Assembly (NCBI RefSeq): GCF_002075885.1
Contig: NZ_MDET01000012.1
Span: forward strand, 62,001 to 126,000
Source: Manganibacter manganicus
GTDB taxonomy: Bacteria > Pseudomonadota > Alphaproteobacteria > Rhizobiales > Rhizobiaceae
Direction of reading: 5' to 3'
DNA: 64,000 nucleotides
A program made the translations under genes and the position numbers. Shown here in pieces: positions 1 to 64,000 of the stretch. Below the pieces are notes generated by a model that had not been told where the DNA came from, did no database searches, and worked only from the letters and a program-made list of their open reading frames with translations. Each line of letters opens with the position of its first letter. Position 1 is the first letter of the stretch.

Positions 1-892
1 CGAGATCGACGAAGTCCACGCCCTGCGCCAGAAGCACGGCCGGCGCCATCGCCAGCGACGTGCCGACCATGCAGCCCACCATGATCGAAAAACCCATCTC
101 TGTCGCGCGGTCGCGTAGCCGCAGAGCTTCGGTCAGGCCGCCGGCCTTGTCCAGCTTGATATTGATCGCGTCGTAAAGCCCCGCAAGCGCTGCGAGGTCT
201 TTGGTCTCATGCAGGCTTTCGTCGGCGCAGACCGGCACCGGATGCTTGAAGGTCGCAAGCATCGCGTCCTTTCCGGCCGGCAAGGGTTGTTCGACCAGCG
301 CCACGCCGAGATCCGCCACTTCAGCGAGGTTCTTTGCGACCGTATCGTCACTCCAGCCTTCATTGGCATCGACAATGAGACGGCTGTCCGGTGCCGCCTC
401 CCGCACCGCCCGGATGCGGGCCAGATCATCGCCGCCGCCGCCGATCTTGAGCTTGAGCAGTGGTCGGGCGGCATTCTTGCGGGCTTGCGCCGCCATGGCG
501 CCCGGTTCGTCCAGCGACAGCGTATAGGCCGTCTCCAGCGCCACAGGCGTCAGGCCGAGCCGTTTCGCCACCGATACACCGCTCATCCTGGTTTCGAGCT
601 CCCATAGCGCGCAATCGATCGCATTGCGCGCGGCCCCCGCCGGCATGGCGTCGAGCAGGGCCTCGCGATCCAGCCCCATGGCGAGTTGGCTGCGCAACTG
701 GCCGATTTGTGCCTGCACGCTTTCCATCGTCTCGCCATAGCGCCTGTAGGGTACGCATTCGCCGCGCCCGATGGCATTGCCGTCGCGTATGGTGCATGTC
801 AGCACTTCGGCTTCGGTTTTCGATCCGCGCGAAATGGTGAAGGTGCCGGCAATGGGAAAACGCTCGGCTTCGACAGAAATGACACGCACCAT
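1..892 (-). CDS. dgcA: Dipeptide epimerase / N-acetyl-D-glutamate racemase DgcA-like (3' end cut off by window)
   Basis: An open frame of 297 codons runs from an ATG at 892 to the window edge without a stop, so the C-terminus is missing. The protein belongs to the enolase superfamily (mandelate racemase/muconate lactonizing group). Visible hallmarks in order are an N-terminal capping domain, LKLKIGGGG with the KxK catalytic lysine, the metal ligands in IVDANEGW, VEQPL and CADES, and the second catalytic lysine in AINIKLDKAGGLTEA. Family members epimerise L-Ala-D/L-Glu dipeptides during murein recycling or racemise N-acetyl-D-glutamate (DgcA, usually paired with the DUF1611 protein DgcN). The neighbour that would decide lies outside the window. 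It is divergent from the Mla operon with 77 bp between starts. Confidence 0.85.
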   Translation of the reverse strand, partial: MVRVISVEAERFPIAGTFTISRGSKTEAEVLTCTIRDGNAIGRGECVPYRRYGETMESVQAQIGQLRSQLAMGLDREALLDAMPAGAARNAIDCALWELETRMSGVSVAKRLGLTPVALETAYTLSLDEPGAMAAQARKNAARPLLKLKIGGGGDDLARIRAVREAAPDSRLIVDANEGWSDDTVAKNLAEVADLGVALVEQPLPAGKDAMLATFKHPVPVCADESLHETKDLAALAGLYDAINIKLDKAGGLTEALRLRDRATEMGFSIMVGCMVGTSLAMAPAVLLAQGVDFVDL

Positions 893-969
893 GTTTTTCT
901 ACCCCGGTTGGCAGGAGCGGCGGCATCGCCAAATCGACAGAATCGGCCTGCCACGCTAAACAATGCTCC

Positions 970-2157
970 ATGTTGACGATCGGCAGACGCGGCACAAGCA
1001 GCGCGACCGGTAAAGATGCTGATGACCATTTGCCTCGAGTCGCTGCCAGCGAGGACGGGGACGCCCTGCGCTGTACCTTTTCCGGAAACTGGACGACACG
1101 CACCATCGCCGGGGTCGATGGCGAGATGCGCAAGATCGAGCAGGCGGGCTTTCGCGCCCTGACCCTCGATCTTTCGGGCATCGGGAAGATCGATACGGCC
1201 GGCGCCTGGCTGATCGAGCGGCTGATCGACGTGGCCGAGAAGAAGGGCGCGGCAGTCGATACCCAGGGGGCAAGCGAAGTGACCTCCATCCTGCTTGGCG
1301 CGGTGGGCGATGCCGTCCGGCGTAGCCAGGAGTCGGCATCGGAGCGGCGGCCCAATGTCATCATTCGCTTTCTCGAAGCGATCGGCCGGCGTGTCTATGA
1401 CATGCGTGACGATTTTCTGGCCGCCATGAACATATTGGGCGCCACCATTCGCGGCGCCCAGATGAAACTCGGCCGCGGCCATGGCGTCAATCCGGCGGCG
1501 ATCTTCAACCAGATCGATCGCATGGGCGTGGGCGCGATTCCGGTGGTGGTGCTGATGGCCGGCATTGTCGGCGCCATCGTGGCGCAGCAGGGCGCCTACC
1601 AGCTTCGCTATTTCGGCGCCGACATCTTCGTGGTCGATCTGGTCGGCGTGCTGGTGCTGCGCGAGCTTGGCGTGCTTTTGACGGCGATCATGATCGCCGG
1701 CCGGTCCGGCAGCGCGATCACCGCCGAGATCGGCTCGATGAAAATGCGCGAAGAGGTCGACGCGCTCAAGGTCATCGGCCTCAATCCGATCGGCGTTCTG
1801 GTGTTTCCACGCCTTGTCGCGCTGGCCATCGGGCTGCCATGCCTGACCATTTTCGCCAATTTCGCGGCGCTCGGCGGCGGCATGATGGCCGCCTGGCTTT
1901 ATTCGGACATTCCGCCCGCCGCCTTCATCGACCGGCTGCGCGTGGCGATCGACCTGAGCACCATCTTCGCCGGGCTGATCAAGGCGCCGTTCATGGCCAT
2001 GATCATCGGCATTATCGCCTCGGTCGAAGGCATGAAGGTCGGCGGCAGCGCTGAATCGCTCGGCCAGCACGTCACCGCCTCGGTGGTGAAATCGATATTC
2101 GTGGTCATCGTCCTCGATGGCCTGTTCGCCATATTCTACGCCACGATCAATTTCTGA
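970..2157 (+). CDS. mlaE: MlaE-type lipid ABC transporter permease with N-terminal STAS domain
   Basis: This 395-residue protein combines an N-terminal STAS-like domain (about residues 30-120, with LDLSGIGKIDTAGAW) and a C-terminal MlaE/YrbE permease domain (about 150-395) with several hydrophobic helices and the conserved region around ELGVLLTAIMIAGRSGSAI. MlaE permeases sit in the inner membrane and, with MlaF and an MCE protein, move phospholipids between inner and outer membrane. In E. coli the STAS protein MlaB is separate; here it is fused to the permease. First gene of a four-gene operon: MlaF follows after 3 bp. Confidence 0.93.
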   Translation: MLTIGRRGTSSATGKDADDHLPRVAASEDGDALRCTFSGNWTTRTIAGVDGEMRKIEQAGFRALTLDLSGIGKIDTAGAWLIERLIDVAEKKGAAVDTQGASEVTSILLGAVGDAVRRSQESASERRPNVIIRFLEAIGRRVYDMRDDFLAAMNILGATIRGAQMKLGRGHGVNPAAIFNQIDRMGVGAIPVVVLMAGIVGAIVAQQGAYQLRYFGADIFVVDLVGVLVLRELGVLLTAIMIAGRSGSAITAEIGSMKMREEVDALKVIGLNPIGVLVFPRLVALAIGLPCLTIFANFAALGGGMMAAWLYSDIPPAAFIDRLRVAIDLSTIFAGLIKAPFMAMIIGIIASVEGMKVGGSAESLGQHVTASVVKSIFVVIVLDGLFAIFYATINF

Positions 2158-2160
2158 CCC

Positions 2161-2970
2161 ATGACGATGACCGAAACAGCCACCTATAGCGAGAGCGACG
2201 AGATCGTGCTGTCGGCGCACGACATCACCGTCGCGTTCGGCGACAAGGTCATCCTCGATCATTTGTCGCTCGAAATCAGGCGAGGCGAAATTCTCGGCTT
2301 CGTCGGGGCTTCGGGCGCCGGCAAATCAGTTCTGCTGCGCACCATTCTCGGGCTCAACCGCAAGCAATCCGGCATGATCAGGCTTTTCGGTGTCGATGTC
2401 GAGGAGACGAGCGACATTGAGCGCCTGAAGATCGACATGCGGCTCGGCGTCCTGTTCCAGCATGGCGCGCTGTTTTCGGCGCTCACCGTTCTGGAGAATG
2501 TGCAGGTGCCGATGCGCGAATATCTCGACCTGCCGAGAAAGCTGATGGATGAACTGGCGCTGCTCAAGATCGAACTTGTCGGCCTGCCGCCCGATGCCGC
2601 GCAGAAGTTCCCGTCGGAACTGTCGGGCGGCATGATCAAGCGTGCCGCTCTGGCTAGGGCGCTGGCGCTTGACCCCGATATCGTCTTTCTCGATGAGCCG
2701 ACCTCCGGCCTCGATCCGATCAGCGCCGCCGAATTCGACGAACTGGTCGTCAAGCTGCGCGATACCATGGATCTGACCGTTTACATGGTCACGCATGATC
2801 TCGATTCGCTGTTCACCGCCTGCGACCGCGTCGCGGTGCTCGGCAACAAGAAAGTGCTTGTCGAAGGCACCATCGAGGACATGCTGAAAAGCGAGGAACC
2901 GTGGGTAAAGTCATATTTCCGCGGAAAGCGCGCCCGTCAACTTGATCTTGCCTCCCGCGCACAGCCATAA
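2161..2970 (+). CDS. mlaF: MlaF-type ABC transporter ATPase
   Basis: A 269-residue ABC ATPase that powers the MlaE permease. Visible motifs are the Walker A GASGAGKS (residues 49-56), the Q-loop region LFQHGALFSALTV, the signature LSGGMIKRAALARAL (about 153-167), the Walker B segment IVFLDEPTSGLDP (about 176-188) and the H-loop VTHDLDS. The LFQxGALFxALTV pattern is typical of Mla/retrograde lipid transport ATPases. It begins 3 bp after mlaE and is followed 8 bp later by the MCE gene, so translation is probably coupled. Confidence 0.95.
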   Translation: MTMTETATYSESDEIVLSAHDITVAFGDKVILDHLSLEIRRGEILGFVGASGAGKSVLLRTILGLNRKQSGMIRLFGVDVEETSDIERLKIDMRLGVLFQHGALFSALTVLENVQVPMREYLDLPRKLMDELALLKIELVGLPPDAAQKFPSELSGGMIKRAALARALALDPDIVFLDEPTSGLDPISAAEFDELVVKLRDTMDLTVYMVTHDLDSLFTACDRVAVLGNKKVLVEGTIEDMLKSEEPWVKSYFRGKRARQLDLASRAQP

Positions 2971-2978
2971 GTAGAGCA

Positions 2979-4352
2979 ATGGAAACCAGAGCCAACTACG
3001 TCATTGTCGGCATTTTCACGCTGGTTGCGATCCTGGCGGCATTCGCTTTCGTCTATTGGTCGTCCGCCATCGGCGACCGCGGCGAGACGGTGCTTTTGCG
3101 CGTGCGTATTCCGGGCTCCGCGTCCGGCCTGGGGCGCGGCAGTTTCGTCTTGTTCAACGGCGTCAAGGTTGGTGACGTGCGCCGCGTCTATATCGATGTC
3201 GACAACCCCACGGTCGCCATCGCCGACACCGAGGTGGACCGGCTGACCCCGATCACCAAATCGACAAAGGCGTTTATCGGCCTGGCGGGCCTGACCGGGC
3301 AGGCGAATATCGAGCTCAAGGGCGCAAACCCGCATGAGCCGAAACTGCTCGACGAGGCGGAGATCAACGGGACTGTCGCTGAAATTACAGCCAATCCGTC
3401 GGCTGTCACCAATTTGCTGCAAACCGCGCAGGACATTTTTACCCGCGCCGACAAGGTTTTGTCCCAGCTTGAAGGTTTCACCAACGATGTGCGCGGACCG
3501 CTGACCCAAACCGTGCAGAATGTCCAGAAATTCTCCGACGCGCTGGCCAGCAACTCGGATGGCATAGATAAATTCTTGAGCAGTGTCAGCGCTTTGGCCG
3601 TCGAACTTCAAGGCGTTTCCGGCAAGCTCGACGGTACGCTCAAGGCGGCCGAGGGGCTGCTTAATGCCGTGGACAAGGACAGGGTGAAAGAGATCGTCGC
3701 CAATATCGATACGTTCACCGGAAACCTCAAGACGACGAGCGACCAGTTCGACGACGTCATCAAGAACGTCAACACGGCGGTCGGTTCGATCAACGGCTTT
3801 GCCGCCAAGACCCAAGGCACGCTCGACAAGGTCAACAGCGTGCTCGACGGTATCGACCCCAAGGATGTGCGTGAAGCGATCGCCAATATCCAGGAAGCCA
3901 GCGAGAACGCCAACAAGGCGGCGGCGGACGTTGCCGTGGTGACGCATAAATTCGCCGACCGCGCCGACGACATCGACCAGACCATCCATGACGCACAGCA
4001 GCTTGCAGCGCGGTTGAACAATGCTTCGGTGCGGGTGGACGGCATTTTGCTGAAGGTGGACAAGCTGCTCGGCTCCGACCAGGCAGACGGGCTGGTTGCC
4101 GATGCCAGGGCGACGCTGAAGTCGTTCAAACAGGTGGCCGACACGCTGAATTCGAAATTGGGCGTCATCACCGACAATCTGGCGCGCTTCTCCGGTCAGG
4201 GCTTGCAGAATGTCGAGGCGTTGGTGAAAGACAGCCGCCGTTCGATCGATCGTATCGAGCAGGCCGTCAGTGATTTCCAGCGCAATCCACAGCGCATCTT
4301 GTCCGGTGGCGCCGGCGAGGTTCGCCAGTATGACGGGAGGGCACGGCGTTGA
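2979..4352 (+). CDS. mlaD: MCE/MlaD-family lipid transport protein
   Basis: 457 residues: an N-terminal membrane anchor (about residues 7-28), one MCE domain (about 35-120, containing GSASGLGRGSFVLFNGVKVG), then a roughly 320-residue predominantly helical tail rich in heptad-like Leu/Val/Ala positions. MCE proteins form periplasmic hexamers that carry lipid. E. coli MlaD is only about 183 residues, so this is the long-tailed form, whose helical tail may form an extended conduit or reach towards the outer membrane (inference). Its stop overlaps the TTG start of the lipoprotein gene. Confidence 0.9.
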   Translation: METRANYVIVGIFTLVAILAAFAFVYWSSAIGDRGETVLLRVRIPGSASGLGRGSFVLFNGVKVGDVRRVYIDVDNPTVAIADTEVDRLTPITKSTKAFIGLAGLTGQANIELKGANPHEPKLLDEAEINGTVAEITANPSAVTNLLQTAQDIFTRADKVLSQLEGFTNDVRGPLTQTVQNVQKFSDALASNSDGIDKFLSSVSALAVELQGVSGKLDGTLKAAEGLLNAVDKDRVKEIVANIDTFTGNLKTTSDQFDDVIKNVNTAVGSINGFAAKTQGTLDKVNSVLDGIDPKDVREAIANIQEASENANKAAADVAVVTHKFADRADDIDQTIHDAQQLAARLNNASVRVDGILLKVDKLLGSDQADGLVADARATLKSFKQVADTLNSKLGVITDNLARFSGQGLQNVEALVKDSRRSIDRIEQAVSDFQRNPQRILSGGAGEVRQYDGRARR

Positions 4353-5017
4353 GTTTGCTTCCTGAGACAAGTGATGACGGCGGCGATGCCGGGCGGGACC
4401 GGCCGGCCATCCGCAGGGCGCTGCTGCGTCGCGCGTCGGCGCCGCTGGCCCTGACGCTGGCCGGTTTCGTCATGGCCGGCTGTGCCGCGCTTGGCGCCGG
4501 CCCGCCGCCGCTTGATACGTTCGAGCTTTCAGCGCCTTCCGTAACCGCGCAGCATCACAGCCGGCGCCAGATTCTGATCGCCGAACCTGCCGCGCTCAAG
4601 GCGCTTGACGGCCAGAACATCGTCATCAAGCCGTCGCCGGCCTCGATCCAGTATCTGAAGGGCGCGCAATGGGCGGATCGGCTGCCGCTGATCGTGCAGG
4701 CGCGATTGGCTGAAACATTCCAGGGCGCCGGCAGTTTCGCCGGTGTCGGCAAGCCGGGCGAAGGGCTGGCCATCGACTATCAGGTCATTACCGAAATTCG
4801 TGCCTTCGACATTCGTGTCGATGGCGGCGAGCACGCGCAGGTCGAACTGTTCGTGCGCCTGCTCAACGACCGCAATGGCGAGGTGCGCGCGGCAAGGACA
4901 TTCAGCGCCCGCGCGCCGGTCAGGGGGGGCGGAAATCAGGCCTATGTGGCGGCGTTGGATCAGGCTTTCGGCACCGTTTCCACCGAGATCGTGCGCTGGA
5001 CCGATTCGCAGATCTGA
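4349..5017 (+). CDS. ABC-type transport auxiliary lipoprotein (PqiC/ABC_trans_aux family)
   Basis: A 222-residue lipoprotein starting at TTG and overlapping the MCE stop by 4 bp. A hydrophobic signal ends in the lipobox VMAGC (Cys at residue 45), preceded by an unusually long charged N-terminus, so the true start may lie downstream. The mature part resembles the auxiliary lipoprotein family (PqiC-like) encoded beside MCE operons. The probable role is an outer-membrane-anchored partner of the MCE tube. It is the last gene of the operon. Confidence 0.82.
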   Translation: MSLLPETSDDGGDAGRDRPAIRRALLRRASAPLALTLAGFVMAGCAALGAGPPPLDTFELSAPSVTAQHHSRRQILIAEPAALKALDGQNIVIKPSPASIQYLKGAQWADRLPLIVQARLAETFQGAGSFAGVGKPGEGLAIDYQVITEIRAFDIRVDGGEHAQVELFVRLLNDRNGEVRAARTFSARAPVRGGGNQAYVAALDQAFGTVSTEIVRWTDSQI

Positions 5018-5070
5018 GCGGTGAGTCTCGTTTCACCATCAAGCTTAAGCCAGGGATTTCAAACTCCAGC

Positions 5071-5142
5071 CTCCCTCATGCTGAGGAGCCGGCTGGCCGG
5101 CGTCTCGAAGCACGCACCACCATGAGTGGCACGCTTGCTGCC
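5071..5142. repeat. 72-bp direct repeat, copy 1
   Basis: Begins CTCCCTCATGCTGAGGAGCC and ends GGCACGCTTGCTGCC. Identical over 72 bp to the copy at 5309-5380, same orientation, start-to-start distance 238 bp. The internal palindromes (GAGGAGCCGGCTGGCCGGCG) look like a dispersed intergenic element of rhizobial genomes rather than coding sequence. Confidence 0.85.
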
Positions 5143-5308
5143 CGCTGGCCGCCTCCCACAAGGAGGAAGATTTGCAGCTTTGCCCGTCTTCACCGGTTCC
5201 GCGGCGTTTGTGATTGGCGAAAGCCATTGTGACATCCGATCTCTCTCCTTGTGGGGAGATGGATGCCCTTCGATAAACTCGGGAGGCGAAGGAGGGGGAA
5301 GCACCACC

Positions 5309-5380
5309 CTCCCTCATGCTGAGGAGCCGGCTGGCCGGCGTCTCGAAGCACGCACCACCATGAGTGGCACGCTTGCTGCC
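5309..5380. repeat. 72-bp direct repeat, copy 2
   Basis: Second copy of the element at 5071-5142, identical base for base. It lies 36 bp from the terminator of the giant coiled-coil gene. Confidence 0.85.
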
Positions 5381-5413
5381 GGAGAAAGCTGTTCGGCCTG
5401 TGTGCCCAGAGTG

Positions 5414-5439
5414 AAAAAGGCGGGGACTGGCCCCGCCTT
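5414..5439 (-). terminator. Intrinsic terminator of the giant coiled-coil gene
   Basis: Read on the minus strand, the 9-bp stem AAGGCGGGG / CCCCGCCTT encloses a 5-nt loop and continues into a T-run (five Ts including the stem end). It lies about 22 bp after the stop codon of the minus-strand gene. Confidence 0.8.
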
Positions 5440-5460
5440 CCTCATCATATGCGTCCGACC

Positions 5461-8400
5461 TTACTGGAGCCGGCCGCTGGCGTGAGCCAGCATCGTGTAG
5501 ACCTTGCCGGTATCGGAGGTGAGGTAGGTCTGCCCCATGATGTTGTCGCGATCGTTGCGCGAAACATCTTTCAAGAGCTTCTCGAAATCGCCGCAATAGC
5601 GATCGACCGCGGAGCGGAACTCCGGTTCCGCCTGATATTTGCGGCGGATTTCATCGAAGGTCTGCTGGCCCTTGAGCGTGTAGAGGCGGCGTGTGAACAC
5701 GTCGCGCTCGCCGCGCCGGTAGCGGTTCCACAACTCGATCGAAACGTCGTGGTCGATGGCCCTGGCAATGTCCACGGACAGCGAGTTGAGCGATTCCACG
5801 ACATGCAGCGGTGAGCGCGGGGCAGGGGCCGGGCGTTGCGCCTCGGCTGGCGCCGGCTTGGCAGCGCCGCTGTCACGCGAGGCGCCGCTGAGCAGATCGC
5901 GCACCCAACCGCCCTGCGAGCCCCTTGTTTCGGGGGTGCGCGTTTCCGGCTCGCGCTGGCGAACCGCCGTGCCGCCGCCCTGCGGAGCGCGGGAAGCGGC
6001 TTGCGGCTGCGGGGCTGGCCGCGAGGGTTCGGCGGGCCGGGTTGCCGCCGCCGGCGGCGTGCCGCGCGGCTCCTGTACATCCACGGTGCGGCCGGATTTG
6101 GCGACGATGTCGGACAGTTCCTTGAGCGCGTTGATCTGCTCGGAAACGGCGCGGCGAATGGCCGTGGTCGATTCCTTGGCTTCTTCCGGCATCTCGATGA
6201 CGCCCTTCTTGAGCTCGGCGCGGGTAAGATCCAGCTCGCTCTTGATGGAACCGGCGGTGCGCCGCATCTCGTCGGTGGCGTCGGCGAACCGTTTGGTGGC
6301 GGATTCGACAAGCTCGCTGATGGTTTCGCGGATCTTGTCGGCCGAAGCCATGGTCTTGCCTTCGGCGCTCTGGAGGGTCTGGCCGACCAGATTTTCGAAC
6401 GACTGCATGACCTTTTCCAGTTCCTCCGACTTCTTGACCAGGCCGACCGCCAGGTCGTCCAGCGAAGATTGCCGCTCCAGCGTGTGCTCCAGATTGCTCT
6501 GGGCCGAGCCGAGCAACTCGGACGCGCTGGCAAGCAGGCGGCTGTGCTCATCGAACTTGGTGGCGATGGAGGCCACTTCGCGCAGCGTCGTGGACGACAG
6601 TTCGGTGAGCCGTGTCGTGTTGGAATCGACCAGGCGTGCCGAGCTGGCGAAGGTCTGCGCCGCCTTTTCGGTGGTTGCCGCGAAGCTCTGCGTGCTGCCT
6701 GAAAGCTGGCTTTCGACCTGGCCGAGATTGGCGGATGCCGTCTCGATCAGCGCGTTCAACTGCGCGCTCGACTGGCCCATCCGGTCGATCAGGCCGCTGA
6801 CGCCCTCGGCCAGTGTATTGCGCGCATTCTCGACCGAAGACAGTGTCTCGGCGGTGCGGCTGGCGATGGCCTCGGCCAGCGCCGCGTTTTCCAGACGCAG
6901 CTTCTCGGTGGCGCGCTCGGTCGCTTCCTCCATGCTGCGCTGCAACTCGCCGCCGCCCTGGGCGAAGCGCTCGACGAGAGGACGTGCCGTCTCATCCAGA
7001 ATCTTCGAGATCTCGGTGGAGCGGGCAGCGAGCATGGAGTTCAGCTCGCGGGTGTTGTCGCCGATGGCCCTGGCCGCGTCATTGGTGCTCTGGCCGATAT
7101 GCTGGCCGACCGCGGTGAACGTCTCGGCGATGACATTGGCGCGTTCGACAAGCTGGTTCTCGGCCTGCGAGACCTGCTGGCCGAGCGCCTCGCGCATCGT
7201 CTCGGCGGAGCGGGCCAGCCGGTTCTCGGCCTCCGTGACATGCTCGCCGACGCGGGCAGCCGTTGTCGCGGCACTGGCGGCCAGCCGCTCGTCGGCACCC
7301 GAAAGCGCCTGCTCGATCTCGCGGGCGTGGGCGGCAAGTTCCTCGCCGGTCTGGCGTACATGCTGCGCCACGCGCTGCTCGGTGTCGGTGAAGGCGCCGA
7401 CGATCTGGTCGGCATGGCCGCTGATGGCGGAGGTGCTGTCGGCGATGCGCGAAACCATGCGCTTGTCGGCCGCGTCGAAGACATGGCCGATCTCGGCCAC
7501 GCGGGCGGTTAGTGCCTCGGAACCCTCGGCGATGCGCGACTTCAACTGGCTGTCGGCCGCATCGAAGATCTGGCCGAGCTCGCCGGCGCGCGCCGCCAAT
7601 GCTTGCGCCGATTCGCCGATACGCGAGGACAGCCGCTGATCGGCATCCTCGAAATTGCGCAAAATATCGCCGGCGCGTGCGGCCAGCGACTGCGCCGTCT
7701 CGACCGCGCGGGCAACCAGCTTCTGATCGGCGGCGTCGAAGGTGCCGGCGATGGACTGCGCCTTGCTGTCCAGCTGTGCCGCGGTCTCCTCGGCGCGTGC
7801 CAGCAGCAGGCTCGACGTGTCCTGGGCGCGGGCGGCAAGCCGCTGATCCGCATCCTCGAAGGCGCGGGCAATGTCTTCGGCACGCGCCAGCAGGGCGGTG
7901 GAGGTCTGTTCGGCGCGCTCGGCGATCTTGCGGTCGGCATCGCTGAAGGCGGTGCCGGCCTGCTCATGCAGCGCGGCGGTGACTTCCATGACCTTTTCGC
8001 GCAGGGCGCCGGCGACGAACAGGGCGCTCTTTTCCAGCACGCCACGGATGTTGTCTATGCCGGAGGCAAGCGCGCGTTCGATCGCGCCCGTGCGCTCCTC
8101 GATCACGCCGCCCTGGCGCTCGAAGGCGTCCTCGATGCGTGCGACGTCGCCGGCCAGCCGATCGGAGATCAGCGTGCTGCGCGCCGCAATCTGGTCGATA
8201 TGGCCGGTCACGGCGGTATCGACCTGCCTGCGGGCGTCCACCAGCTTGTCGAGATCCTGCTCGAGCGCCACGGTCAGCATGCTGCGGCCCTCCGCCAGCT
8301 TGCCGACATGGGCAGTGATGATTTCGTCGATCTCGCCACGGCTTGCGACGAGCTTCTGCATGTCGGCTTCCAGCGCCCGGCGCAGAATGTCGCGTCCCTC

Positions 8401-11400
8401 GGCCAGTTTTTCGACCTGGCCGGCAACCAGCCCGTCGATGCCGGCGCGGCTTTCGGCCAGCTTGGCAAGATCGGCCTGCAATGCCTCGGAAAGCGTCGCA
8501 CGGTCGTCGGAGAGGCGATCCATATGGCTCTGGACCAGCGCACGGATGTTTTCCAGGTCGCCCTCGATGGCGCGCGAGAATTCTGAATGATTGCCGGTAA
8601 GATTGCGCGCCTGTTCGCTAATCGCATCCTTGATCGTGTTGAGGTCTGTCTCCAGCGCGCGATGCAGGATATCGCGGCCTTCGGCCAGTTTCTCGACCTG
8701 ATCGGAGACGAGCCCGTCAATGCTGGAGCGGCTGTCGGCGAGCTTGGAAAGATCTTCCTCCAGCGCGCCTGAAAGCGTGGCGCGATCTTGCACCAGCCGA
8801 GCCATGTGATCGTCGATGAGGCTGTTGACCGTGCGCAGGTCTTCCTCCAGCGCCCGCGAAAGCTGATTGCGGTGATCGCCCAGCTTGTGCGACTGCTCGT
8901 CCATGGCCTCGCGGATCGTGTTGAGATCGCTTTCGAGCGCGCGGCGCAGGATATCGCGGCCCTCGGCCAGCTTCTCGACCTGGCCGGCGACCAGCCCGTC
9001 GATGCTGGAACGGCTCTCGGCCAGCTTGGCGAGATCGTCTTCCAGCGCCCGCGAAAGAGTGGAGCGGTCGGACGCCAGACGTTCCATATGGTCGTGAACC
9101 AGCGTGTTGACGCTTTGCAGGTCGCGCTCCAGCGCGGCGGCGAATTCGCCGCGGTCGTCGCCAAGCTGGCGCGACTGCTCGGACAGCGTCTCGCGAATGG
9201 TGACAAGGTCGCTTTCCAGCGCCCGGCGCAGGATATCGCGGCCCTCGGCCAGTTTTTCGACCTGACCGGCGACCAGCCCGTCAATGCCGGAGCGGCTTTC
9301 GGCCAGCTTGGCCAGATCGGATTCAAGCGTCCTGGAAAGCAGGCTGCGTTCCTCGGCGAGCCGGCCGGAATGGTCCTCGACCATTTTGTGGATATTGGCC
9401 AGATCGGATTCCAGAGCCCGGCCAAGTTCGCCGCGATCTTCGGTCATTTTGACCGAATGGCTCTCCATCAGGTTCTTGATCCTGTTGGCGTCGGCCTCGA
9501 ATGCCCTGGCCAGCACGTCGCGGCCCTGCGCCAGCTTCTCGACCTGGGCGGCGACCAGCCCGTCAATCCCGGCGCGGCCTTCTTCCAGCTTGCCCAGATC
9601 GGCTTCCAGCGCGCGCGAAAGAATATTGCGGCCTTCGGCCAGCTTTCCGACATGACCGGCAACCATTTCATCAATGGTTCCACGCGCTTCGACCAGTTTT
9701 TGCGAGTCTTCGCTAAGGGCCTTGGAAAGCCGGTTGCGGCCTTCGTCCAACCTTTCCAGATGTGCGCCGAGAGAGGCGTCGATGGCCGCGCGGGATTCGT
9801 TGACCTTGCGCAAATCTTCCTCAAGCGCGCGCGCAATGAGATCGCGACCTTCGGCCAGCTTGTGCACCTGACCGGCCAGAGCGTCGTCGATGGCCGTGCG
9901 GCTGTCGGCGAATTTGGCGAGGTCGGACTGCATGGCGACCGCCATGCGGTCACTGCTTTCGGCCAGCTTGCGGCTGTGGTGCTCGACGGCTTCCTCGATA
10001 CCGGTGCGCGCATCGGCGAGCCGCTGGATATCGGCTTCGAAGCTTTGCGACACGACATGGCGCGCCGCTTCCATGCGGCTGGCGAAATCGTTGGAATGGC
10101 TTTCGAGCATCGCGGAAGTCGAGGTGACGATGCCAGCCATATCCTCGTTGATCTGGGCCTTGCCCTGATCGATCATGGCGGCAAGCGTGTCCTTGCCCTC
10201 CGTAAAGGTGGTGGCGATCTCACGGGCGCGCTCGACCAGCGTCTCGTTGATCTGACGCGCGCGTGCTTCCAGCGCCGCGTTGAGCTTCTGCGTGCCCGTA
10301 TCGAGCGCCTCGGCGCGGGTTTCGAACTCGCTGATCAGCGCCTGGCCACGCTCGGCCAGCGTGCGCTCGATATTGTTGAGGCTTTCCTCGAATTCGGTGT
10401 TCAGATTGCGAGCGGCGCCGCCGAGCAGCGAAACCATGCCGGCGGTGCGGTCGTCGAGCAGTTCCGTCAGCGAACGGGTCAGGCCGTCCGTGCTGTCGGT
10501 CAGCTTGGCAATGCGCGTATCGAGCAGGCTGGCGAAGGCCTCGCCCGAGGTCGAGAGCCGGTCGGTGATGGTGTCGAGCCGGGTTTCCACCGTGTCGAAG
10601 ATCGACAGCGAGCTGTCGTTGATGCGGTCGATGAGCGTGTCGCCGGAGTTGGTGATGGTCATCGACAGGTTGGTCGAAGCGCCGAGTATGCTTTCGCGAA
10701 TGCGTTCGCCGGCGGAGTCGATTTCGTCTTTCAAGGTCTCGTGGGCGCCGGCAATCGAAGCGCGCACGCGCTCGGCATGGCCGACGACGGCTTCACGCTC
10801 GCTGCCCAATCCATCCACGAGCGAGCGGATGCGGGATTCGTTTTCCGAATAGGAGCGTTCGATCTGGTTGACTTCACTATGGACCAGCGTTTCCAGTTCG
10901 ACGGCGCGCGCCAGCGTGCGCTCGATGCCTTCACCCATTGCCGCCACTTCGCGGCGCACGGCCTGGCCGATCGTCATCACGCGGTCCTGCGCGAGATTTT
11001 CAGGCGCGGCGAGACGGAAGGCGACTTCCGTCATCGATTGTGCGGCCAGCCGCATATCCTGCGCACGCCGCACCATGGCCGCGAAAGCCCAGAACAGCAC
11101 CACGGGAACGATGGCCGCGACGGCAAGACCGATCAGTTCGGGGCGGGCAAGAAGCTGGTCGAGCGAGCGAATCTGCCAGATGTCGGAGCCGAACAGAAGG
11201 TTTGCCAAGCCCGCGGCACCGGCAATCCACGCCAGCGAAACAAACGCGACGACCCAATATACCGCATTGGACCCGCGGCGATTGAGCCCGCGTATCAGCG
11301 AGCGGTAATCTTTCTGGCTGTCGTCATTGGCGGGCGACAAGGCGGCCGGCGTGCTGCCGGCGGCGGGTTCGACAGGACGCAGCGTCTCCTTCGGTTCCTC

Positions 11401-11667
11401 GGCCTTCGGCTGGTTGGCGGCGAACAGCTTGGTCGGCGAGGGCGTCTCGTCGACCTCGGAATCCGCCACGGGCTTTTCCTTCTCGGCGCGGCTGGCACGG
11501 GCAAGTTCGTCGGCAGCTTCTGAAATCTGCGCCTCGAGGTCTTCCATGGAAGCTGCGATATCGAGGTCGCCATCCAGATTGTTGGCGAAATCGAAATCGA
11601 GTGCTTCTTCGAGTTCCTTGGCTACTTCGTTGTCGAGATTCTTCTTGGCCGTTGTTTTCTTCGCCAT
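5461..11667 (-). CDS. gpr: Giant membrane-anchored coiled-coil protein, growth pole ring (GPR)-like
   Basis: A 2,068-residue protein. Residues 1-130 are acidic and low in complexity, two transmembrane helices lie at about 135-158 and 178-199, and almost everything to about residue 1,850 is helical, Ala/Glu/Leu-rich repeat. A Pro-rich linker and a small folded C-terminal domain (about 1,970-2,068, rich in aromatics and Arg) close it. Units of 36 and 29 residues, mostly ending ALExDL, are arranged in four tandem 94-residue blocks (36+29+29) at about residues 690-1,066. Size, paired N-terminal helices and apolipoprotein-like helical repeats match the Agrobacterium growth pole ring protein, which forms a ring at the growing pole and is needed for polar growth. 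Homologues are often labelled 'kinesin-like'; no motor motif is visible. Monocistronic, with its own terminator. Confidence 0.85.
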   Translation of the reverse strand: MAKKTTAKKNLDNEVAKELEEALDFDFANNLDGDLDIAASMEDLEAQISEAADELARASRAEKEKPVADSEVDETPSPTKLFAANQPKAEEPKETLRPVEPAAGSTPAALSPANDDSQKDYRSLIRGLNRRGSNAVYWVVAFVSLAWIAGAAGLANLLFGSDIWQIRSLDQLLARPELIGLAVAAIVPVVLFWAFAAMVRRAQDMRLAAQSMTEVAFRLAAPENLAQDRVMTIGQAVRREVAAMGEGIERTLARAVELETLVHSEVNQIERSYSENESRIRSLVDGLGSEREAVVGHAERVRASIAGAHETLKDEIDSAGERIRESILGASTNLSMTITNSGDTLIDRINDSSLSIFDTVETRLDTITDRLSTSGEAFASLLDTRIAKLTDSTDGLTRSLTELLDDRTAGMVSLLGGAARNLNTEFEESLNNIERTLAERGQALISEFETRAEALDTGTQKLNAALEARARQINETLVERAREIATTFTEGKDTLAAMIDQGKAQINEDMAGIVTSTSAMLESHSNDFASRMEAARHVVSQSFEADIQRLADARTGIEEAVEHHSRKLAESSDRMAVAMQSDLAKFADSRTAIDDALAGQVHKLAEGRDLIARALEEDLRKVNESRAAIDASLGAHLERLDEGRNRLSKALSEDSQKLVEARGTIDEMVAGHVGKLAEGRNILSRALEADLGKLEEGRAGIDGLVAAQVEKLAQGRDVLARAFEADANRIKNLMESHSVKMTEDRGELGRALESDLANIHKMVEDHSGRLAEERSLLSRTLESDLAKLAESRSGIDGLVAGQVEKLAEGRDILRRALESDLVTIRETLSEQSRQLGDDRGEFAAALERDLQSVNTLVHDHMERLASDRSTLSRALEDDLAKLAESRSSIDGLVAGQVEKLAEGRDILRRALESDLNTIREAMDEQSHKLGDHRNQLSRALEEDLRTVNSLIDDHMARLVQDRATLSGALEEDLSKLADSRSSIDGLVSDQVEKLAEGRDILHRALETDLNTIKDAISEQARNLTGNHSEFSRAIEGDLENIRALVQSHMDRLSDDRATLSEALQADLAKLAESRAGIDGLVAGQVEKLAEGRDILRRALEADMQKLVASRGEIDEIITAHVGKLAEGRSMLTVALEQDLDKLVDARRQVDTAVTGHIDQIAARSTLISDRLAGDVARIEDAFERQGGVIEERTGAIERALASGIDNIRGVLEKSALFVAGALREKVMEVTAALHEQAGTAFSDADRKIAERAEQTSTALLARAEDIARAFEDADQRLAARAQDTSSLLLARAEETAAQLDSKAQSIAGTFDAADQKLVARAVETAQSLAARAGDILRNFEDADQRLSSRIGESAQALAARAGELGQIFDAADSQLKSRIAEGSEALTARVAEIGHVFDAADKRMVSRIADSTSAISGHADQIVGAFTDTEQRVAQHVRQTGEELAAHAREIEQALSGADERLAASAATTAARVGEHVTEAENRLARSAETMREALGQQVSQAENQLVERANVIAETFTAVGQHIGQSTNDAARAIGDNTRELNSMLAARSTEISKILDETARPLVERFAQGGGELQRSMEEATERATEKLRLENAALAEAIASRTAETLSSVENARNTLAEGVSGLIDRMGQSSAQLNALIETASANLGQVESQLSGSTQSFAATTEKAAQTFASSARLVDSNTTRLTELSSTTLREVASIATKFDEHSRLLASASELLGSAQSNLEHTLERQSSLDDLAVGLVKKSEELEKVMQSFENLVGQTLQSAEGKTMASADKIRETISELVESATKRFADATDEMRRTAGSIKSELDLTRAELKKGVIEMPEEAKESTTAIRRAVSEQINALKELSDIVAKSGRTVDVQEPRGTPPAAATRPAEPSRPAPQPQAASRAPQGGGTAVRQREPETRTPETRGSQGGWVRDLLSGASRDSGAAKPAPAEAQRPAPAPRSPLHVVESLNSLSVDIARAIDHDVSIELWNRYRRGERDVFTRRLYTLKGQQTFDEIRRKYQAEPEFRSAVDRYCGDFEKLLKDVSRNDRDNIMGQTYLTSDTGKVYTMLAHASGRLQ
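8473..9600 (-). repeat. Four tandem 282-bp coding repeats
   Basis: The motif at the start of each block (minus-strand codons for AKLAESR..IDGLV) recurs at plus-strand anchor positions 8455, 8737, 9019, 9301 and 9583, exactly 282 bp (94 codons) apart. Each block has one 36-residue and two 29-residue helical units, a difference of one heptad. Blocks are similar but not identical, so they are old duplications or kept alike by gene conversion. Confidence 0.85.
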
Positions 11668-11965
11668 GCCTTCGCTACCCTGTACTAGCTGCTACTGCGG
11701 ACCCTGTCTGTGGCCTATTTCGGCTTCTCAGGCCCCGCGTCTGAGGCAGAATATGGACGCCTCGTATCGTAATGACACAGGGGGGTAAAGAAAACATGCA
11801 TTCCGGCACATACGTAAAACTTTAAATATAAGGTTAACGGAGCCGTGAGTTCCGCATGCGGGTGAGGCAAAATTTCGGCGGCGGCGTTAACCTCCTATGC
11901 ACCTTGCCGGCATAGGCTTTTTGCCCTTGGAGCGCAGGTGTTTGCGTGGTTGACGGAGTTAAAAC

Positions 11966-12331
11966 ATGCAGGAATCCGGCGTGGCGTTTTCGCGGCCTGG
12001 CGGCGAAACCTGTGGATCGGCACCGCTTCGGCCGTTCGATCTGGAACACCTTTCGCGCCAGACCATGGGCGACCGCGACCTGGAGCGCGAAGTGTTGGCT
12101 TTGTTCGCGCAGCAAGTGGCGGATGTGCGCGACCGCATTGCCGATGCCGATACGAAAGAGCGGATTTCGCTGGCTCACGGCCTGAAGGGATCGGCGCGCG
12201 GCGTTGGCGCCTTCGCGGTCGCCGATTGCGCCGCCGAAATCGAGAAAAACCCGCAAGACGGACCTGCCATCGGCCGTCTCGCCACTTTGATTGACGAAGT
12301 GCGCGATTTCATCGCCGCCATCAATCGCTGA
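11966..12331 (+). CDS. Orphan HPt (histidine phosphotransfer) domain protein
   Basis: 121 residues; the C-terminal two thirds form an HPt four-helix domain with the signature LAHGLKGSARGVGA, in which His71 would be the phosphorylated residue. HPt proteins pass phosphoryl groups between hybrid kinases and response regulators. No kinase or receiver gene is nearby, so partners are unknown. The start ATG is preceded by GGAG at a good distance. Divergent from the giant coiled-coil gene with 298 bp between starts. Confidence 0.85.
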   Translation: MQESGVAFSRPGGETCGSAPLRPFDLEHLSRQTMGDRDLEREVLALFAQQVADVRDRIADADTKERISLAHGLKGSARGVGAFAVADCAAEIEKNPQDGPAIGRLATLIDEVRDFIAAINR

Positions 12332-12489
12332 GAAAAGCAGCCAAATCGCCCTTGGTCCACGCGCAGTTTGCCGAATGCGCCATGGCGTGACGCCTTCTCA
12401 CAATGGTTGACTTGTTGTGCCAAGTCATTATCTCCGCGGAAGCCGCCTGTTTCTGCGGCTTTCCCCTCAGGTAATGCCCAGGTAACGCA

Positions 12490-12810
12490 ATGACCAAGCT
12501 GACTTATATCGCCCATGACGGCACGCATTTCGATGTCGAGGCCGAGAATGGCTCAACGGTCATGGAAAACGCGATCCGCAATGCCGTGCCGGGCATCGAG
12601 GCGGAGTGTGGCGGCGCCTGCGCCTGTGCCACCTGCCATGTCTATGTCGATGAGGCATGGAAGGACATCGTCGGTGAGCCGGAGGCGATGGAAGAAGACA
12701 TGCTCGACTTCGCCTATGACGTGCAGCCGAATTCGCGCCTGTCCTGCCAGATCAGGGTGCGCGACGAACTGGACGGCCTTGTCGTACGCGTTCCCGAGCG
12801 GCAGGGGTGA
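12490..12810 (+). CDS. 2Fe-2S ferredoxin, adrenodoxin type
   Basis: 106 residues with the Cys-x5-Cys-x2-Cys cluster motif at Cys40, Cys46 and Cys49 ([14 protein letters not shown]) and the fourth ligand in LSCQIRV near residue 87. This pattern marks vertebrate-type/FdxB-like 2Fe-2S ferredoxins that shuttle electrons to P450s or Fe-S assembly. A ferredoxin-NADP reductase lies 238 bp downstream on the same strand and is a plausible electron donor. It is not within an isc/hsc operon. Confidence 0.93.
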
Positions 12811-12832
12811 GGAGCGATCGGCCGTAGGCCGA

Positions 12833-12858
12833 GAAAAAGCCAACGATTTGGCTTTTTC
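12833..12858 (+). terminator. Putative intrinsic terminator after the ferredoxin gene
   Basis: A perfect 11-bp stem GAAAAAGCCAA / TTGGCTTTTTC around a CGAT loop, 22 bp after the ferredoxin stop. The T-run is the 3' arm of the stem itself, so it could act in both directions. Confidence 0.55.
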
Positions 12859-12900
12859 AGCGACGAACGGTGAAGGCCCGGCCTGCTCTTGGGCGGATTG

Positions 12901-12920
12901 AAACGTCCGGTGGACGTTTT
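12901..12920. repeat. Small palindrome in ferredoxin-FNR spacer
   Basis: AAACGTCC-GGT-GGACGTTT hairpin followed by T and AAAG. With the terminator-like hairpin at 12833 and the palindrome GCCCGAAGGGC just downstream, the 238-bp spacer looks like an intergenic mosaic element or a small RNA region; I cannot tell which. Confidence 0.4.
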
Positions 12921-12931
12921 AAAGAGGCTGA

Positions 12932-14074
<1,143 letters not shown>

Positions 14075-14218
14075 TTTTGAACTTTTTTGTGAGTTGGCGC
14101 GCGCCAAATTCGCACTGCCGACACAATCTCGGTGAAGAAGCACCGCCATGCGGTGAAACTTTCCGGCACGACAGGCGTTGCCGGACAGGTGACGGGTCTG
14201 CCGAGAGACGATTTGAAA

Positions 14219-14515
14219 ATGGACAATTTGCAGTTTGAAGTGCCGGTGCGGGTGACCGTGACCGCCGATATGCCGATCGATGAAATCTACGGTGTCGAGC
14301 AGGCGTTGGATTTTCTCGGCGACTGGCCCAAGGGCCGGCAGGGGAAGCTCTATCAGACTGCCTTCAATGCCTGTTTCGGCGCATCGGTCGGCGTGGTCTC
14401 CACCGAGGAAGCATGCCGTGCCTTCGCGGCGTTCTGCCGTGCCAGCGGCGTCATGGCGCGCGACATGCTGCGCCCGAAGAAGCGCCCGGTGGCGAAGAAG
14501 CCGTCGCTTCACTGA
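14219..14515 (+). CDS. DUF982 domain protein
   Basis: 98 residues from ATG 14219, preceded by GAGAG. The sequence (DNLQFEVPVRVTV, then ALDFLGDWP, then AFNACFGA) matches the DUF982 family of small proteins, found largely in rhizobia and of unknown function. An upstream in-frame GTG at 14132 would add 29 residues, but the conserved domain begins at the chosen start. Not clearly in an operon. Confidence 0.75.
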   Translation: MDNLQFEVPVRVTVTADMPIDEIYGVEQALDFLGDWPKGRQGKLYQTAFNACFGASVGVVSTEEACRAFAAFCRASGVMARDMLRPKKRPVAKKPSLH

Positions 14516-14577
14516 ACCGTTCATTCGCCGTTGCTGGCCCTTGTTTCGGATCAAGGCCGATGATCTGATGGCGTCTT

Positions 14578-14680
14578 AGAGCGCCGTGCGTTCAATCGAA
14601 CGCACAAAGGACGCTCTAACAGTTTGATGGAGCATCGGAATAACCCGAAAACCGGATTCCACTTTTCGGTCCGGTGCTCT
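14578..14680. repeat. 103-bp dispersed element, copy A
   Basis: Begins AGAGCGCCGTGCGTTCAATC and ends CGGTCCGGTGCTCT. The reverse complement of 26741-26843 matches it at 96 of 103 positions by my count. It contains internal palindromes (GTGCGTTCAATCGAACGCAC). It ends directly before the ATG at 14682. Confidence 0.9.
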
Positions 14681-14702
14681 AATGCCAGCGAGTGCCGTTC
14701 CC

Positions 14703-15560
14703 ATGTCCGTCGCCTTTCCCGCCAGCCACGGTCGCAGCCGTGCCTTCGTCAAGATGCACGGCCTGCGCAATCATTTCGTCATCTTCGACCGGCGAGACGA
14801 TCCGCGCGGCTTTGCGGTGCCGGATATCGTGCGCATCTGCGACACCCATACCGGTGTTGGGGGCGACCAGTTGCTGACAATCGAAAAGCCTTCGGTGACA
14901 GGCGCTTACGCGGCGATGCGCATCTTCAACATTGATGGGCGGGAGGTATCGGCCTGCGGCAATGCCACGCGCTGCGTGGCGCATCTTCTGATGGAGGAAA
15001 GCGGGCGCAGAGACATCCTGCTCGAAACGGGCGGCGGCCTGCTTGCCTGCCGCCGGGCCGGCGCCATGCAGGTCAGCGTCGAGCTTGGCCCGATCGGTAC
15101 GGACTGGCGCGCGCTTCCGGTGGCGCAAGAAGTGGACATGCTGCATCTGCCGATGGAAAGCGGGCCGCTGCGCGACGGCGCCGGTTTCTGGATCGGCAAT
15201 CCGCATGTGGTCTTTTTCGTCGAACGTCTGGCGGAAACCGATCTGTCGCGCTTTGCACCGGCGATCCAGAACCATCCGCTGTTTCCCGAGGGCGTCAATG
15301 TAGGGGCCGCCGAACTGGTCGATCCCCGGACGATCAGGCTGGCGGTCTGGGAAAGGCCGGGAATGTTGACGCAAGCCTGCGGCACCGGCGCTTGCGTTGC
15401 GGCCTTCGCGGCACGCCTGAAGGGCTTGAGCAAGACGAACCGCTTCACCGTTCATCTGCCTGCCGGGCCGCTTGAGATCGAGCTGGTCGGCGACATGGCT
15501 GTGATGACGGGGCCGGTTGCCTATTGCTGCCGCGGCACTGTGGAGTGCGAGGGCGCATAA
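14703..15560 (+). CDS. dapF: Diaminopimelate epimerase (divergent DapF paralogue)
   Basis: 285 residues from ATG 14703; an in-frame ATG at 14682 abuts the repeat element and is less likely. DapF converts LL- to meso-diaminopimelate for lysine and peptidoglycan. Both catalytic cysteines are present, in SACGNATRCVAH and ACGTGACVAA, and the N-terminal motif is FVKMHGLRNHFVIFD. The usual GLGNDF and ERGxGxT segments are changed (GLRNHF and ERPGMLT), so a specialised paralogue or another epimerase specificity is possible. It is convergent with the polyamine ABC operon. Confidence 0.88.
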   Translation: MSVAFPASHGRSRAFVKMHGLRNHFVIFDRRDDPRGFAVPDIVRICDTHTGVGGDQLLTIEKPSVTGAYAAMRIFNIDGREVSACGNATRCVAHLLMEESGRRDILLETGGGLLACRRAGAMQVSVELGPIGTDWRALPVAQEVDMLHLPMESGPLRDGAGFWIGNPHVVFFVERLAETDLSRFAPAIQNHPLFPEGVNVGAAELVDPRTIRLAVWERPGMLTQACGTGACVAAFAARLKGLSKTNRFTVHLPAGPLEIELVGDMAVMTGPVAYCCRGTVECEGA

Positions 15561-15608
15561 GGCGAGGGCGGAGTTCAGGCCGCCCCTGAATTCGTCCCCT
15601 GAACGCGT

Positions 15609-16745
15609 CTATGCGATGCGCCGGCCCTGCGCGTCCAGCAATATGCAGTCATGCGGCTCGAATCCGGCCTCGACCGCATCGCCTTCGGCGAGCGGCTTGC
15701 CTTCAATGGCGCTGTTGGCCCGCACGATGCTGCCGGCAATGTCGATCTCATAGACGGCGCTGCCGCCCAGATAAGAGGCAGAGACGATCCTGCCGGCAAG
15801 CCTGTTGCCGTCCGCACCGCTGGTGACGGAAAGCTTCTGCGGCCGCACCACCACCGTTACGCCGTCGCCCTTGGCGAGCGCGCGCGGCGCCGCCACCTTG
15901 ACGTCCGAGCCGCATTCCAGCGCCACCGTGGCGCCGCTTGAGTCCGCCGCGGACACGGTTCCGGGCAGCATGTTGGCCTTGCCTAGAAAATTGGCGACGA
16001 AACCCGTCGCCGGCTCGTCATAGACCTGCTGCGGCGTGCCGATCTGCTCGATCCTGCCGGCATTCATCACCACGATCTGGTCCGACATCGAAAGCGCCTC
16101 TTCCTGATCGTGCGTCACGAAGATGGCGGTGATGCCTGTTTCCTTCTGGATTTTCTTGATCTCGACGCGCATGTCCTCGCGCATATTGGCGTCGAGCGCC
16201 GAAAGCGGCTCGTCCATCAACAGCACTTCCGGCTCGAAGATGATGGCGCGCGCCAGCGCGATACGCTGCTGCTGGCCACCTGAAAGCTGCGCCGGAAGTT
16301 TCTTCTCGCTGCCCGGCAGGCGCACCATTTCCAGCGCCTTGGTCACCTTTGCGGCGATCTCGGATTTGGGTACGGATCGATATTTCAGGCCGAAGGCGAC
16401 ATTGTCGAACACGCTCTTGTGCGGAAACAGCGCGTAATTCTGGAATACCAGCCCGATATTGCGCTTGTAGATCGGCACGTCGTCGACACGCCGCCCGCCG
16501 ATGGAAATCTGGCCGGTGGTGATGTCCACCAGCCCCGCCAGCGAGCGCAGGATCGTCGTCTTGCCGCAGCCGGATGGCCCGAGCAGGGTGACGAAGGAAC
16601 CCTTGGCGATCGACAGCGAGAAATCCTTTACCGCCATGAACTTGCCATAGGCGATGTCGATGTCGCGGAAATCGACGGCCGGCTGGCCGCCCTGCGACGA
16701 ATCCCCGGCCGTGAACGGCCGGGGATCGGAGCTTGCGTCGCTCAT
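15609..16745 (-). CDS. Spermidine/putrescine-type ABC transporter ATPase (PotA-like)
   Basis: 378 residues from ATG 16745, chosen because the longer frame runs into the preceding gene. Walker A is GPSGCGKTT, the signature LSGGQQQRIALARA, Walker B VLLMDEPLSALD; a TOBE-like C-terminal domain follows after about residue 290. It energises import through the two permeases encoded upstream. It is the last gene of the operon, 7 bp after the substrate-binding protein. Substrate could be putrescine, spermidine or a related cation; the sequence alone does not settle this. Confidence 0.9.
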   Translation of the reverse strand: MSDASSDPRPFTAGDSSQGGQPAVDFRDIDIAYGKFMAVKDFSLSIAKGSFVTLLGPSGCGKTTILRSLAGLVDITTGQISIGGRRVDDVPIYKRNIGLVFQNYALFPHKSVFDNVAFGLKYRSVPKSEIAAKVTKALEMVRLPGSEKKLPAQLSGGQQQRIALARAIIFEPEVLLMDEPLSALDANMREDMRVEIKKIQKETGITAIFVTHDQEEALSMSDQIVVMNAGRIEQIGTPQQVYDEPATGFVANFLGKANMLPGTVSAADSSGATVALECGSDVKVAAPRALAKGDGVTVVVRPQKLSVTSGADGNRLAGRIVSASYLGGSAVYEIDIAGSIVRANSAIEGKPLAEGDAVEAGFEPHDCILLDAQGRRIA

Positions 16746-16752
16746 CGTCGTG

Positions 16753-17895
16753 TCATGCACCTTTCGAGATCCTGTCCCACTGCTTGTTCCAGGCATCCTC
16801 GTTCTCGGCCCAATAGATCGGGTCCGCGAATGTGATGGACTCCATCTTGCCCGTCGGGTCGAAGGCCGGCAATTTCTCGATCTTCTCGGTGAGCTTCACC
16901 TTGGTCGGATCAAGGGAAGGCGGATAGCTTTGGCCTTCGGCGACTGCGATCGAGGTGGTCGGGTCGAGCATGAAGTTGACCAGTTCCTCGCATTCGGCCA
17001 TCGGCGAGCCTTTCAGGATCAGCATGTCTTCCATCCAGCCATAGGACTTTGGCGGATCGAGATAACCGATGGGGCGACCTTGCTGTTGCAGCGAGGCGAC
17101 GCGGCCCGACCAGGCGTCCGTTACCACGATCTCGCCCTTGGACAGGAGGTCCATCAGTTCCGCGCCCGAACTCCAGAACTTCTTGGCCATGTCGCGCACT
17201 TCACGCACTTTCGCCCAGACCGCATCCATGTCCTTGATATCGTTCGGATCCTGTCCAGTCTGCAACGCGGCGTACCAGACGCGCGTGGTCATGTCGGCAT
17301 AACCGCCGATCTTGCCCGCGTATTTCTTGTTGAGGAGCAGCATCGGGCCTTGCTCCTTGGCCTCCTCCGGCGAGATGACATCGGTGTTATAGGCGATGCC
17401 GGTTGTGCCATAGTCATATGGCACGGCCGAGAGCTTCGGCGTGATCTTGCGGAATGGCTCGATCATTGCCGTGGACACATTCGCCATATTGGGAATGTTG
17501 GCTTCGTTGATCTCCGAATTGAAGCCGGCATTGACGTATTTGATGTAGTAATTGACGCCCGACGAATGGACGACCTGGAAGTCGCCGGGGCTCGCCGTCT
17601 TGATCTTGGTGATGATCTCGTTCTCGTCGCCGAACGTGCCCTGTACCACCTTGATGCCGGTCTTCTTGGTGTAGGGCTGGAAGGCGTATTTATCGATCGC
17701 GTCCTGCACCGTGCCGCCCCAGCCGTCGAAGCGCACTTCGCTGACCGCCGCCATCGCGCGGCCCATCCATGGCATCGAAAGCCCGGTTGCCGCTGCAGCG
17801 GCGGCCGTCAGCCCGAGAAAGTTGCGGCGGCTGATGTCGCCGTTGCGGTAGCGCTCGCTGAGCCGCTCCAGACGTTTGATATTGGTCATTTTCAT
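16753..17895 (-). CDS. Polyamine-type ABC transporter substrate-binding protein (PotD/PotF-like)
   Basis: 380 residues with a twin-arginine signal (SRRNFLGL, residues 22-29) followed by an Ala-rich hydrophobic stretch and a probable cleavage after GRAMA. The rest is a type II periplasmic binding fold of the PotD/PotF family (SEVRFDGWGGT, AVPYDYGTTGIAYN, DPTTSIAVAEGQSYPP). The Tat signal implies folding before export. Its start overlaps the stop of the PotC-like permease by 4 bp. Confidence 0.88.
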   Translation of the reverse strand: MKMTNIKRLERLSERYRNGDISRRNFLGLTAAAAAATGLSMPWMGRAMAAVSEVRFDGWGGTVQDAIDKYAFQPYTKKTGIKVVQGTFGDENEIITKIKTASPGDFQVVHSSGVNYYIKYVNAGFNSEINEANIPNMANVSTAMIEPFRKITPKLSAVPYDYGTTGIAYNTDVISPEEAKEQGPMLLLNKKYAGKIGGYADMTTRVWYAALQTGQDPNDIKDMDAVWAKVREVRDMAKKFWSSGAELMDLLSKGEIVVTDAWSGRVASLQQQGRPIGYLDPPKSYGWMEDMLILKGSPMAECEELVNFMLDPTTSIAVAEGQSYPPSLDPTKVKLTEKIEKLPAFDPTGKMESITFADPIYWAENEDAWNKQWDRISKGA

Positions 17896-18737
17896 GGCTG
17901 ATTCCCCTTTTTGTTGGACCGTTTTCTGAAGTGCGAGACCCCTTGCAGGATCGCCCCGCCGACAAGCGGGACACCCACCGTCACCAGGATCATGATGGTG
18001 CCGAGTGCGTTGATTTCCGGACTGATGGAGATTTTCAACATGGCCAGAATCTGCGTCGGCATCGTCTCGACGCCAGCTGGCCGCCAGAACAGGCTGGCCG
18101 AGGTGTTGTCGAAGGAAATGGTGAAGGCGAGCAGGATCGAGGCCATGACTGCCGGAATGAGCAGCGGCAGCGTGATTTCCCGGAATGTCGAAATGCGTGG
18201 CGCACCGAGCGAAAGCGCCGCTTCTTCATAGGAGCGGCGGACGCCGACAAGCCGTGCCTGCACGATCAGCACCACATAGGGCAGGGTCAAAAGGATATGG
18301 CCAAGCAGAAGCAGCCACAGGGTGCGTGGTTGATGGACGGCCTGAATCAACACCAGAAGACCGACGCCCAATATGGTTTCGGGCACCAGAGCCGGCAAAA
18401 GCACCAGCGTGCTGATGGTCTGCTTGCCACGGAAGTCGAACCGGACCAGCGCCACAGCCGCGATCACACCGACCAATGTCGATACCGCTGCCGTCACCAG
18501 CGCGATCCATAGCGAAGTCTTGAAGGCGGCCAGCACCGGCTCGTTGGTCATCAACTTGGCGTACCAGCGCAGGCTCACGCCGGTCATCGGAAAGCCGCCG
18601 AACATCGAATCGTTGAACGACAGGATGACGGTGGCGACGATCGGCGCGAACATGAAGATATAGACGCACACCGTCATGAATCCGGTGAAGCGCCAGGCCC
18701 ATCGGCCCTCGCGTGCGGCAACGGATGCGCCGGTCAT
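17892..18737 (-). CDS. ABC transporter permease (PotC-like)
   Basis: 281 residues with about six membrane helices and the EAA-loop of BPD permeases (YEEAALSLGAPRISTFREITLPLL). It forms the membrane channel with the PotB-like protein. ATGA-type 4-bp overlaps on both sides (17892-17895 and 18734-18737) indicate translational coupling. Confidence 0.9.
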   Translation of the reverse strand: MTGASVAAREGRWAWRFTGFMTVCVYIFMFAPIVATVILSFNDSMFGGFPMTGVSLRWYAKLMTNEPVLAAFKTSLWIALVTAAVSTLVGVIAAVALVRFDFRGKQTISTLVLLPALVPETILGVGLLVLIQAVHQPRTLWLLLLGHILLTLPYVVLIVQARLVGVRRSYEEAALSLGAPRISTFREITLPLLIPAVMASILLAFTISFDNTSASLFWRPAGVETMPTQILAMLKISISPEINALGTIMILVTVGVPLVGGAILQGVSHFRKRSNKKGNQP

Positions 18738-19642
18738 GCGCTGAGCCCCTTGACGATCTGCGAAAGCCCGACATAGCGGCTATAGGCGGCGGCGACGAGG
18801 CCGAGTAACACGAACAGCACGATGGACAGTGTCGCGCCCATCGGCCAGTTGAGCTGGCCCATAATGGTGTCATAGATGAGATTGCCGAACAGCGCGTCGC
18901 GACTGCCGCCCAGCAATTGCGGCGTGACGTAGCTGCCGGCTGCCAGCACGAAGCAAAGCAGCAGCCCCGCGCCAAGGCCGGGTAATGAGAGCGGCAGCGT
19001 CACCTCGCGGAAGGCCTGCGCATTGGTGCAGCCCATGGATCGCGCGGCGTCGATCAGCGTGCGGTCGATGCTCTCCAGGCTGACGTAAACGTTGAGGATC
19101 ATATACGGCAAAAGGAAGTGAATCAGGCCCATCACCACTGCACCCTCGGTGTAGAGCATGGGCAGCGGCTCGCTGATGATGCCGAGCTTGAGCAATGTGA
19201 CATTGATGACGCCCTGCTGGCCCAGAATATTGATCCATGAGAAGGTGCGGATGATGAAGCTGATCCAGAACGGCACGATCAACAACAGCAGCAGCAGCCA
19301 TTTGTGCTTGAAGTTCGTCGCCCAGATGAAATAGGCGGGGAAGTACCCGACCACGGCGCAGATGAAGGCTGTTGTTGCGCCAATCCGCGCGGTCTTCAGC
19401 AGAAAGCCGTGGTAATAGCTGTCGGTGAAAAATTCCTGCCAGTTGGCGAGCGTCAGCGTCGCCGATTCGACGCCTGCGGTCACGAATGTGAAAAAGGTAT
19501 AGACCGCCATCATCAGGATCGGCAGGATCAGGAGAAAGAACAACAGCAGGACGGCGGGCGCAACAAGCGCCCAGGCCAGCCGCGTGTCGTAGAGTTTCCA
19601 TCGACGGGTGGCAGTGTTCATACGTTCTGACGATTCCCCCAT
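18734..19642 (-). CDS. ABC transporter permease (PotB-like)
   Basis: About 300 residues; the EAA-loop DAARSMGCTNAQAFREVTLP and six hydrophobic helices identify a BPD permease of the PotB type. Three ATGs (19687, 19642, 19621) are possible and none has a convincing ribosome site; the first long helix starts shortly after all of them. First gene of the four-gene importer operon, about 250 bp downstream of tRNA-Glu on the same strand. Confidence 0.88.
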   Translation of the reverse strand: MGESSERMNTATRRWKLYDTRLAWALVAPAVLLLFFLLILPILMMAVYTFFTFVTAGVESATLTLANWQEFFTDSYYHGFLLKTARIGATTAFICAVVGYFPAYFIWATNFKHKWLLLLLLIVPFWISFIIRTFSWINILGQQGVINVTLLKLGIISEPLPMLYTEGAVVMGLIHFLLPYMILNVYVSLESIDRTLIDAARSMGCTNAQAFREVTLPLSLPGLGAGLLLCFVLAAGSYVTPQLLGGSRDALFGNLIYDTIMGQLNWPMGATLSIVLFVLLGLVAAAYSRYVGLSQIVKGLSA

Positions 19643-19893
19643 TTTCATTTCAGCCCGGACCGTAAATTTGGTCCTGACCAGAGTCATCTCCGTGACCCGA
19701 ATGTGCAGACTGGGCGATCGGCGACCGGTTGTCCACCGCTCCGGCGCGTGTTTTTGTGGGCCAGACGATCGAATTTGCTTGTTCGACGTGCCTGCGATCT
19801 GAAATTGCCCGCCATGCGGCTTCCGGCAGTTTCGCTGCCGAAGGTGCGATGACGCCGAACTTCACGACATTCTTGCGAAGATATTGAAAAGAC

Positions 19894-19968
19894 TGGTACG
19901 CCCAAGGGGAATCGAACCCCTGTTTGCGCCGTGAAAGGGCGCCGTCCTAACCGCTAGACGATGGGCGC
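19894..19968 (-). tRNA. tRNA-Glu (anticodon TTC)
   Basis: On the minus strand the sequence folds as a complete 75-nt tRNA with encoded CCA. Acceptor arms are GCGCCCA / TGGGCGT, the anticodon loop is CTTTCAC (anticodon TTC) and the T-arm is AGGGG-TTCGATT-CCCCT. No flanking duplication of its 3' end is visible, so nothing suggests use as an integration site here. Confidence 0.97.
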
Positions 19969-20073
19969 GCTCAGGTGAGTGCGGCATATAACCGTGTTAT
20001 TCCAATGGGGCAACCCGTCCGACACAGGAAGCCGCAACTTTTTTGTGCGTCCGGGTTTTCTGATTGCCTGAAA

Positions 20074-21267
20074 CTATTTGCGGCGGCGGCAGCGCCAGTT
20101 CCAGTCGCGTTCAGGACCGACATCAACATGGACCGATTTGGTGTGGCAGTAGGTTCCGACACCGCCACGACCGGGCATGGAACGAACATAATTGGCCAGT
20201 TCCCATTTGCTGACGCCCGGCACCTGAATGTCGGCCGCCGCGCAAAACATGTGCAACGAGCGCCGCGCTCCACGCGCGCGGCGATTACGCGCCGGGTCAC
20301 GATAGCCCGAAGTCACGATCATCTTCTTGCCGTAGTGCGCTTCGATCTTTTTCAGTACGCGCACCAGCGATGGCTTGAGACAAGCGACATCGACGCTCTC
20401 GGTCTGTTTCAAAAGCCCATTTGGGGCCAGCCGCGCCATACCGGCGGCCGAGGCGACCTGATACAGGCCCGGACCCTCGTCTTCATTGATATCGACATCG
20501 CTGTCGTCGTCCGTACCGGACTTGCGGGTGATCTCGAAAAGCGCGGTCTGGCGGCGAACGCCAGGCAAGGCATCGCCGGTGAAGCCGGTAACGGAAGCGG
20601 CAACCGGCTTGATCTCCTGTTTTGCGGAAGCAAGCGTGATTATGGGCTTTGCGGCGGCCGGTTGGGCTTCCACCTTGCTATCATGTTCCGCTTTACCGGA
20701 TGAGGACGAGCCGCCAAACAGCGAGGCAAGGAAACTTTTCTTTTTCGGCTTGTGTTCCTCTGCCGGTTTTGCCGGCATTTCGCCGGCCGTGACATAAACC
20801 GCATTGGTCATGGCAGGGGCGGCATCCTTGTCGGCTTCGGCCGCATTTGACGTCTTCTCAGCGGGCACCTCTGCCTGAGTCTGCGCCTCTGCCTGAGCCG
20901 GCGCTTCCAATTCCTTCGGCGTGTTGCTTGCTAGCGTCTGCGCGCCGGGCGGCACGGCGATGGGGAATTCGGAAGCGGGATTGGCAACTGGCAGATAGGC
21001 GACCTTGTCGGGCAGGGCAGTGTCGCCTTCAGTGGACATCAGCGGCTGGGGCGTCGTCGATGCGGTGAGGGAATCGGTTTCATCCGTGGCTGGCGCGCTT
21101 TGTGATTGCGCGGCCTGGGCAAGACTGGTCGAGTCCGTATTGAAGCCGGCCATGACAACGGGATCGGTGGTTGAGGTGCAGGAGGCCAGCAGAACGGCGA
21201 AAAGCGTTGCCGAGACAGCGCGGCATGCTCCTTTCGCAAGGTACGGTCCCCTCGATCTCAAAACCAA
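20074..21267 (-). CDS. Lipoprotein with C-terminal M15-type (DUF882/YcbK-like) peptidase domain
   Basis: 397 residues: a signal peptide ending in the lipobox LLASC, about 230 residues of Ala/Thr/Pro/Lys-rich linker with little predicted structure, and a C-terminal M15-like domain. Zinc-ligand motifs are SLHMFCAAADI and SVHVDVG, after IVTSGYRDPARN. Family members are periplasmic murein carboxypeptidases or endopeptidases; the long linker could let an outer-membrane-anchored enzyme reach the wall. Its strand matches phaC, but 218 bp lie between. Activity is inferred from ligands only. Confidence 0.8.
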   Translation of the reverse strand: MVLRSRGPYLAKGACRAVSATLFAVLLASCTSTTDPVVMAGFNTDSTSLAQAAQSQSAPATDETDSLTASTTPQPLMSTEGDTALPDKVAYLPVANPASEFPIAVPPGAQTLASNTPKELEAPAQAEAQTQAEVPAEKTSNAAEADKDAAPAMTNAVYVTAGEMPAKPAEEHKPKKKSFLASLFGGSSSSGKAEHDSKVEAQPAAAKPIITLASAKQEIKPVAASVTGFTGDALPGVRRQTALFEITRKSGTDDDSDVDINEDEGPGLYQVASAAGMARLAPNGLLKQTESVDVACLKPSLVRVLKKIEAHYGKKMIVTSGYRDPARNRRARGARRSLHMFCAAADIQVPGVSKWELANYVRSMPGRGGVGTYCHTKSVHVDVGPERDWNWRCRRRK

Positions 21268-21485
21268 CTACCCCTAAAAAATCTGCTCGACGCTGCGGAA
21301 GCAGCTTTACTCGCTGCAAGCGAAATCAATGCGTTTCAAACTGCCGCGCAACAGGCGGGCTGTGTCAATTTTACAAGCCTTGAACAAATTCAAGGAAAGG
21401 CCGCGATCAAGGCACGAATCCCCCTTGACCGTGACCATTTCGCCCGGTTTGAGCCGAGCGTCAATTCACCGCGCATTACAGATTG

Positions 21486-23330
21486 TTACACGCGCACCCG
21501 CACATAGCTGCCGGGCGCCTCGCCAAAGGTTTTCATATGAACACCGGGCACGCGCGCCGCGACGCGGGCTTTATCCTGGCTTTCGATCCATTTTTGCCAA
21601 TGCGGCCACCACGAACCCGGCCGTTCCGCGGCTTTTTCGAGCCAATCCTCAAATAAGCCCGCGGGTTTGCCGCCGGTCCAATACTGGTACTTGTTCAGGT
21701 GCGGCGGGTTGATCACGCCTGCTATATGGCCGGAGCCCGCCATCACATATTCGACCTTGCCGCCGAAGAAGCGTGAGCCGATGAACACCGAGCGGGCCGG
21801 AGCGATATGGTCTTCGCGGGCGGCGAGATTATAGACGGGGATGGTCACGTCAGCCAAGGAAACGGTGCGCCCGGCCAGTTCCATGCGGCCTTGCGAGAGA
21901 TTGTTCTCCAGATAGCAGTTGCGCAGATAGAAGGAATGGTTGGCCGCCGCCATGCGCGTCGAATCGGCATTCCAGTAAAGCAGGTCGAAAGGCATCGGAT
22001 CCTTGCCGCGCATATAATTGTTGACGACATAGGGCCAGATCAGGTCGCTGGAGCGCAGCATGTTGAATGCCGTGGCCATCTTCGTGCCGTCCAGATAGCC
22101 CTTGGTGCTCATCGAGCGTTCGACCGCCGACACCTGGTCTTCATCGACGAACACTTTCAGATCGCCGGCATGGGTGAAATCGACCTGCGTGGTGAAGAAG
22201 GTTGCCGAGCGGATGCGCTCATCGCCTTCCTGCGCCAGCAGCGCAAGGGCTGCCGCCAGCAGCGTGCCGCCGACGCAATAGCCGATGGCGTTGACCTCGC
22301 GTTCGCCGGTCGCCTTTTCGACCATGTCCAGCCCGTATTGTAGCCCCTCGCGGATATAGGCTTCCCAGTTCTTGGCGCCGTGGCGCTGGTCGGGATTGAT
22401 CCAGGAGATGACGAAGACGGTGTAACCCTGTTCGACCGCCCAGCGGATGAAGGATTTCTGCGGGTTGAGGTCGAGGATATAGAACTTGTTGATCCATGGC
22501 GGGCAGATCAGCAGCGGTCGCTTGAGCACGGTATCGGACGCCGCCGCATACTGGATGATCTCGGCGACGTCGGAACGGCCGATCACCTTGCCGGGCGATA
22601 CGGCGACGTTCCTGCCGATCTCGAATCCGGAATAGTCAGCCTGCCTCAGTTTCAGGTCGCCGCGCCCGGCGGCGATGTCCTCGGCCAGCATCTTCATGCC
22701 GCGCACCAGGTTCTCGCCGTCGGAGGCGACGGTTTCACGCAGCAGTTCCGGGTTGGTCAGCACGAAATTCGACGGCGATATGGCGTTGGAAATCTGCTTG
22801 ACGTAGAAGTTCGCCTTGTGGCGCGTATGCTCGTCGAGCCCATCGGCCTGCTCGACCAGATCGGCCGCCCAGCGCGAGGTGAGGAGATAGAGCTGTTTCA
22901 GGAAGTCGAAAAAGGCGTTGCGGCCCCAGTCCGGATCCTGGAAACGCTTGTCGCCGCGCTCCGGCTTGACCGCGTCCTCGATGTCCTCGCTGCCGGGCAG
23001 GGCGCTGGCGCGGGTCACGGCGTTGGCCCAAATGCTCATATAACCGGCAAACAGCCGTGTCTGCGCCTCCAGCGCGCGTTTGGGGTCGGAAAGCCAGTAT
23101 TCGGTAAGCTTGGAGAACGTCTTGACCATATCGGCCATCGGCTCGGCCGCATGGTCACGAATCTCGCCCTTCTCGCGCGGTTCCATCCAGGCCGAGGCGG
23201 CCTTTCCAGCCTGCTCGATTACGCGCGCCATGTTGAGGGCGAAGCGTTCCGGGTCCTTCACCAGATATTGCTCGACGGATTGGGCGTGGCTGGTGCCTTG
23301 CGTTTTGCCTGGATCGGATTTTTCAGCCAT
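21486..23330 (-). CDS. phaC: Class I poly(3-hydroxyalkanoate) synthase
   Basis: 614 residues from ATG 23330, preceded by GGAGGA about 10 nt upstream; the longer frame lacks family similarity. It polymerises (R)-3-hydroxyacyl-CoA into PHB granules. The lipase-like box is GYCVGGT with the nucleophilic Cys near residue 350, the aspartate lies in AREDHIAP and the histidine in GSGHIAGVINPP. The N-terminal PhaC_N domain (about 80-260) is complete. phaA, phaB and phaE are not adjacent, as is common in rhizobia. Confidence 0.96.
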   Translation of the reverse strand: MAEKSDPGKTQGTSHAQSVEQYLVKDPERFALNMARVIEQAGKAASAWMEPREKGEIRDHAAEPMADMVKTFSKLTEYWLSDPKRALEAQTRLFAGYMSIWANAVTRASALPGSEDIEDAVKPERGDKRFQDPDWGRNAFFDFLKQLYLLTSRWAADLVEQADGLDEHTRHKANFYVKQISNAISPSNFVLTNPELLRETVASDGENLVRGMKMLAEDIAAGRGDLKLRQADYSGFEIGRNVAVSPGKVIGRSDVAEIIQYAAASDTVLKRPLLICPPWINKFYILDLNPQKSFIRWAVEQGYTVFVISWINPDQRHGAKNWEAYIREGLQYGLDMVEKATGEREVNAIGYCVGGTLLAAALALLAQEGDERIRSATFFTTQVDFTHAGDLKVFVDEDQVSAVERSMSTKGYLDGTKMATAFNMLRSSDLIWPYVVNNYMRGKDPMPFDLLYWNADSTRMAAANHSFYLRNCYLENNLSQGRMELAGRTVSLADVTIPVYNLAAREDHIAPARSVFIGSRFFGGKVEYVMAGSGHIAGVINPPHLNKYQYWTGGKPAGLFEDWLEKAAERPGSWWPHWQKWIESQDKARVAARVPGVHMKTFGEAPGSYVRVRV

Positions 23331-23424
23331 GGTCTGCGCTGTTCCTCCCAGGGCGCTTTCCTGACATATTGTGGTTACCACCGCGCCCGATTTTACTTTG
23401 CTACTCCCGCTGCCAGGAAACAAT

Positions 23425-23832
23425 ATGACATATAGTGTCGCGAAGACTGCTTTTTCGTCCTTCCCGCCGTTTTGCCGCATGGCGCTGATGGCAGTCCTTC
23501 TCCTGCCTGCCGGCTGTGCCGGAGGGGGGGCAGTCGACAGCGGGCCGCAAGCATCTTCATCTGCAACGGACATGCAGGGACCGAAGGACACCGGCGCCTT
23601 CCCGAATCTCAACATTGTGCCCAAATCGGCGGCCCCGCAGTTCACCCCCGACCAGTCCAGGGCGAAGCTGGCTCAGTTGAAGGCCGTACAGACGTCGCAG
23701 GCGTCACCGAGATCGGCGCCGCCGCCATCGGATGCGTCGACGCTGAGCACGCTTGCCAAAACCCATGGTGGCGAGACGCTCGAGTCTATAGAGGGCAAAT
23801 GCGATCCCGCCCTCGACCCGAATTGCAAATAA
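23425..23832 (+). CDS. Small putative lipoprotein, function unknown
   Basis: 135 residues from ATG 23425 (AGGAAA upstream). A hydrophobic stretch ends in LLLPAGC, a lipobox. The mature part is Ser/Pro/Ala-rich and ends with two Cys in CDPALDPNCK. No domain is recognised. Divergent from phaC with 94 bp between starts, 61 bp before alaC on the same strand. Confidence 0.65.
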   Translation: MTYSVAKTAFSSFPPFCRMALMAVLLLPAGCAGGGAVDSGPQASSSATDMQGPKDTGAFPNLNIVPKSAAPQFTPDQSRAKLAQLKAVQTSQASPRSAPPPSDASTLSTLAKTHGGETLESIEGKCDPALDPNCK

Positions 23833-23893
23833 GTCTATATCGCGCGCCAGCGGTTGATGAGCCAACCGCTTCCGCTGTTCGCCTGGAACTGAC

Positions 23894-25111
23894 ATGGAAG
23901 AATTTCACAAGGTCCGCCGGCTTCCGCCCTATGTGTTCGAGCAGGTCAATCGGCTGAAGGCCAGTGCCCGTGCGCACGGTGCCGACATCATCGACCTCGG
24001 CATGGGCAATCCGGACCTGCCGACGCCCAAAGCCATCGTGGACAAATTATGCGAAGTGGTGCGCGACCCGCGCACCCATCGCTATTCATCCTCGCGTGGC
24101 ATTCCCGGTCTGCGCCGCGCCCAGGCTGCCTATTACGCCCGCCGCTTCGGGGTAAAGCTCGATCCCGAAACCCAGATCGTCGCCACCTTGGGCTCGAAGG
24201 AAGGTTTCGCCAATATGGCGCAGGCCATCACCGCGCCGGGTGACGTGGTGCTGTGCCCGAATCCGACCTATCCGATCCATGCCTTCGGTTTCATCATGTC
24301 GGGCGGCGTCATCCGGTCCATGCAGGCCGAGCCCGACGATCGCTTCATTCCGGCTCTGGAGCGCGGCGTGAAACATTCGACGCCGAAGCCGCTGGCGCTG
24401 ATCCTGAACTATCCGTCGAACCCGACAGCGCTGGTTGCCTCGCTCGATTTCTACAAGGACGTGGTGACGTTCGCGAAGAAGAACGACCTCATTATCCTGT
24501 CGGACCTCGCCTATTCGGAAATCTATTTCGACGGCAATCCGCCGCCTTCGGTGCTCGAGGTTCCCGGCGCCATCGACGTGGCGGTGGAATTCACCTCCAT
24601 GTCGAAAACCTTTTCGATGCCCGGTTGGCGCATGGGCTTCGCCGTTGGCAATGAACGGCTGATTGCTGCGTTGACGCGGGTGAAATCCTATCTCGATTAT
24701 GGCGCCTTCACGCCGATCCAGGTGGCTGCTGCTGCTGCCCTCAATGGCGACGGCAAGGATATAGCCGAAGTGCGCGAGACCTATCATCGCCGCCGCGACG
24801 TGATGGTGGAAGCATTCGGTCGTGCCGGTTGGCCGATTCCCGCACCGGCGGCCTCGATGTTTGCCTGGGCGCCAGTTCCCGAGCCTTTCCGGCATCTCGG
24901 CTCGCTGGAGTTCTCCAAGCTTTTGATCGAACATGCCGATGTGGCGGTGGCGCCGGGCATCGGGTTTGGCGAGTATGGCGACGATTTCGTGCGCGTGGCG
25001 CTGGTCGAAAACGAACACCGAATCCGCCAGGCGGCGCGCAGTATCAAGAAGTTTCTGGCCAACAGCGCCAGCCCATCCGACAATGTGGTGCCGCTCGCCG
25101 TTCATCGCTGA
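23894..25111 (+). CDS. alaC: AlaC-like alanine/LL-DAP-type aminotransferase
   Basis: 405-residue fold-type I PLP aminotransferase, closely similar in layout to E. coli AlaC (RLPPYVFEQVNRLK, IIDLGMGNPDLPTP, YSSSRGIPGLRRA). The PLP lysine is in SMSKTFSMPGWRMGF (about residue 239). AlaC interconverts alanine and pyruvate using glutamate; many homologues are labelled LL-diaminopimelate aminotransferase, but that role is unproven here. It precedes hom by 45 bp on the same strand, so co-transcription is likely. Confidence 0.88.
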   Translation: MEEFHKVRRLPPYVFEQVNRLKASARAHGADIIDLGMGNPDLPTPKAIVDKLCEVVRDPRTHRYSSSRGIPGLRRAQAAYYARRFGVKLDPETQIVATLGSKEGFANMAQAITAPGDVVLCPNPTYPIHAFGFIMSGGVIRSMQAEPDDRFIPALERGVKHSTPKPLALILNYPSNPTALVASLDFYKDVVTFAKKNDLIILSDLAYSEIYFDGNPPPSVLEVPGAIDVAVEFTSMSKTFSMPGWRMGFAVGNERLIAALTRVKSYLDYGAFTPIQVAAAAALNGDGKDIAEVRETYHRRRDVMVEAFGRAGWPIPAPAASMFAWAPVPEPFRHLGSLEFSKLLIEHADVAVAPGIGFGEYGDDFVRVALVENEHRIRQAARSIKKFLANSASPSDNVVPLAVHR

Positions 25112-25156
25112 GTATTTTCCGCATATCCACATCGATGTAAGCGAAAGGCGCCTGAC

Positions 25157-26467
25157 ATGGCCGAACCCTTGCGTATTGGAATTGCCGGCCTCGGCACGGT
25201 CGGCGCCGCCGTAGCGCGCGTGCTTGCCGACAAGGCCGCCGAACTAACCCGCCAGTGCGGCCGCGACATTATTGTGAACGCAGTTTCGGCTCGTGACGCC
25301 AAACGCGATCGTGGCGTCGATCTGTCTTCGGCGCAATGGTTCGACGATCCGGTGGAACTGGCGAAGAAGGCCGATATCGACGTTTTCGTGGAACTGATCG
25401 GCGGGGAGGACGGGCCGGCCTTGGCTTGCGTCAAGGCCGCGCTCGATGCCGGCCGTCATGTCGTGACCGCCAACAAGGCGCTGCTGGCCAAACATGGCGT
25501 GGCGTTGGCCGAGACCGCCGAGAAGAAGGGCGTGCTGCTCAATTACGAGGCGGCGGTGGCCGGTGGCATCCCGGTCATCAAGACGATGCGAGAGGCCATG
25601 GCCGGCAACACCGTCAATCGCGTGTTCGGCATCCTCAACGGCACCTGCAACTATATCCTGACCCGCATGGAAGCTGAGGGCCTGAGCTTCGAGGAATGCC
25701 TCAAGGATGCGCAGCGCCTAGGCTATGCCGAGGCCGACCCGACCTTCGATATCGAGGGTAATGACACTGCCCACAAGCTTGCCATCCTGACCAGCCTGGC
25801 CTTCGGCACGAAGATCGCCGCCGGGGACATTTATCTGGAAGGCATTTCCAACATCACCCAGGCCGATATTCGCGCAGCAAGCAATCTTGGCTTCCGCATC
25901 AAGCTTCTGGGTGTCGCGCAGCGCACCGAAAGCGGCATAGAGCAGCGCGTGCATCCGACCATGGTGCCGACTGCCAGTGTAATTGCTCAGGTGCATGGCG
26001 TGACCAATGCGGTTGCCATCGAGACGGATATTTTGGGTGAATTGCTGCTTTCCGGCCCCGGTGCCGGCGGCAATGCCACGGCATCCGCCGTGGTCGGCGA
26101 CATCGCCGATATTGCCAAGAGCCAGCCGGGTTTCCAGCATGGCCCCGTGTTCGGACGTCCCGCGAAGGAACTGAAACCGTACAGGAAGGCGCGCATGCGC
26201 AGCCACGCCGGTGGTTATTTCATCCGGCTCACCGTGCACGATCGTCTCGGCGTGTTTGCCGCCATTGCCCGGCGCATGGCCGACAACGACATTTCGCTGG
26301 AATCCATCGTCCAGCATGCCGCCGAATCCGAAACGGCGCAAAAGACGGTCATCCTTGTCACCCACGAGACAACCGAAGCCGCCGTGCGCAAGGCCGTCGA
26401 GAGCATCACCAGAGACGGCCATCTCACCAGTAAGCCGCAGGTTATTCGCATCGAGCGCGCCGGCTGA
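25157..26467 (+). CDS. hom: Homoserine dehydrogenase
   Basis: 436 residues: NAD(P)-binding Rossmann motif IAGLGTVGAAVARVL at the N-terminus, catalytic domain with GILNGTCNYILTRM and EADPTFDIEGNDTAHKLAIL, and a C-terminal ACT domain (from about 350, YFIRLTVHDRLGVFAAIARRM). It reduces aspartate semialdehyde to homoserine for threonine and methionine; the ACT domain usually gives threonine feedback inhibition. Confidence 0.97.
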   Translation: MAEPLRIGIAGLGTVGAAVARVLADKAAELTRQCGRDIIVNAVSARDAKRDRGVDLSSAQWFDDPVELAKKADIDVFVELIGGEDGPALACVKAALDAGRHVVTANKALLAKHGVALAETAEKKGVLLNYEAAVAGGIPVIKTMREAMAGNTVNRVFGILNGTCNYILTRMEAEGLSFEECLKDAQRLGYAEADPTFDIEGNDTAHKLAILTSLAFGTKIAAGDIYLEGISNITQADIRAASNLGFRIKLLGVAQRTESGIEQRVHPTMVPTASVIAQVHGVTNAVAIETDILGELLLSGPGAGGNATASAVVGDIADIAKSQPGFQHGPVFGRPAKELKPYRKARMRSHAGGYFIRLTVHDRLGVFAAIARRMADNDISLESIVQHAAESETAQKTVILVTHETTEAAVRKAVESITRDGHLTSKPQVIRIERAG

Positions 26468-26580
26468 GACCGGACATCGCCGCTATCCTTCGCATGCCGC
26501 GTTCGCCTCACCGGGAACTTTAAGCGCGTCCGCACCGTTGTATGGGCGTTGTTTTTTTGCATTCACGCAAGCGAGGGACC

Positions 26581-26742
26581 ATGAGCCTACTTATCAGCAT
26601 ACTGATCACCTTTCTGGTCATCATACTGGTGCTTTATCTCATCCAGCGGCTACCGCTTGATGGGCGCACGCGCCAGATTGCGCAGATCGTCATCATCATC
26701 ATCGGCGTTATCTCGCTGCTGAAATATCTGGCGGTTTTCTAG
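26581..26742 (+). CDS. Small Thivi_2564-type membrane protein
   Basis: 53 residues from ATG 26581, preceded by GCGAGGGACC. Two hydrophobic helices (ISILITFLVIILVLYLIQRL and IAQIVIIIIGVISLLKYLAV) flank a short charged loop PLDGRTRQ. It resembles the tiny 'Thivi_2564 family' membrane proteins of unknown function. The stop overlaps the first bases of the 103-bp repeat. Confidence 0.75.
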   Translation: MSLLISILITFLVIILVLYLIQRLPLDGRTRQIAQIVIIIIGVISLLKYLAVF

Positions 26743-26843
26743 AGCATCGGATCGAAAAGTGGAATCCGGTTTTCGAGTTATTCCGATGCTCCATCAAAGT
26801 GTTAGAGCGTCCGTTGTGCGTTCAACTGAACGCACGGCGCTCT
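26741..26843. repeat. 103-bp dispersed element, copy B (inverted)
   Basis: Inverted copy of 14578-14680, 96 of 103 positions matching after reverse complementation. It lies between the small membrane protein and the DUF883 protein and supplies the stop codon region of the former. Confidence 0.9.
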
Positions 26844-26896
26844 AGTAGCCCCGCAGTCTCGCATGCACCGCAACTTTGCAATGAAAGGAATTCACA

Positions 26897-27226
26897 ATGG
26901 CTGAAATGCCTAAAAGCACCGACGTTCAGGAAGCGATGAAGAAACAGATCGGCGAACTGCGTCGCGAGATGAACAAGATCAACAGGCAGTTGGCCGATCG
27001 CGCCGGAGAATTGTCGGAAGAGGCTTCCGGCTGGTACGAGGGCGCGTCGGAACGCGCCTCACGTGCCGCGGGGCAACTGCGCGCCGGCGCTCAAACCGTC
27101 TCGGAAACGGTTCAGCAGAACCCCGGCACCATTTCTTCGGCTCTGGTTCTTGGCGGCATAATCGGCTTCGCCGTCGGGTTTCTGGCCGGTCAGGTGAATG
27201 GCGACAACAATCGCCGCTGGTATTGA
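26897..27226 (+). CDS. DUF883/YqjD-ElaB-like membrane protein
   Basis: 109 residues: an amphipathic, charged helical N-terminus (about 1-75, with LRREMNKINRQLADRAGELS), a single C-terminal membrane helix (GTISSALVLGGIIGFAVGFLAG) and a basic tail NNRRWY. E. coli YqjD/ElaB of this family are tail-anchored ribosome-binding proteins of stationary phase; that role is only inferred. The start is preceded by AAAGGAATT. Confidence 0.8.
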   Translation: MAEMPKSTDVQEAMKKQIGELRREMNKINRQLADRAGELSEEASGWYEGASERASRAAGQLRAGAQTVSETVQQNPGTISSALVLGGIIGFAVGFLAGQVNGDNNRRWY

Positions 27227-27378
27227 GGCTTTCGGCGGGCTTCGCGCGCGGCGGCATCGGCCATTCAATCGATTGATACCGCCGTTGCCGCCAAACCGGC
27301 CTTGCCGCCGCCACAAGGCTTTGACAAAAGGGGCTGCCTGCGAAGAACTGCAGGCAGCAAACGGGGATATCTGCACCG

Positions 27379-28359
27379 ATGAACATGGCACCGGCGATTG
27401 GCGGACTTGACCGCATCCTGACGATGGAACTGGTCCGCGTGACCGAACGTGCCGCGGTGGCTGCCGCGCGGCTTCGCGGGCGCGGCGACGAGAAGGCTGC
27501 CGATCAAGCCGCTGTCGATGCCATGCGCCAGGAACTCAACCGGCTTGCCATCAAGGGTACGGTGGTGATCGGCGAGGGCGAGCGCGACGAGGCGCCTATG
27601 CTCTACATTGGCGAGGAAGTCGGCAGCGGCAAGGGGCCGGGAGTCGATATCGCGCTCGATCCGCTGGAAGGCACGACGATCTGCGCCAAAAACCTGCCGA
27701 ACGCGCTGGCCGTTGTCGCCATCGCCGAAAAGGGCAGTCTGCTCTATGCGCCGGATGTCTATATGGACAAGATCGCAATCGGGCCGGGTTATCCAAAAGG
27801 CATCATCGATATTGACGCCGAGCCCGTCGAAAACATCGCCAATCTGGCCAAAGCCAAGGGCGTTCGGGTCGAAGAAATCACGGCCTGTATCCTCGACCGG
27901 CCACGCCACGCCAAACTGATCGAAGCGGTGCGGGCAACGGGTGCTGCCATCCGCCTGATCGGCGATGGCGACGTCGCCGGCGTTATCCATACTACCGATC
28001 CGGACGAGACGGGAATCGATATTTATCTCGGAACCGGCGGTGCCCCTGAAGGTGTTTTGGCCGCCGCCGCTCTGCGTTGCACCGGCGGCCAGATGCAGGG
28101 CCGCCTCATTCTCGATACGCCGCAAAAGGTCGAGCGCGCGGCGACAATGGGCGTTGCCGATCCAGTCAAGGTGTACACCGCCGACGAGATGGCCAAGGGC
28201 GACGTGCTGTTTGCAGCCACCGGCGTGACTGACGGCAACATGCTGGCCGGCGTGAAGTTCGGCCGCAACTTCATCACCACTCATACCATCGTGCTGCGGT
28301 CGTCCTCACGCACGGTGCGCGAGATCAAGGCGCGGCATCAGGATCTTGAAAAGTTTTGA
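27379..28359 (+). CDS. glpX: Class II fructose-1,6-bisphosphatase GlpX
   Basis: 326 residues. Metal-binding motifs of the inositol-phosphatase-like fold are GEGERDEAPMLYIGEEVG and DIALDPLEGTT; GDGDVAGVI follows near residue 195. It dephosphorylates fructose-1,6-bisphosphate in gluconeogenesis; some homologues also act on sedoheptulose-1,7-bisphosphate. It lies between hom and recJ, an order I recognise from other Rhizobiales. Confidence 0.96.
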   Translation: MNMAPAIGGLDRILTMELVRVTERAAVAAARLRGRGDEKAADQAAVDAMRQELNRLAIKGTVVIGEGERDEAPMLYIGEEVGSGKGPGVDIALDPLEGTTICAKNLPNALAVVAIAEKGSLLYAPDVYMDKIAIGPGYPKGIIDIDAEPVENIANLAKAKGVRVEEITACILDRPRHAKLIEAVRATGAAIRLIGDGDVAGVIHTTDPDETGIDIYLGTGGAPEGVLAAAALRCTGGQMQGRLILDTPQKVERAATMGVADPVKVYTADEMAKGDVLFAATGVTDGNMLAGVKFGRNFITTHTIVLRSSSRTVREIKARHQDLEKF

Positions 28360-28410
28360 TTTTAGCCGGTTGGCCTTATCTGATCACCGGATGAATACGG
28401 TTTTCAGCCT

Positions 28411-30204
28411 ATGTCTGTCATGAGCGGCGACAGGCGATTCTTTCTCGATGTCAGGCGTTCGGCAGCCGGCGTGGCGTGGACCCACCGGCTCTCCGAGAGA
28501 CAGGACATGGCGGCGCTGGCCATTGCGCAGGGCCACGGCGTCACCGACATTGTCGCGCGCGTGCTTGCCGGGCGCGGCGTGCTGGCGACGGATGCGGCTT
28601 TATTCCTTGCCCCTACCATCCGCGAACTTCTGCCCGATCCGGCCTCTCTGACCGATATGGACAAGGCTGCTTCGCGCATCGCGGATGCCATCGTGGCAAA
28701 AGAGAAAGTGGCGATCTTCGGCGATTATGACGTCGATGGCGCTGCTTCGTCTGCTCTGCTCAAGCGGTTTCTCACGCATTTCGACGTGCCGTGTGAAATC
28801 TATATTCCTGATCGCATTTTCGAGGGTTACGGGCCGAATCCGGACGCAATGCGTGAACTCGTCTCACGCAACGCCAGGCTTGTCGTCACCGTCGATTGCG
28901 GCACCAATAGTGCCGCTTCCATCGATGCCGCAAGAGAAGCGGGCGCCGACGTCGTGGTTCTCGACCATCATCAGGTGGGCGGCCCGCTTCCGGAGGCCAA
29001 TGCGGTCGTCAATCCCAACCGCGAGGACGATCTGTCGGGGCAGGGGCATCTGTGCGCCGCCGGTATCGTCTTTCTGGCTTTGGTTCAAACCGCTCGCATT
29101 CTCCGCAGCCGTCTGCCGCAGACCGCCCAGCCCGATCTGCTGCTGCTGCTCGATCTGGTTGCGTTGGCCACGGTCTGCGACGTCGTGCCGCTCACCGGCG
29201 TCAATCGCGCCTTCGTCGTCAAGGGTTTGCAGGTCATGCGCCAGCAGACGAATGTCGGACTGGTCGAACTTGCCCGTGCCGCGCGCATAGGCGAGCCGGT
29301 AAGCAGCTTTCATCTGGCGTTCCTGATCGGTCCGCGCATCAATGCCGGCGGCCGGATAGGCGACGCGGCTTTAGGCAGCCGTCTGCTGGCTGCGGACGAT
29401 CCGGTGGAGGCACGCACGATTGCCGAAACGCTCGATCGGCTGAATCAGGAACGGCAGGCCATGGAGCAGGAGATGCTGGCCGAGGCGCGAGCCGAGGCCG
29501 ATGCCGAACTGGCAAGCGGTAATGGTCCGGCGGTAATCGTCACCGCTTCCGAGACCTGGCATCCGGGCATTGTCGGGCTGATCGCTTCGCGACTGAAGGA
29601 TCATGGGCGCCGCCCGGCTTTCGCCATTGCCTTCAACGCCAGCGGGGTCGGCACGGGCTCCGGCCGTTCCGTGCCAGGCTTCAATCTCGGTCGACTGGTG
29701 CGCGAAGCGGCGGATGCCGGGCTGCTGGTCAAGGGCGGCGGACATGCCATGGCAGCGGGCCTCACCGTCGAGCGGGAGAAATTGGGAGCCCTGCGCGCCT
29801 TTTTCGAGGAACGGGCGGCGGCGGACGTCTTTCGCCTGCAAAACGAGGAAAGCCTGCTGATCGACGCCGCCCTTTCAGCAGAAGGCGCTACGCTGGACCT
29901 GCTGGATGCGCTGGAGCAAGCCGGCCCCTATGGCGCTGGTCATGTCGCGCCGCTATTTGCCTTGCCGCGCCACCGGCTGAACGAGGTTCGTCTGGTCGGC
30001 GCCAATCATGTCCGAGCCGATCTCCAGTCGGAGAGTGGCGGCCGTCTCCAGGCAATCGCCTTTCGCGCCGCCGACACCGCGCTTGGCGATTTCCTGTTCC
30101 AGAACAGGGGCCGCCCCATACATCTGGCGGGCTCTCTGTCGGGCAATTACTGGAACGGCAATCGCAGGATCCAGTTTCGCATTGTCGATGCGGCGCCGGG
30201 CTGA
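28411..30204 (+). CDS. recJ: Single-stranded-DNA-specific exonuclease RecJ
   Basis: 597 residues with the DHH phosphoesterase motifs: GDYDVDGAASSALL (motif I), VVTVDCGTNS, VVVLDHHQVGG (DHH), and the DHHA1 signature VKGGGHAMAAGLTVE; a C-terminal OB-like domain follows. It degrades ssDNA 5' to 3' in RecF recombination and mismatch repair. Start could be 28411 or the second ATG at 28420. It ends 5 bp from the convergent patatin gene. Confidence 0.96.
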   Translation: MSVMSGDRRFFLDVRRSAAGVAWTHRLSERQDMAALAIAQGHGVTDIVARVLAGRGVLATDAALFLAPTIRELLPDPASLTDMDKAASRIADAIVAKEKVAIFGDYDVDGAASSALLKRFLTHFDVPCEIYIPDRIFEGYGPNPDAMRELVSRNARLVVTVDCGTNSAASIDAAREAGADVVVLDHHQVGGPLPEANAVVNPNREDDLSGQGHLCAAGIVFLALVQTARILRSRLPQTAQPDLLLLLDLVALATVCDVVPLTGVNRAFVVKGLQVMRQQTNVGLVELARAARIGEPVSSFHLAFLIGPRINAGGRIGDAALGSRLLAADDPVEARTIAETLDRLNQERQAMEQEMLAEARAEADAELASGNGPAVIVTASETWHPGIVGLIASRLKDHGRRPAFAIAFNASGVGTGSGRSVPGFNLGRLVREAADAGLLVKGGGHAMAAGLTVEREKLGALRAFFEERAAADVFRLQNEESLLIDAALSAEGATLDLLDALEQAGPYGAGHVAPLFALPRHRLNEVRLVGANHVRADLQSESGGRLQAIAFRAADTALGDFLFQNRGRPIHLAGSLSGNYWNGNRRIQFRIVDAAPG

Positions 30205-30209
30205 CCTGA

Positions 30210-31175
30210 TTATGCCAGTGTGGCCCGTAATTGCTCAAGCTCGGCAACCCTTCCCATCGTCGCCTCGTACCCCAGGGCGATCAATTCGTCGGCACGATGG
30301 AATTCGGTCAGGCCGATATGACCGAGCTTGGGCTGCAGCGAGATATCGGGCGGGTCGCCGGCGAGCCGGGCGCGTGAAATGCGGTCCTGTATGATGTTGA
30401 AAGCTTCCACCATGACGCCGGTGATGCCGAGCTTGGCCTCGCGCGTCTGGTGCCCGCCGAGAAATCCCGCCTGATTTGCGTCTTTGGCCACCGTCAATTC
30501 TCCGGCATTATGGCGGATCACGGCAGCCCGTCCGTAGATTTCGTGACTGAGATTGACCGCCACGACCAAAGGCTCCTCATAGGCGCGGCAGACGGAGACC
30601 GGCACCGGGTTGACCAGTGCGCCATCCACCAGCACACGCCCATTGCAGTTGACCGGTTCGAACACGCCGGGCAGGGCGTAGGAGGCGCGCATGGCATTGA
30701 TGAGGGAACCGCTCGACAGCCAGATCTCATGGCCGGTGCGGATTTCGGCGGCTACGCACACGAAGGGCTTTGGCAAATCCTCGAAACGGAGTCCGTCGAT
30801 ATGCTCGCGCAGACGGGCGTCCAGTTTCATGCCGCCGAACAGGCCGTTGCCGCCGAAATTCAGGTCGAGCAGGCCAAAGATGCGCCGCCGCGTCAGCCCG
30901 CGCGCGAAGGCTTCCAGTTCATCGAGCTTTCCGGCCAGATAACAGCCGCCGACCAGCGCGCCGATCGACGTGCCGGCGATCATCGAAATCTCGATACCGG
31001 CTTCGTCCAGCGCCCGCAACACGCCGATATGCGACCAGCCACGGGCGCAGCCGCCGCCGAGCGCCAATGCTATTCCGGTCTTTTGGAGATTGGAGGCCGT
31101 AGCGCCGGATAGGGCAAGGCTATCTGCCCCTTGAATTTCCGGCCTGCTTCGCAATGACGCCCATTCGAGCATCAT
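30210..31175 (-). CDS. Patatin-like phospholipase, RssA type
   Basis: 321 residues. The oxyanion loop GGGCARGWSHIGVL, nucleophile elbow GTSIG and DGA motif (VLVDGALVNPVP) give the Ser-Asp dyad of patatin-like serine hydrolases. There is no signal peptide, so it is probably cytosolic or peripheral at the membrane. Physiological substrate unknown. Start assignment among the first residues is uncertain, since the conserved domain starts near residue 35. Confidence 0.9.
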   Translation of the reverse strand: MMLEWASLRSRPEIQGADSLALSGATASNLQKTGIALALGGGCARGWSHIGVLRALDEAGIEISMIAGTSIGALVGGCYLAGKLDELEAFARGLTRRRIFGLLDLNFGGNGLFGGMKLDARLREHIDGLRFEDLPKPFVCVAAEIRTGHEIWLSSGSLINAMRASYALPGVFEPVNCNGRVLVDGALVNPVPVSVCRAYEEPLVVAVNLSHEIYGRAAVIRHNAGELTVAKDANQAGFLGGHQTREAKLGITGVMVEAFNIIQDRISRARLAGDPPDISLQPKLGHIGLTEFHRADELIALGYEATMGRVAELEQLRATLA

Positions 31176-31255
31176 GGTCTCCCTTGTCTCGCTCCAAGCT
31201 TACAGAGTGTACGTATCGAAATGATGAATTGGAATGAGGGAAGTAGATGAGGTCG

Positions 31256-31768
31256 TCACGTTTGCTTCCGATACGTTTCATGCGCATCGGACGGAGCTTC
31301 ATCGGCATAATCAGAAAGAGTGGCCTTGCCGTCGATCAATTGCACAGTCCGATAAAAACATGAACGCCGGCCAGTGTGACAAGTTGCATTGTGGCCGGCA
31401 ACTTTTACACGCAACCATATCGCGTCCTGGTCGCAATCCGTGAGCACGGCTACGACATGCTGGAGATTGCCGGAGGTTTCGCCCTTCTTCCAAAGTGTCT
31501 TGCGCGAGCGCGACCAGTAATGGGCGACACCGGTCTGCAAGGTGAGCGCCAACGCCTTGGCATTCATATGCGCCACCATCAGAAGCGTGCCGTCCCGGTC
31601 GTCGGTGACGACGGCCGTCACCAACCCGCTGGCATCGAAACGCGGCGTGAAGGACAAGCCTTCTTCCAGCAAAACCTTGTCCCGAGGCGGGGATGGAAAC
31701 ACCGGATTCCCCACCGCCTGCGCAGCGGCGGCAGAAGAGGTTTTACCGGCCTCGTTATTTCCCACCAT
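31256..31768 (-). CDS. hisI: Phosphoribosyl-AMP cyclohydrolase
   Basis: 170 residues. Catalyses the third step of histidine biosynthesis. Zn/Mg motifs are DCDQDAIW and [31 protein letters not shown] is the substrate loop. It is the single-function form, lacking HisE. Its start overlaps the end of folE by 14 bp on the same strand, so the two are probably co-transcribed; other his genes are elsewhere. Confidence 0.96.
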
Positions 31769-32384
31769 TGCGAACCATGGCCATGAAACGCGCCTGCTCC
31801 TCGGGCGAATCCTCGAAGGCGCCGGTGAAGCTGGAGGTCAGTGTCGTCGAGCCCTGCTTGCGGATGCCGCGCATGGCGATGCACATATGCTCGGCCTCGA
31901 TCAAAACAGCGACGCCGCGCGGCTTGAGCACATTTTGAATGGTGCTGGCGATCTGCGCCGTCATGGTTTCCTGCGTCTGCAGGCGGCGGGCGAATATCTC
32001 CACCACGCGGATGATCTTCGACAGGCCGACGACCTTGCCATCCGGCAGATAGCCGACATGCGCCTTGCCGATAATCGGCACCATGTGGTGCTCGCAATGC
32101 GAATGAAAATCGATGTCCTTGACGATGACGATGCCGTCGTAACCCGCCGTCTCCTCGAAGGTCCGGCCAAGATCCTCGACGGGATCCATGTCGTAGCCGC
32201 CGAACATTTCACGATAGGCCTTTGCCACGCGCTTCGGCGTGTCGAGCAGGCCTTCCCGCTCCGGATTGTCTCCCGTCCAGCGGATCAGCGTGCGCACAGC
32301 CGCCTCGACCTCGGCCTGGCTAGGACGCTCAACGCCCGGCTGGTGCGGTACCTGAGGCACGAACTTCTTCACAACGGCATCCAT
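31755..32384 (-). CDS. folE: GTP cyclohydrolase I
   Basis: 209 residues from ATG 32384, chosen because GGAG lies 8 nt upstream; an ATG at 32408 would add 8 residues. It makes dihydroneopterin triphosphate from GTP for folate. Zinc and catalytic motifs are [20 protein letters not shown] and CIAMRGIRK. The C-terminus overlaps hisI. Confidence 0.96.
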
Positions 32385-32603
32385 GAAGATGTCTCCGTTT
32401 GTTCCCATGGGAACACAATTCCAAATCGCCCTTCGCGGTTCCTTCGGGAGGCACGTCGAAAGCCGTGTTGCGACTTAGCAGGGCTGGATGATCAGCGCAC
32501 CTTGCCGTTGCCGAAGCGCAGTCATTATATAAGGATGGATGCGACGAATGAAAGTGTACTAACGGCGATTGCTGGTCACGTTCCGCCAGCGGAATGAAAA
32601 ATC

Positions 32604-33050
32604 ATGATCGATGATGTCTATAACGCGAAAATCCTCGGCTTTGCAGGCAATATAGCCCGCATCGGCCGTCTGGAGCATCCCGACGCCACCGCACGCGCCC
32701 ATTCCAAGCTATGCGGCTCGACGGTGACGGTCGATCTCAGGATGGAGGGCGACGCCGTCACCGATTTTGCCCATGACGTGAAGGCCTGTGCGCTCGGCCA
32801 GGCCTCGTCTTCGATCATGGCCGCCAATGTCATTGGCGCCACAGCGGACGAGTTGCGGGCCGTGCGTGAAACCATGCTGAAGATGTTGAAGGAAAACGGG
32901 CCGCCACCGGAAGGCCGTTTTGCCGACCTGAAATATCTGGAACCGGTGCGCGACTACAAGGCGCGCCATGCCTCGACCATGCTGACCTTCGATGCCGTTG
33001 TCGATTGTATCGACCAGATCGAAAAGAAACGGGTAGAGGAGGCGGCCTGA
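32604..33050 (+). CDS. NifU-N/IscU-like Fe-S scaffold with altered ligand set
   Basis: 148 residues of NifU N-terminal/IscU-like fold. Cys37 (KLCGST) and Cys62 (KACALGQ) occupy the first two ligand positions. At the third site, where IscU has His-Cys, this protein has His122-Ala123 (ARHASTML); another Cys occurs at 135. Either it binds the cluster with fewer thiols or it has another role. Not beside isc or suf genes; divergent from folE with 219 bp between. Confidence 0.85.
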   Translation: MIDDVYNAKILGFAGNIARIGRLEHPDATARAHSKLCGSTVTVDLRMEGDAVTDFAHDVKACALGQASSSIMAANVIGATADELRAVRETMLKMLKENGPPPEGRFADLKYLEPVRDYKARHASTMLTFDAVVDCIDQIEKKRVEEAA

Positions 33051-33080
33051 ACCGCCTCCCGGTAGGTAGCAATCTCCGAC

Positions 33081-33130
33081 CTGGAGCGAGACAGGTCGAA
33101 TTGAACCGCCTTCTCGCTCCAGATATTTGT
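33081..33130 (+). terminator. Possible terminator after the NifU-like gene
   Basis: CTGGAGCGAG at 33081-33090 pairs with CTCGCTCCAG at 33113-33122 (10 bp), followed by ATATTTGTTTT. The loop is long, so efficiency is doubtful. A smaller palindromic motif (CCGAAAAG...CTTTTCGG-like) of dispersed-repeat type follows at about 33148-33170. Confidence 0.4.
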
Positions 33131-33180
33131 TTTGCCGCATGATCTTATCCGAAAAGCCTCCAACTTTTCGGGTCCTGACC

Positions 33181-34230
33181 CTAAGCCGCCTCGTCCTTTT
33201 CGGCCAGCATATCCCTTACCATCGGGATCACCTTGGTGCCGTAGAGTTCGATGCTTTTCATCATCTTCTCGTGCGACGTGGTGCCTGATGAGTATTTCAG
33301 GTCGAAGCGGTCGTTTCCAAGTGTTCTGATGGTCGCTGCGATCTTGCGGGCCACGGTTTCAGGCGAGCCTGCATAAGTGGAGCCGCTTTCGATCTCGCGG
33401 ATGAAACTTTCCTTTGTGGTCGGCGGCCAGCCACGCTCGCGGCCGATGCGGTCATGCATCGCCTTATAGCCCGGCCAAAGCTCCTCGCGCGCCGCCTCGT
33501 CGGTCGCCGCAACATAGCCCGGCGAATGCACGCCGAGCGGCATCGGCTTGGCGCCTGCTTGCTCCTGCGCCTGCCTGTAGAGGCTCACGAACGGCAGGAA
33601 GCGTTTCGGATCGCCGCCAATGATCGCAAGCGTCATCGGGATACGGTAATGCACCGAACGCATGACGGATTCCGGGCTGCCGCCGACACCGATCCATGCG
33701 CTGAGTTTGCCGTCCTCGACCTGCGGATAGACCGTCACGTTTTTGAGCGGCGGCCGCAACTCGCCTTCCCAGTTTACCGGCCCGTTTTCAAGCAGGGCGG
33801 CGAACAGGTCGAGCTTTTCGTTGAACAGCGTTTCATAGTCGTTGAGCTTGTAGCCGAACAACGGAAAGGATTCGGTGAAGGAGCCACGGCCGAGGATCAC
33901 TTCCGCGCGCCCGTTCGACAGGGCGTTCACCGTCGAAAATCGCTCGAACACCCGGATTGGGTCGTCGGAAGACAGCACGGTGACAGCCGAACCCAGCTTG
34001 ATACGCTCGGTGCGAGTGGCGATGCCGGCCAGCACGACCTCTGGCGCGGAGACGGCAAAGTCGGCACGGTGATGTTCGCCTACGCCGATGAAATCTATGC
34101 CGACTTCATCGGCGAGGATGGCTTCGTCAACCACATTGCGGATGACTTGGGCTTGAGGCAATAACTTGCCATCCACGCCGACGGTGACATCCCCAAAAGT
34201 GTCCATTCCAAATTCGACAGGCTTGCTCAT
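33181..34230 (-). CDS. LLM-class flavin-dependent oxidoreductase
   Basis: 349 residues of the luciferase-like monooxygenase fold: GEHHRADFAVSAPEVVLAGI, RIKLGSAVTVLSSDDPIRVFE, ERFSTVNALSNGRAEVILGRGSF. Such proteins use FMNH2 or F420; the natural substrate is not predictable. Probably monocistronic and divergent from yidD. Confidence 0.88.
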   Translation of the reverse strand: MSKPVEFGMDTFGDVTVGVDGKLLPQAQVIRNVVDEAILADEVGIDFIGVGEHHRADFAVSAPEVVLAGIATRTERIKLGSAVTVLSSDDPIRVFERFSTVNALSNGRAEVILGRGSFTESFPLFGYKLNDYETLFNEKLDLFAALLENGPVNWEGELRPPLKNVTVYPQVEDGKLSAWIGVGGSPESVMRSVHYRIPMTLAIIGGDPKRFLPFVSLYRQAQEQAGAKPMPLGVHSPGYVAATDEAAREELWPGYKAMHDRIGRERGWPPTTKESFIREIESGSTYAGSPETVARKIAATIRTLGNDRFDLKYSSGTTSHEKMMKSIELYGTKVIPMVRDMLAEKDEAA

Positions 34231-34464
34231 GGTCGGTCTCGATCCGCGGGAAATCCGGCCACGGCCGGTCGCGAAAGGGGCGCCGCCGAAAAGTTCGGGT
34301 TGGCGCCATGTTGTTTGCAGCCAAGATAGGGATAGCGTTGGCAGTGTTCAAACTGAACAATCTGCACTCACTGTTCAGCATTAATTGACAAAACACAGCG
34401 CTCCCGGGATCGCGATCGGTGATCGCGTCGCAATAGCGGCGCGAGTCGCTTATCTTATGCGCAA

Positions 34465-34839
34465 ATGAATCCGCTGCACGATCATACGCACGGCAGAACC
34501 GGCAAAGGTCGCTCCCGCAACTGGAGCGGCCCTTGGCCGCGCACGCCGACGCGCGTGGCCGGCATCGGGCTGGTTCGTCTCTATCAACTTACGCTCTCCG
34601 GCTTTATCGGCAACACCTGCCGGCATCTGCCGACCTGTTCGGAATACGCCTATGAGGCGATTGCACGACACGGATTGTGGGCCGGCTTCTGGCTGAGCCT
34701 GTTTCGGGTCGCGCGCTGCGGACCAGGCGGCACATGCGGCATCGACAATGTGCCGGAGGTGCTCGGCCGACACTTCGCCTGGTGGGCGCCCTGGCGTTAC
34801 CGGCTGGCGGGAAAAAAGCGCAATTCAGCCGGAGCTTGA
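34465..34839 (+). CDS. yidD: Membrane protein insertion efficiency factor YidD
   Basis: 124 residues. The YidD core IRLYQ..L-type segment reads VRLYQLTLSGFIGNTCRHLP, followed by TCSEYAYEAIARHG and RCGPGGTCGIDNVP. It helps YidC-dependent insertion of membrane proteins. It is not next to yidC or rnpA here; thrS follows 110 bp downstream. Confidence 0.95.
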   Translation: MNPLHDHTHGRTGKGRSRNWSGPWPRTPTRVAGIGLVRLYQLTLSGFIGNTCRHLPTCSEYAYEAIARHGLWAGFWLSLFRVARCGPGGTCGIDNVPEVLGRHFAWWAPWRYRLAGKKRNSAGA

Positions 34840-34949
34840 TCGTTCCACGCCTTTACGGAGCTGGAATCTCTGCCTAAAAAGCGCTCGCTGCCGTTTTGAC
34901 CCGGCCATCACCACCCGCGCTCGTTTGCGGGACTGGATAGGAGATTCCA

Positions 34950-36935
34950 ATGCCTGACGTTTCCCTCACATTCCCCGATGGTTCCGTGCGCGACTATGAC
35001 GCCGCGACGACCGGCGCGGGGCTTGCCGAATCCATTTCCAAATCGCTGGCCAAAAAGGCGGTCGCCTACACGTTCGACGGCGCATTGCGCGACCTTTCCG
35101 ATCCGCTGGGCTCTTCCGGCAAGGTCGAGATCGTCACCCGCGACGACCCGCGCGCGCTGGAATTGATTCGCCATGACGCCGCTCATGTGCTGGCTGAAGC
35201 GGTGCAGGAATTGTGGCCGGGAACGCAGGTGACCATCGGGCCGGTGATCGAGAACGGCTTCTATTATGATTTTGCCCGCAACGAGCCGTTCACGCCCGAG
35301 GATTTCCCGGCAATTGAAAAGAAGATGCGCGAGATCATCCAGCGCAACAAGCCGTTCACCAAGCAGGTCTGGTCGCGCGACAGGACCAGGCAGGTGTTTG
35401 CCGACAAGGGCGAGGCCTACAAGGTGGAACTGGTCGATGCCATTCCGGGCGATCAGGACATCAAGATCTATGCCCAAGGCGACTGGTTCGATCTTTGCCG
35501 CGGCCCGCATATGGCCTCCACCGGCCAGATCGGTTCCGCCTTCAAGCTGATGAAGGTAGCCGGAGCCTATTGGCGCGGCGACAGCAACAATCCCATGCTG
35601 ACGCGCATCTACGGCACGGCATGGGCCGATCAGAAGCAACTTGACGCCTATCTTCACATGCTGGAGGAGGCCGAGAAGCGCGATCATCGCAAGCTGGGCC
35701 GGGAGATGGATCTGTTCCATTTTCAGGAGGAAGGGCCGGGTGTCGTCTTCTGGCACGCCAAGGGCTGGAAGCTGTTCCAGAACCTGATTGCCTATATGCG
35801 CCGTCGCCTCGGCGACGATTATCAGGAGGTGAACGCCCCGCAGATTCTGGACAAGGCGCTATGGGAAACGTCTGGCCATTGGGGCTGGTATCAGGAGAAT
35901 ATGTTTGCGGTGAAGTCGGCTCATGCCTTCACCCATCCCGACGATCCCGATGCCGACCAGCGCGTTTTCGCGCTCAAGCCGATGAATTGTCCCGGCCATG
36001 TCCAGATCTTCAAGCATGGCTTGAAGTCATACCGCGATCTTCCCATCAGGCTTGCGGAATTCGGTGCGGTCCATCGTTACGAGCCGTCCGGCGCGCTGCA
36101 TGGGCTCATGCGTGTGCGCGGCTTCACGCAGGACGACGCGCACATCTTCTGCACCGAGGAGCAGCTTGAGGCTGAAATTCTCAAGATCAATGATCTGATG
36201 ATGTCGGTCTACAAGGATTTCGGCTTCGAGGAGGTGGTGGTGAAACTCGCGACCCGTCCGGAAAAGCGCGTCGGCACCGATGCGATGTGGGATCACGCCG
36301 AGGATATTTTGCGGCGTGCGCTCGCTCGCATGGCGCGCGAGGACAACCGCATCAAGACCGGCATCAACGAGGGTGAAGGCACCTTTTACGGTCCCAAGTT
36401 CGAATATACGCTGAAGGATGCCATCGGTCGCGAATGGCAATGCGGCACCACGCAGGTCGATTTCAACCTGCCGGAGCGCTTCGGCGCCTTCTATATCGGC
36501 GCGGATTCGGAAAAGAAGCAGCCGGTCATGGTGCATCGCGCCATTGTCGGTTCGCTGGAACGCTTCCTCGGAATCCTCATCGAAAGCCATGCGGGTCATT
36601 TCCCGCTATGGTTCGCCCCGCTACAAGTGGTGGTGGCGACGATTACATCCGATGCCGACGGCTATGCCGGCAAGGTCGTCGCTGCTCTGAAAGCCGCCGG
36701 TCTGTCCGCCGAAGCGGATCTGCGCAACGAGAAGATCAACTACAAGGTGCGCGAACACTCGCTTGCCAAGGTGCCGGTGATCCTGGTGTGCGGCAAGCGC
36801 GAGGCGGAAGAAGAGACGGTCAATATCCGACGGCTGGGGTCGCGCGATCAGCATTCGCTCGGTCTGGCTGAAGCTGTTACGGCGTTGGCCGAAGAAGCCA
36901 CACCGCCGGATTTGCGACGTAAGCAAACGGCCTGA
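34950..36935 (+). CDS. thrS: Threonyl-tRNA synthetase
   Basis: 661 residues: TGS domain (1-65), editing domain with [16 protein letters not shown], class II catalytic core with zinc ligand Cys near 346 ([13 protein letters not shown]), [19 protein letters not shown] and [14 protein letters not shown], and a C-terminal anticodon-binding domain. Start ATG is preceded by GGAGA. Confidence 0.98.
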
Positions 36936-36944
36936 CAGGTTCAA

Positions 36945-36972
36945 GGCGGCGGAAGAATCCGCCGCCTCTTTC
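36945..36972 (+). terminator. Intrinsic terminator of thrS
   Basis: A 9-bp stem GGCGGCGGA / TCCGCCGCC with AGAA loop, followed by TCTTTC, 9 bp after the thrS stop. The symmetric stem could also end the convergent minus-strand gene. Confidence 0.75.
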
Positions 36973-36987
36973 ATCTCAAAACCTTGA

Positions 36988-37962
36988 TTAGTCGGCCCCT
37001 TCTTCGGGGTCGATGGCATTCTCTTCGGAAGCGATGACTTCGACTTCCGTATTGCGGCCGGCAACCACGGTGAAGTCCTTCTGGTAGATTCGGTCGCGGT
37101 TCTTGGCGATGGCCGTATAGTCGCCCTCTGCCAGCACCATGGGCGCGAAGGCGCCGACGCTTTCCTTGATCGGGTCCCCGGCCTGGTTGAGCACCGACCA
37201 TGAGGTGTCGGCTATGGCCTCTCCGCCCGAATCCCGTACCAGTTTGAGAGTGATTTCGGCCGCCCGGTGCTCGACGGTCGCCGCGGTCAGCTTGCCTGCC
37301 TCGACCCGGATATCGGAACGAATCACCGCGTTGACCGCGCCATAGGTTGAGACGACGTGATAGGTGCCGGCATTGAGGCGCACCACCGTGTCGGGTTGCA
37401 CATTGGGGATGATCAATGCGTGCTCGCCATGTGAGTCGGTTTCGCTGTCATAGATGGAGAAGCGCAGTTTCTTCGGCGGTATGCGCACCCCGCCGGAAAG
37501 CACCGCGTTCAGCTTCAAACCGCCGGCATCCAGTACCATGCTTTCGTGTTTGGCATGATCGGTGACGGTGATGCGCTTGGTAGCGCCGGCGCGGCCATAG
37601 GCGGCATGAACCAGATAGCTTCCCGGATCGAGGTGGAAGACACTGGTGCCGCCATGCGCGGAAGCAACCATCGGCAATTTGCCGTCAGGGCCTGGTTTCG
37701 GCTTGAAGACGCGCCACACCAGTCCACGCGTGATATCCGGCCCCTTGTCGATCAACTGGGCGCTCAGCGTGATCTCGCCGTCCTTTTCAGAATGCGGCGC
37801 GGCCCTGTCATGCGGTCCGCGATAATCGGTCATGCCCGGCAGTTTGAAATCTTGCAGCGCACCGCCATCGCGGGCATGCGCGGGTGCGGCGGCAAGAGTG
37901 ACCGCGAGTGCAAAAAGGAAAAGCGGACGAGAGCCGAGGAACATGCTTGCCATGAAGCCCAA
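36988..37962 (-). CDS. Secreted beta-rich protein of unknown function
   Basis: 324 residues (the start may be Met4 or Met7 instead). The signal peptide LFLFALAVTLAAAPAHA is clear. After it come three to four similar segments of about 90 residues with the pattern LxxGxYxVxAxYGxxxxxRxIxV (DPGSYLVHAAYG, NAGTYHVVSTYG, AEGDYTAIAKN), which suggests repeated Ig-like or carboxypeptidase-regulatory-like beta domains. The tail is acidic. No named family is recognised with certainty. Confidence 0.7.
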   Translation of the reverse strand: MGFMASMFLGSRPLFLFALAVTLAAAPAHARDGGALQDFKLPGMTDYRGPHDRAAPHSEKDGEITLSAQLIDKGPDITRGLVWRVFKPKPGPDGKLPMVASAHGGTSVFHLDPGSYLVHAAYGRAGATKRITVTDHAKHESMVLDAGGLKLNAVLSGGVRIPPKKLRFSIYDSETDSHGEHALIIPNVQPDTVVRLNAGTYHVVSTYGAVNAVIRSDIRVEAGKLTAATVEHRAAEITLKLVRDSGGEAIADTSWSVLNQAGDPIKESVGAFAPMVLAEGDYTAIAKNRDRIYQKDFTVVAGRNTEVEVIASEENAIDPEEGAD

Positions 37963-38101
37963 GGCGGTGGCAATTTCAAGACAGAAGACTCACCGGCTTA
38001 TCCGGCAAGACGACAAAATCGCCGCTTTCGAGCCAGCCCGCCGCCTGACGGCCTATGGCGTGCTTCAGGCAAAACCAACCAGACAGACCGGAATTTGCGC
38101 T

Positions 38102-38686
38102 ATGACCTCGCCGATCATTGATTTCCTGCTGGCCCGCACCTCCGTACCGATTCAGGACCTCAAGGAGCCGGCACCGAACGATACCGAGATCGCCACCATG
38201 ATTACGGCGGCAGTGCGCGTGCCGGACCATGGCCGCTTGGCGCCCTGGCGCTTCATTCTCTATCGCGGCGAGGCGCGGGTGGAGATCGGCCAAAAACTGG
38301 CCGCTCTTGCCGAAGAGCGCAATGGGCCAATGCCGGAAGGGCGGCGTAACCAGGAATTGACGCGCTTTTCGCGCGCGCCGCTGGTGATCGGCGTGGTGTC
38401 GAGCGCCAAGGATCACCCGAAAATCCCGCAATGGGAGATGCTTCTTTCCGGCGGGATGGCGGCCATGAATCTCATTCTCGCCGCCAACGCGCTCGGCTAC
38501 GGCACCAATATGATCACCAACTGGTATTCGGATATGCCGGAGGGCAGGGCGATCCTCGGCCTTGCGCCGGATGAGCGGGTGATCGGCTTCATCCATGTCG
38601 GCTCCTATGACGGGCAGGTTCAAGACCGGCCGCGGCCCGATCCAGCGACGCTTTACGGCGACTATACCGGGCCATGGCAGGGATGA
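38102..38686 (+). CDS. Nitroreductase family protein (YdjA-like)
   Basis: 194 residues from ATG 38102; the longer upstream frame overlaps the neighbour's promoter. Features of the FMN-binding nitroreductase fold are DFLLARTSVP, PDHGRLAPWRFI, GAMNLILAANALGYG-type segment (GMAAMNLILAANALGYGT) and IGFIHVGSY. It is the short YdjA type. Substrate unknown. It is convergent with the citE-like gene (10 bp between stops). Confidence 0.9.
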   Translation: MTSPIIDFLLARTSVPIQDLKEPAPNDTEIATMITAAVRVPDHGRLAPWRFILYRGEARVEIGQKLAALAEERNGPMPEGRRNQELTRFSRAPLVIGVVSSAKDHPKIPQWEMLLSGGMAAMNLILAANALGYGTNMITNWYSDMPEGRAILGLAPDERVIGFIHVGSYDGQVQDRPRPDPATLYGDYTGPWQG

Positions 38687-38696
38687 GGGTGAGGAC

Positions 38697-39575
38697 TTAA
38701 ATGGCGCCGGCTGCCTTCGCCCGCGTCAGTAACCGCTGGGCCAGGCGCAGATGCGGCCGGTCGATCATCTTGCCGTCAAGACCGACGACGCCGGGATTGC
38801 CGGCCGCCTCGAAGGCGGCAATAACGGCCTGCGCGTGCCGGATGGCCTCCGCCGAGGGGGTGAAGGCGGCATTGATGACGGGAACCTGCGCCGGATGGAT
38901 GGCCATCTTGCCGGTGAACCCATCCCGTTCAGCTTCGATGCATTCCGCCTCGAAAGCCGCCATGTCGCGGAAATTCGGAAAGACAGTGTCGATGGCCGCG
39001 ACGTCCGCCGCCGCCGCCGCCAGAATGGTCATTGAACGCACCAGGCGAAAAACATCGGTATAGCCACCGTCATCGTTGCGGGCGGGGCGCGCGCCGAGCA
39101 CCGCCGAAAGGTCTTCGGCACCCCATGTGAGGCCGGCAAGGCGTTTGCTCGCACTGGCATAGCTGGCGGCTGCCAGCACGCCCGCCGCGGTTTCCGTGAT
39201 GATCGGCAATATTCTGATCCGGCCGTCAGGCAGGCCGTTTTGCGCCTCCTGGACGCGCAGTTTGACGGCCAGTTGTTGCACATCATGGCCGCCGTTCGAT
39301 TTCGGCAGCATGATGGCGTCCGGCCGCATGGGGACCAGAGCCGCGAGATCGTCGTCGGCAAGGCCGCTCGAAAGGTCGTTGATGCGAATGAAAAGCGTGG
39401 CGCGAATATCATCGCGGTGGGCGCAGAGCCAGTTGGCAGCGATGGCGCGAGCGGCTGCCTTGTTGGCCGGCGCGACCGAATCCTCCAGATCGACGATCAG
39501 CGCGTCGGCTTCGCAAGCCGCTGCCTTTTCGAGCTTTTTTTCCGAATCGCCTGGAACGAACAGCAGCGAGCGCAT
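38697..39575 (-). CDS. CitE-like CoA ester lyase (HpcH/HpaI family)
   Basis: 292 residues from ATG 39575, whose A is also the last base of the MaoC stop (TGATG). Motifs MRSLLFVPGDSEKKLEK, ALIVDLEDSV, RINDLSSG, MLPKSNG and GLTWGAEDLSAVLG are those of citrate-lyase-beta/malyl-CoA lyase-like proteins acting on malyl-, methylmalyl- or citramalyl-CoA. Coupling to a MaoC hydratase fits a hydrate-then-cleave pathway. Confidence 0.88.
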   Translation of the reverse strand: MRSLLFVPGDSEKKLEKAAACEADALIVDLEDSVAPANKAAARAIAANWLCAHRDDIRATLFIRINDLSSGLADDDLAALVPMRPDAIMLPKSNGGHDVQQLAVKLRVQEAQNGLPDGRIRILPIITETAAGVLAAASYASASKRLAGLTWGAEDLSAVLGARPARNDDGGYTDVFRLVRSMTILAAAAADVAAIDTVFPNFRDMAAFEAECIEAERDGFTGKMAIHPAQVPVINAAFTPSAEAIRHAQAVIAAFEAAGNPGVVGLDGKMIDRPHLRLAQRLLTRAKAAGAI

Positions 39576-40027
39576 CAGGCCGGCTTCTTTCGCATCATCG
39601 CCTGACGGGTACATCTGGCGACCAGAGCATCGTGTTGGTTATAGGCGCGGTGCTCGAATTCGACGATGCCTCGATCCGGCCTGGATTTCGATTCACGCAC
39701 CGAAATCACTGTCGTTTCGACGCGGATCGTATCGCCGTGGAAAACCGGATGCGGGAACACCGTTTCGGTCATGCCCAGATTGGCGATGATGGTGCCGACG
39801 GTGATGTCGTTCACCGAAATGCCGATCATCAGGCCGAGGGTGAACAGCGAGTTGACCAGCGGCTTTCCCCATTCGGTCTTGGCAGCGAAGTCGAAATCGA
39901 TATGCAAAGGCTGCGGGTTCAAGGTCATCACCGAAAACAGCATATTGTCGCTTTCGGTCACCGTCTTGTGCAACGGGTGAGAGAAAACCTGATCGGCGGC
40001 AAGGTCTTCCAGATAAAGTCCAGCCAT
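39575..40027 (-). CDS. MaoC-family hot-dog dehydratase
   Basis: 150 residues from ATG 40027, preceded by AGGAGG 7 nt upstream; the longer frame lacks support. Hot-dog fold with DPxH-like region NPQPLHIDFDFA and VFHGDTIRVETTVISV. Family members hydrate enoyl-CoA. Length is half that of mesaconyl-CoA hydratase, so the substrate is uncertain. First gene of a two-gene unit with the CitE-like lyase. Confidence 0.88.
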   Translation of the reverse strand: MAGLYLEDLAADQVFSHPLHKTVTESDNMLFSVMTLNPQPLHIDFDFAAKTEWGKPLVNSLFTLGLMIGISVNDITVGTIIANLGMTETVFPHPVFHGDTIRVETTVISVRESKSRPDRGIVEFEHRAYNQHDALVARCTRQAMMRKKPA

Positions 40028-40178
40028 CGCAACTCCTCCTTCGCTGGTGATAGGCGCGGGCGGAACGGCCCGCAAGCTGCGGTCGCGTCGTTTCCTAACA
40101 AACATGGTGAACCGTTTGTAAATGATTTTTCCTTACGTCTACCGCCGGGTTTGGAAATATTGCGGGCGGGGTTGGCGA

Positions 40179-41300
40179 GTGGTTGTTTCGCATTTCCTGA
40201 AATGGGCCGCGGTTGCGCGCGTTGGCGAACGCGCCGCTGCCGCCAGCGCATTGGCAAGAGCTTACATCTCGCCGAATCTGAGCTTCGAGGATCATTGCGC
40301 CGCAGAAGCCGCGCTGACCCTGCTGCTTGACGATCCTTCGGCCAAGGTGCGGCAGGCGATGGCCGATGCCCTTTCGATGAGCAGCCATGCGCCGGTTCAG
40401 ATCATTGCGGCGCTTGCAGCCGACCAGCCGGAAATTGCCGCCATGGTGATCGGGCGTTCGCCGCTGCTGACGGATGTCGACCTGATCGACCGGCTTGCCG
40501 CCGGGCGCAAGGAGACTCAGGCATTGATCGCGGGGCGTTCGCAGGTCTCCATGAGCCTTGCCGCAGCGATTGCCGAGATCGGCGAGCCGGAAGCATGTCT
40601 GGCGCTGCTCGCCAACAGCGGCGCCGATATAGCCTCGCTCAGTTTCCATCGGATGGCCGAGCGGCATGGCCATCTGGCCGGCGTGCGCGAGGCGCTGATC
40701 GCCGATGCGCGGCTGCCGGCTGATTGCCGACACATGCTTCTTCTCAAGGTCTCCGAAGCCCTTCAGGGGTCGCCGCTGCTTGTGGCGCTGATGGGCAGGA
40801 CCGGAGCGGAGCGGGTGTTGCGCAATGCTTGCGTGAAGGCATCGATAACGCTTCTGGACAATACGCCAGCCGAGGAGCACGAGGCGCTGGTCGGGCATCT
40901 GAGGTTGCGTGGCGAACTCACGACAGGTTTCATCGTGCGCGCGGTCGCGCATGGCAAGGTGGATTTCTTCGGCTCGGCCCTGGTCATGTTGACCGGGCAG
41001 AGCGAGAGGCGGGTGAGGGCGCTTCTTTCGAGCGGGCATGACGGTGCCGTGCGAGCGCTGTTGCGTCGGGCCGGTTTGCCGGATGCAGCTCATGGGCCGC
41101 TGCTGCGTGCGATCCGGATATGGCGCGATGTCGCCAATGGCCGTCGCATCGCCGGCGTGCAGGAGGTTAGCTGGGCGATGCTGGAGGGCCTTGGCGATCA
41201 ACCGGCGGAAAAGGAACTTGCTGGCATGATCCGGGCCATCCATGTCGATGCGTTGCGTGACAATGCGCGTCGGCATGCCCTGGCGCTGGCTGCCGCATAA
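40179..41300 (+). CDS. DUF2336 domain protein
   Basis: About 373 residues from a GTG at 40179 (the ATG at 40122 would add 19 residues with atypical composition). Alpha-helical, HEAT-like repeats run through the N-terminal half (AEAALTLLLDDPSAKVRQAMADALS), typical of DUF2336, a family common in Alphaproteobacteria with no assigned function. No signal peptide. Divergent from the MaoC gene. Confidence 0.8.
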   Translation: MVVSHFLKWAAVARVGERAAAASALARAYISPNLSFEDHCAAEAALTLLLDDPSAKVRQAMADALSMSSHAPVQIIAALAADQPEIAAMVIGRSPLLTDVDLIDRLAAGRKETQALIAGRSQVSMSLAAAIAEIGEPEACLALLANSGADIASLSFHRMAERHGHLAGVREALIADARLPADCRHMLLLKVSEALQGSPLLVALMGRTGAERVLRNACVKASITLLDNTPAEEHEALVGHLRLRGELTTGFIVRAVAHGKVDFFGSALVMLTGQSERRVRALLSSGHDGAVRALLRRAGLPDAAHGPLLRAIRIWRDVANGRRIAGVQEVSWAMLEGLGDQPAEKELAGMIRAIHVDALRDNARRHALALAAA

Positions 41301-41369
41301 TATCGACGGTCATTTTGGATGACCGTTGGAGCGCGCGACCGCGCGCCGGCGACCTCTGGTATAAGTGGT

Positions 41370-43436
41370 TCAGGCGTGTTTACGGAAGAAGCTCGGATAA
41401 GCTTCGATTGCCGCGGCAATCACCCGCAATGAAGCGGCAAATTGCAGAAATTGCGCGCTGTCGCGAGTTGCACCCATACTTGCCGACTCCTCTCGCATGC
41501 GGGTTATGGCGGCAGACCAGCTATCGGCGGAAGCGCGCATTAAAAACGCGCGAGCCAGCCGCTTCAGGTAATCCGCGATCGGCAGGGCGATATCCGGGTT
41601 GCCGGCAGCGGTTTGCTGAAGCTTGCGCAGTCTGAGAATTTCCAGTCCGACCGTCACCGATGCGACGGCGCCACCGAACAATTTGTCGCCGCGTGATCCA
41701 AGCCTTTGCACCTGCGGCATCAACTGGTTGATCCTGTCGTAAGCCAGGCTCTCGAAGGCGGAACGACGCGGAATGCGCTCGCGCAGGCAAAGCCGCACAA
41801 GGTCTTCGCGCATGGCCTGTGCGATGCGGCGTGCCGTATCCAGCGGATTGGCCGGCAGCACCACGAGATAGACGCCGATGGCGAGCAAAATGCCGATCAG
41901 GATGGAGGCCGCGCCTGCCATGAATTCGAATGGATGATAGCCCATGGCCTGATAGGGATTGAGGAAGACCAGAAAGTTTATGGCAAAAGCGGTGGCGACG
42001 CCGACGATGCGTGGATTTGTCATCGCCAATGCTGCCGGCAGCAGCACCGGCACCACCAACAGGATAAACCAGCCGATCCCCGGCAGTACCGGCGTGGCGA
42101 CCTGGCCAACGACAAAGGCGAAAGGCAGGGCAAGCACGGTTCCCTTGAAGAAGCCCCAGGCGACCTGCACGGGAGAGGGGCGCGGCGCGAACAGGCTGGC
42201 CACTACCGCAACGATGATGACCACATCCGCTGCCGGCGTCCATTGCGTCTCAAGCCAGAAGACCGCCACCAATAGCGTGGCGATTGCGGCGCGCACGGCA
42301 TTGCGCCACGCCGCAAAGTAATCGCGATAAATGACGAGCGCCGGTTGCCGCCGGTCGCGTGGTCGATGACCGGCAGGACGGTTCAAGGCATCCAGCCCGC
42401 GCAAGACTTCTTTCATTGTATCGGCAAATTCACCGGCGATCGAAAGCCGTGTCAGCGTGCCGACCTTGTCGGATCCTTCCGTGCCGATATCGGCCGAAAC
42501 ATCATGCGCCTTTGCCGAAATCGCCTCGAAGCGCGCGATCCAGGGCCGCACGTCGTTCAGCGCGCCTGATGTCTCCGCCAGTTCCTTGACCAGTTGCCGC
42601 AATTCCCGGCGTACCGGCAATAGTGCCTTGTTGTCCGGGGCTTTGTGGGCGTGCAGGATCCGCGCCGTGGAAAGCGCCGAAAGCAGGTAGCCGATCGTGC
42701 GCCGTACCGGATGAGCGCGTCCCGTCAGGCTCGGAGCCTCCAGCCTTGCGTAAGTGCGCATCTCGTTGAGCGCCTGGGCATCGACGAGCAGCTTGCGGTG
42801 AAGCGAATCGAGCTTGTCGGTGTCTTCATCGCCGAATGCGCTGGCAGCATAGGATGCAAGATCGATGATACAGCGCTTGAGGCGCGCGCTCATGGCGTCG
42901 CGGGCGAGTTGCGGCAGGAACAGGCGGCTGGTTATGCCCGCGCACACGATGCCGACGGCGATTTCGGCACAGCGCGCCGTCGCCAGATCGAAGATGAGGT
43001 GCGGGTGGCCGAAAGCCGGCAGGCCGACGATCGTCGCCGTATAGCCGGCAAGCGCCGCGCCATAGGCTTCCGGGTTGCGCAGCAGCGAGGAGATGAAGGT
43101 ACAAAGCCCGATCCACAGCGACAGCACCACGATGAATACCCAAGGGTAGGCGCCAAGCGTGGTGGCGAGAGCGACCGCCATGATTGCGCCGGCCAGCGTA
43201 CCTATCAACCGGTAGAAGCCTTTCGCCAGGACCATGCCGGCTACCGGCTGGGCAACGATGAACACTGTCATCATCGCCCATTGCGGGTGTTCCAGCTTGA
43301 ACAGATAGGCGGCGAGCAGGGCGATCAGCCCGGCGCAGGTCGTACGCAGGGCAAAGACCCAGTCCGAGCGCGTCGGGCTGATGAGTGCGCGCGGTGATCT
43401 GCCCAACCGGTCGAGAATGCGCTCCCACATCAGCAC
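41370..43436 (-). CDS. FUSC-family inner membrane transporter (YccS/AaeB-like)
   Basis: 688 residues. Two clusters of about five membrane helices (residues about 25-175 and 370-515) are separated and followed by cytosolic helical regions, the FUSC layout of aromatic-acid efflux proteins AaeB and YccS. The N-terminal helix cluster includes ALRTTCAGLIALLAAYLFKL. Substrate unknown; no AaeA-type membrane fusion partner is next to it. Confidence 0.87.
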   Translation of the reverse strand: MLMWERILDRLGRSPRALISPTRSDWVFALRTTCAGLIALLAAYLFKLEHPQWAMMTVFIVAQPVAGMVLAKGFYRLIGTLAGAIMAVALATTLGAYPWVFIVVLSLWIGLCTFISSLLRNPEAYGAALAGYTATIVGLPAFGHPHLIFDLATARCAEIAVGIVCAGITSRLFLPQLARDAMSARLKRCIIDLASYAASAFGDEDTDKLDSLHRKLLVDAQALNEMRTYARLEAPSLTGRAHPVRRTIGYLLSALSTARILHAHKAPDNKALLPVRRELRQLVKELAETSGALNDVRPWIARFEAISAKAHDVSADIGTEGSDKVGTLTRLSIAGEFADTMKEVLRGLDALNRPAGHRPRDRRQPALVIYRDYFAAWRNAVRAAIATLLVAVFWLETQWTPAADVVIIVAVVASLFAPRPSPVQVAWGFFKGTVLALPFAFVVGQVATPVLPGIGWFILLVVPVLLPAALAMTNPRIVGVATAFAINFLVFLNPYQAMGYHPFEFMAGAASILIGILLAIGVYLVVLPANPLDTARRIAQAMREDLVRLCLRERIPRRSAFESLAYDRINQLMPQVQRLGSRGDKLFGGAVASVTVGLEILRLRKLQQTAAGNPDIALPIADYLKRLARAFLMRASADSWSAAITRMREESASMGATRDSAQFLQFAASLRVIAAAIEAYPSFFRKHA

Positions 43437-43508
43437 GGCCCCGTCTTGCGGCGTGTGCGGAAGGCCCTTTTCATGGGGTGCGAGGGCGCGGGCATCGCCA
43501 GGCCGCGC

Positions 43509-45572
<2,064 letters not shown>

Positions 45573-45712
45573 AAGAACCGGTTCTTCAAAAGCGAATCAC
45601 ACCACGATAGTGGCATGATTTGCGTTTCGGATCATTGAGGTTCGTGTTCCGTTCAGGGAGCAGCCCGCTCTTATCGTTTCCCGGCAAGCGAGGCAAGCGT
45701 CCGCACACTATG

Positions 45713-45742
45713 AAAGGGGCCGGACCTTCGCCCGGCTCCTTT
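45713..45742 (-). terminator. Possible terminator of gcvTHP
   Basis: Inverted repeat AAAGGGGCCGG / CCGGCTCCTTT with an 8-nt loop, 15 bp beyond the gcvP stop on the minus strand. One stem mismatch and only three Ts, so moderate confidence. Confidence 0.45.
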
Positions 45743-45756
45743 GGCTTTTGGCGCGA

Positions 45757-48570
45757 TTATTCGGCCGCCGCGTCGAGATAGGCCTCCACCGGCGGGCAGG
45801 AACAGACAAGATTGCGGTCGCCCGCGACATTGTCGATGCGCGAGACCGGCGGCCAGTATTTGGCGGCCGTATCGGCGTCGCCCGCCGGGAAGGCGGCTTC
45901 AAGGCGCGAATAGGGGTGTTTCCATTCGCCTGCCAGAGCTTCGGCAGCGGTATGCGGAGCGTTGACCAGCGGGTTGTCATCCTTCGGCCACTCACCCTTC
46001 GCCACCCTTTCCGCTTCACCGGCAATGGCGATCATCGCCGCGATGAAGCGATCCAGTTCGCGTTTCGGCTCGGACTCGGTCGGTTCGACCATCAGCGTGC
46101 CCGCCACCGGAAACGACATGGTCGGGGCATGGAAGCCATAGTCGATCAGCCGCTTGGCGATGTCGTCCACACTGGTACCCGAACCTTCCTTGAGCACGCG
46201 GGTGTCGAGGATGCACTCATGCGCGACACGCCCGCTGCGGCCGCGATAGAGCACCGGAAAATGCTTTTCCAGCCGCGCCACCAGATAGTTGGCCGAAAGG
46301 ATTGCCGTTTCCGTCGCCTGTTTCAGCCCGGTCGCGCCCATCATGCGGATATACATCCAGGTGATCGGCAGGATGGAGGCACTGCCGAAGGGCGCGGCGG
46401 CCACCGCATGCGCCGACCCCTCCGCGACATGGCCCGGCAGATAGGGCTTCAGGTGCGCCTTGACGCCGATCGGTCCGATGCCGGGGCCGCCGCCGCCATG
46501 CGGAATGCAGAACGTCTTGTGCAGGTTCATGTGGCAGACATCGGCCCCGATATCGCCCGGACGCGCCAGACCGACCAGCGCGTTGAGGTTGGCGCCGTCG
46601 AAATAGACCTGTCCGCCATGCTCATGCACGATCGAGCAGATGTCCTTCGCGCCTTCCTCGAACACGCCGTGTGTCGACGGGTAAGTGAACATCAGCGCCG
46701 CAAGCCTGTCGCCATGTTCCGCCGCCTTCGTCTTCAGGTCGTCGATGTCGATATTGCCGTCTTCGGTACAGCGCACGACCACCACGTCCATGCCTGCCAT
46801 GGCCGCACTTGCCGGATTGGTGCCGTGGGCGGAGGAGGGGATCAGGCAGATGGTCCGATGATCCTCGCCGCGCGAATGATGATAGCGGCGGATCGCCAGC
46901 AGCCCGGAATATTCGCCCTGACTGCCGGCATTGGGCTGCAGCGAAACCGCATCGAAACCGGTGATCTCGGAGAGCCAATCGTCCAACTGGCCGATCATCT
47001 CGCGATAGCCGGCAGAGTGTGCCTTTGGCGCAAAAGGATGCAGATTGGCGATCGTGGGCCAGCTTACCGGGATCATCTCCGCCGCCGCGTTGAGCTTCAT
47101 CGTGCAGGAGCCGAGCGGGATCATGGCGCGGTCGAGGGCAAGGTCCTTGTCGGCCAAGCGGCGCAGGAAACGCATCATCTCGGTTTCGGAGCGGATTTCA
47201 TGGAACACGGGTTGCGACATGAAATTCTTGCCGCGCCGCTCCTCCGGCAGCATCGATGCCGCTTCCACTGGCGCCGTCGCGCCGAACAGTGCGGACAGCG
47301 CCTGAAGATCCTCCTCGGTGGAGGTTTCATCGAAACTGATGCCGATCCGGTTTTCGTCTATCAGCCGGACCAGTCGGCCGGACTGTTCGGCTTCGGCAGC
47401 AATTGCCTTGGCGCGGCCTTCAACCGTCACCGTAACGGTGTCGAATATCTCCACGCCGGCAACCGTCAGGCCTGCGCTCGCGAGCCCTGCCGAGAATCGG
47501 GCGGCCAGGTTGTGAATGTGCTGCGCCATGGCTTGCAGGCCCTGCGGCCCGTGCCAGATGGCATAGGCAGCCGCCATATTGGCGAGCAGCGCCTGCGCGG
47601 TGCAGATGTTGGAGGTCGCCTTGTCGCGGCGAATGTGCTGCTCGCGTGTCTGAAGCGCCAGACGATAACCGGGCCTGCCTTTGGTATCGACCGACTGGCC
47701 GACCAGCCGGCCGGGGATCAGGCGGGTCAGCCTGTCGGAAACCGCCATATAGGCCGCATGCGGTCCACCATAGCCCATGGGAACGCCAAAGCGCTGCAAG
47801 GAACCGACGGCAATGTCGGCGCCTTGCTTTCCGGGCGCTTCGACCAGCGTGAGCGCCAGCGGATCGGCCACGGCAATAATCAGGGCGCCGGTGGCCTTCG
47901 CTTCATCGACAATCGCTGAATAATCGCCGAAGACGCCGAACGTGTCGGGCCAGGGCACGATCACCGCTGCTGTCTGATCGTCGGCCTTGTCGGCTTCGAT
48001 TCTGATGCCGAGCGGCTCGGCGCGCGTTTTCACCACGTCCAGGATTTGCGGATGCAGCGCGCCCGCGATGACCACTTTGGGCCGCTTGCCGTAATGGAAA
48101 CGCCAGGCGATGCCAACGGCTTCGGCCACGGCGGTTGCCTCGTCGAGCAGCGAGGCGGAGGCGAGGGGCAGGCCGGTCAGTTCGGTCACCAGCGTCTGGA
48201 AGTGGAACAGAAGCTCCAGCCGTCCCTGGCTGATCTCGGCCTGATAGGGCGTGTAGGCGGTGTACCAGGCCGGATTTTCAAACAGGTTGCGCTGGATCAC
48301 CGGCGGCACATGCACGCCATGATAGCCGGTGCCGATGAAACTTTTCAGAACGGTGTTTTTGGCCATGATGGCCGAGAGTTCACCAAGTGCCTCGGCCTCG
48401 CTCGCCGGAGCGGGCAGGGCCAGCGGCCGGTCGATGCGGATCGACTTCGGTACGGCCTGGGAAATCAGCGTTTCCACCGATGGCACGCCGATTGCGGCGA
48501 GCATGGCGCATGAATCGTCTACACCCGGCCCGATATGGCGGGTCGAGAAGGAAAATGGTGCCGTGGTCAT
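45757..48570 (-). CDS. gcvP: Glycine dehydrogenase (decarboxylating), P-protein
   Basis: 937-residue fused homodimeric-type P-protein. Pyridoxal-phosphate lysine lies in [18 protein letters not shown] (about residue 685); [11 protein letters not shown] and the N-terminal RHIGPGVDD are family landmarks. It decarboxylates glycine and loads the aminomethyl group onto the lipoyl arm of GcvH. Third gene of the gcvTHP operon, 17 bp after gcvH. Confidence 0.98.
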
Positions 48571-48587
48571 GATTTTTCGTCCTGCTG

Positions 48588-48956
48588 TCAGCCGATATGA
48601 GCCTTGTAGGCGGCCTCGTCCATCAAACCGTCGAGTTGGCTTTCATCGGCAAGCTTCATCTTCCATAGCCAGCCGTCCCCGGTCGCCGCCGTATTGACCA
48701 GCGCCGGATCGGAGGAAAGCGCGCCGTTGGCTTCGGTGATTTCGCCATCGACCGGCGCATAAACGTCGGAAGCGGCCTTCACCGATTCGACCACCACCGC
48801 CGTATCGCCCTTGGCGAGTTTCTTGCCGGCATCCGGCAGTTCGACAAAGACGAGGTCGCCAAGCTGTTCCTGCGCATAATCGGTGATACCGACGGTGGCG
48901 ACGCCTCCTTCGACAGAGAGCCATTCGTGATCTTCGGTAAAATAGGTCTTCGCCAT
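48588..48956 (-). CDS. gcvH: Glycine cleavage system H protein
   Basis: 122 residues from ATG 48956. The lipoylated residue is Lys60 in [20 protein letters not shown]. It carries the aminomethyl group between P, T and L proteins. It starts 5 bp after the gcvT stop. Confidence 0.98.
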
Positions 48957-48961
48957 AAAAA

Positions 48962-50062
48962 TCATCCTTTGCGGTAGTGGTGAGGGGTGAAGGGTAGGGA
49001 AACGATCACGACGGGAATCTTGCTGCCGCGCACATCGGCAAACAGTTGTGTTCCCGGTTTTGCCAACGGCGCTGCGGCATAGCCCATGGCGACCGGATGG
49101 CCGACGGAAGGGCCGAAGCCGCCTGAGGTAACGCGGCCGGCGGGTTTACCGTCTGCGTCGGTGAGGGCGGTGCCTGCGCGTACGGGCTGCCTGCCTTCCG
49201 GCTTGAGGCCGACACGTTTTTCGTCAGCACCGCGCGCAAGAATGGCGCGCAGTGCCTCGGCTCCAATGAAAGTGCCCGATGTGCGCAAGTCCTTGGAGAT
49301 CGCCCACGTCAGGCCGGCGCTCGCCGGGTCGGTCTCTGCTGTCAGATCCTGGCCATGCAGGCAAAGCCCGGCCTCCAGCCGCAGGCTGTCGCGCGCGGCC
49401 AACCCGACCCAGGCGACGCGTTCGTCTTCAAGCAGGCTGCCGAGAAGGGCACGCGCATCCTTTTCCGGCAGGCCGATCTCGAAACCGTCCTCGCCGGTAT
49501 AGCCGGAGCGGCTCATGAACCAGTCCTGTCTTGGTTCGATGCCGTGCATGAATTGAAGCGTGGCGGCGTCGACACCGGCGCTGGAAAGTGCCGCTTCGGC
49601 GTCCGGTCCCTGTATGGCCAGAAAAACGCGGTCGAGCGGCTTGATTTCCGTGTCGAAACCCTTCGCTACCGCGCGCAGATGCGCTTCGTCCGCAGCGGCA
49701 TTTCCGGCATTCGCTACCAGTACATAGCGCTGGTCGCCCAGCCTGGTGACGATGAGGTCATCGAGGATGCCGGCGGCTTCGTTGAGAAAGAAAGTGTATC
49801 TGGATTGCGAAAGCTCCAGCGCCGCCGCATCGAGCGGGCAGGCGCGGGCCAGCAGCGCGGCAGCGCCGGGGCCTGAAATCTCGAACAGCTTCATGTGCGA
49901 GATGTCGAACAGGCCGACATGGTCGCGGGTGTGAAGGTGCTCCTTCATCACGCCGGCCGGATAGGTCAGCGGCATCGACCAGCCGGCAAAAGCGCCGAAC
50001 TTGGCGCCGGCAGCGAGATGCAGGTCCTCGAGGGGAAGATGTTTGGTTTCGTCGCCCGCCAT
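48962..50062 (-). CDS. gcvT: Glycine cleavage system T protein (aminomethyltransferase)
   Basis: 366 residues. Folate-binding domain with [35 protein letters not shown] and [15 protein letters not shown], plus the C-terminal barrel ending [10 protein letters not shown]. Transfers the methylene unit to tetrahydrofolate. First gene of the operon, directly behind the glycine riboswitch. Confidence 0.97.
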
Positions 50063-50110
50063 GGTTTCTCCAGAACAACACGCGGCAGCCGCACCATGCG
50101 GCCACTCCGT

Positions 50111-50292
50111 GCCCCTCTGTCTGAAGCCTGAGAGACTCGCGCCCCGGAACTCTGTCGGCAGCGCTTACACCTTCGGCGCGGGGTAAACCCCGACTTTCCA
50201 GAGCGTCTTGGCCTGCTACGGTTCTTTTGCCTGAGAGATTTCGGGCGATTTCCCCTTCGGCGGCAGCTTTCGCTACTCTCTCCCGTGAGCAG
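50111..50292 (-). ncRNA. Tandem glycine riboswitch
   Basis: Read on the minus strand, two glycine aptamers follow one another. Aptamer 1 (about 50292-50220) has GGGAGAG, GCCGCCGAAGGGG and CTCTCAGGCAAAAG. Aptamer 2 (about 50206-50111) has CTCTGGAAAG, GCGCCGAAGGTGTAAGC and TCTCTCAGGCTTCAGACAGA. These are the conserved gcvT-element motifs. It ends about 49 nt before gcvT; glycine binding presumably turns gcvTHP on. Confidence 0.95.
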
Positions 50293-50397
50293 GCAGGGTC
50301 GTTAGACCCTCGACGCGCATTGCATAGCCTAGCGGCAACGCCTTGTCACCTGCCGGCGACAAGGCGCGCAAACAATGCTGCGTGATTTCTTTTGACC

Positions 50398-50787
50398 CTA
50401 GCGGGCGCCGGTTGTAGCGAGCCGATCCAGATCGCCCTGAATACGACCGATGAGCTGTCCGGTTTCCAGATGGAGCAGTTTCAGCCGGGCCAATTGTTCG
50501 CCTACCGCGCCGGCGGTTTCTTCCTCGCTCGCCTCGGAAGGACCGATGCCGACGCCGTGCAACAGCCAGGACAGGCTGACACCAAGCATTCCGGCGAGTT
50601 TTGTAAGTCTATGAGAGCCTGGTTGAGAGCGGTCGGTCTCCCAGGCGAGGACCGTGGATTTCTTGACGCCGAGGCGTCCAGCCAAGTCTTTTGTGTTCAG
50701 TTCGCTGGCGTCGATGGCTCGTGAGAGACGCCCGCCAAACGTATCGAAATCCGGTGATTCTTCAAAGATATTCGTGGTGTCGGACAC
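50398..50787 (-). CDS. XRE-family transcriptional regulator
   Basis: 129 residues from GTG 50787, preceded by AGGAGG at an 8-nt spacing; a GTG at 50796 would sit on the Shine-Dalgarno itself. An N-terminal Cro/CI helix-turn-helix (LSRAIDASELNTKDLAGRLG, KKSTVLAWETDRSQPG) is followed by a short helical tail. Target genes unknown; it may regulate itself or the gcv operon next to it, but no operator was recognised. Confidence 0.88.
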   Translation of the reverse strand: MSDTTNIFEESPDFDTFGGRLSRAIDASELNTKDLAGRLGVKKSTVLAWETDRSQPGSHRLTKLAGMLGVSLSWLLHGVGIGPSEASEEETAGAVGEQLARLKLLHLETGQLIGRIQGDLDRLATTGAR

Positions 50788-50938
50788 CCGATACACCTCC
50801 TGATTGATCGTCGTTGGGTTCTGCCGGCGGTCACCGACTGTGCCAGATAAACATGGCCGATACGGCCACGAATCACAAGATTAATATCCGGATTAAATTT
50901 CAAGCCATTGAAATTGAATATAAATAATTTCAGTCGTG

Positions 50939-51733
50939 TCAAATTCCGGCATACCAGTCATAGCCATTATCCTCCCAATAGCCGCCACGCCCGCCGCCCA
51001 TTCCGGTGAAATCGTCGGTGACTTCGATTCGTGAAAGGTATTTCGGCATTTTGTAGCCGAGTTGCCGCTCGACGCGTGCGCGCAGCGGCGCGCCGTTCTC
51101 CACCGGCAAGGGTTTGTCGTTCAGTCCATAGGCGAGAATTGTCTGCGGATGGCGTGCGTCGATCAGGTCGATCGAACCATAATATTTGATGTTTCCGGAA
51201 AGGCTGCGGTCGATCGTATCGAGGCAATGAAACACGACATAGCGCGCCTGAGGTTTGACCACGGCGCGGTCGAGCACAAGCGAAAGCGGCACACCAGTCC
51301 ATTTGGCGATGACGCTCCAGCCCTCGACACAGTCGTGCCGGGTGATCTGGGTGCGGCTCGGCATGGTTTGGAGGTCGTTCAGCGACAGCAACAGGGGTTT
51401 TTCGACCATTCCCGTCACCTTCAGGCGCCAATCGGAAAAATCATTGGCAAGCAGTTCATGATAATGTGCGTCATCCGGGGCGGTGACGCCGTTCGGTCGC
51501 ATCGGCTGGCGGATATCGGCCTGGGTATATTCGCGCGCCAGCGAATCGCGGCCTGCCAGCAGGCGTTGCGCCCGCCATGTCAGGTCATTGGCGTTTTCCA
51601 GGAAGGAACGCAGCCCGTCCCCCACACCCAGCCCGCTGTCAAAAGCGTCGCAGCCGGAAAGCACCGCACCGGAAAGCCCAAGACTGGCGCCTGTCAGGAA
51701 TTTGCGCCGGCTGATCTGGAATTTTTTTGCCAT
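50939..51733 (-). CDS. Periplasmic molybdopterin oxidoreductase (sulfite oxidase/MsrP fold)
   Basis: 264 residues with a Tat signal (SRRKFLTGASLGL) and a possible lipobox (LSGC). The sulfite-oxidase-fold Moco domain carries the molybdenum-ligating Cys in TRHDCVEGWSVIAKW. It lacks the dimerisation domain of sulfite oxidases and is shorter than E. coli MsrP (about 334 residues). The cytochrome b gene just upstream (1 bp spacing) is its probable electron partner. Confidence 0.88.
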   Translation of the reverse strand: MAKKFQISRRKFLTGASLGLSGAVLSGCDAFDSGLGVGDGLRSFLENANDLTWRAQRLLAGRDSLAREYTQADIRQPMRPNGVTAPDDAHYHELLANDFSDWRLKVTGMVEKPLLLSLNDLQTMPSRTQITRHDCVEGWSVIAKWTGVPLSLVLDRAVVKPQARYVVFHCLDTIDRSLSGNIKYYGSIDLIDARHPQTILAYGLNDKPLPVENGAPLRARVERQLGYKMPKYLSRIEVTDDFTGMGGGRGGYWEDNGYDWYAGI

Positions 51734-51734
51734 T

Positions 51735-52607
51735 TCAGGCGCTTCCTTTGGAGGAGTTGCTGCTCTCGGGCGAATCAGTTCGATACCAACCTGTAATGAT
51801 CGAGCGCAGTTCGTTGACCGGCCCGGCGGCCAGCACCATCAGCATGTGAACGGCGAAGAACAGCACCAGCAGAACCATGATGCCGAAATGGATGGTGCGG
51901 GCCGTCTGCCGCCCAGCAAAAATCTCGGTCAGGAAGGGCAGCACCGTATCCATCGACGGTGACATGGCCAGCCCCGTCAGGATCATCAGCGGCAGAAGCA
52001 CGAACAGCACGACGCCATAGCTCAGTTTCTGCAAGGTGTTGTAGTTTCGCCCATGATGGAATTTCAGGCGGGCGTGATCGGCAATGTCGCGCGGCAATCG
52101 GCGAAGGTCGCCTAGACGCGGAGCAAGATCGCGGCGGATATGGCCGTCGAACAGGCTGGCCAGCAGCCACGCCAGCAGAGTGGCGCTCAACACCCAGGCG
52201 AAGAAGAAGTGAACCACGCGGGCCGTACCGAGATCGTAATAGGAGGGGATCGTCGCCCAAGACGGAAAGGCGCGGGGACGCTCGTAACCTTTCGGGCCAG
52301 ACCAACCGAGCACGCCGGTCGTATCGAAGCGGTGGCCGAAAATGTCGGTGTAGCCGCGCGGGCCGTTCGGCGTATTGATCGCGCCGATCTGAAGGATCGT
52401 ATTGTCGTAGCCAAAACCGGATTCCTGGCCGATATAGAGTTGCGGGCGCGCATTGAAGATGTTGAGGCCGGACAGCAGCAGGAAGAACAGCGCCGCTGCC
52501 CATAGCCAATGGGTCAGCCGGGTCCATGCCGACTGGCGATAGACCAGTGGCCTCTCGATCGCGATGTTGTCCTGCTCGGACGTCCGGGCGCTGACGGCGG
52601 TGTCCAT
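51735..52607 (-). CDS. Cytochrome b561-type membrane subunit of the Mo-oxidoreductase
   Basis: 290 residues from ATG 52607 (GGCAGGA upstream). Membrane helices around WTRLTHWLWAAALFFLLLSG, HFFFAWVLSATLLAWLLAS, LSYGVVLFVLLPLMILTGLA and TIHFGIMVLLVLFFAVHML hold several His residues suited to b-heme ligation. It probably links the quinone pool to the periplasmic Moco subunit encoded next. Confidence 0.88.
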   Translation of the reverse strand: MDTAVSARTSEQDNIAIERPLVYRQSAWTRLTHWLWAAALFFLLLSGLNIFNARPQLYIGQESGFGYDNTILQIGAINTPNGPRGYTDIFGHRFDTTGVLGWSGPKGYERPRAFPSWATIPSYYDLGTARVVHFFFAWVLSATLLAWLLASLFDGHIRRDLAPRLGDLRRLPRDIADHARLKFHHGRNYNTLQKLSYGVVLFVLLPLMILTGLAMSPSMDTVLPFLTEIFAGRQTARTIHFGIMVLLVLFFAVHMLMVLAAGPVNELRSIITGWYRTDSPESSNSSKGSA

Positions 52608-52731
52608 TCCTGCCTCTCCAGCCGCGCATGGCGGCGCTTGCATTCATCCTAGCTCACTACGGCGGGCGGGCTTTCAATGTTTCAGACCGATCACGGATTT
52701 GTGCACGTTGAGGCGCGGGGACGCCGCCGGT

Positions 52732-53394
52732 TTAGCCGCCAAGGCTGACCGCAAGATTGACCGCGGCGGCAACGATCACCGTGTTGAAAAAGAACGACGC
52801 TACCGAATGGATCAGCACGATCCTTCGCATCTGGGTGGTTGTCACGCCGGTATCCGACGTTTGCGAGGTCATGCCTATAACGGTGGAAAAATAAAGGAAA
52901 TCCAGACCGTCGGGCTTCTTCTTGCCAGGGAATTGCAACCCGCCGATGGGCACGCTCCGTTTCGATTGGCTGTCCGTCTCGTCGTCGTTCATCCAGAAGA
53001 CATGGGCGTAATGGAGCGCGAACATGGCGTGGATGGTGAACCAGCCGAGGGGGACCGAGGCCATTGCGAAAATCAGTTCGACCGGGTGCGGGTCCCCCTT
53101 GGCGTTGATAAGCTGGAATAGCGACGCGATGGCGACGCACACGACAAGGAAGGTAACGATGAAGATCACCGTGACCGGCTGATCGGCGGCCCGCGCATTT
53201 TCGCTCAGATAGCCGCTGGTGAGCCGCGGCATCTGTATCAGCACAAGCCCGATATAGCCGGCGAAGAAGACATTGGCGCCAATGGAATAGGCCAGAGGCG
53301 CATGAACGAGCAGGGCCGCAAAAAGCGCGATGACGCCGATGCAGGCGGAAACCGAAAATTGCACATGGCGGTGCAACGGTTTTTTGGCAGACAT
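52732..53394 (-). CDS. DUF1345 membrane protein
   Basis: 220 residues with about five hydrophobic helices and the conserved end FLYFSTVIGMTSQTSDTGVT, characteristic of DUF1345. Function unknown. 27 bp downstream of the UPF0178 gene on the same strand. Confidence 0.88.
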   Translation of the reverse strand: MSAKKPLHRHVQFSVSACIGVIALFAALLVHAPLAYSIGANVFFAGYIGLVLIQMPRLTSGYLSENARAADQPVTVIFIVTFLVVCVAIASLFQLINAKGDPHPVELIFAMASVPLGWFTIHAMFALHYAHVFWMNDDETDSQSKRSVPIGGLQFPGKKKPDGLDFLYFSTVIGMTSQTSDTGVTTTQMRRIVLIHSVASFFFNTVIVAAAVNLAVSLGG

Positions 53395-53421
53395 GACGAC
53401 CGGCCCGCTGGGCTGTTTCGT

Positions 53422-53904
53422 TCAGTCAGATGTGGCGGATTTGACCGCGCGTCGCAAGATGCGATCCAGTTCGCCAAGGAAACGCGAACGATCTTGCGGC
53501 GTAAAGCCGGCATTGTAGCCCTTGCTTTCGCCGGTTTCGCGCAAATGCTGCTTCAGGTCGCGCATCGCCACCGCCATGCCGATCGTCTCGGCGGTGAAGG
53601 GGCGGCCGGTTGGACCCAAAACATGCGCGCCCAGCGCCACAGCGCGGGCGGCAAGCGGAATGTCCGCCGTGACCACCACGTCATTGGCCCGCGCATTCTC
53701 AACAATCCAGTCGTCGGCCGCATCGGCCCCTTTCGGGACGACAACCGCACGAATCATTGGGTTGCGCGACGGGCGCAGCCCGCCATTTGCAACAAAGCTG
53801 ACAACAATGCCGAAGCGCTCAGCCACCTTCACCACCTCGGCCTTTACCGGGCAGGCATCGGCATCGACATAGATGGCGGGTGGCGCGCTCATTTCTTCAT
53901 TCAA
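53422..53904 (-). CDS. UPF0178 (YaiI/YqxD) family protein
   Basis: 160 residues. Family motifs YVDADACPVKAEVVKVAER, VVVPKGADAADDWIVENA and DVVVTADIPLAARAVALGA identify a PIN-like nuclease-fold protein of unknown role. Met1 or Met5 may be the start. It begins 1 bp after the adhC stop. Confidence 0.92.
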   Translation of the reverse strand: MNEEMSAPPAIYVDADACPVKAEVVKVAERFGIVVSFVANGGLRPSRNPMIRAVVVPKGADAADDWIVENARANDVVVTADIPLAARAVALGAHVLGPTGRPFTAETIGMAVAMRDLKQHLRETGESKGYNAGFTPQDRSRFLGELDRILRRAVKSATSD

Positions 53905-53905
53905 T

Positions 53906-55033
53906 TCAATAGATTACCACGCTGCGGATGCTCTCCCCGGCGTGCATCAGATCGAAGCCCTTGTTGATGTCTTCGAGCTTCAGCGTATGCGTGATCATCG
54001 GATCGATCTGGATCTTGCCATCCATGTACCAATCGACGATTTTCGGCACGTCGGTGCGGCCGCGCGCACCACCGAAGGCTGTGCCCATCCAGGTGCGGCC
54101 GGTGACCAGTTGGAACGGCCGCGTGGAGATTTCCTGGCCGGCGCCGGCGACACCGATGACGACCGACTTGCCCCAACCTCTATGAGACGATTCAAGGGCT
54201 TGGCGCATGACCTTGACGTTACCTGTGCAGTCGAACGTGTAATCGGCGCCGCCGATCTGGTCGGCCCCGCGTTTGGTCATGTCGACGAGGTGGGCAACGA
54301 TGTCGCCGTCGATTTCCTTCGGATTGACGAAATGCGTCATGCCGAAGCGCTCGCCCCATGCCTTCTTGTCATTATTCAAATCCACGCCGATGATCATGTC
54401 CGCGCCGGCGAGCTTCAGGCCCTGAATGACATTGAGGCCAATGCCGCCGAGCCCGAACACCACCGCCGTCGCGCCAATCTCCACCTTGGCGGTGTTGATC
54501 ACCGCACCGATACCGGTGGTCACGCCGCAACCGATGTAGCAGATCTTGTCGAAAGGCGCGTCGGGATTGACCTTGGCCAGCGCGATTTCAGGCAGCACGG
54601 TGAAGTTGGAGAAGGTCGAGCAACCCATATAGTGAAAGATCTTGTCCTTGCCGATGGAAAAGCGGCTGGTGCCGTCCGGCATCAGGCCTTGTCCCTGCGT
54701 CGAGCGGATCGCGGTGCACAGATTGGTCTTGCGCGACAGGCAGGACGGGCAGGAACGGCATTCCGGCGTGTAGAGCGGAATAACATGGTCGCCCTTTTTC
54801 AGTGAAGTCACGCCCTTGCCGACGTCAACGACGATGCCTGCGCCCTCATGCCCGAGAATTGCCGGAAAAATGCCTTCCGGATCGGCACCTGACAGCGTGA
54901 ATTCGTCGGTATGGCAGATGCCTGTCGCCTTGATCTCGACCAGAACCTCGCCCTCGCGCGGCCCTTCGAGGTCCACCTCCATGATTTCGAGCGGTTTTCC
55001 GGCGGCAACAGCAACAGCGGCACGGGTTTTCAT
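53906..55033 (-). CDS. adhC: S-(hydroxymethyl)glutathione dehydrogenase / class III alcohol dehydrogenase
   Basis: 375 residues from ATG 55033, the length of class III enzymes; the longer frame adds 17 unsupported residues. Catalytic zinc ligands are in [10 protein letters not shown] and GHEGAGIV, the structural zinc cluster in [18 protein letters not shown] site in [14 protein letters not shown]. It oxidises the formaldehyde-glutathione adduct and reduces S-nitrosoglutathione. Divergent from pccA. Confidence 0.96.
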
Positions 55034-55232
55034 CCAGACCCTCCAGGCAATCCCATTTCGATTCTCGGGAGGCTTACCAGTCAAGGCGAGAGCCGGAAAG
55101 CCGGATCAGCGCATTGGCGGCGTATCTTTACGCCGGCGCGACCATTCGTCCTTCGTCGGCTTGAGCACCGCTGTTGAAATCCATAAAAGAAAATTTGCCG
55201 ATTTAAGGCCAGAGCGAAGGAATGACGCGCCG

Positions 55233-57245
<2,013 letters not shown>

Positions 57246-57256
57246 GGCCCGATGCG

Positions 57257-58117
57257 TCAGGTTATCGGGGAAGCCGGCACTTCGACATTGTCGATGAGGC
57301 GTGTGTTGCCGAGCCATGCCGCGACCAGCAGGCGTGCCGGACGATCCACTCGCTCAAGCGGCGTCAGATCGGCGGATGAACGCAATTCCAGATATTCGAC
57401 CTCACGATAACCTGCTTTGACGATTGCCGCCCTGGCTTCAGCAAGGGTGGCCTCGGTTGCGGCGCCTGTGACGAGGCGATCGGTGGTTGCAAACAGGATT
57501 TCTGCCAGTCTTGGTGCAATTGCGCGTTCTGCCGATGACAGGCGTTGATTGCGGGAGGATAACGCCAGCCCGTCAGCTTCGCGCACGGTCGGGCACCCGA
57601 CGACCTCGATTGGGATATCGAGGTCGCGCGCCATGCGCCGCACGACATGAAGTTGCTGGAAATCCTTTTCGCCGAAATAGGCGCTGTCGGCGCCGGTTTG
57701 AAGGAACAGCTTGGCGACCACTGTCGCCACGCCGTCGAAATGGCCGGGGCGGAACGCGTCGCACAGGCCTTCGCTGACACCGCTGACTGAAACTTTCGTG
57801 GAAAAGCCTGCCGGATAAATCTGCTCCGCGCCGGGCGCATAGAGCATATCGACGCCGAACGGAGCGAGTTTGGCGGCGTCGGCTTCTTCTGTGCGGGGGT
57901 AGGCGGCAAGGTCGGTTGCGCTATTGAACTGTTTTGGGTTGACGAACAGGGTCACAATCACGCGGTCGGCATTGCCGAGAGCTGTCCGAACAAGACTGAG
58001 ATGCCCTTCATGCAGCGCACCCATGGTCGGCACGACGGCAATCTTTTCGCCTGCGCCCCGCCATCCGGCAACTGCCAAGCGAAGATCGGCCAAGGTGCGT
58101 ACAATCGGCACGCTCAC
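57257..58117 (-). CDS. panC: Pantothenate synthetase
   Basis: 286 residues. ATP-binding [35 protein letters not shown] and LSSRNQRLS motifs are complete. It joins pantoate and beta-alanine. Overlaps the panB stop by 4 bp. Confidence 0.97.
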
Positions 58118-58959
58118 CCGATTTCTCTCTTTGGTTTGCCGGCAGGTGTGTCACCAAAAACATGCTCCGGCCCCGGAAACTGCCGCGCTCGCACGTCCTT
58201 CGCATAGGCTGCGATCGCCGCCTCCGCCTGCGCACCGAGATCGGCATAACGCCTGACGAACTTCGGCAGGAAGTCGCCGAACTGGCCGAGCAGGTCGTCG
58301 GTCACGAGAATCTGGCCGTCGCATGCCGCTGAAGCTCCGATGCCGATGGTGGGAATGGCAATGTCGGCGGTGATGCGGCGGGCGAGCGGATCGGGAATCT
58401 TTTCCAGCACCACAGAGAATGCGCCGGCCTCCGTGACGGCAATTGCATCGCCCCGGATGCGCTCACTGTCCGCGCCACGCCCTTGCACGCCGTAACCGCC
58501 GAAGGCGTTGACTGCCTGCGGGGTCAGTCCGACATGCGCCATCACTGGGATGCCACGCCGGGTCAAAAAGCGGATTGTCTCCGCCATGGCCTCACCGCCT
58601 TCGAGTTTGACCGCTTCGCATCCCGTCTCGGTGATCAGGCGGGCGGCATTGCGAAATGCCTGCTGCGGACTTTCTTCATAGGAACCGAAGGGCATGTCCA
58701 CCACCATGAGCGCATGTTCCAGCCCGCGCCGTACCGCCTTGCCGTGCATGGACATCATGTCTAGGGAGACGCCGAGCGTGTCGGGCAATCCGTGCAGCAC
58801 CATTCCGACGCTGTCGCCGACCAGCACCATCTCGCAATGGCGATCGACAAGTTTCGCTGTTGGCGTCGTATAGGCAGTGAGGCAGACGAGCGGCGTGCGG
58901 CCTTTGGCAGCAAGCACTTGTGGCGGCGTGATAACGCTTGTTTGCACGGACGCGCTCAT
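58114..58959 (-). CDS. panB: 3-methyl-2-oxobutanoate hydroxymethyltransferase
   Basis: 281 residues with [50 protein letters not shown] and [20 protein letters not shown]. First step of pantothenate synthesis. First gene of the panBC operon; start at 58959 preceded by GGAGCAGA. Confidence 0.97.
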
Positions 58960-59002
58960 TCTGCTCCTTCCCTGACCTCAGGCGGAATGCTGTCGCATAT
59001 TC

Positions 59003-59039
59003 TTGTGCGATTGCGAAGGAATAGTTGTGCGTTTGCGAA
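59003..59039. promoter_or_regulatory. Tandem 15-bp motif between panB and dnaE
   Basis: TTGTGCGATTGCGAA (59003-59017) and TTGTGCGTTTGCGAA (59025-59039) differ at one base and are 22 bp apart, about two helical turns. A further TGCGAC follows at 59045. They lie 44 bp upstream of the panB start and 130 bp upstream of dnaE, so they could be a transcription factor site for either. Confidence 0.4.
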
Positions 59040-59168
59040 ATAATGCGACCGAGGCACACAACAGCTCGCTGTTGACGTATCTTCCTGTGAGCGCCAAGCC
59101 TTCAGACTCGACCTGGCGCACTTCATTCGTGACAATGACGGAACCGACTCTCGGAATATACGATATCC

Positions 59169-62100
59169 ATGACCACTGATACCAGGCTAGCCAGCACCCA
59201 TCACACGTTCATCCATTTGCGCGCCCATTCGGCCTATTCGCTGCTGGAAGGCGCGCTGCCGTTCGGCAAGATCATTGGCCATGCACTCAAGGATGGCGCA
59301 CCTGCCATTGCCGTCACCGACACCAACAATCTGTTTGGCGCTCTCGAATTTGCCCAAAAAGCCACCAAGGACGGCATTCAACCGATTGTCGGTTGCCAGT
59401 TGGACATTGCTTTTTCCGATGAAGCCGATACCCAACGCGATCATCGTCGCCGCAACGGACCGGCATTGCATCCGCTGGTGCTGATCGCCGCCACCGAAAT
59501 CGGTTACGCCAATCTCGTGCGGCTGGTGAGCCGGACCTATCTCGACACGCCGTCGGGCGAGCCTGTCCACATCACGGCCGAAATGCTGGCACCTCTTGGC
59601 GAGGGGTTGATCTGCCTCAGCGGCGGGCCGCGTGGGCCGCTCGGCACCGCCTTGAAGGAGGGGCATCGCGACCTTGCCGAAGCGCGGCTCCTGACGTTGA
59701 AAGCCCTGTTTGGTGACCGGCTCTATATCGAATTGGAGCGCATGAGCGGTTACGATCGGGCAATCGAGCAGGCGACGATTGATCTTGCTTATCGTCACGA
59801 ACTGCCACTGGTTGCTACCAACGAGGCCTTCTTTTTGTCCCGTGAGGACTACGAGGCGCATGACGCGCTGATCGCCATTGCCGAAGGCTCTGTTATCGCG
59901 GTCGATGAGCGCCGCCGTCTTTCGCCGGACAATCACCTCAAGACGCAAGCCGAAATGGCTGAACTCTTTGCAGATTTGCCGGAAGCGCTCAACAATACAT
60001 TAGAGATCGCGCGGCGCTGTTCCCATTACCCAAAAAGCCGCAAGCCGATCCTACCCCGCTTTGCCAGCGCCGATGCCGCCGATGCGGAAGCGGCGGAAAA
60101 AGCGGAGGCCGACGAGTTGAAGCGTCAGGCGCGTGACGGGTTGATACATCGGCTTGAGGCACACGGGCCGACTGCTGGCCATACGATTCAGGACTATGAA
60201 AAGCGTCTGGACTACGAACTCGGCATTATCGAGCGCATGAAGTTTCCAGGCTATTTCCTGATCGTCTCGGACTTCATCAAATGGGCGAAGGTGCATGGCA
60301 TCCCGGTGGGGCCGGGACGCGGTTCGGGCGCAGGTTCACTGGTCGCCTATGCATTGACCATTACCGATATTGATCCGCTGCGCTTCTCCCTGCTGTTCGA
60401 GCGATTCCTTAATCCCGAACGCGTCTCGATGCCCGACTTCGACATCGATTTCTGCCAGGATCGTCGCGAGGAAGTGATCCGCTACGTGCAGGGTAAATAC
60501 GGCCGCGACCAGGTCGGCCAGATCATCACCTTCGGAACGTTGCAGGCACGTGCGGTGTTGCGCGATGTCGGGCGCGTCCTTCAGATGCCTTACGGGCAGG
60601 TCGACCGTCTGACCAAGATGGTGCCGCAGAACCCGGCCAATCCGGTCAAGCTCGCAGACGCCATCGCCAATGAGCCGCGCTTTGCCGAGGAGGCTGAGAA
60701 GGAGCCCATCGTCCAGACCTTGCTTGATATGGCTTTGAAGCTGGAAGGGTTATATCGCCACGCTTCGACACATGCCGCCGGCATTGTCATTGGCGACCGG
60801 CCATTGTCGGAACTGGTGCCGATGTATCGTGATCCACGCTCGGACATGCCGGTCACCCAATTCAACATGAAATATGTCGAGCAGGCGGGCCTGGTTAAGT
60901 TCGATTTCCTCGGCCTCAAGACGCTGACGGTGCTCGACACCGCCGTAAAACTGATCCGCCGCCGCGGCGTCGATATCGACCTGGCGCATATACCTTACGA
61001 CGACGAAAAGACCTATTCCATGCTTTCTCGTGGTGAGGTTGTCGGCGTGTTCCAGGTGGAAAGCGCCGGCATGCGCAAGGCGCTGATCGGCATGAAGCCG
61101 GACTGCATTGAGGACATCATCGCCCTGGTTGCGCTCTATCGGCCGGGGCCGATGGAGAACATTCCGACCTACAACGCCCGCAAGCATGGCGAGGAGGAAA
61201 CCGCTTCGATCCATCCGAAGATTGACCATCTGGTGAAGGAGACGCAGGGCGTCATCGTTTATCAGGAACAGGTCATGCAGATCGCTCAGGAACTGTCCGG
61301 CTATTCACTCGGCGAGGCCGACCTGTTGCGCCGCGCCATGGGTAAGAAAATCCGTGCCGAGATGGACAAGCAGCGCGTGCGCTTCGTCTCCGGCGCGGTG
61401 GAGCGCGGTGTCGAGAAGCCGCAAGCCGATTTCATCTTCGACCTTCTGGCCAAGTTCGCTGACTACGGCTTCAACAAGTCGCACGCAGCCGCCTATGCGG
61501 TCGTTTCCTATCAGACGGCGTATCTGAAGGCGCACTATCCAGTGGAATTCCTGGCAGCCTCGATGACGCTCGACATGGGTAACACCGATAAGCTGGCCGA
61601 CTTCAGACAGGACGCGCTGCGTCTGGGAATCGATGTTGTCGCGCCATCGGTGCTGACTTCGTTCCGTGATTTCGAAGTCGGTGAAAACCGGATCTTCTAT
61701 TCGCTGGCGGCGTTGAAGGGCGTCGGCGATGCCGCCGTTCAACACATCGTTGAAAGGCGCAAGGAGGGGCCTTTCAAAAGCCTTTCCGATTTCTGTGGGC
61801 GTATTGATCCGAAGATCGTCGGCAAGCGGGTATTCGAAAGTCTGATTATGGCGGGTGCGCTCGATTGTTTCGGCCATGACCGCGCCGCGATGTTGGCGGG
61901 CGTGGAGCGCATGATGAGCTTGGCTGCCTTGGCGCAGCAGAATGCCGAGTCCGGCCAAGCGGACATTTTCGGTATTTCGCTTGGCAGTCAATCGCAGGCG
62001 CTCAACCTGCCTGCGGCCGAACCGTGGCTCGCCGCCGATCGGTTGCATCGCGAATTCCAGATCGTCGGCTTCTATCTTTCGGCTCATCCACTTGATGAAT

Positions 62101-62651
62101 ACAAATCGGCACTCGAAAAGATGCGCGCACAGACCTGGGCCGAGTTTTCCGCCGCCGCAAAACGCGGCGCCACGGCTGGCCGGCTGGCCGGCACCGTCAC
62201 CTCCAGACAGGAGCGTAAGACGCGCACCGGCAACAAGATGGGTGTGGTCAATTTTTCCGATACCAGCGGCCAGTATGAGGCCGTGCTGTTTTCCGAAACG
62301 TTGGCGCAATATCGCGACCTGCTGGAACCCGGAAAGTCACTGGTCATCACCGTCTCGGCGGAGGATCGCCCGGAGGGTGTCAATCTGCGCATCCAGACCG
62401 TGCAGTCGCTGGAAGACGAGGCAAGCCGCATCCAGAAGGCGTTGCGCGTCTTCATTCGCGACACCGCGCCACTCGGCATGCTGTCGGGGCAGCTTGGCGC
62501 GAAAGGCGAGGGGCAGGTGAGTTTCGTTGTCATCAAGCAGGACGGGCAAGGCGAGGTCGAGATCGAACTCCCTAGCCGTTACCGTATTTCCCCGCAGGTG
62601 GCTTCGGCCATGCGCGCCGTAACGGGGGTCGTGGAAGTGGAATTGGTGTGA
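59169..62651 (+). CDS. dnaE: DNA polymerase III alpha subunit
   Basis: 1,160 residues, the size of replicative DnaE1 of Alphaproteobacteria. PHP domain (FIHLRAHSAYSLLEGALPF), palm with the catalytic aspartates in MPDFDIDFCQDRR (about residue 425), GPGRGSGAGSLVAYAL, KIRAEMDKQRVRF and NKSHAAAYA, then OB domain near residue 1,010. Last bases overlap the GTG start of the channel gene. Confidence 0.97.
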   Translation: MTTDTRLASTHHTFIHLRAHSAYSLLEGALPFGKIIGHALKDGAPAIAVTDTNNLFGALEFAQKATKDGIQPIVGCQLDIAFSDEADTQRDHRRRNGPALHPLVLIAATEIGYANLVRLVSRTYLDTPSGEPVHITAEMLAPLGEGLICLSGGPRGPLGTALKEGHRDLAEARLLTLKALFGDRLYIELERMSGYDRAIEQATIDLAYRHELPLVATNEAFFLSREDYEAHDALIAIAEGSVIAVDERRRLSPDNHLKTQAEMAELFADLPEALNNTLEIARRCSHYPKSRKPILPRFASADAADAEAAEKAEADELKRQARDGLIHRLEAHGPTAGHTIQDYEKRLDYELGIIERMKFPGYFLIVSDFIKWAKVHGIPVGPGRGSGAGSLVAYALTITDIDPLRFSLLFERFLNPERVSMPDFDIDFCQDRREEVIRYVQGKYGRDQVGQIITFGTLQARAVLRDVGRVLQMPYGQVDRLTKMVPQNPANPVKLADAIANEPRFAEEAEKEPIVQTLLDMALKLEGLYRHASTHAAGIVIGDRPLSELVPMYRDPRSDMPVTQFNMKYVEQAGLVKFDFLGLKTLTVLDTAVKLIRRRGVDIDLAHIPYDDEKTYSMLSRGEVVGVFQVESAGMRKALIGMKPDCIEDIIALVALYRPGPMENIPTYNARKHGEEETASIHPKIDHLVKETQGVIVYQEQVMQIAQELSGYSLGEADLLRRAMGKKIRAEMDKQRVRFVSGAVERGVEKPQADFIFDLLAKFADYGFNKSHAAAYAVVSYQTAYLKAHYPVEFLAASMTLDMGNTDKLADFRQDALRLGIDVVAPSVLTSFRDFEVGENRIFYSLAALKGVGDAAVQHIVERRKEGPFKSLSDFCGRIDPKIVGKRVFESLIMAGALDCFGHDRAAMLAGVERMMSLAALAQQNAESGQADIFGISLGSQSQALNLPAAEPWLAADRLHREFQIVGFYLSAHPLDEYKSALEKMRAQTWAEFSAAAKRGATAGRLAGTVTSRQERKTRTGNKMGVVNFSDTSGQYEAVLFSETLAQYRDLLEPGKSLVITVSAEDRPEGVNLRIQTVQSLEDEASRIQKALRVFIRDTAPLGMLSGQLGAKGEGQVSFVVIKQDGQGEVEIELPSRYRISPQVASAMRAVTGVVEVELV

Positions 62652-63448
62652 AGGCGGGCACGCAAGAAACGGAAGACCAGACCAAGCTGGATCGCCTGCG
62701 CAATACGCTGCGCATTCTCTATCATGGCACAACGCCGGCGGCATTCCGTTTCCAACTCGCAGCTATCGTCATCGATCTTGCGATCATCGGGTTCTTCATC
62801 GCCACGCCCGTCTTGCAGGAAAGTCCATCCTTTCTGTGGCTGGACTATGTGGTGGCGGCTATCGTCGCGCTCGATATTGCCGGTCGGCTGCTGGCCTCCA
62901 ACGATGTCGTTCGGCTGATGAGACAGCCGACATCGTGGGTAGACGGCTTCATCCTGCTTACTCTGCTTTTTCCGACGGCCCTTGCCAACTTGGCCTTCCT
63001 GCGCATTTTGAGACTGTGGTCACTGTCGCGCAGTGGCGCGTTGTGGCGGCATCTGCCGATGCGGCACTGGGACGAATGGCGGGAAGCCAGCCATGCGGTC
63101 GTCAATCTGTTGACCTTCCTTTTTGTCATCAGCGGCTTCGTCTACACCGTTTTTTACCGCGACGGGTCGGGCATGGCTGGCTATATCGACGCCATGTATG
63201 TGACTGTCGCCACCGTCACGACGACGGGCTTCGGCGACATTGTGCTGCCCGGAACGGCGGGCAAATTAACGGCCATTGTCACCATGATCATCGGCATTTC
63301 GCTGTTCGTCCGGTTGGCGCAGTCGATATTCCGCCCGACAAAGGTATTCTTCCCTTGTCCGGAATGCGGCTTGCAGCGTCACGAGCCGGATGCGGTGCAT
63401 TGCAAGGCCTGTGGCCATATTTTGAAGATTCCAGACGATGGTGAGTGA
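62648..63448 (+). CDS. Voltage-gated potassium-channel-like protein with C-terminal zinc ribbon
   Basis: 266 residues from a GTG overlapping the dnaE stop (GTGA). Six helices: voltage-sensor-like part (about 35-120), then S5, pore loop with selectivity filter TVTTTGFGDI, and S6 (about 195-215). After S6 a basic linker leads to a zinc ribbon with CPECG and CKACGH (about 238-260). The positively charged S4 (LRILRLWSLSRSG) is short. Coupling to dnaE is probably positional. Confidence 0.85.
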   Translation: MKAGTQETEDQTKLDRLRNTLRILYHGTTPAAFRFQLAAIVIDLAIIGFFIATPVLQESPSFLWLDYVVAAIVALDIAGRLLASNDVVRLMRQPTSWVDGFILLTLLFPTALANLAFLRILRLWSLSRSGALWRHLPMRHWDEWREASHAVVNLLTFLFVISGFVYTVFYRDGSGMAGYIDAMYVTVATVTTTGFGDIVLPGTAGKLTAIVTMIIGISLFVRLAQSIFRPTKVFFPCPECGLQRHEPDAVHCKACGHILKIPDDGE

Positions 63449-63533
63449 GCTTTTGGGTTTGGTCCATGGCATCGCCAATGGAACCAGCCATCGGCCCATA
63501 GGTTGAGTATGATATCGGTTGGGAAAGGCAAAG

Positions 63534-64000
63534 ATGAGAAGTCCCGTTGCAGGAATCGCCCTTGCGTTCTGTTTTCTTGGTGCCGCACCGGCCCACGCTG
63601 GAGAGGGGTCCTTTTTGCATTCTTTGGAAGGGAATTGGGCAGGGAAGGGTAAGGTCAAAATACGTATTACCACGCCAACGATCGGAGTTTCCTGCAAATT
63701 CAAATCGGCGACAACGACGGAAACACTTTCTTTGACGGGTACTTGCCGCGGATTATTGGTGTTTACCCGGAAGATTGGCGCGGAGTTGAAAGTGAGCGAT
63801 GGCGCTTATAGCGGTACCTATATTGGCGCCGGGACCGGCCCGGCCGCTTTGCAGGGAGGCCGCTCCGGTGACGCGATCAATTTGGACATCCGCTGGGCGA
63901 AAAAAGTCAACGGTGATCGCAATGCCAGGATGACGGTTGAGAAAATCGGTGACAACGGCATGCGCCTCACGACGACCGACACGGACTTGAAAACCGGTAA
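63534..64000 (+). CDS. Secreted protein of unknown function (3' end cut off)
   Basis: At least 155 residues from ATG 63534 with GGGAAAGGCAA upstream, running off the window without a stop. A signal peptide (VAGIALAFCFLGAAPAHA) is followed by a short beta-rich domain with EGNWAGKGKVKI, VSCKFKSAT, TCRGLLVFTRKI and SGTYIGAGTG. Two Cys could form a disulfide. No family is named with confidence. Confidence 0.75.
   Translation, partial: MRSPVAGIALAFCFLGAAPAHAGEGSFLHSLEGNWAGKGKVKIRITTPTIGVSCKFKSATTTETLSLTGTCRGLLVFTRKIGAELKVSDGAYSGTYIGAGTGPAALQGGRSGDAINLDIRWAKKVNGDRNARMTVEKIGDNGMRLTTTDTDLKTG

Follow-up and report, generated by a model that had tools for sequence, protein, structure and literature searches.

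Conserved helical phase and a lineage-specific 94-residue repeat in a probable GPR/RgsE orthologue

The gene at positions 5461 to 11667 of the window (the whole 64,000-nucleotide stretch of Manganibacter manganicus DNA that was analysed) encodes a giant protein with regular tandem repeats. GPR is one known ring-forming part in the spatial organisation of unipolar growth in rhizobia and their relatives. Polar rings have been published for Agrobacterium, and the literature on relatives describes a cytoplasmic protein that forms a polar ring and contacts RgsA, RgsS and TolQ. In Sinorhizobium meliloti the counterpart RgsE is SMc00190, a protein of 2089 aa whose homologues are reported from all Rhizobiales families (PMC7327166). 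The gene and its protein were divided as follows:

5461..11667, minus strand: probable gpr/rgsE orthologue (open reading frame of 2068 aa, C-terminal domain, PF01442 match)
11197..11253, minus strand: transmembrane segment 1, residues ~139-157 (hydropathy scan)
11080..11136, minus strand: transmembrane segment 2, residues ~178-196 (hydropathy scan; residues 120-235 alignable in 162/162 family proteins)
6118..11049, minus strand: extended helical region spanning residues 207-1850 (1644 aa, three of them proline; hydrophobic period ~3.63-3.64)
5824..6084, minus strand: Pro-rich low-complexity linker, residues ~1862-1948 (sequence)
5464..5820, minus strand: conserved domain at the C terminus, helical by prediction, residues 1950-2068 (alignment of 35 sequences, AlphaFold2, class-wide search)

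The two N-terminal transmembrane helices claimed in the earlier note were recovered by hydropathy scan as hydrophobic segments beginning at residues 139 and 178, and its estimate of about 1,600 helical residues agrees with the 1644 residues, containing three prolines, found between the transmembrane anchor and residue 1850. The transmembrane region was alignable in all 162 family proteins, the 2068-aa protein included, with hydropathy scanning of the same set giving two segments in 132, one in 28 and none in two. The C-terminal domain was found in 149/151 family, 60/61 genus and 236/249 order genomes. AlphaFold2 predicted it with a mean pLDDT of 73, Foldseek returned no match to known folds at E 0.001 or better, and comparison with PDB sequences gave no strong match (best E 0.027). 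PF01442 matched at 92.9 bits (cut-off 90) and seven full-length homologues from family genomes displayed 28-31% identity in alignment. Set against the published architecture of Atu1348 and SMc00190, by description, and with the C-terminal domain taken as that of GPR via orthology, this combination of domain and architecture indicates that the gene is almost certainly the Mesorhizobium orthologue of GPR (Agrobacterium) and RgsE (Sinorhizobium), and the description of the protein as GPR-like was upheld.

Counts across the family were based on 80 named loci, which yielded 68 usable proteins (nine were lost at a contig end, one was shorter than 1500 aa and two had no recognised start), and on 149 family matches, of which 100 were analysed; excluded were open reading frames of very small size, the window together with the other member of its genus and, for most genera, any second representative. 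Three further entries stayed out of the analysis. Removal of seven duplicates reduced 169 proteins to 162.

Within the helix, a unit-head parse of the 2068-aa protein resolved three 36-residue units, four blocks of 36+29+29 residues and two further 36-residue units:

9631..9954, minus strand: three 36-residue units, residues 572-679 (unit-head parse)
9349..9630, minus strand: 94-residue block 1 (36+29+29), residues 680-773 (unit-head parse)
9067..9348, minus strand: 94-residue block 2, residues 774-867 (unit-head parse; 73% identity to block 3)
8785..9066, minus strand: 94-residue block 3, residues 868-961 (unit-head parse)
8503..8784, minus strand: 94-residue block 4, residues 962-1055 (unit-head parse)
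8287..8502, minus strand: two more 36-residue units, residues 1056-1127 (unit-head parse)
7168..8178, minus strand: mostly 29-residue units by eye, residues ~1164-1500, bounds approximate (lag 29; the head matrix gave no parse here)

The unit-head matrix identified 18 heads, whereas 20 shuffled versions averaged 0.3; these counts are descriptive only, the matrix having been built from this same protein. The head spacings (36, 36, 36, 36, 29, 29, 36, 29, 29, 36, 29, 29, 36, 29, 29, 36, 36) bear out the four 36+29+29 blocks proposed in the earlier note, and the five anchors it placed 282 bp apart fall at residues 1071, 977, 883, 789 and 695 in one common motif context. The flanking 36-residue units it saw on the N-terminal side are present, with the correction that such units also follow the blocks on the C-terminal side. 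Self-similarity analysis of residues 241-1750 recovered the expected 94-residue period, lags 94 and 29 being jointly highest (each exceeding the median for lags 3-419 by 5.4 SD); within residues 601-1200, 47% of positions were identical at lag 94. Tandem Repeats Finder reported a repeat of 282 bp, split over two rows that overlap, match at 79% and 75% and jointly cover positions 8632-9442. We read the 36- and 29-residue units as composed of 18-mers and 11-mers (36=18+18, 29=18+11).

Real as this regular period is in the 2068-aa protein, its distribution was narrow. A tandem run of at least two 36-29-29 blocks was detected in 55 of the 59 Mesorhizobium-set proteins compared to 1 of the 103 other family proteins, where the strongest lag was 11, 18, 22, 29, 33, 36, 40 or others. 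The anticipated variation in block number was seen between species, with the longest run in the 59 proteins being 0 in two, 1 in two, 2 in 20, 3 in 29, 4 in five and 5 in one. From these sequence comparisons, the 94-residue block appears to be a lineage detail largely confined to Mesorhizobium and near relatives and not a general principle. The suggestion that the period determines the length or packing of a ring was not supported, with blocks near-absent elsewhere in the family and other periods and lengths used there. As a general ring ruler it is ruled out by this lineage restriction and these other periods, and we consider it highly improbable that packing of a polar ring is determined by the 94-residue period as such, given also the two Mesorhizobium-set proteins with no block run. 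There is room for a species-specific role in length. A fixed total length (2068 aa here; 2089 and 2115 in print) was likewise ruled out by the range of 1206-3387 aa among 100 sampled family proteins (first-Met length).

Run length changed at least 18 times on the 59-tip tree, and 34 distinct unit orders were present in the Mesorhizobium set after missed heads had been filled in (head misses, seen as spacings of 58, 72 and 145, had split the orders to 38; filling left the 18 changes as they were). This turnover, together with the wide range of family lengths, would fit a neutral process in which unequal recombination resizes the blocks, length and block number are irrelevant and only some helix is needed. 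Unequal recombination between units alone would yield unit-sized indels. The blocks themselves were not simply homogenised, since 154 of 185 had their closest match in another, not-too-near species, the comparison being limited to other proteins below 0.6 k-mer similarity. Only 31 of the 185 were closest to one in the same protein, and recent homogenisation was not supported on this basis.

Helical phase displayed far less freedom. The hydrophobic period was 3.61-3.667 (median 3.638) in 168/168 proteins measured (of 169 with duplicates included, one being too short), close to the straight-helix value of ~3.63 reported in PMC4786415, and the canonical heptad period of 3.5 was not found in any of the 168. 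An SMC control was noisy, with nine windows at power >6, four of them at 3.45-3.55 and four at 3.58-3.70. In the family indel test, which excluded the last 320 residues and covered the distal helix end only in part, 115/116 helix indels <60 aa between relatives were sums of 7s and 11s, compared to 17/224 in the regions outside the helix that formed the comparison set. Among the 174 distinct helix indels, de-duplicated yet not independent, a single one was of 6 aa or less, whereas outside the helix 174/224 were that small. The result was stable under four gap settings in the 43 nearest pairs, with 7/11 sums accounting for 29-30 of 29-30 indels in the helix and 0-2 of 62-71 outside, and with 0 indels ≤6 aa in the helix against 55-65 outside. 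Any folded region rejects small indels. An alignment-free test in the 83 of 162 proteins with anchors (55 from the Mesorhizobium set, 28 others) gave length differences <60 aa fitting 7/11 sums in 46/49 cases in the helix and 16/113 outside. Judged from sequence, the constraint shared across the family is helical phase and not the 94-residue period, and changes in helix length almost always leave the hydrophobic face aligned. This applies to the middle of the helix, where the repeats lie, and not strictly to the far end: windows there had periods as low as 3.53, and a one-residue, phase-shifting difference near residue 1731 was present in 20/83 anchored proteins.

The ends of the variable region were also fixed by prolines:

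6979..6981, minus strand: proline P1563 within TARPLVER, conserved and possibly a hinge (family alignment)
6118..6981, minus strand: distal part of the helix, bounded by P1563 and the C anchor (anchored-protein comparison)

The P1563 column was present in 157 of the 162 aligned family proteins and held Pro in 148 of them. All 83 anchored proteins had exactly three helix prolines at anchor distances fixed to ±1 residue; the distal helix measured 288 aa in 63 of them and 289 aa in the other 20, and the stretch from the first to the second helix proline ranged from 738 to 2202 aa. In these 83 proteins, almost all variation in length lies between two fixed prolines. The scarcity of small helix indels, the retention of P1563 and the distal segment, and the relationships among blocks each speak against neutral repeat turnover and together indicate a constraint on phase and not on length itself. 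We regard neutral turnover as a serious contender, yet a rather doubtful one.

A different role for the helix is suggested by its PF01442 match, which lies above the cut-off. Like an apolipoprotein, the helix might lie flat on or wrap around lipid, with the 11-residue element providing a lipid-facing stripe. The 11-residue-type periods of many family members, a lipid-organising centre proposed in PMC8262873 and an MlaE/MlaD-type operon adjoining the gene convergently are in keeping with this. However, the long helix is acidic, with a net charge of -94 (-4.4 to -6.3 per 100 aa across 83 proteins), and its hydrophobic stripe of I/L/V is narrow, with Asp on one edge and Arg on the other. Of 1627 18-mer windows, 0 exceeded the upper and 57 the lower lipid-binding threshold. 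In family loci covering ~3.5 kb downstream, the last gene of the Mla-type cluster, an auxiliary lipoprotein, was convergent in 63/100, but an Hpt gene was conserved on the opposite side in 83/100, indicating that conserved gene order is general at this locus. A functional link to the Mla-type cluster by synteny was rejected for this reason, and an apolipoprotein-like mode of action seems unlikely.

The explanation we favour, with some confidence, is that of a membrane-anchored, nearly untwisted cytoplasmic rod that scaffolds the growth pole. Two transmembrane segments would anchor the proline-poor 1644-residue helix, followed by the Pro-rich linker and C-terminal domain, and the helix may assemble in the cytoplasm into a coiled coil of low order and almost no twist, a rod of ~245 nm if fully extended (0.15 nm per residue), holding polar-growth proteins along one face. 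Relatives gain and lose units, nearly all changes keeping the helical phase, and one added 94-residue block would lengthen the rod by ~14 nm without rotating this face. That the rod is straight and phase-locked is probable. Counterpoints are the phase shift in the distal helix, the indel sizes expected from unequal recombination or from any folded region, the noisy SMC control, the PF01442 match and the published proposal of a lipid role; another is the AlphaFold2 prediction of residues 680-1127, from a tool limited to monomers, which gave a helix at low confidence (pLDDT 66, pTM 0.23, two breaks).

A length-tunable scaffold may be the working principle of GPR, although we would put this at somewhat under an even chance. 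More speculative, and on balance unlikely, is the reading of GPR as an evolving ruler, in which phase-neutral units (7, 11, 18, 29, 36, 94) between a fixed base and a fixed proline hinge would set a species-specific length, and twist would have been retuned from mostly 25-residue units (3.57, left-handed) outside the order, where 20 proteins were hand-picked among the class-wide matches listed for the C-terminal domain, to the 3.61-3.667 of the family. If true, reach at the growing pole would change while the binding face stays straight. Where the helix had been only vaguely apolipoprotein-like, the phase rule predicts something specific, a straight rod with a fixed hinge and adjustable length.

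ZorA-type MotA/TolQ proteins combine a membrane anchor with a long cytoplasmic helical tail, a layout common to the present protein. Membership of a ZorA-like MotA/TolQ/ExbB family was rejected because the NCBIfam ZorA_1 match was weak (E 0.019, 13.3 bits compared to a cut-off of 190) and no MotA/ExbB family was present among eight Pfam matches up to E 1. Agrobacterium GPR, described with apolipoprotein-like domains, likewise has two N-terminal transmembrane segments, a continuous helix of ~1700 aa, PF01442 similarity and, towards its C-terminal end, regions of low complexity (PMC8262873); the main text of that paper contains no words beginning repeat, heptad or periodic. RgsE is described as large, cytoplasmic, anchored in the membrane and carrying apolipoprotein domains, as in this orthologue, and is termed repeat-containing (PMC7327166), in a main text with no words beginning heptad, periodic, tandem or hendecad. 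Hendecad and mixed 7/11 coiled coils have 11/3 and 18/5 periods near the straight-helix 3.63 (PMC4786415; PMC9369452). Unlike these known 7/11 coiled coils, the present family carries a very long stripe in which the unit differs by lineage and the phase is kept.

The gpr gene, a relative of the genes for GPR of Agrobacterium (Atu1348) and RgsE of Sinorhizobium (SMc00190), and the protein it encodes displayed the following features:

5461-11667, minus strand: gpr open reading frame, 2068 residues
Residues 139 and 178: starts of two hydrophobic segments (hydropathy scan)
Residues 207-1850: proline-poor, helix-like region of 1644 residues, with three prolines and no Cys or Trp
After the helical region and before the C-terminal domain: Pro-rich linker
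Last 119 residues: conserved C-terminal domain

The earlier note had called the protein GPR-like, and this assignment is supported by the C-terminal domain, the transmembrane (TM) region, a PF01442 match above the cut-off and the architecture, which is that published for GPR (available part of PMC8262873) and for RgsE (available part of PMC7327166). The C-terminal 119 residues were matched in 60 of 61 genus, 149 of 151 family and 236 of 249 order genomes, and the TM region was alignable in all 162 unique family proteins (gpr protein counted), of which 132 showed two segments in the hydropathy scan, 28 showed a single one and 2 showed none. Because C-terminal domain, TM region, architecture and near-universal occurrence, with a single match in nearly every genome, coincide, the gene is very probably the orthologue of gpr/rgsE. 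AlphaFold2 modelled the C-terminal domain as small and helical (mean pLDDT 73), with no structural match in the PDB. All six sampled small family genomes (1.1–1.5 Mb; G006, G044, G076, G091, G093, G111) retained a protein with this domain, in open frames of 1345–1980 aa, and the order search returned no match to the domain in the small, incomplete genomes G358, G423 and G442. At 7 of 80 homologue loci (L057, L076, L098, L100, L105, L107, L111) the contig ended 126–262 bases short of the C-terminal match, a position corresponding to the Pro-rich linker, suggesting that the linker is a difficult stretch to assemble. Two open frames lie antisense to gpr (8788-11523, plus strand, 911 aa; 5756-7639, plus strand, 627 aa) and are probably shadows of gpr codon use and repeats.

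The claimed regular 94-residue tandem period proved real, with five anchors at residues 695, 789, 883, 977 and 1071, a lag-94 self-identity of 47% (residues 601–1200) and a 282-bp tandem repeat in the DNA. A matrix for unit heads (the motif starting each 36- or 29-residue unit), derived from the gpr protein itself, found 18 heads compared to a mean of 0.3 over 20 shuffles. Their spacing (36, 36, 36, 36, 29, 29, 36, 29, 29, 36, 29, 29, 36, 29, 29, 36, 36) therefore gives four 36+29+29 blocks, as the note had it, flanked on either side by 36-residue units, which had been placed on the N-terminal side and are present there, but occur on the C-terminal side too.

The 94-residue block is largely lineage-specific. 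With missed heads filled in, the longest tandem 36-29-29 run among 59 proteins of Mesorhizobium and its near relatives, including Aminobacter, Pseudaminobacter, Aquamicrobium and Oryzicola, was 0 in 2, 1 in 2, 2 in 20, 3 in 29, 4 in 5 and 5 in 1, and among the 103 other family proteins 0 in 95, 1 in 7 and 2 in 1. The top lag (at least 8) in 169 homologues, counted before duplicate removal, was 29 in 69, 22 in 33, 36 in 21, 11 in 12, 94 and 33 in 6 each, 40 and 18 in 5 each, 66 and 62 in 3 each, 44 in 2, and 51, 55, 76 and 88 in 1 each. The 59 Mesorhizobium-set proteins displayed 34 distinct unit orders, and block run length required at least 18 changes on a 59-tip tree built by a quick method from the non-repeat protein ends, with 20 of 56 inner branches open. 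For 154 of 185 blocks the nearest block, near relatives excluded, belonged to another species, and the blocks have therefore not been recently homogenised.

The conserved property is helical phase. Measured in 168 of the 169 proteins, the hydrophobic period of the helix was always 3.61–3.667 (median 3.638) and never close to 3.5; the value reported for a straight helix is about 3.63 (PMC4786415). The gpr protein had a period of 3.637 (power 33, compared to a maximum of 15.6 over 100 shuffles), falling to 3.53–3.59 in far-end windows. Across the 162 proteins, power exceeded 10 in 1492 of 3082 windows of 150 residues, with 1412 of these at 3.58–3.70 and 15 at 3.45–3.55; a same-genome SMC control was noisy (nine windows with power >6, four in each range).

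Length changes followed the same phase. In 134 close pairs of the unique proteins, 174 distinct helix indels were found, de-duplicated yet not independent events. Those under 60 residues were sums of 7 and 11 in 115 of 116 cases, compared to 17 of 224 outside the helix and a chance level of 49% for evenly spread lengths of 1–59. Just one of the 174 helix indels was six residues or shorter; elsewhere 174 of 224 were. Over four gap settings, the 43 nearest pairs gave 7/11 sums for 29–30 of 29–30 helix indels and 0–2 of 62–71 outside, with no indels of six residues or fewer in the helix and 55–65 outside. Without alignment (124 pairs, 83 proteins), length differences under 60 were 7/11 sums in 46 of 49 cases for the helix and in 16 of 113 elsewhere. 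The corresponding phase resultant was 0.81 in the helix, at 3.60–3.62, versus 0.12–0.13 outside. One exception lies in the distal part, where 20 of the 83 anchored proteins differ from the remaining 63 by a single residue near residue 1731. The indel pattern is explained in part by recombination between units; the scarcity of small helix indels suggests that phase shifts are selected against, although some depletion of small indels is expected in any folded region.

The variation was confined by fixed points. Exactly three helix prolines were present in all 83 proteins with both anchors (fixed points at the helix ends): the first lies 15 residues after the TM anchor, the second lies 288 residues ahead of the C anchor in 63 proteins and 289 in 20, and the third lies 24 residues before the C anchor. 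The first-to-second distance was 738–2202 residues; in the gpr protein this middle is 1340 residues and proline-free. The P1563 column held Pro in 148 of 157 covered proteins of the 162, and the P1827 column in 136 of 162. The putative rod of the family therefore consists of a fixed base, a variable middle and a distal part of nearly constant length, with a conserved proline, which may act as a hinge, ahead of the distal part.

Twist varies by clade. Against a 3.63 helix, the median drift of the hydrophobic stripe, in degrees per 1000 residues, was -75 for the 59 proteins of the Mesorhizobium set, +322 for the 103 from the rest of the family and -1305 for the 20 from outside the order. On this scale, drifts of about -3700 and about +990 are expected for a heptad repeat and a hendecad, respectively (sizes computed, signs derived by hand). 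A class-wide profile search with the C-terminal domain matched 103 of 289 genomes, four matches lying within the order itself. The 20 outside-order proteins (L232-L251; 648–2099 residues, mostly shorter) had periods of 3.565–3.597 in 18 and 3.622–3.624 in 2, and the scan found two hydrophobic segments in 14, one in 4 and none in 2. The top lag was 25 or its multiple in 13 of 20, a 25-residue unit (25/7 = 3.571) occurring in most, and the P1563/P1827 region was alignable in only 4. This distribution suggests that the C-terminal domain and rod may be older than the polar-growing order, with transfer between lineages as the alternative.

In 186 blocks the stripe was narrow, I/L/V/M/F making up 99% of its central 40 degrees; one flanking sector was 47% acidic, chiefly Asp, and in the other flanking sector I/L/V/M accounted for two thirds of residues and Arg for one third. 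The helix carries a net charge of -94, and none of its 1627 windows was at or above the upper lipid-binding threshold. With its narrow stripe and acidic character, the helix would more likely form a straight coiled-coil oligomer than lie on lipid. AlphaFold2 predicted residues 680–1127 as a helix with two breaks, at low confidence. The relatives GPR and RgsE are described as membrane-anchored, cytoplasmic and located at the growth pole, with RgsA, RgsS and TolQ as RgsE partners (available part of PMC7327166). From stripe, charge, predicted helix and this literature, we propose that the gpr protein would be a membrane-anchored scaffold rod, its length altered by whole units with face alignment kept.

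The GPR/RgsE family itself is already known. Words beginning with heptad or periodic are absent from the available parts of PMC8262873 and PMC7327166, and among the matches listed in a literature search on the helical structure of GPR, no title dealt with its periodicity. The phase rule, fixed proline and unit-order variation seem unpublished, subscription journals and preprints lying mostly outside the search.

Divergent from gpr is a single-domain Hpt protein gene (11966-12331, plus strand), likewise placed at 83 of 100 family loci. Convergent and downstream are genes assigned by Pfam to an MlaE permease, an ABC ATPase, MlaD and an auxiliary lipoprotein (970-5017, plus strand), the lipoprotein gene holding that convergent position at 63 of 100 family loci. 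This MlaE/MlaD gene set beside gpr resembles the Mpc system as presented in the available part of PMC12436622.
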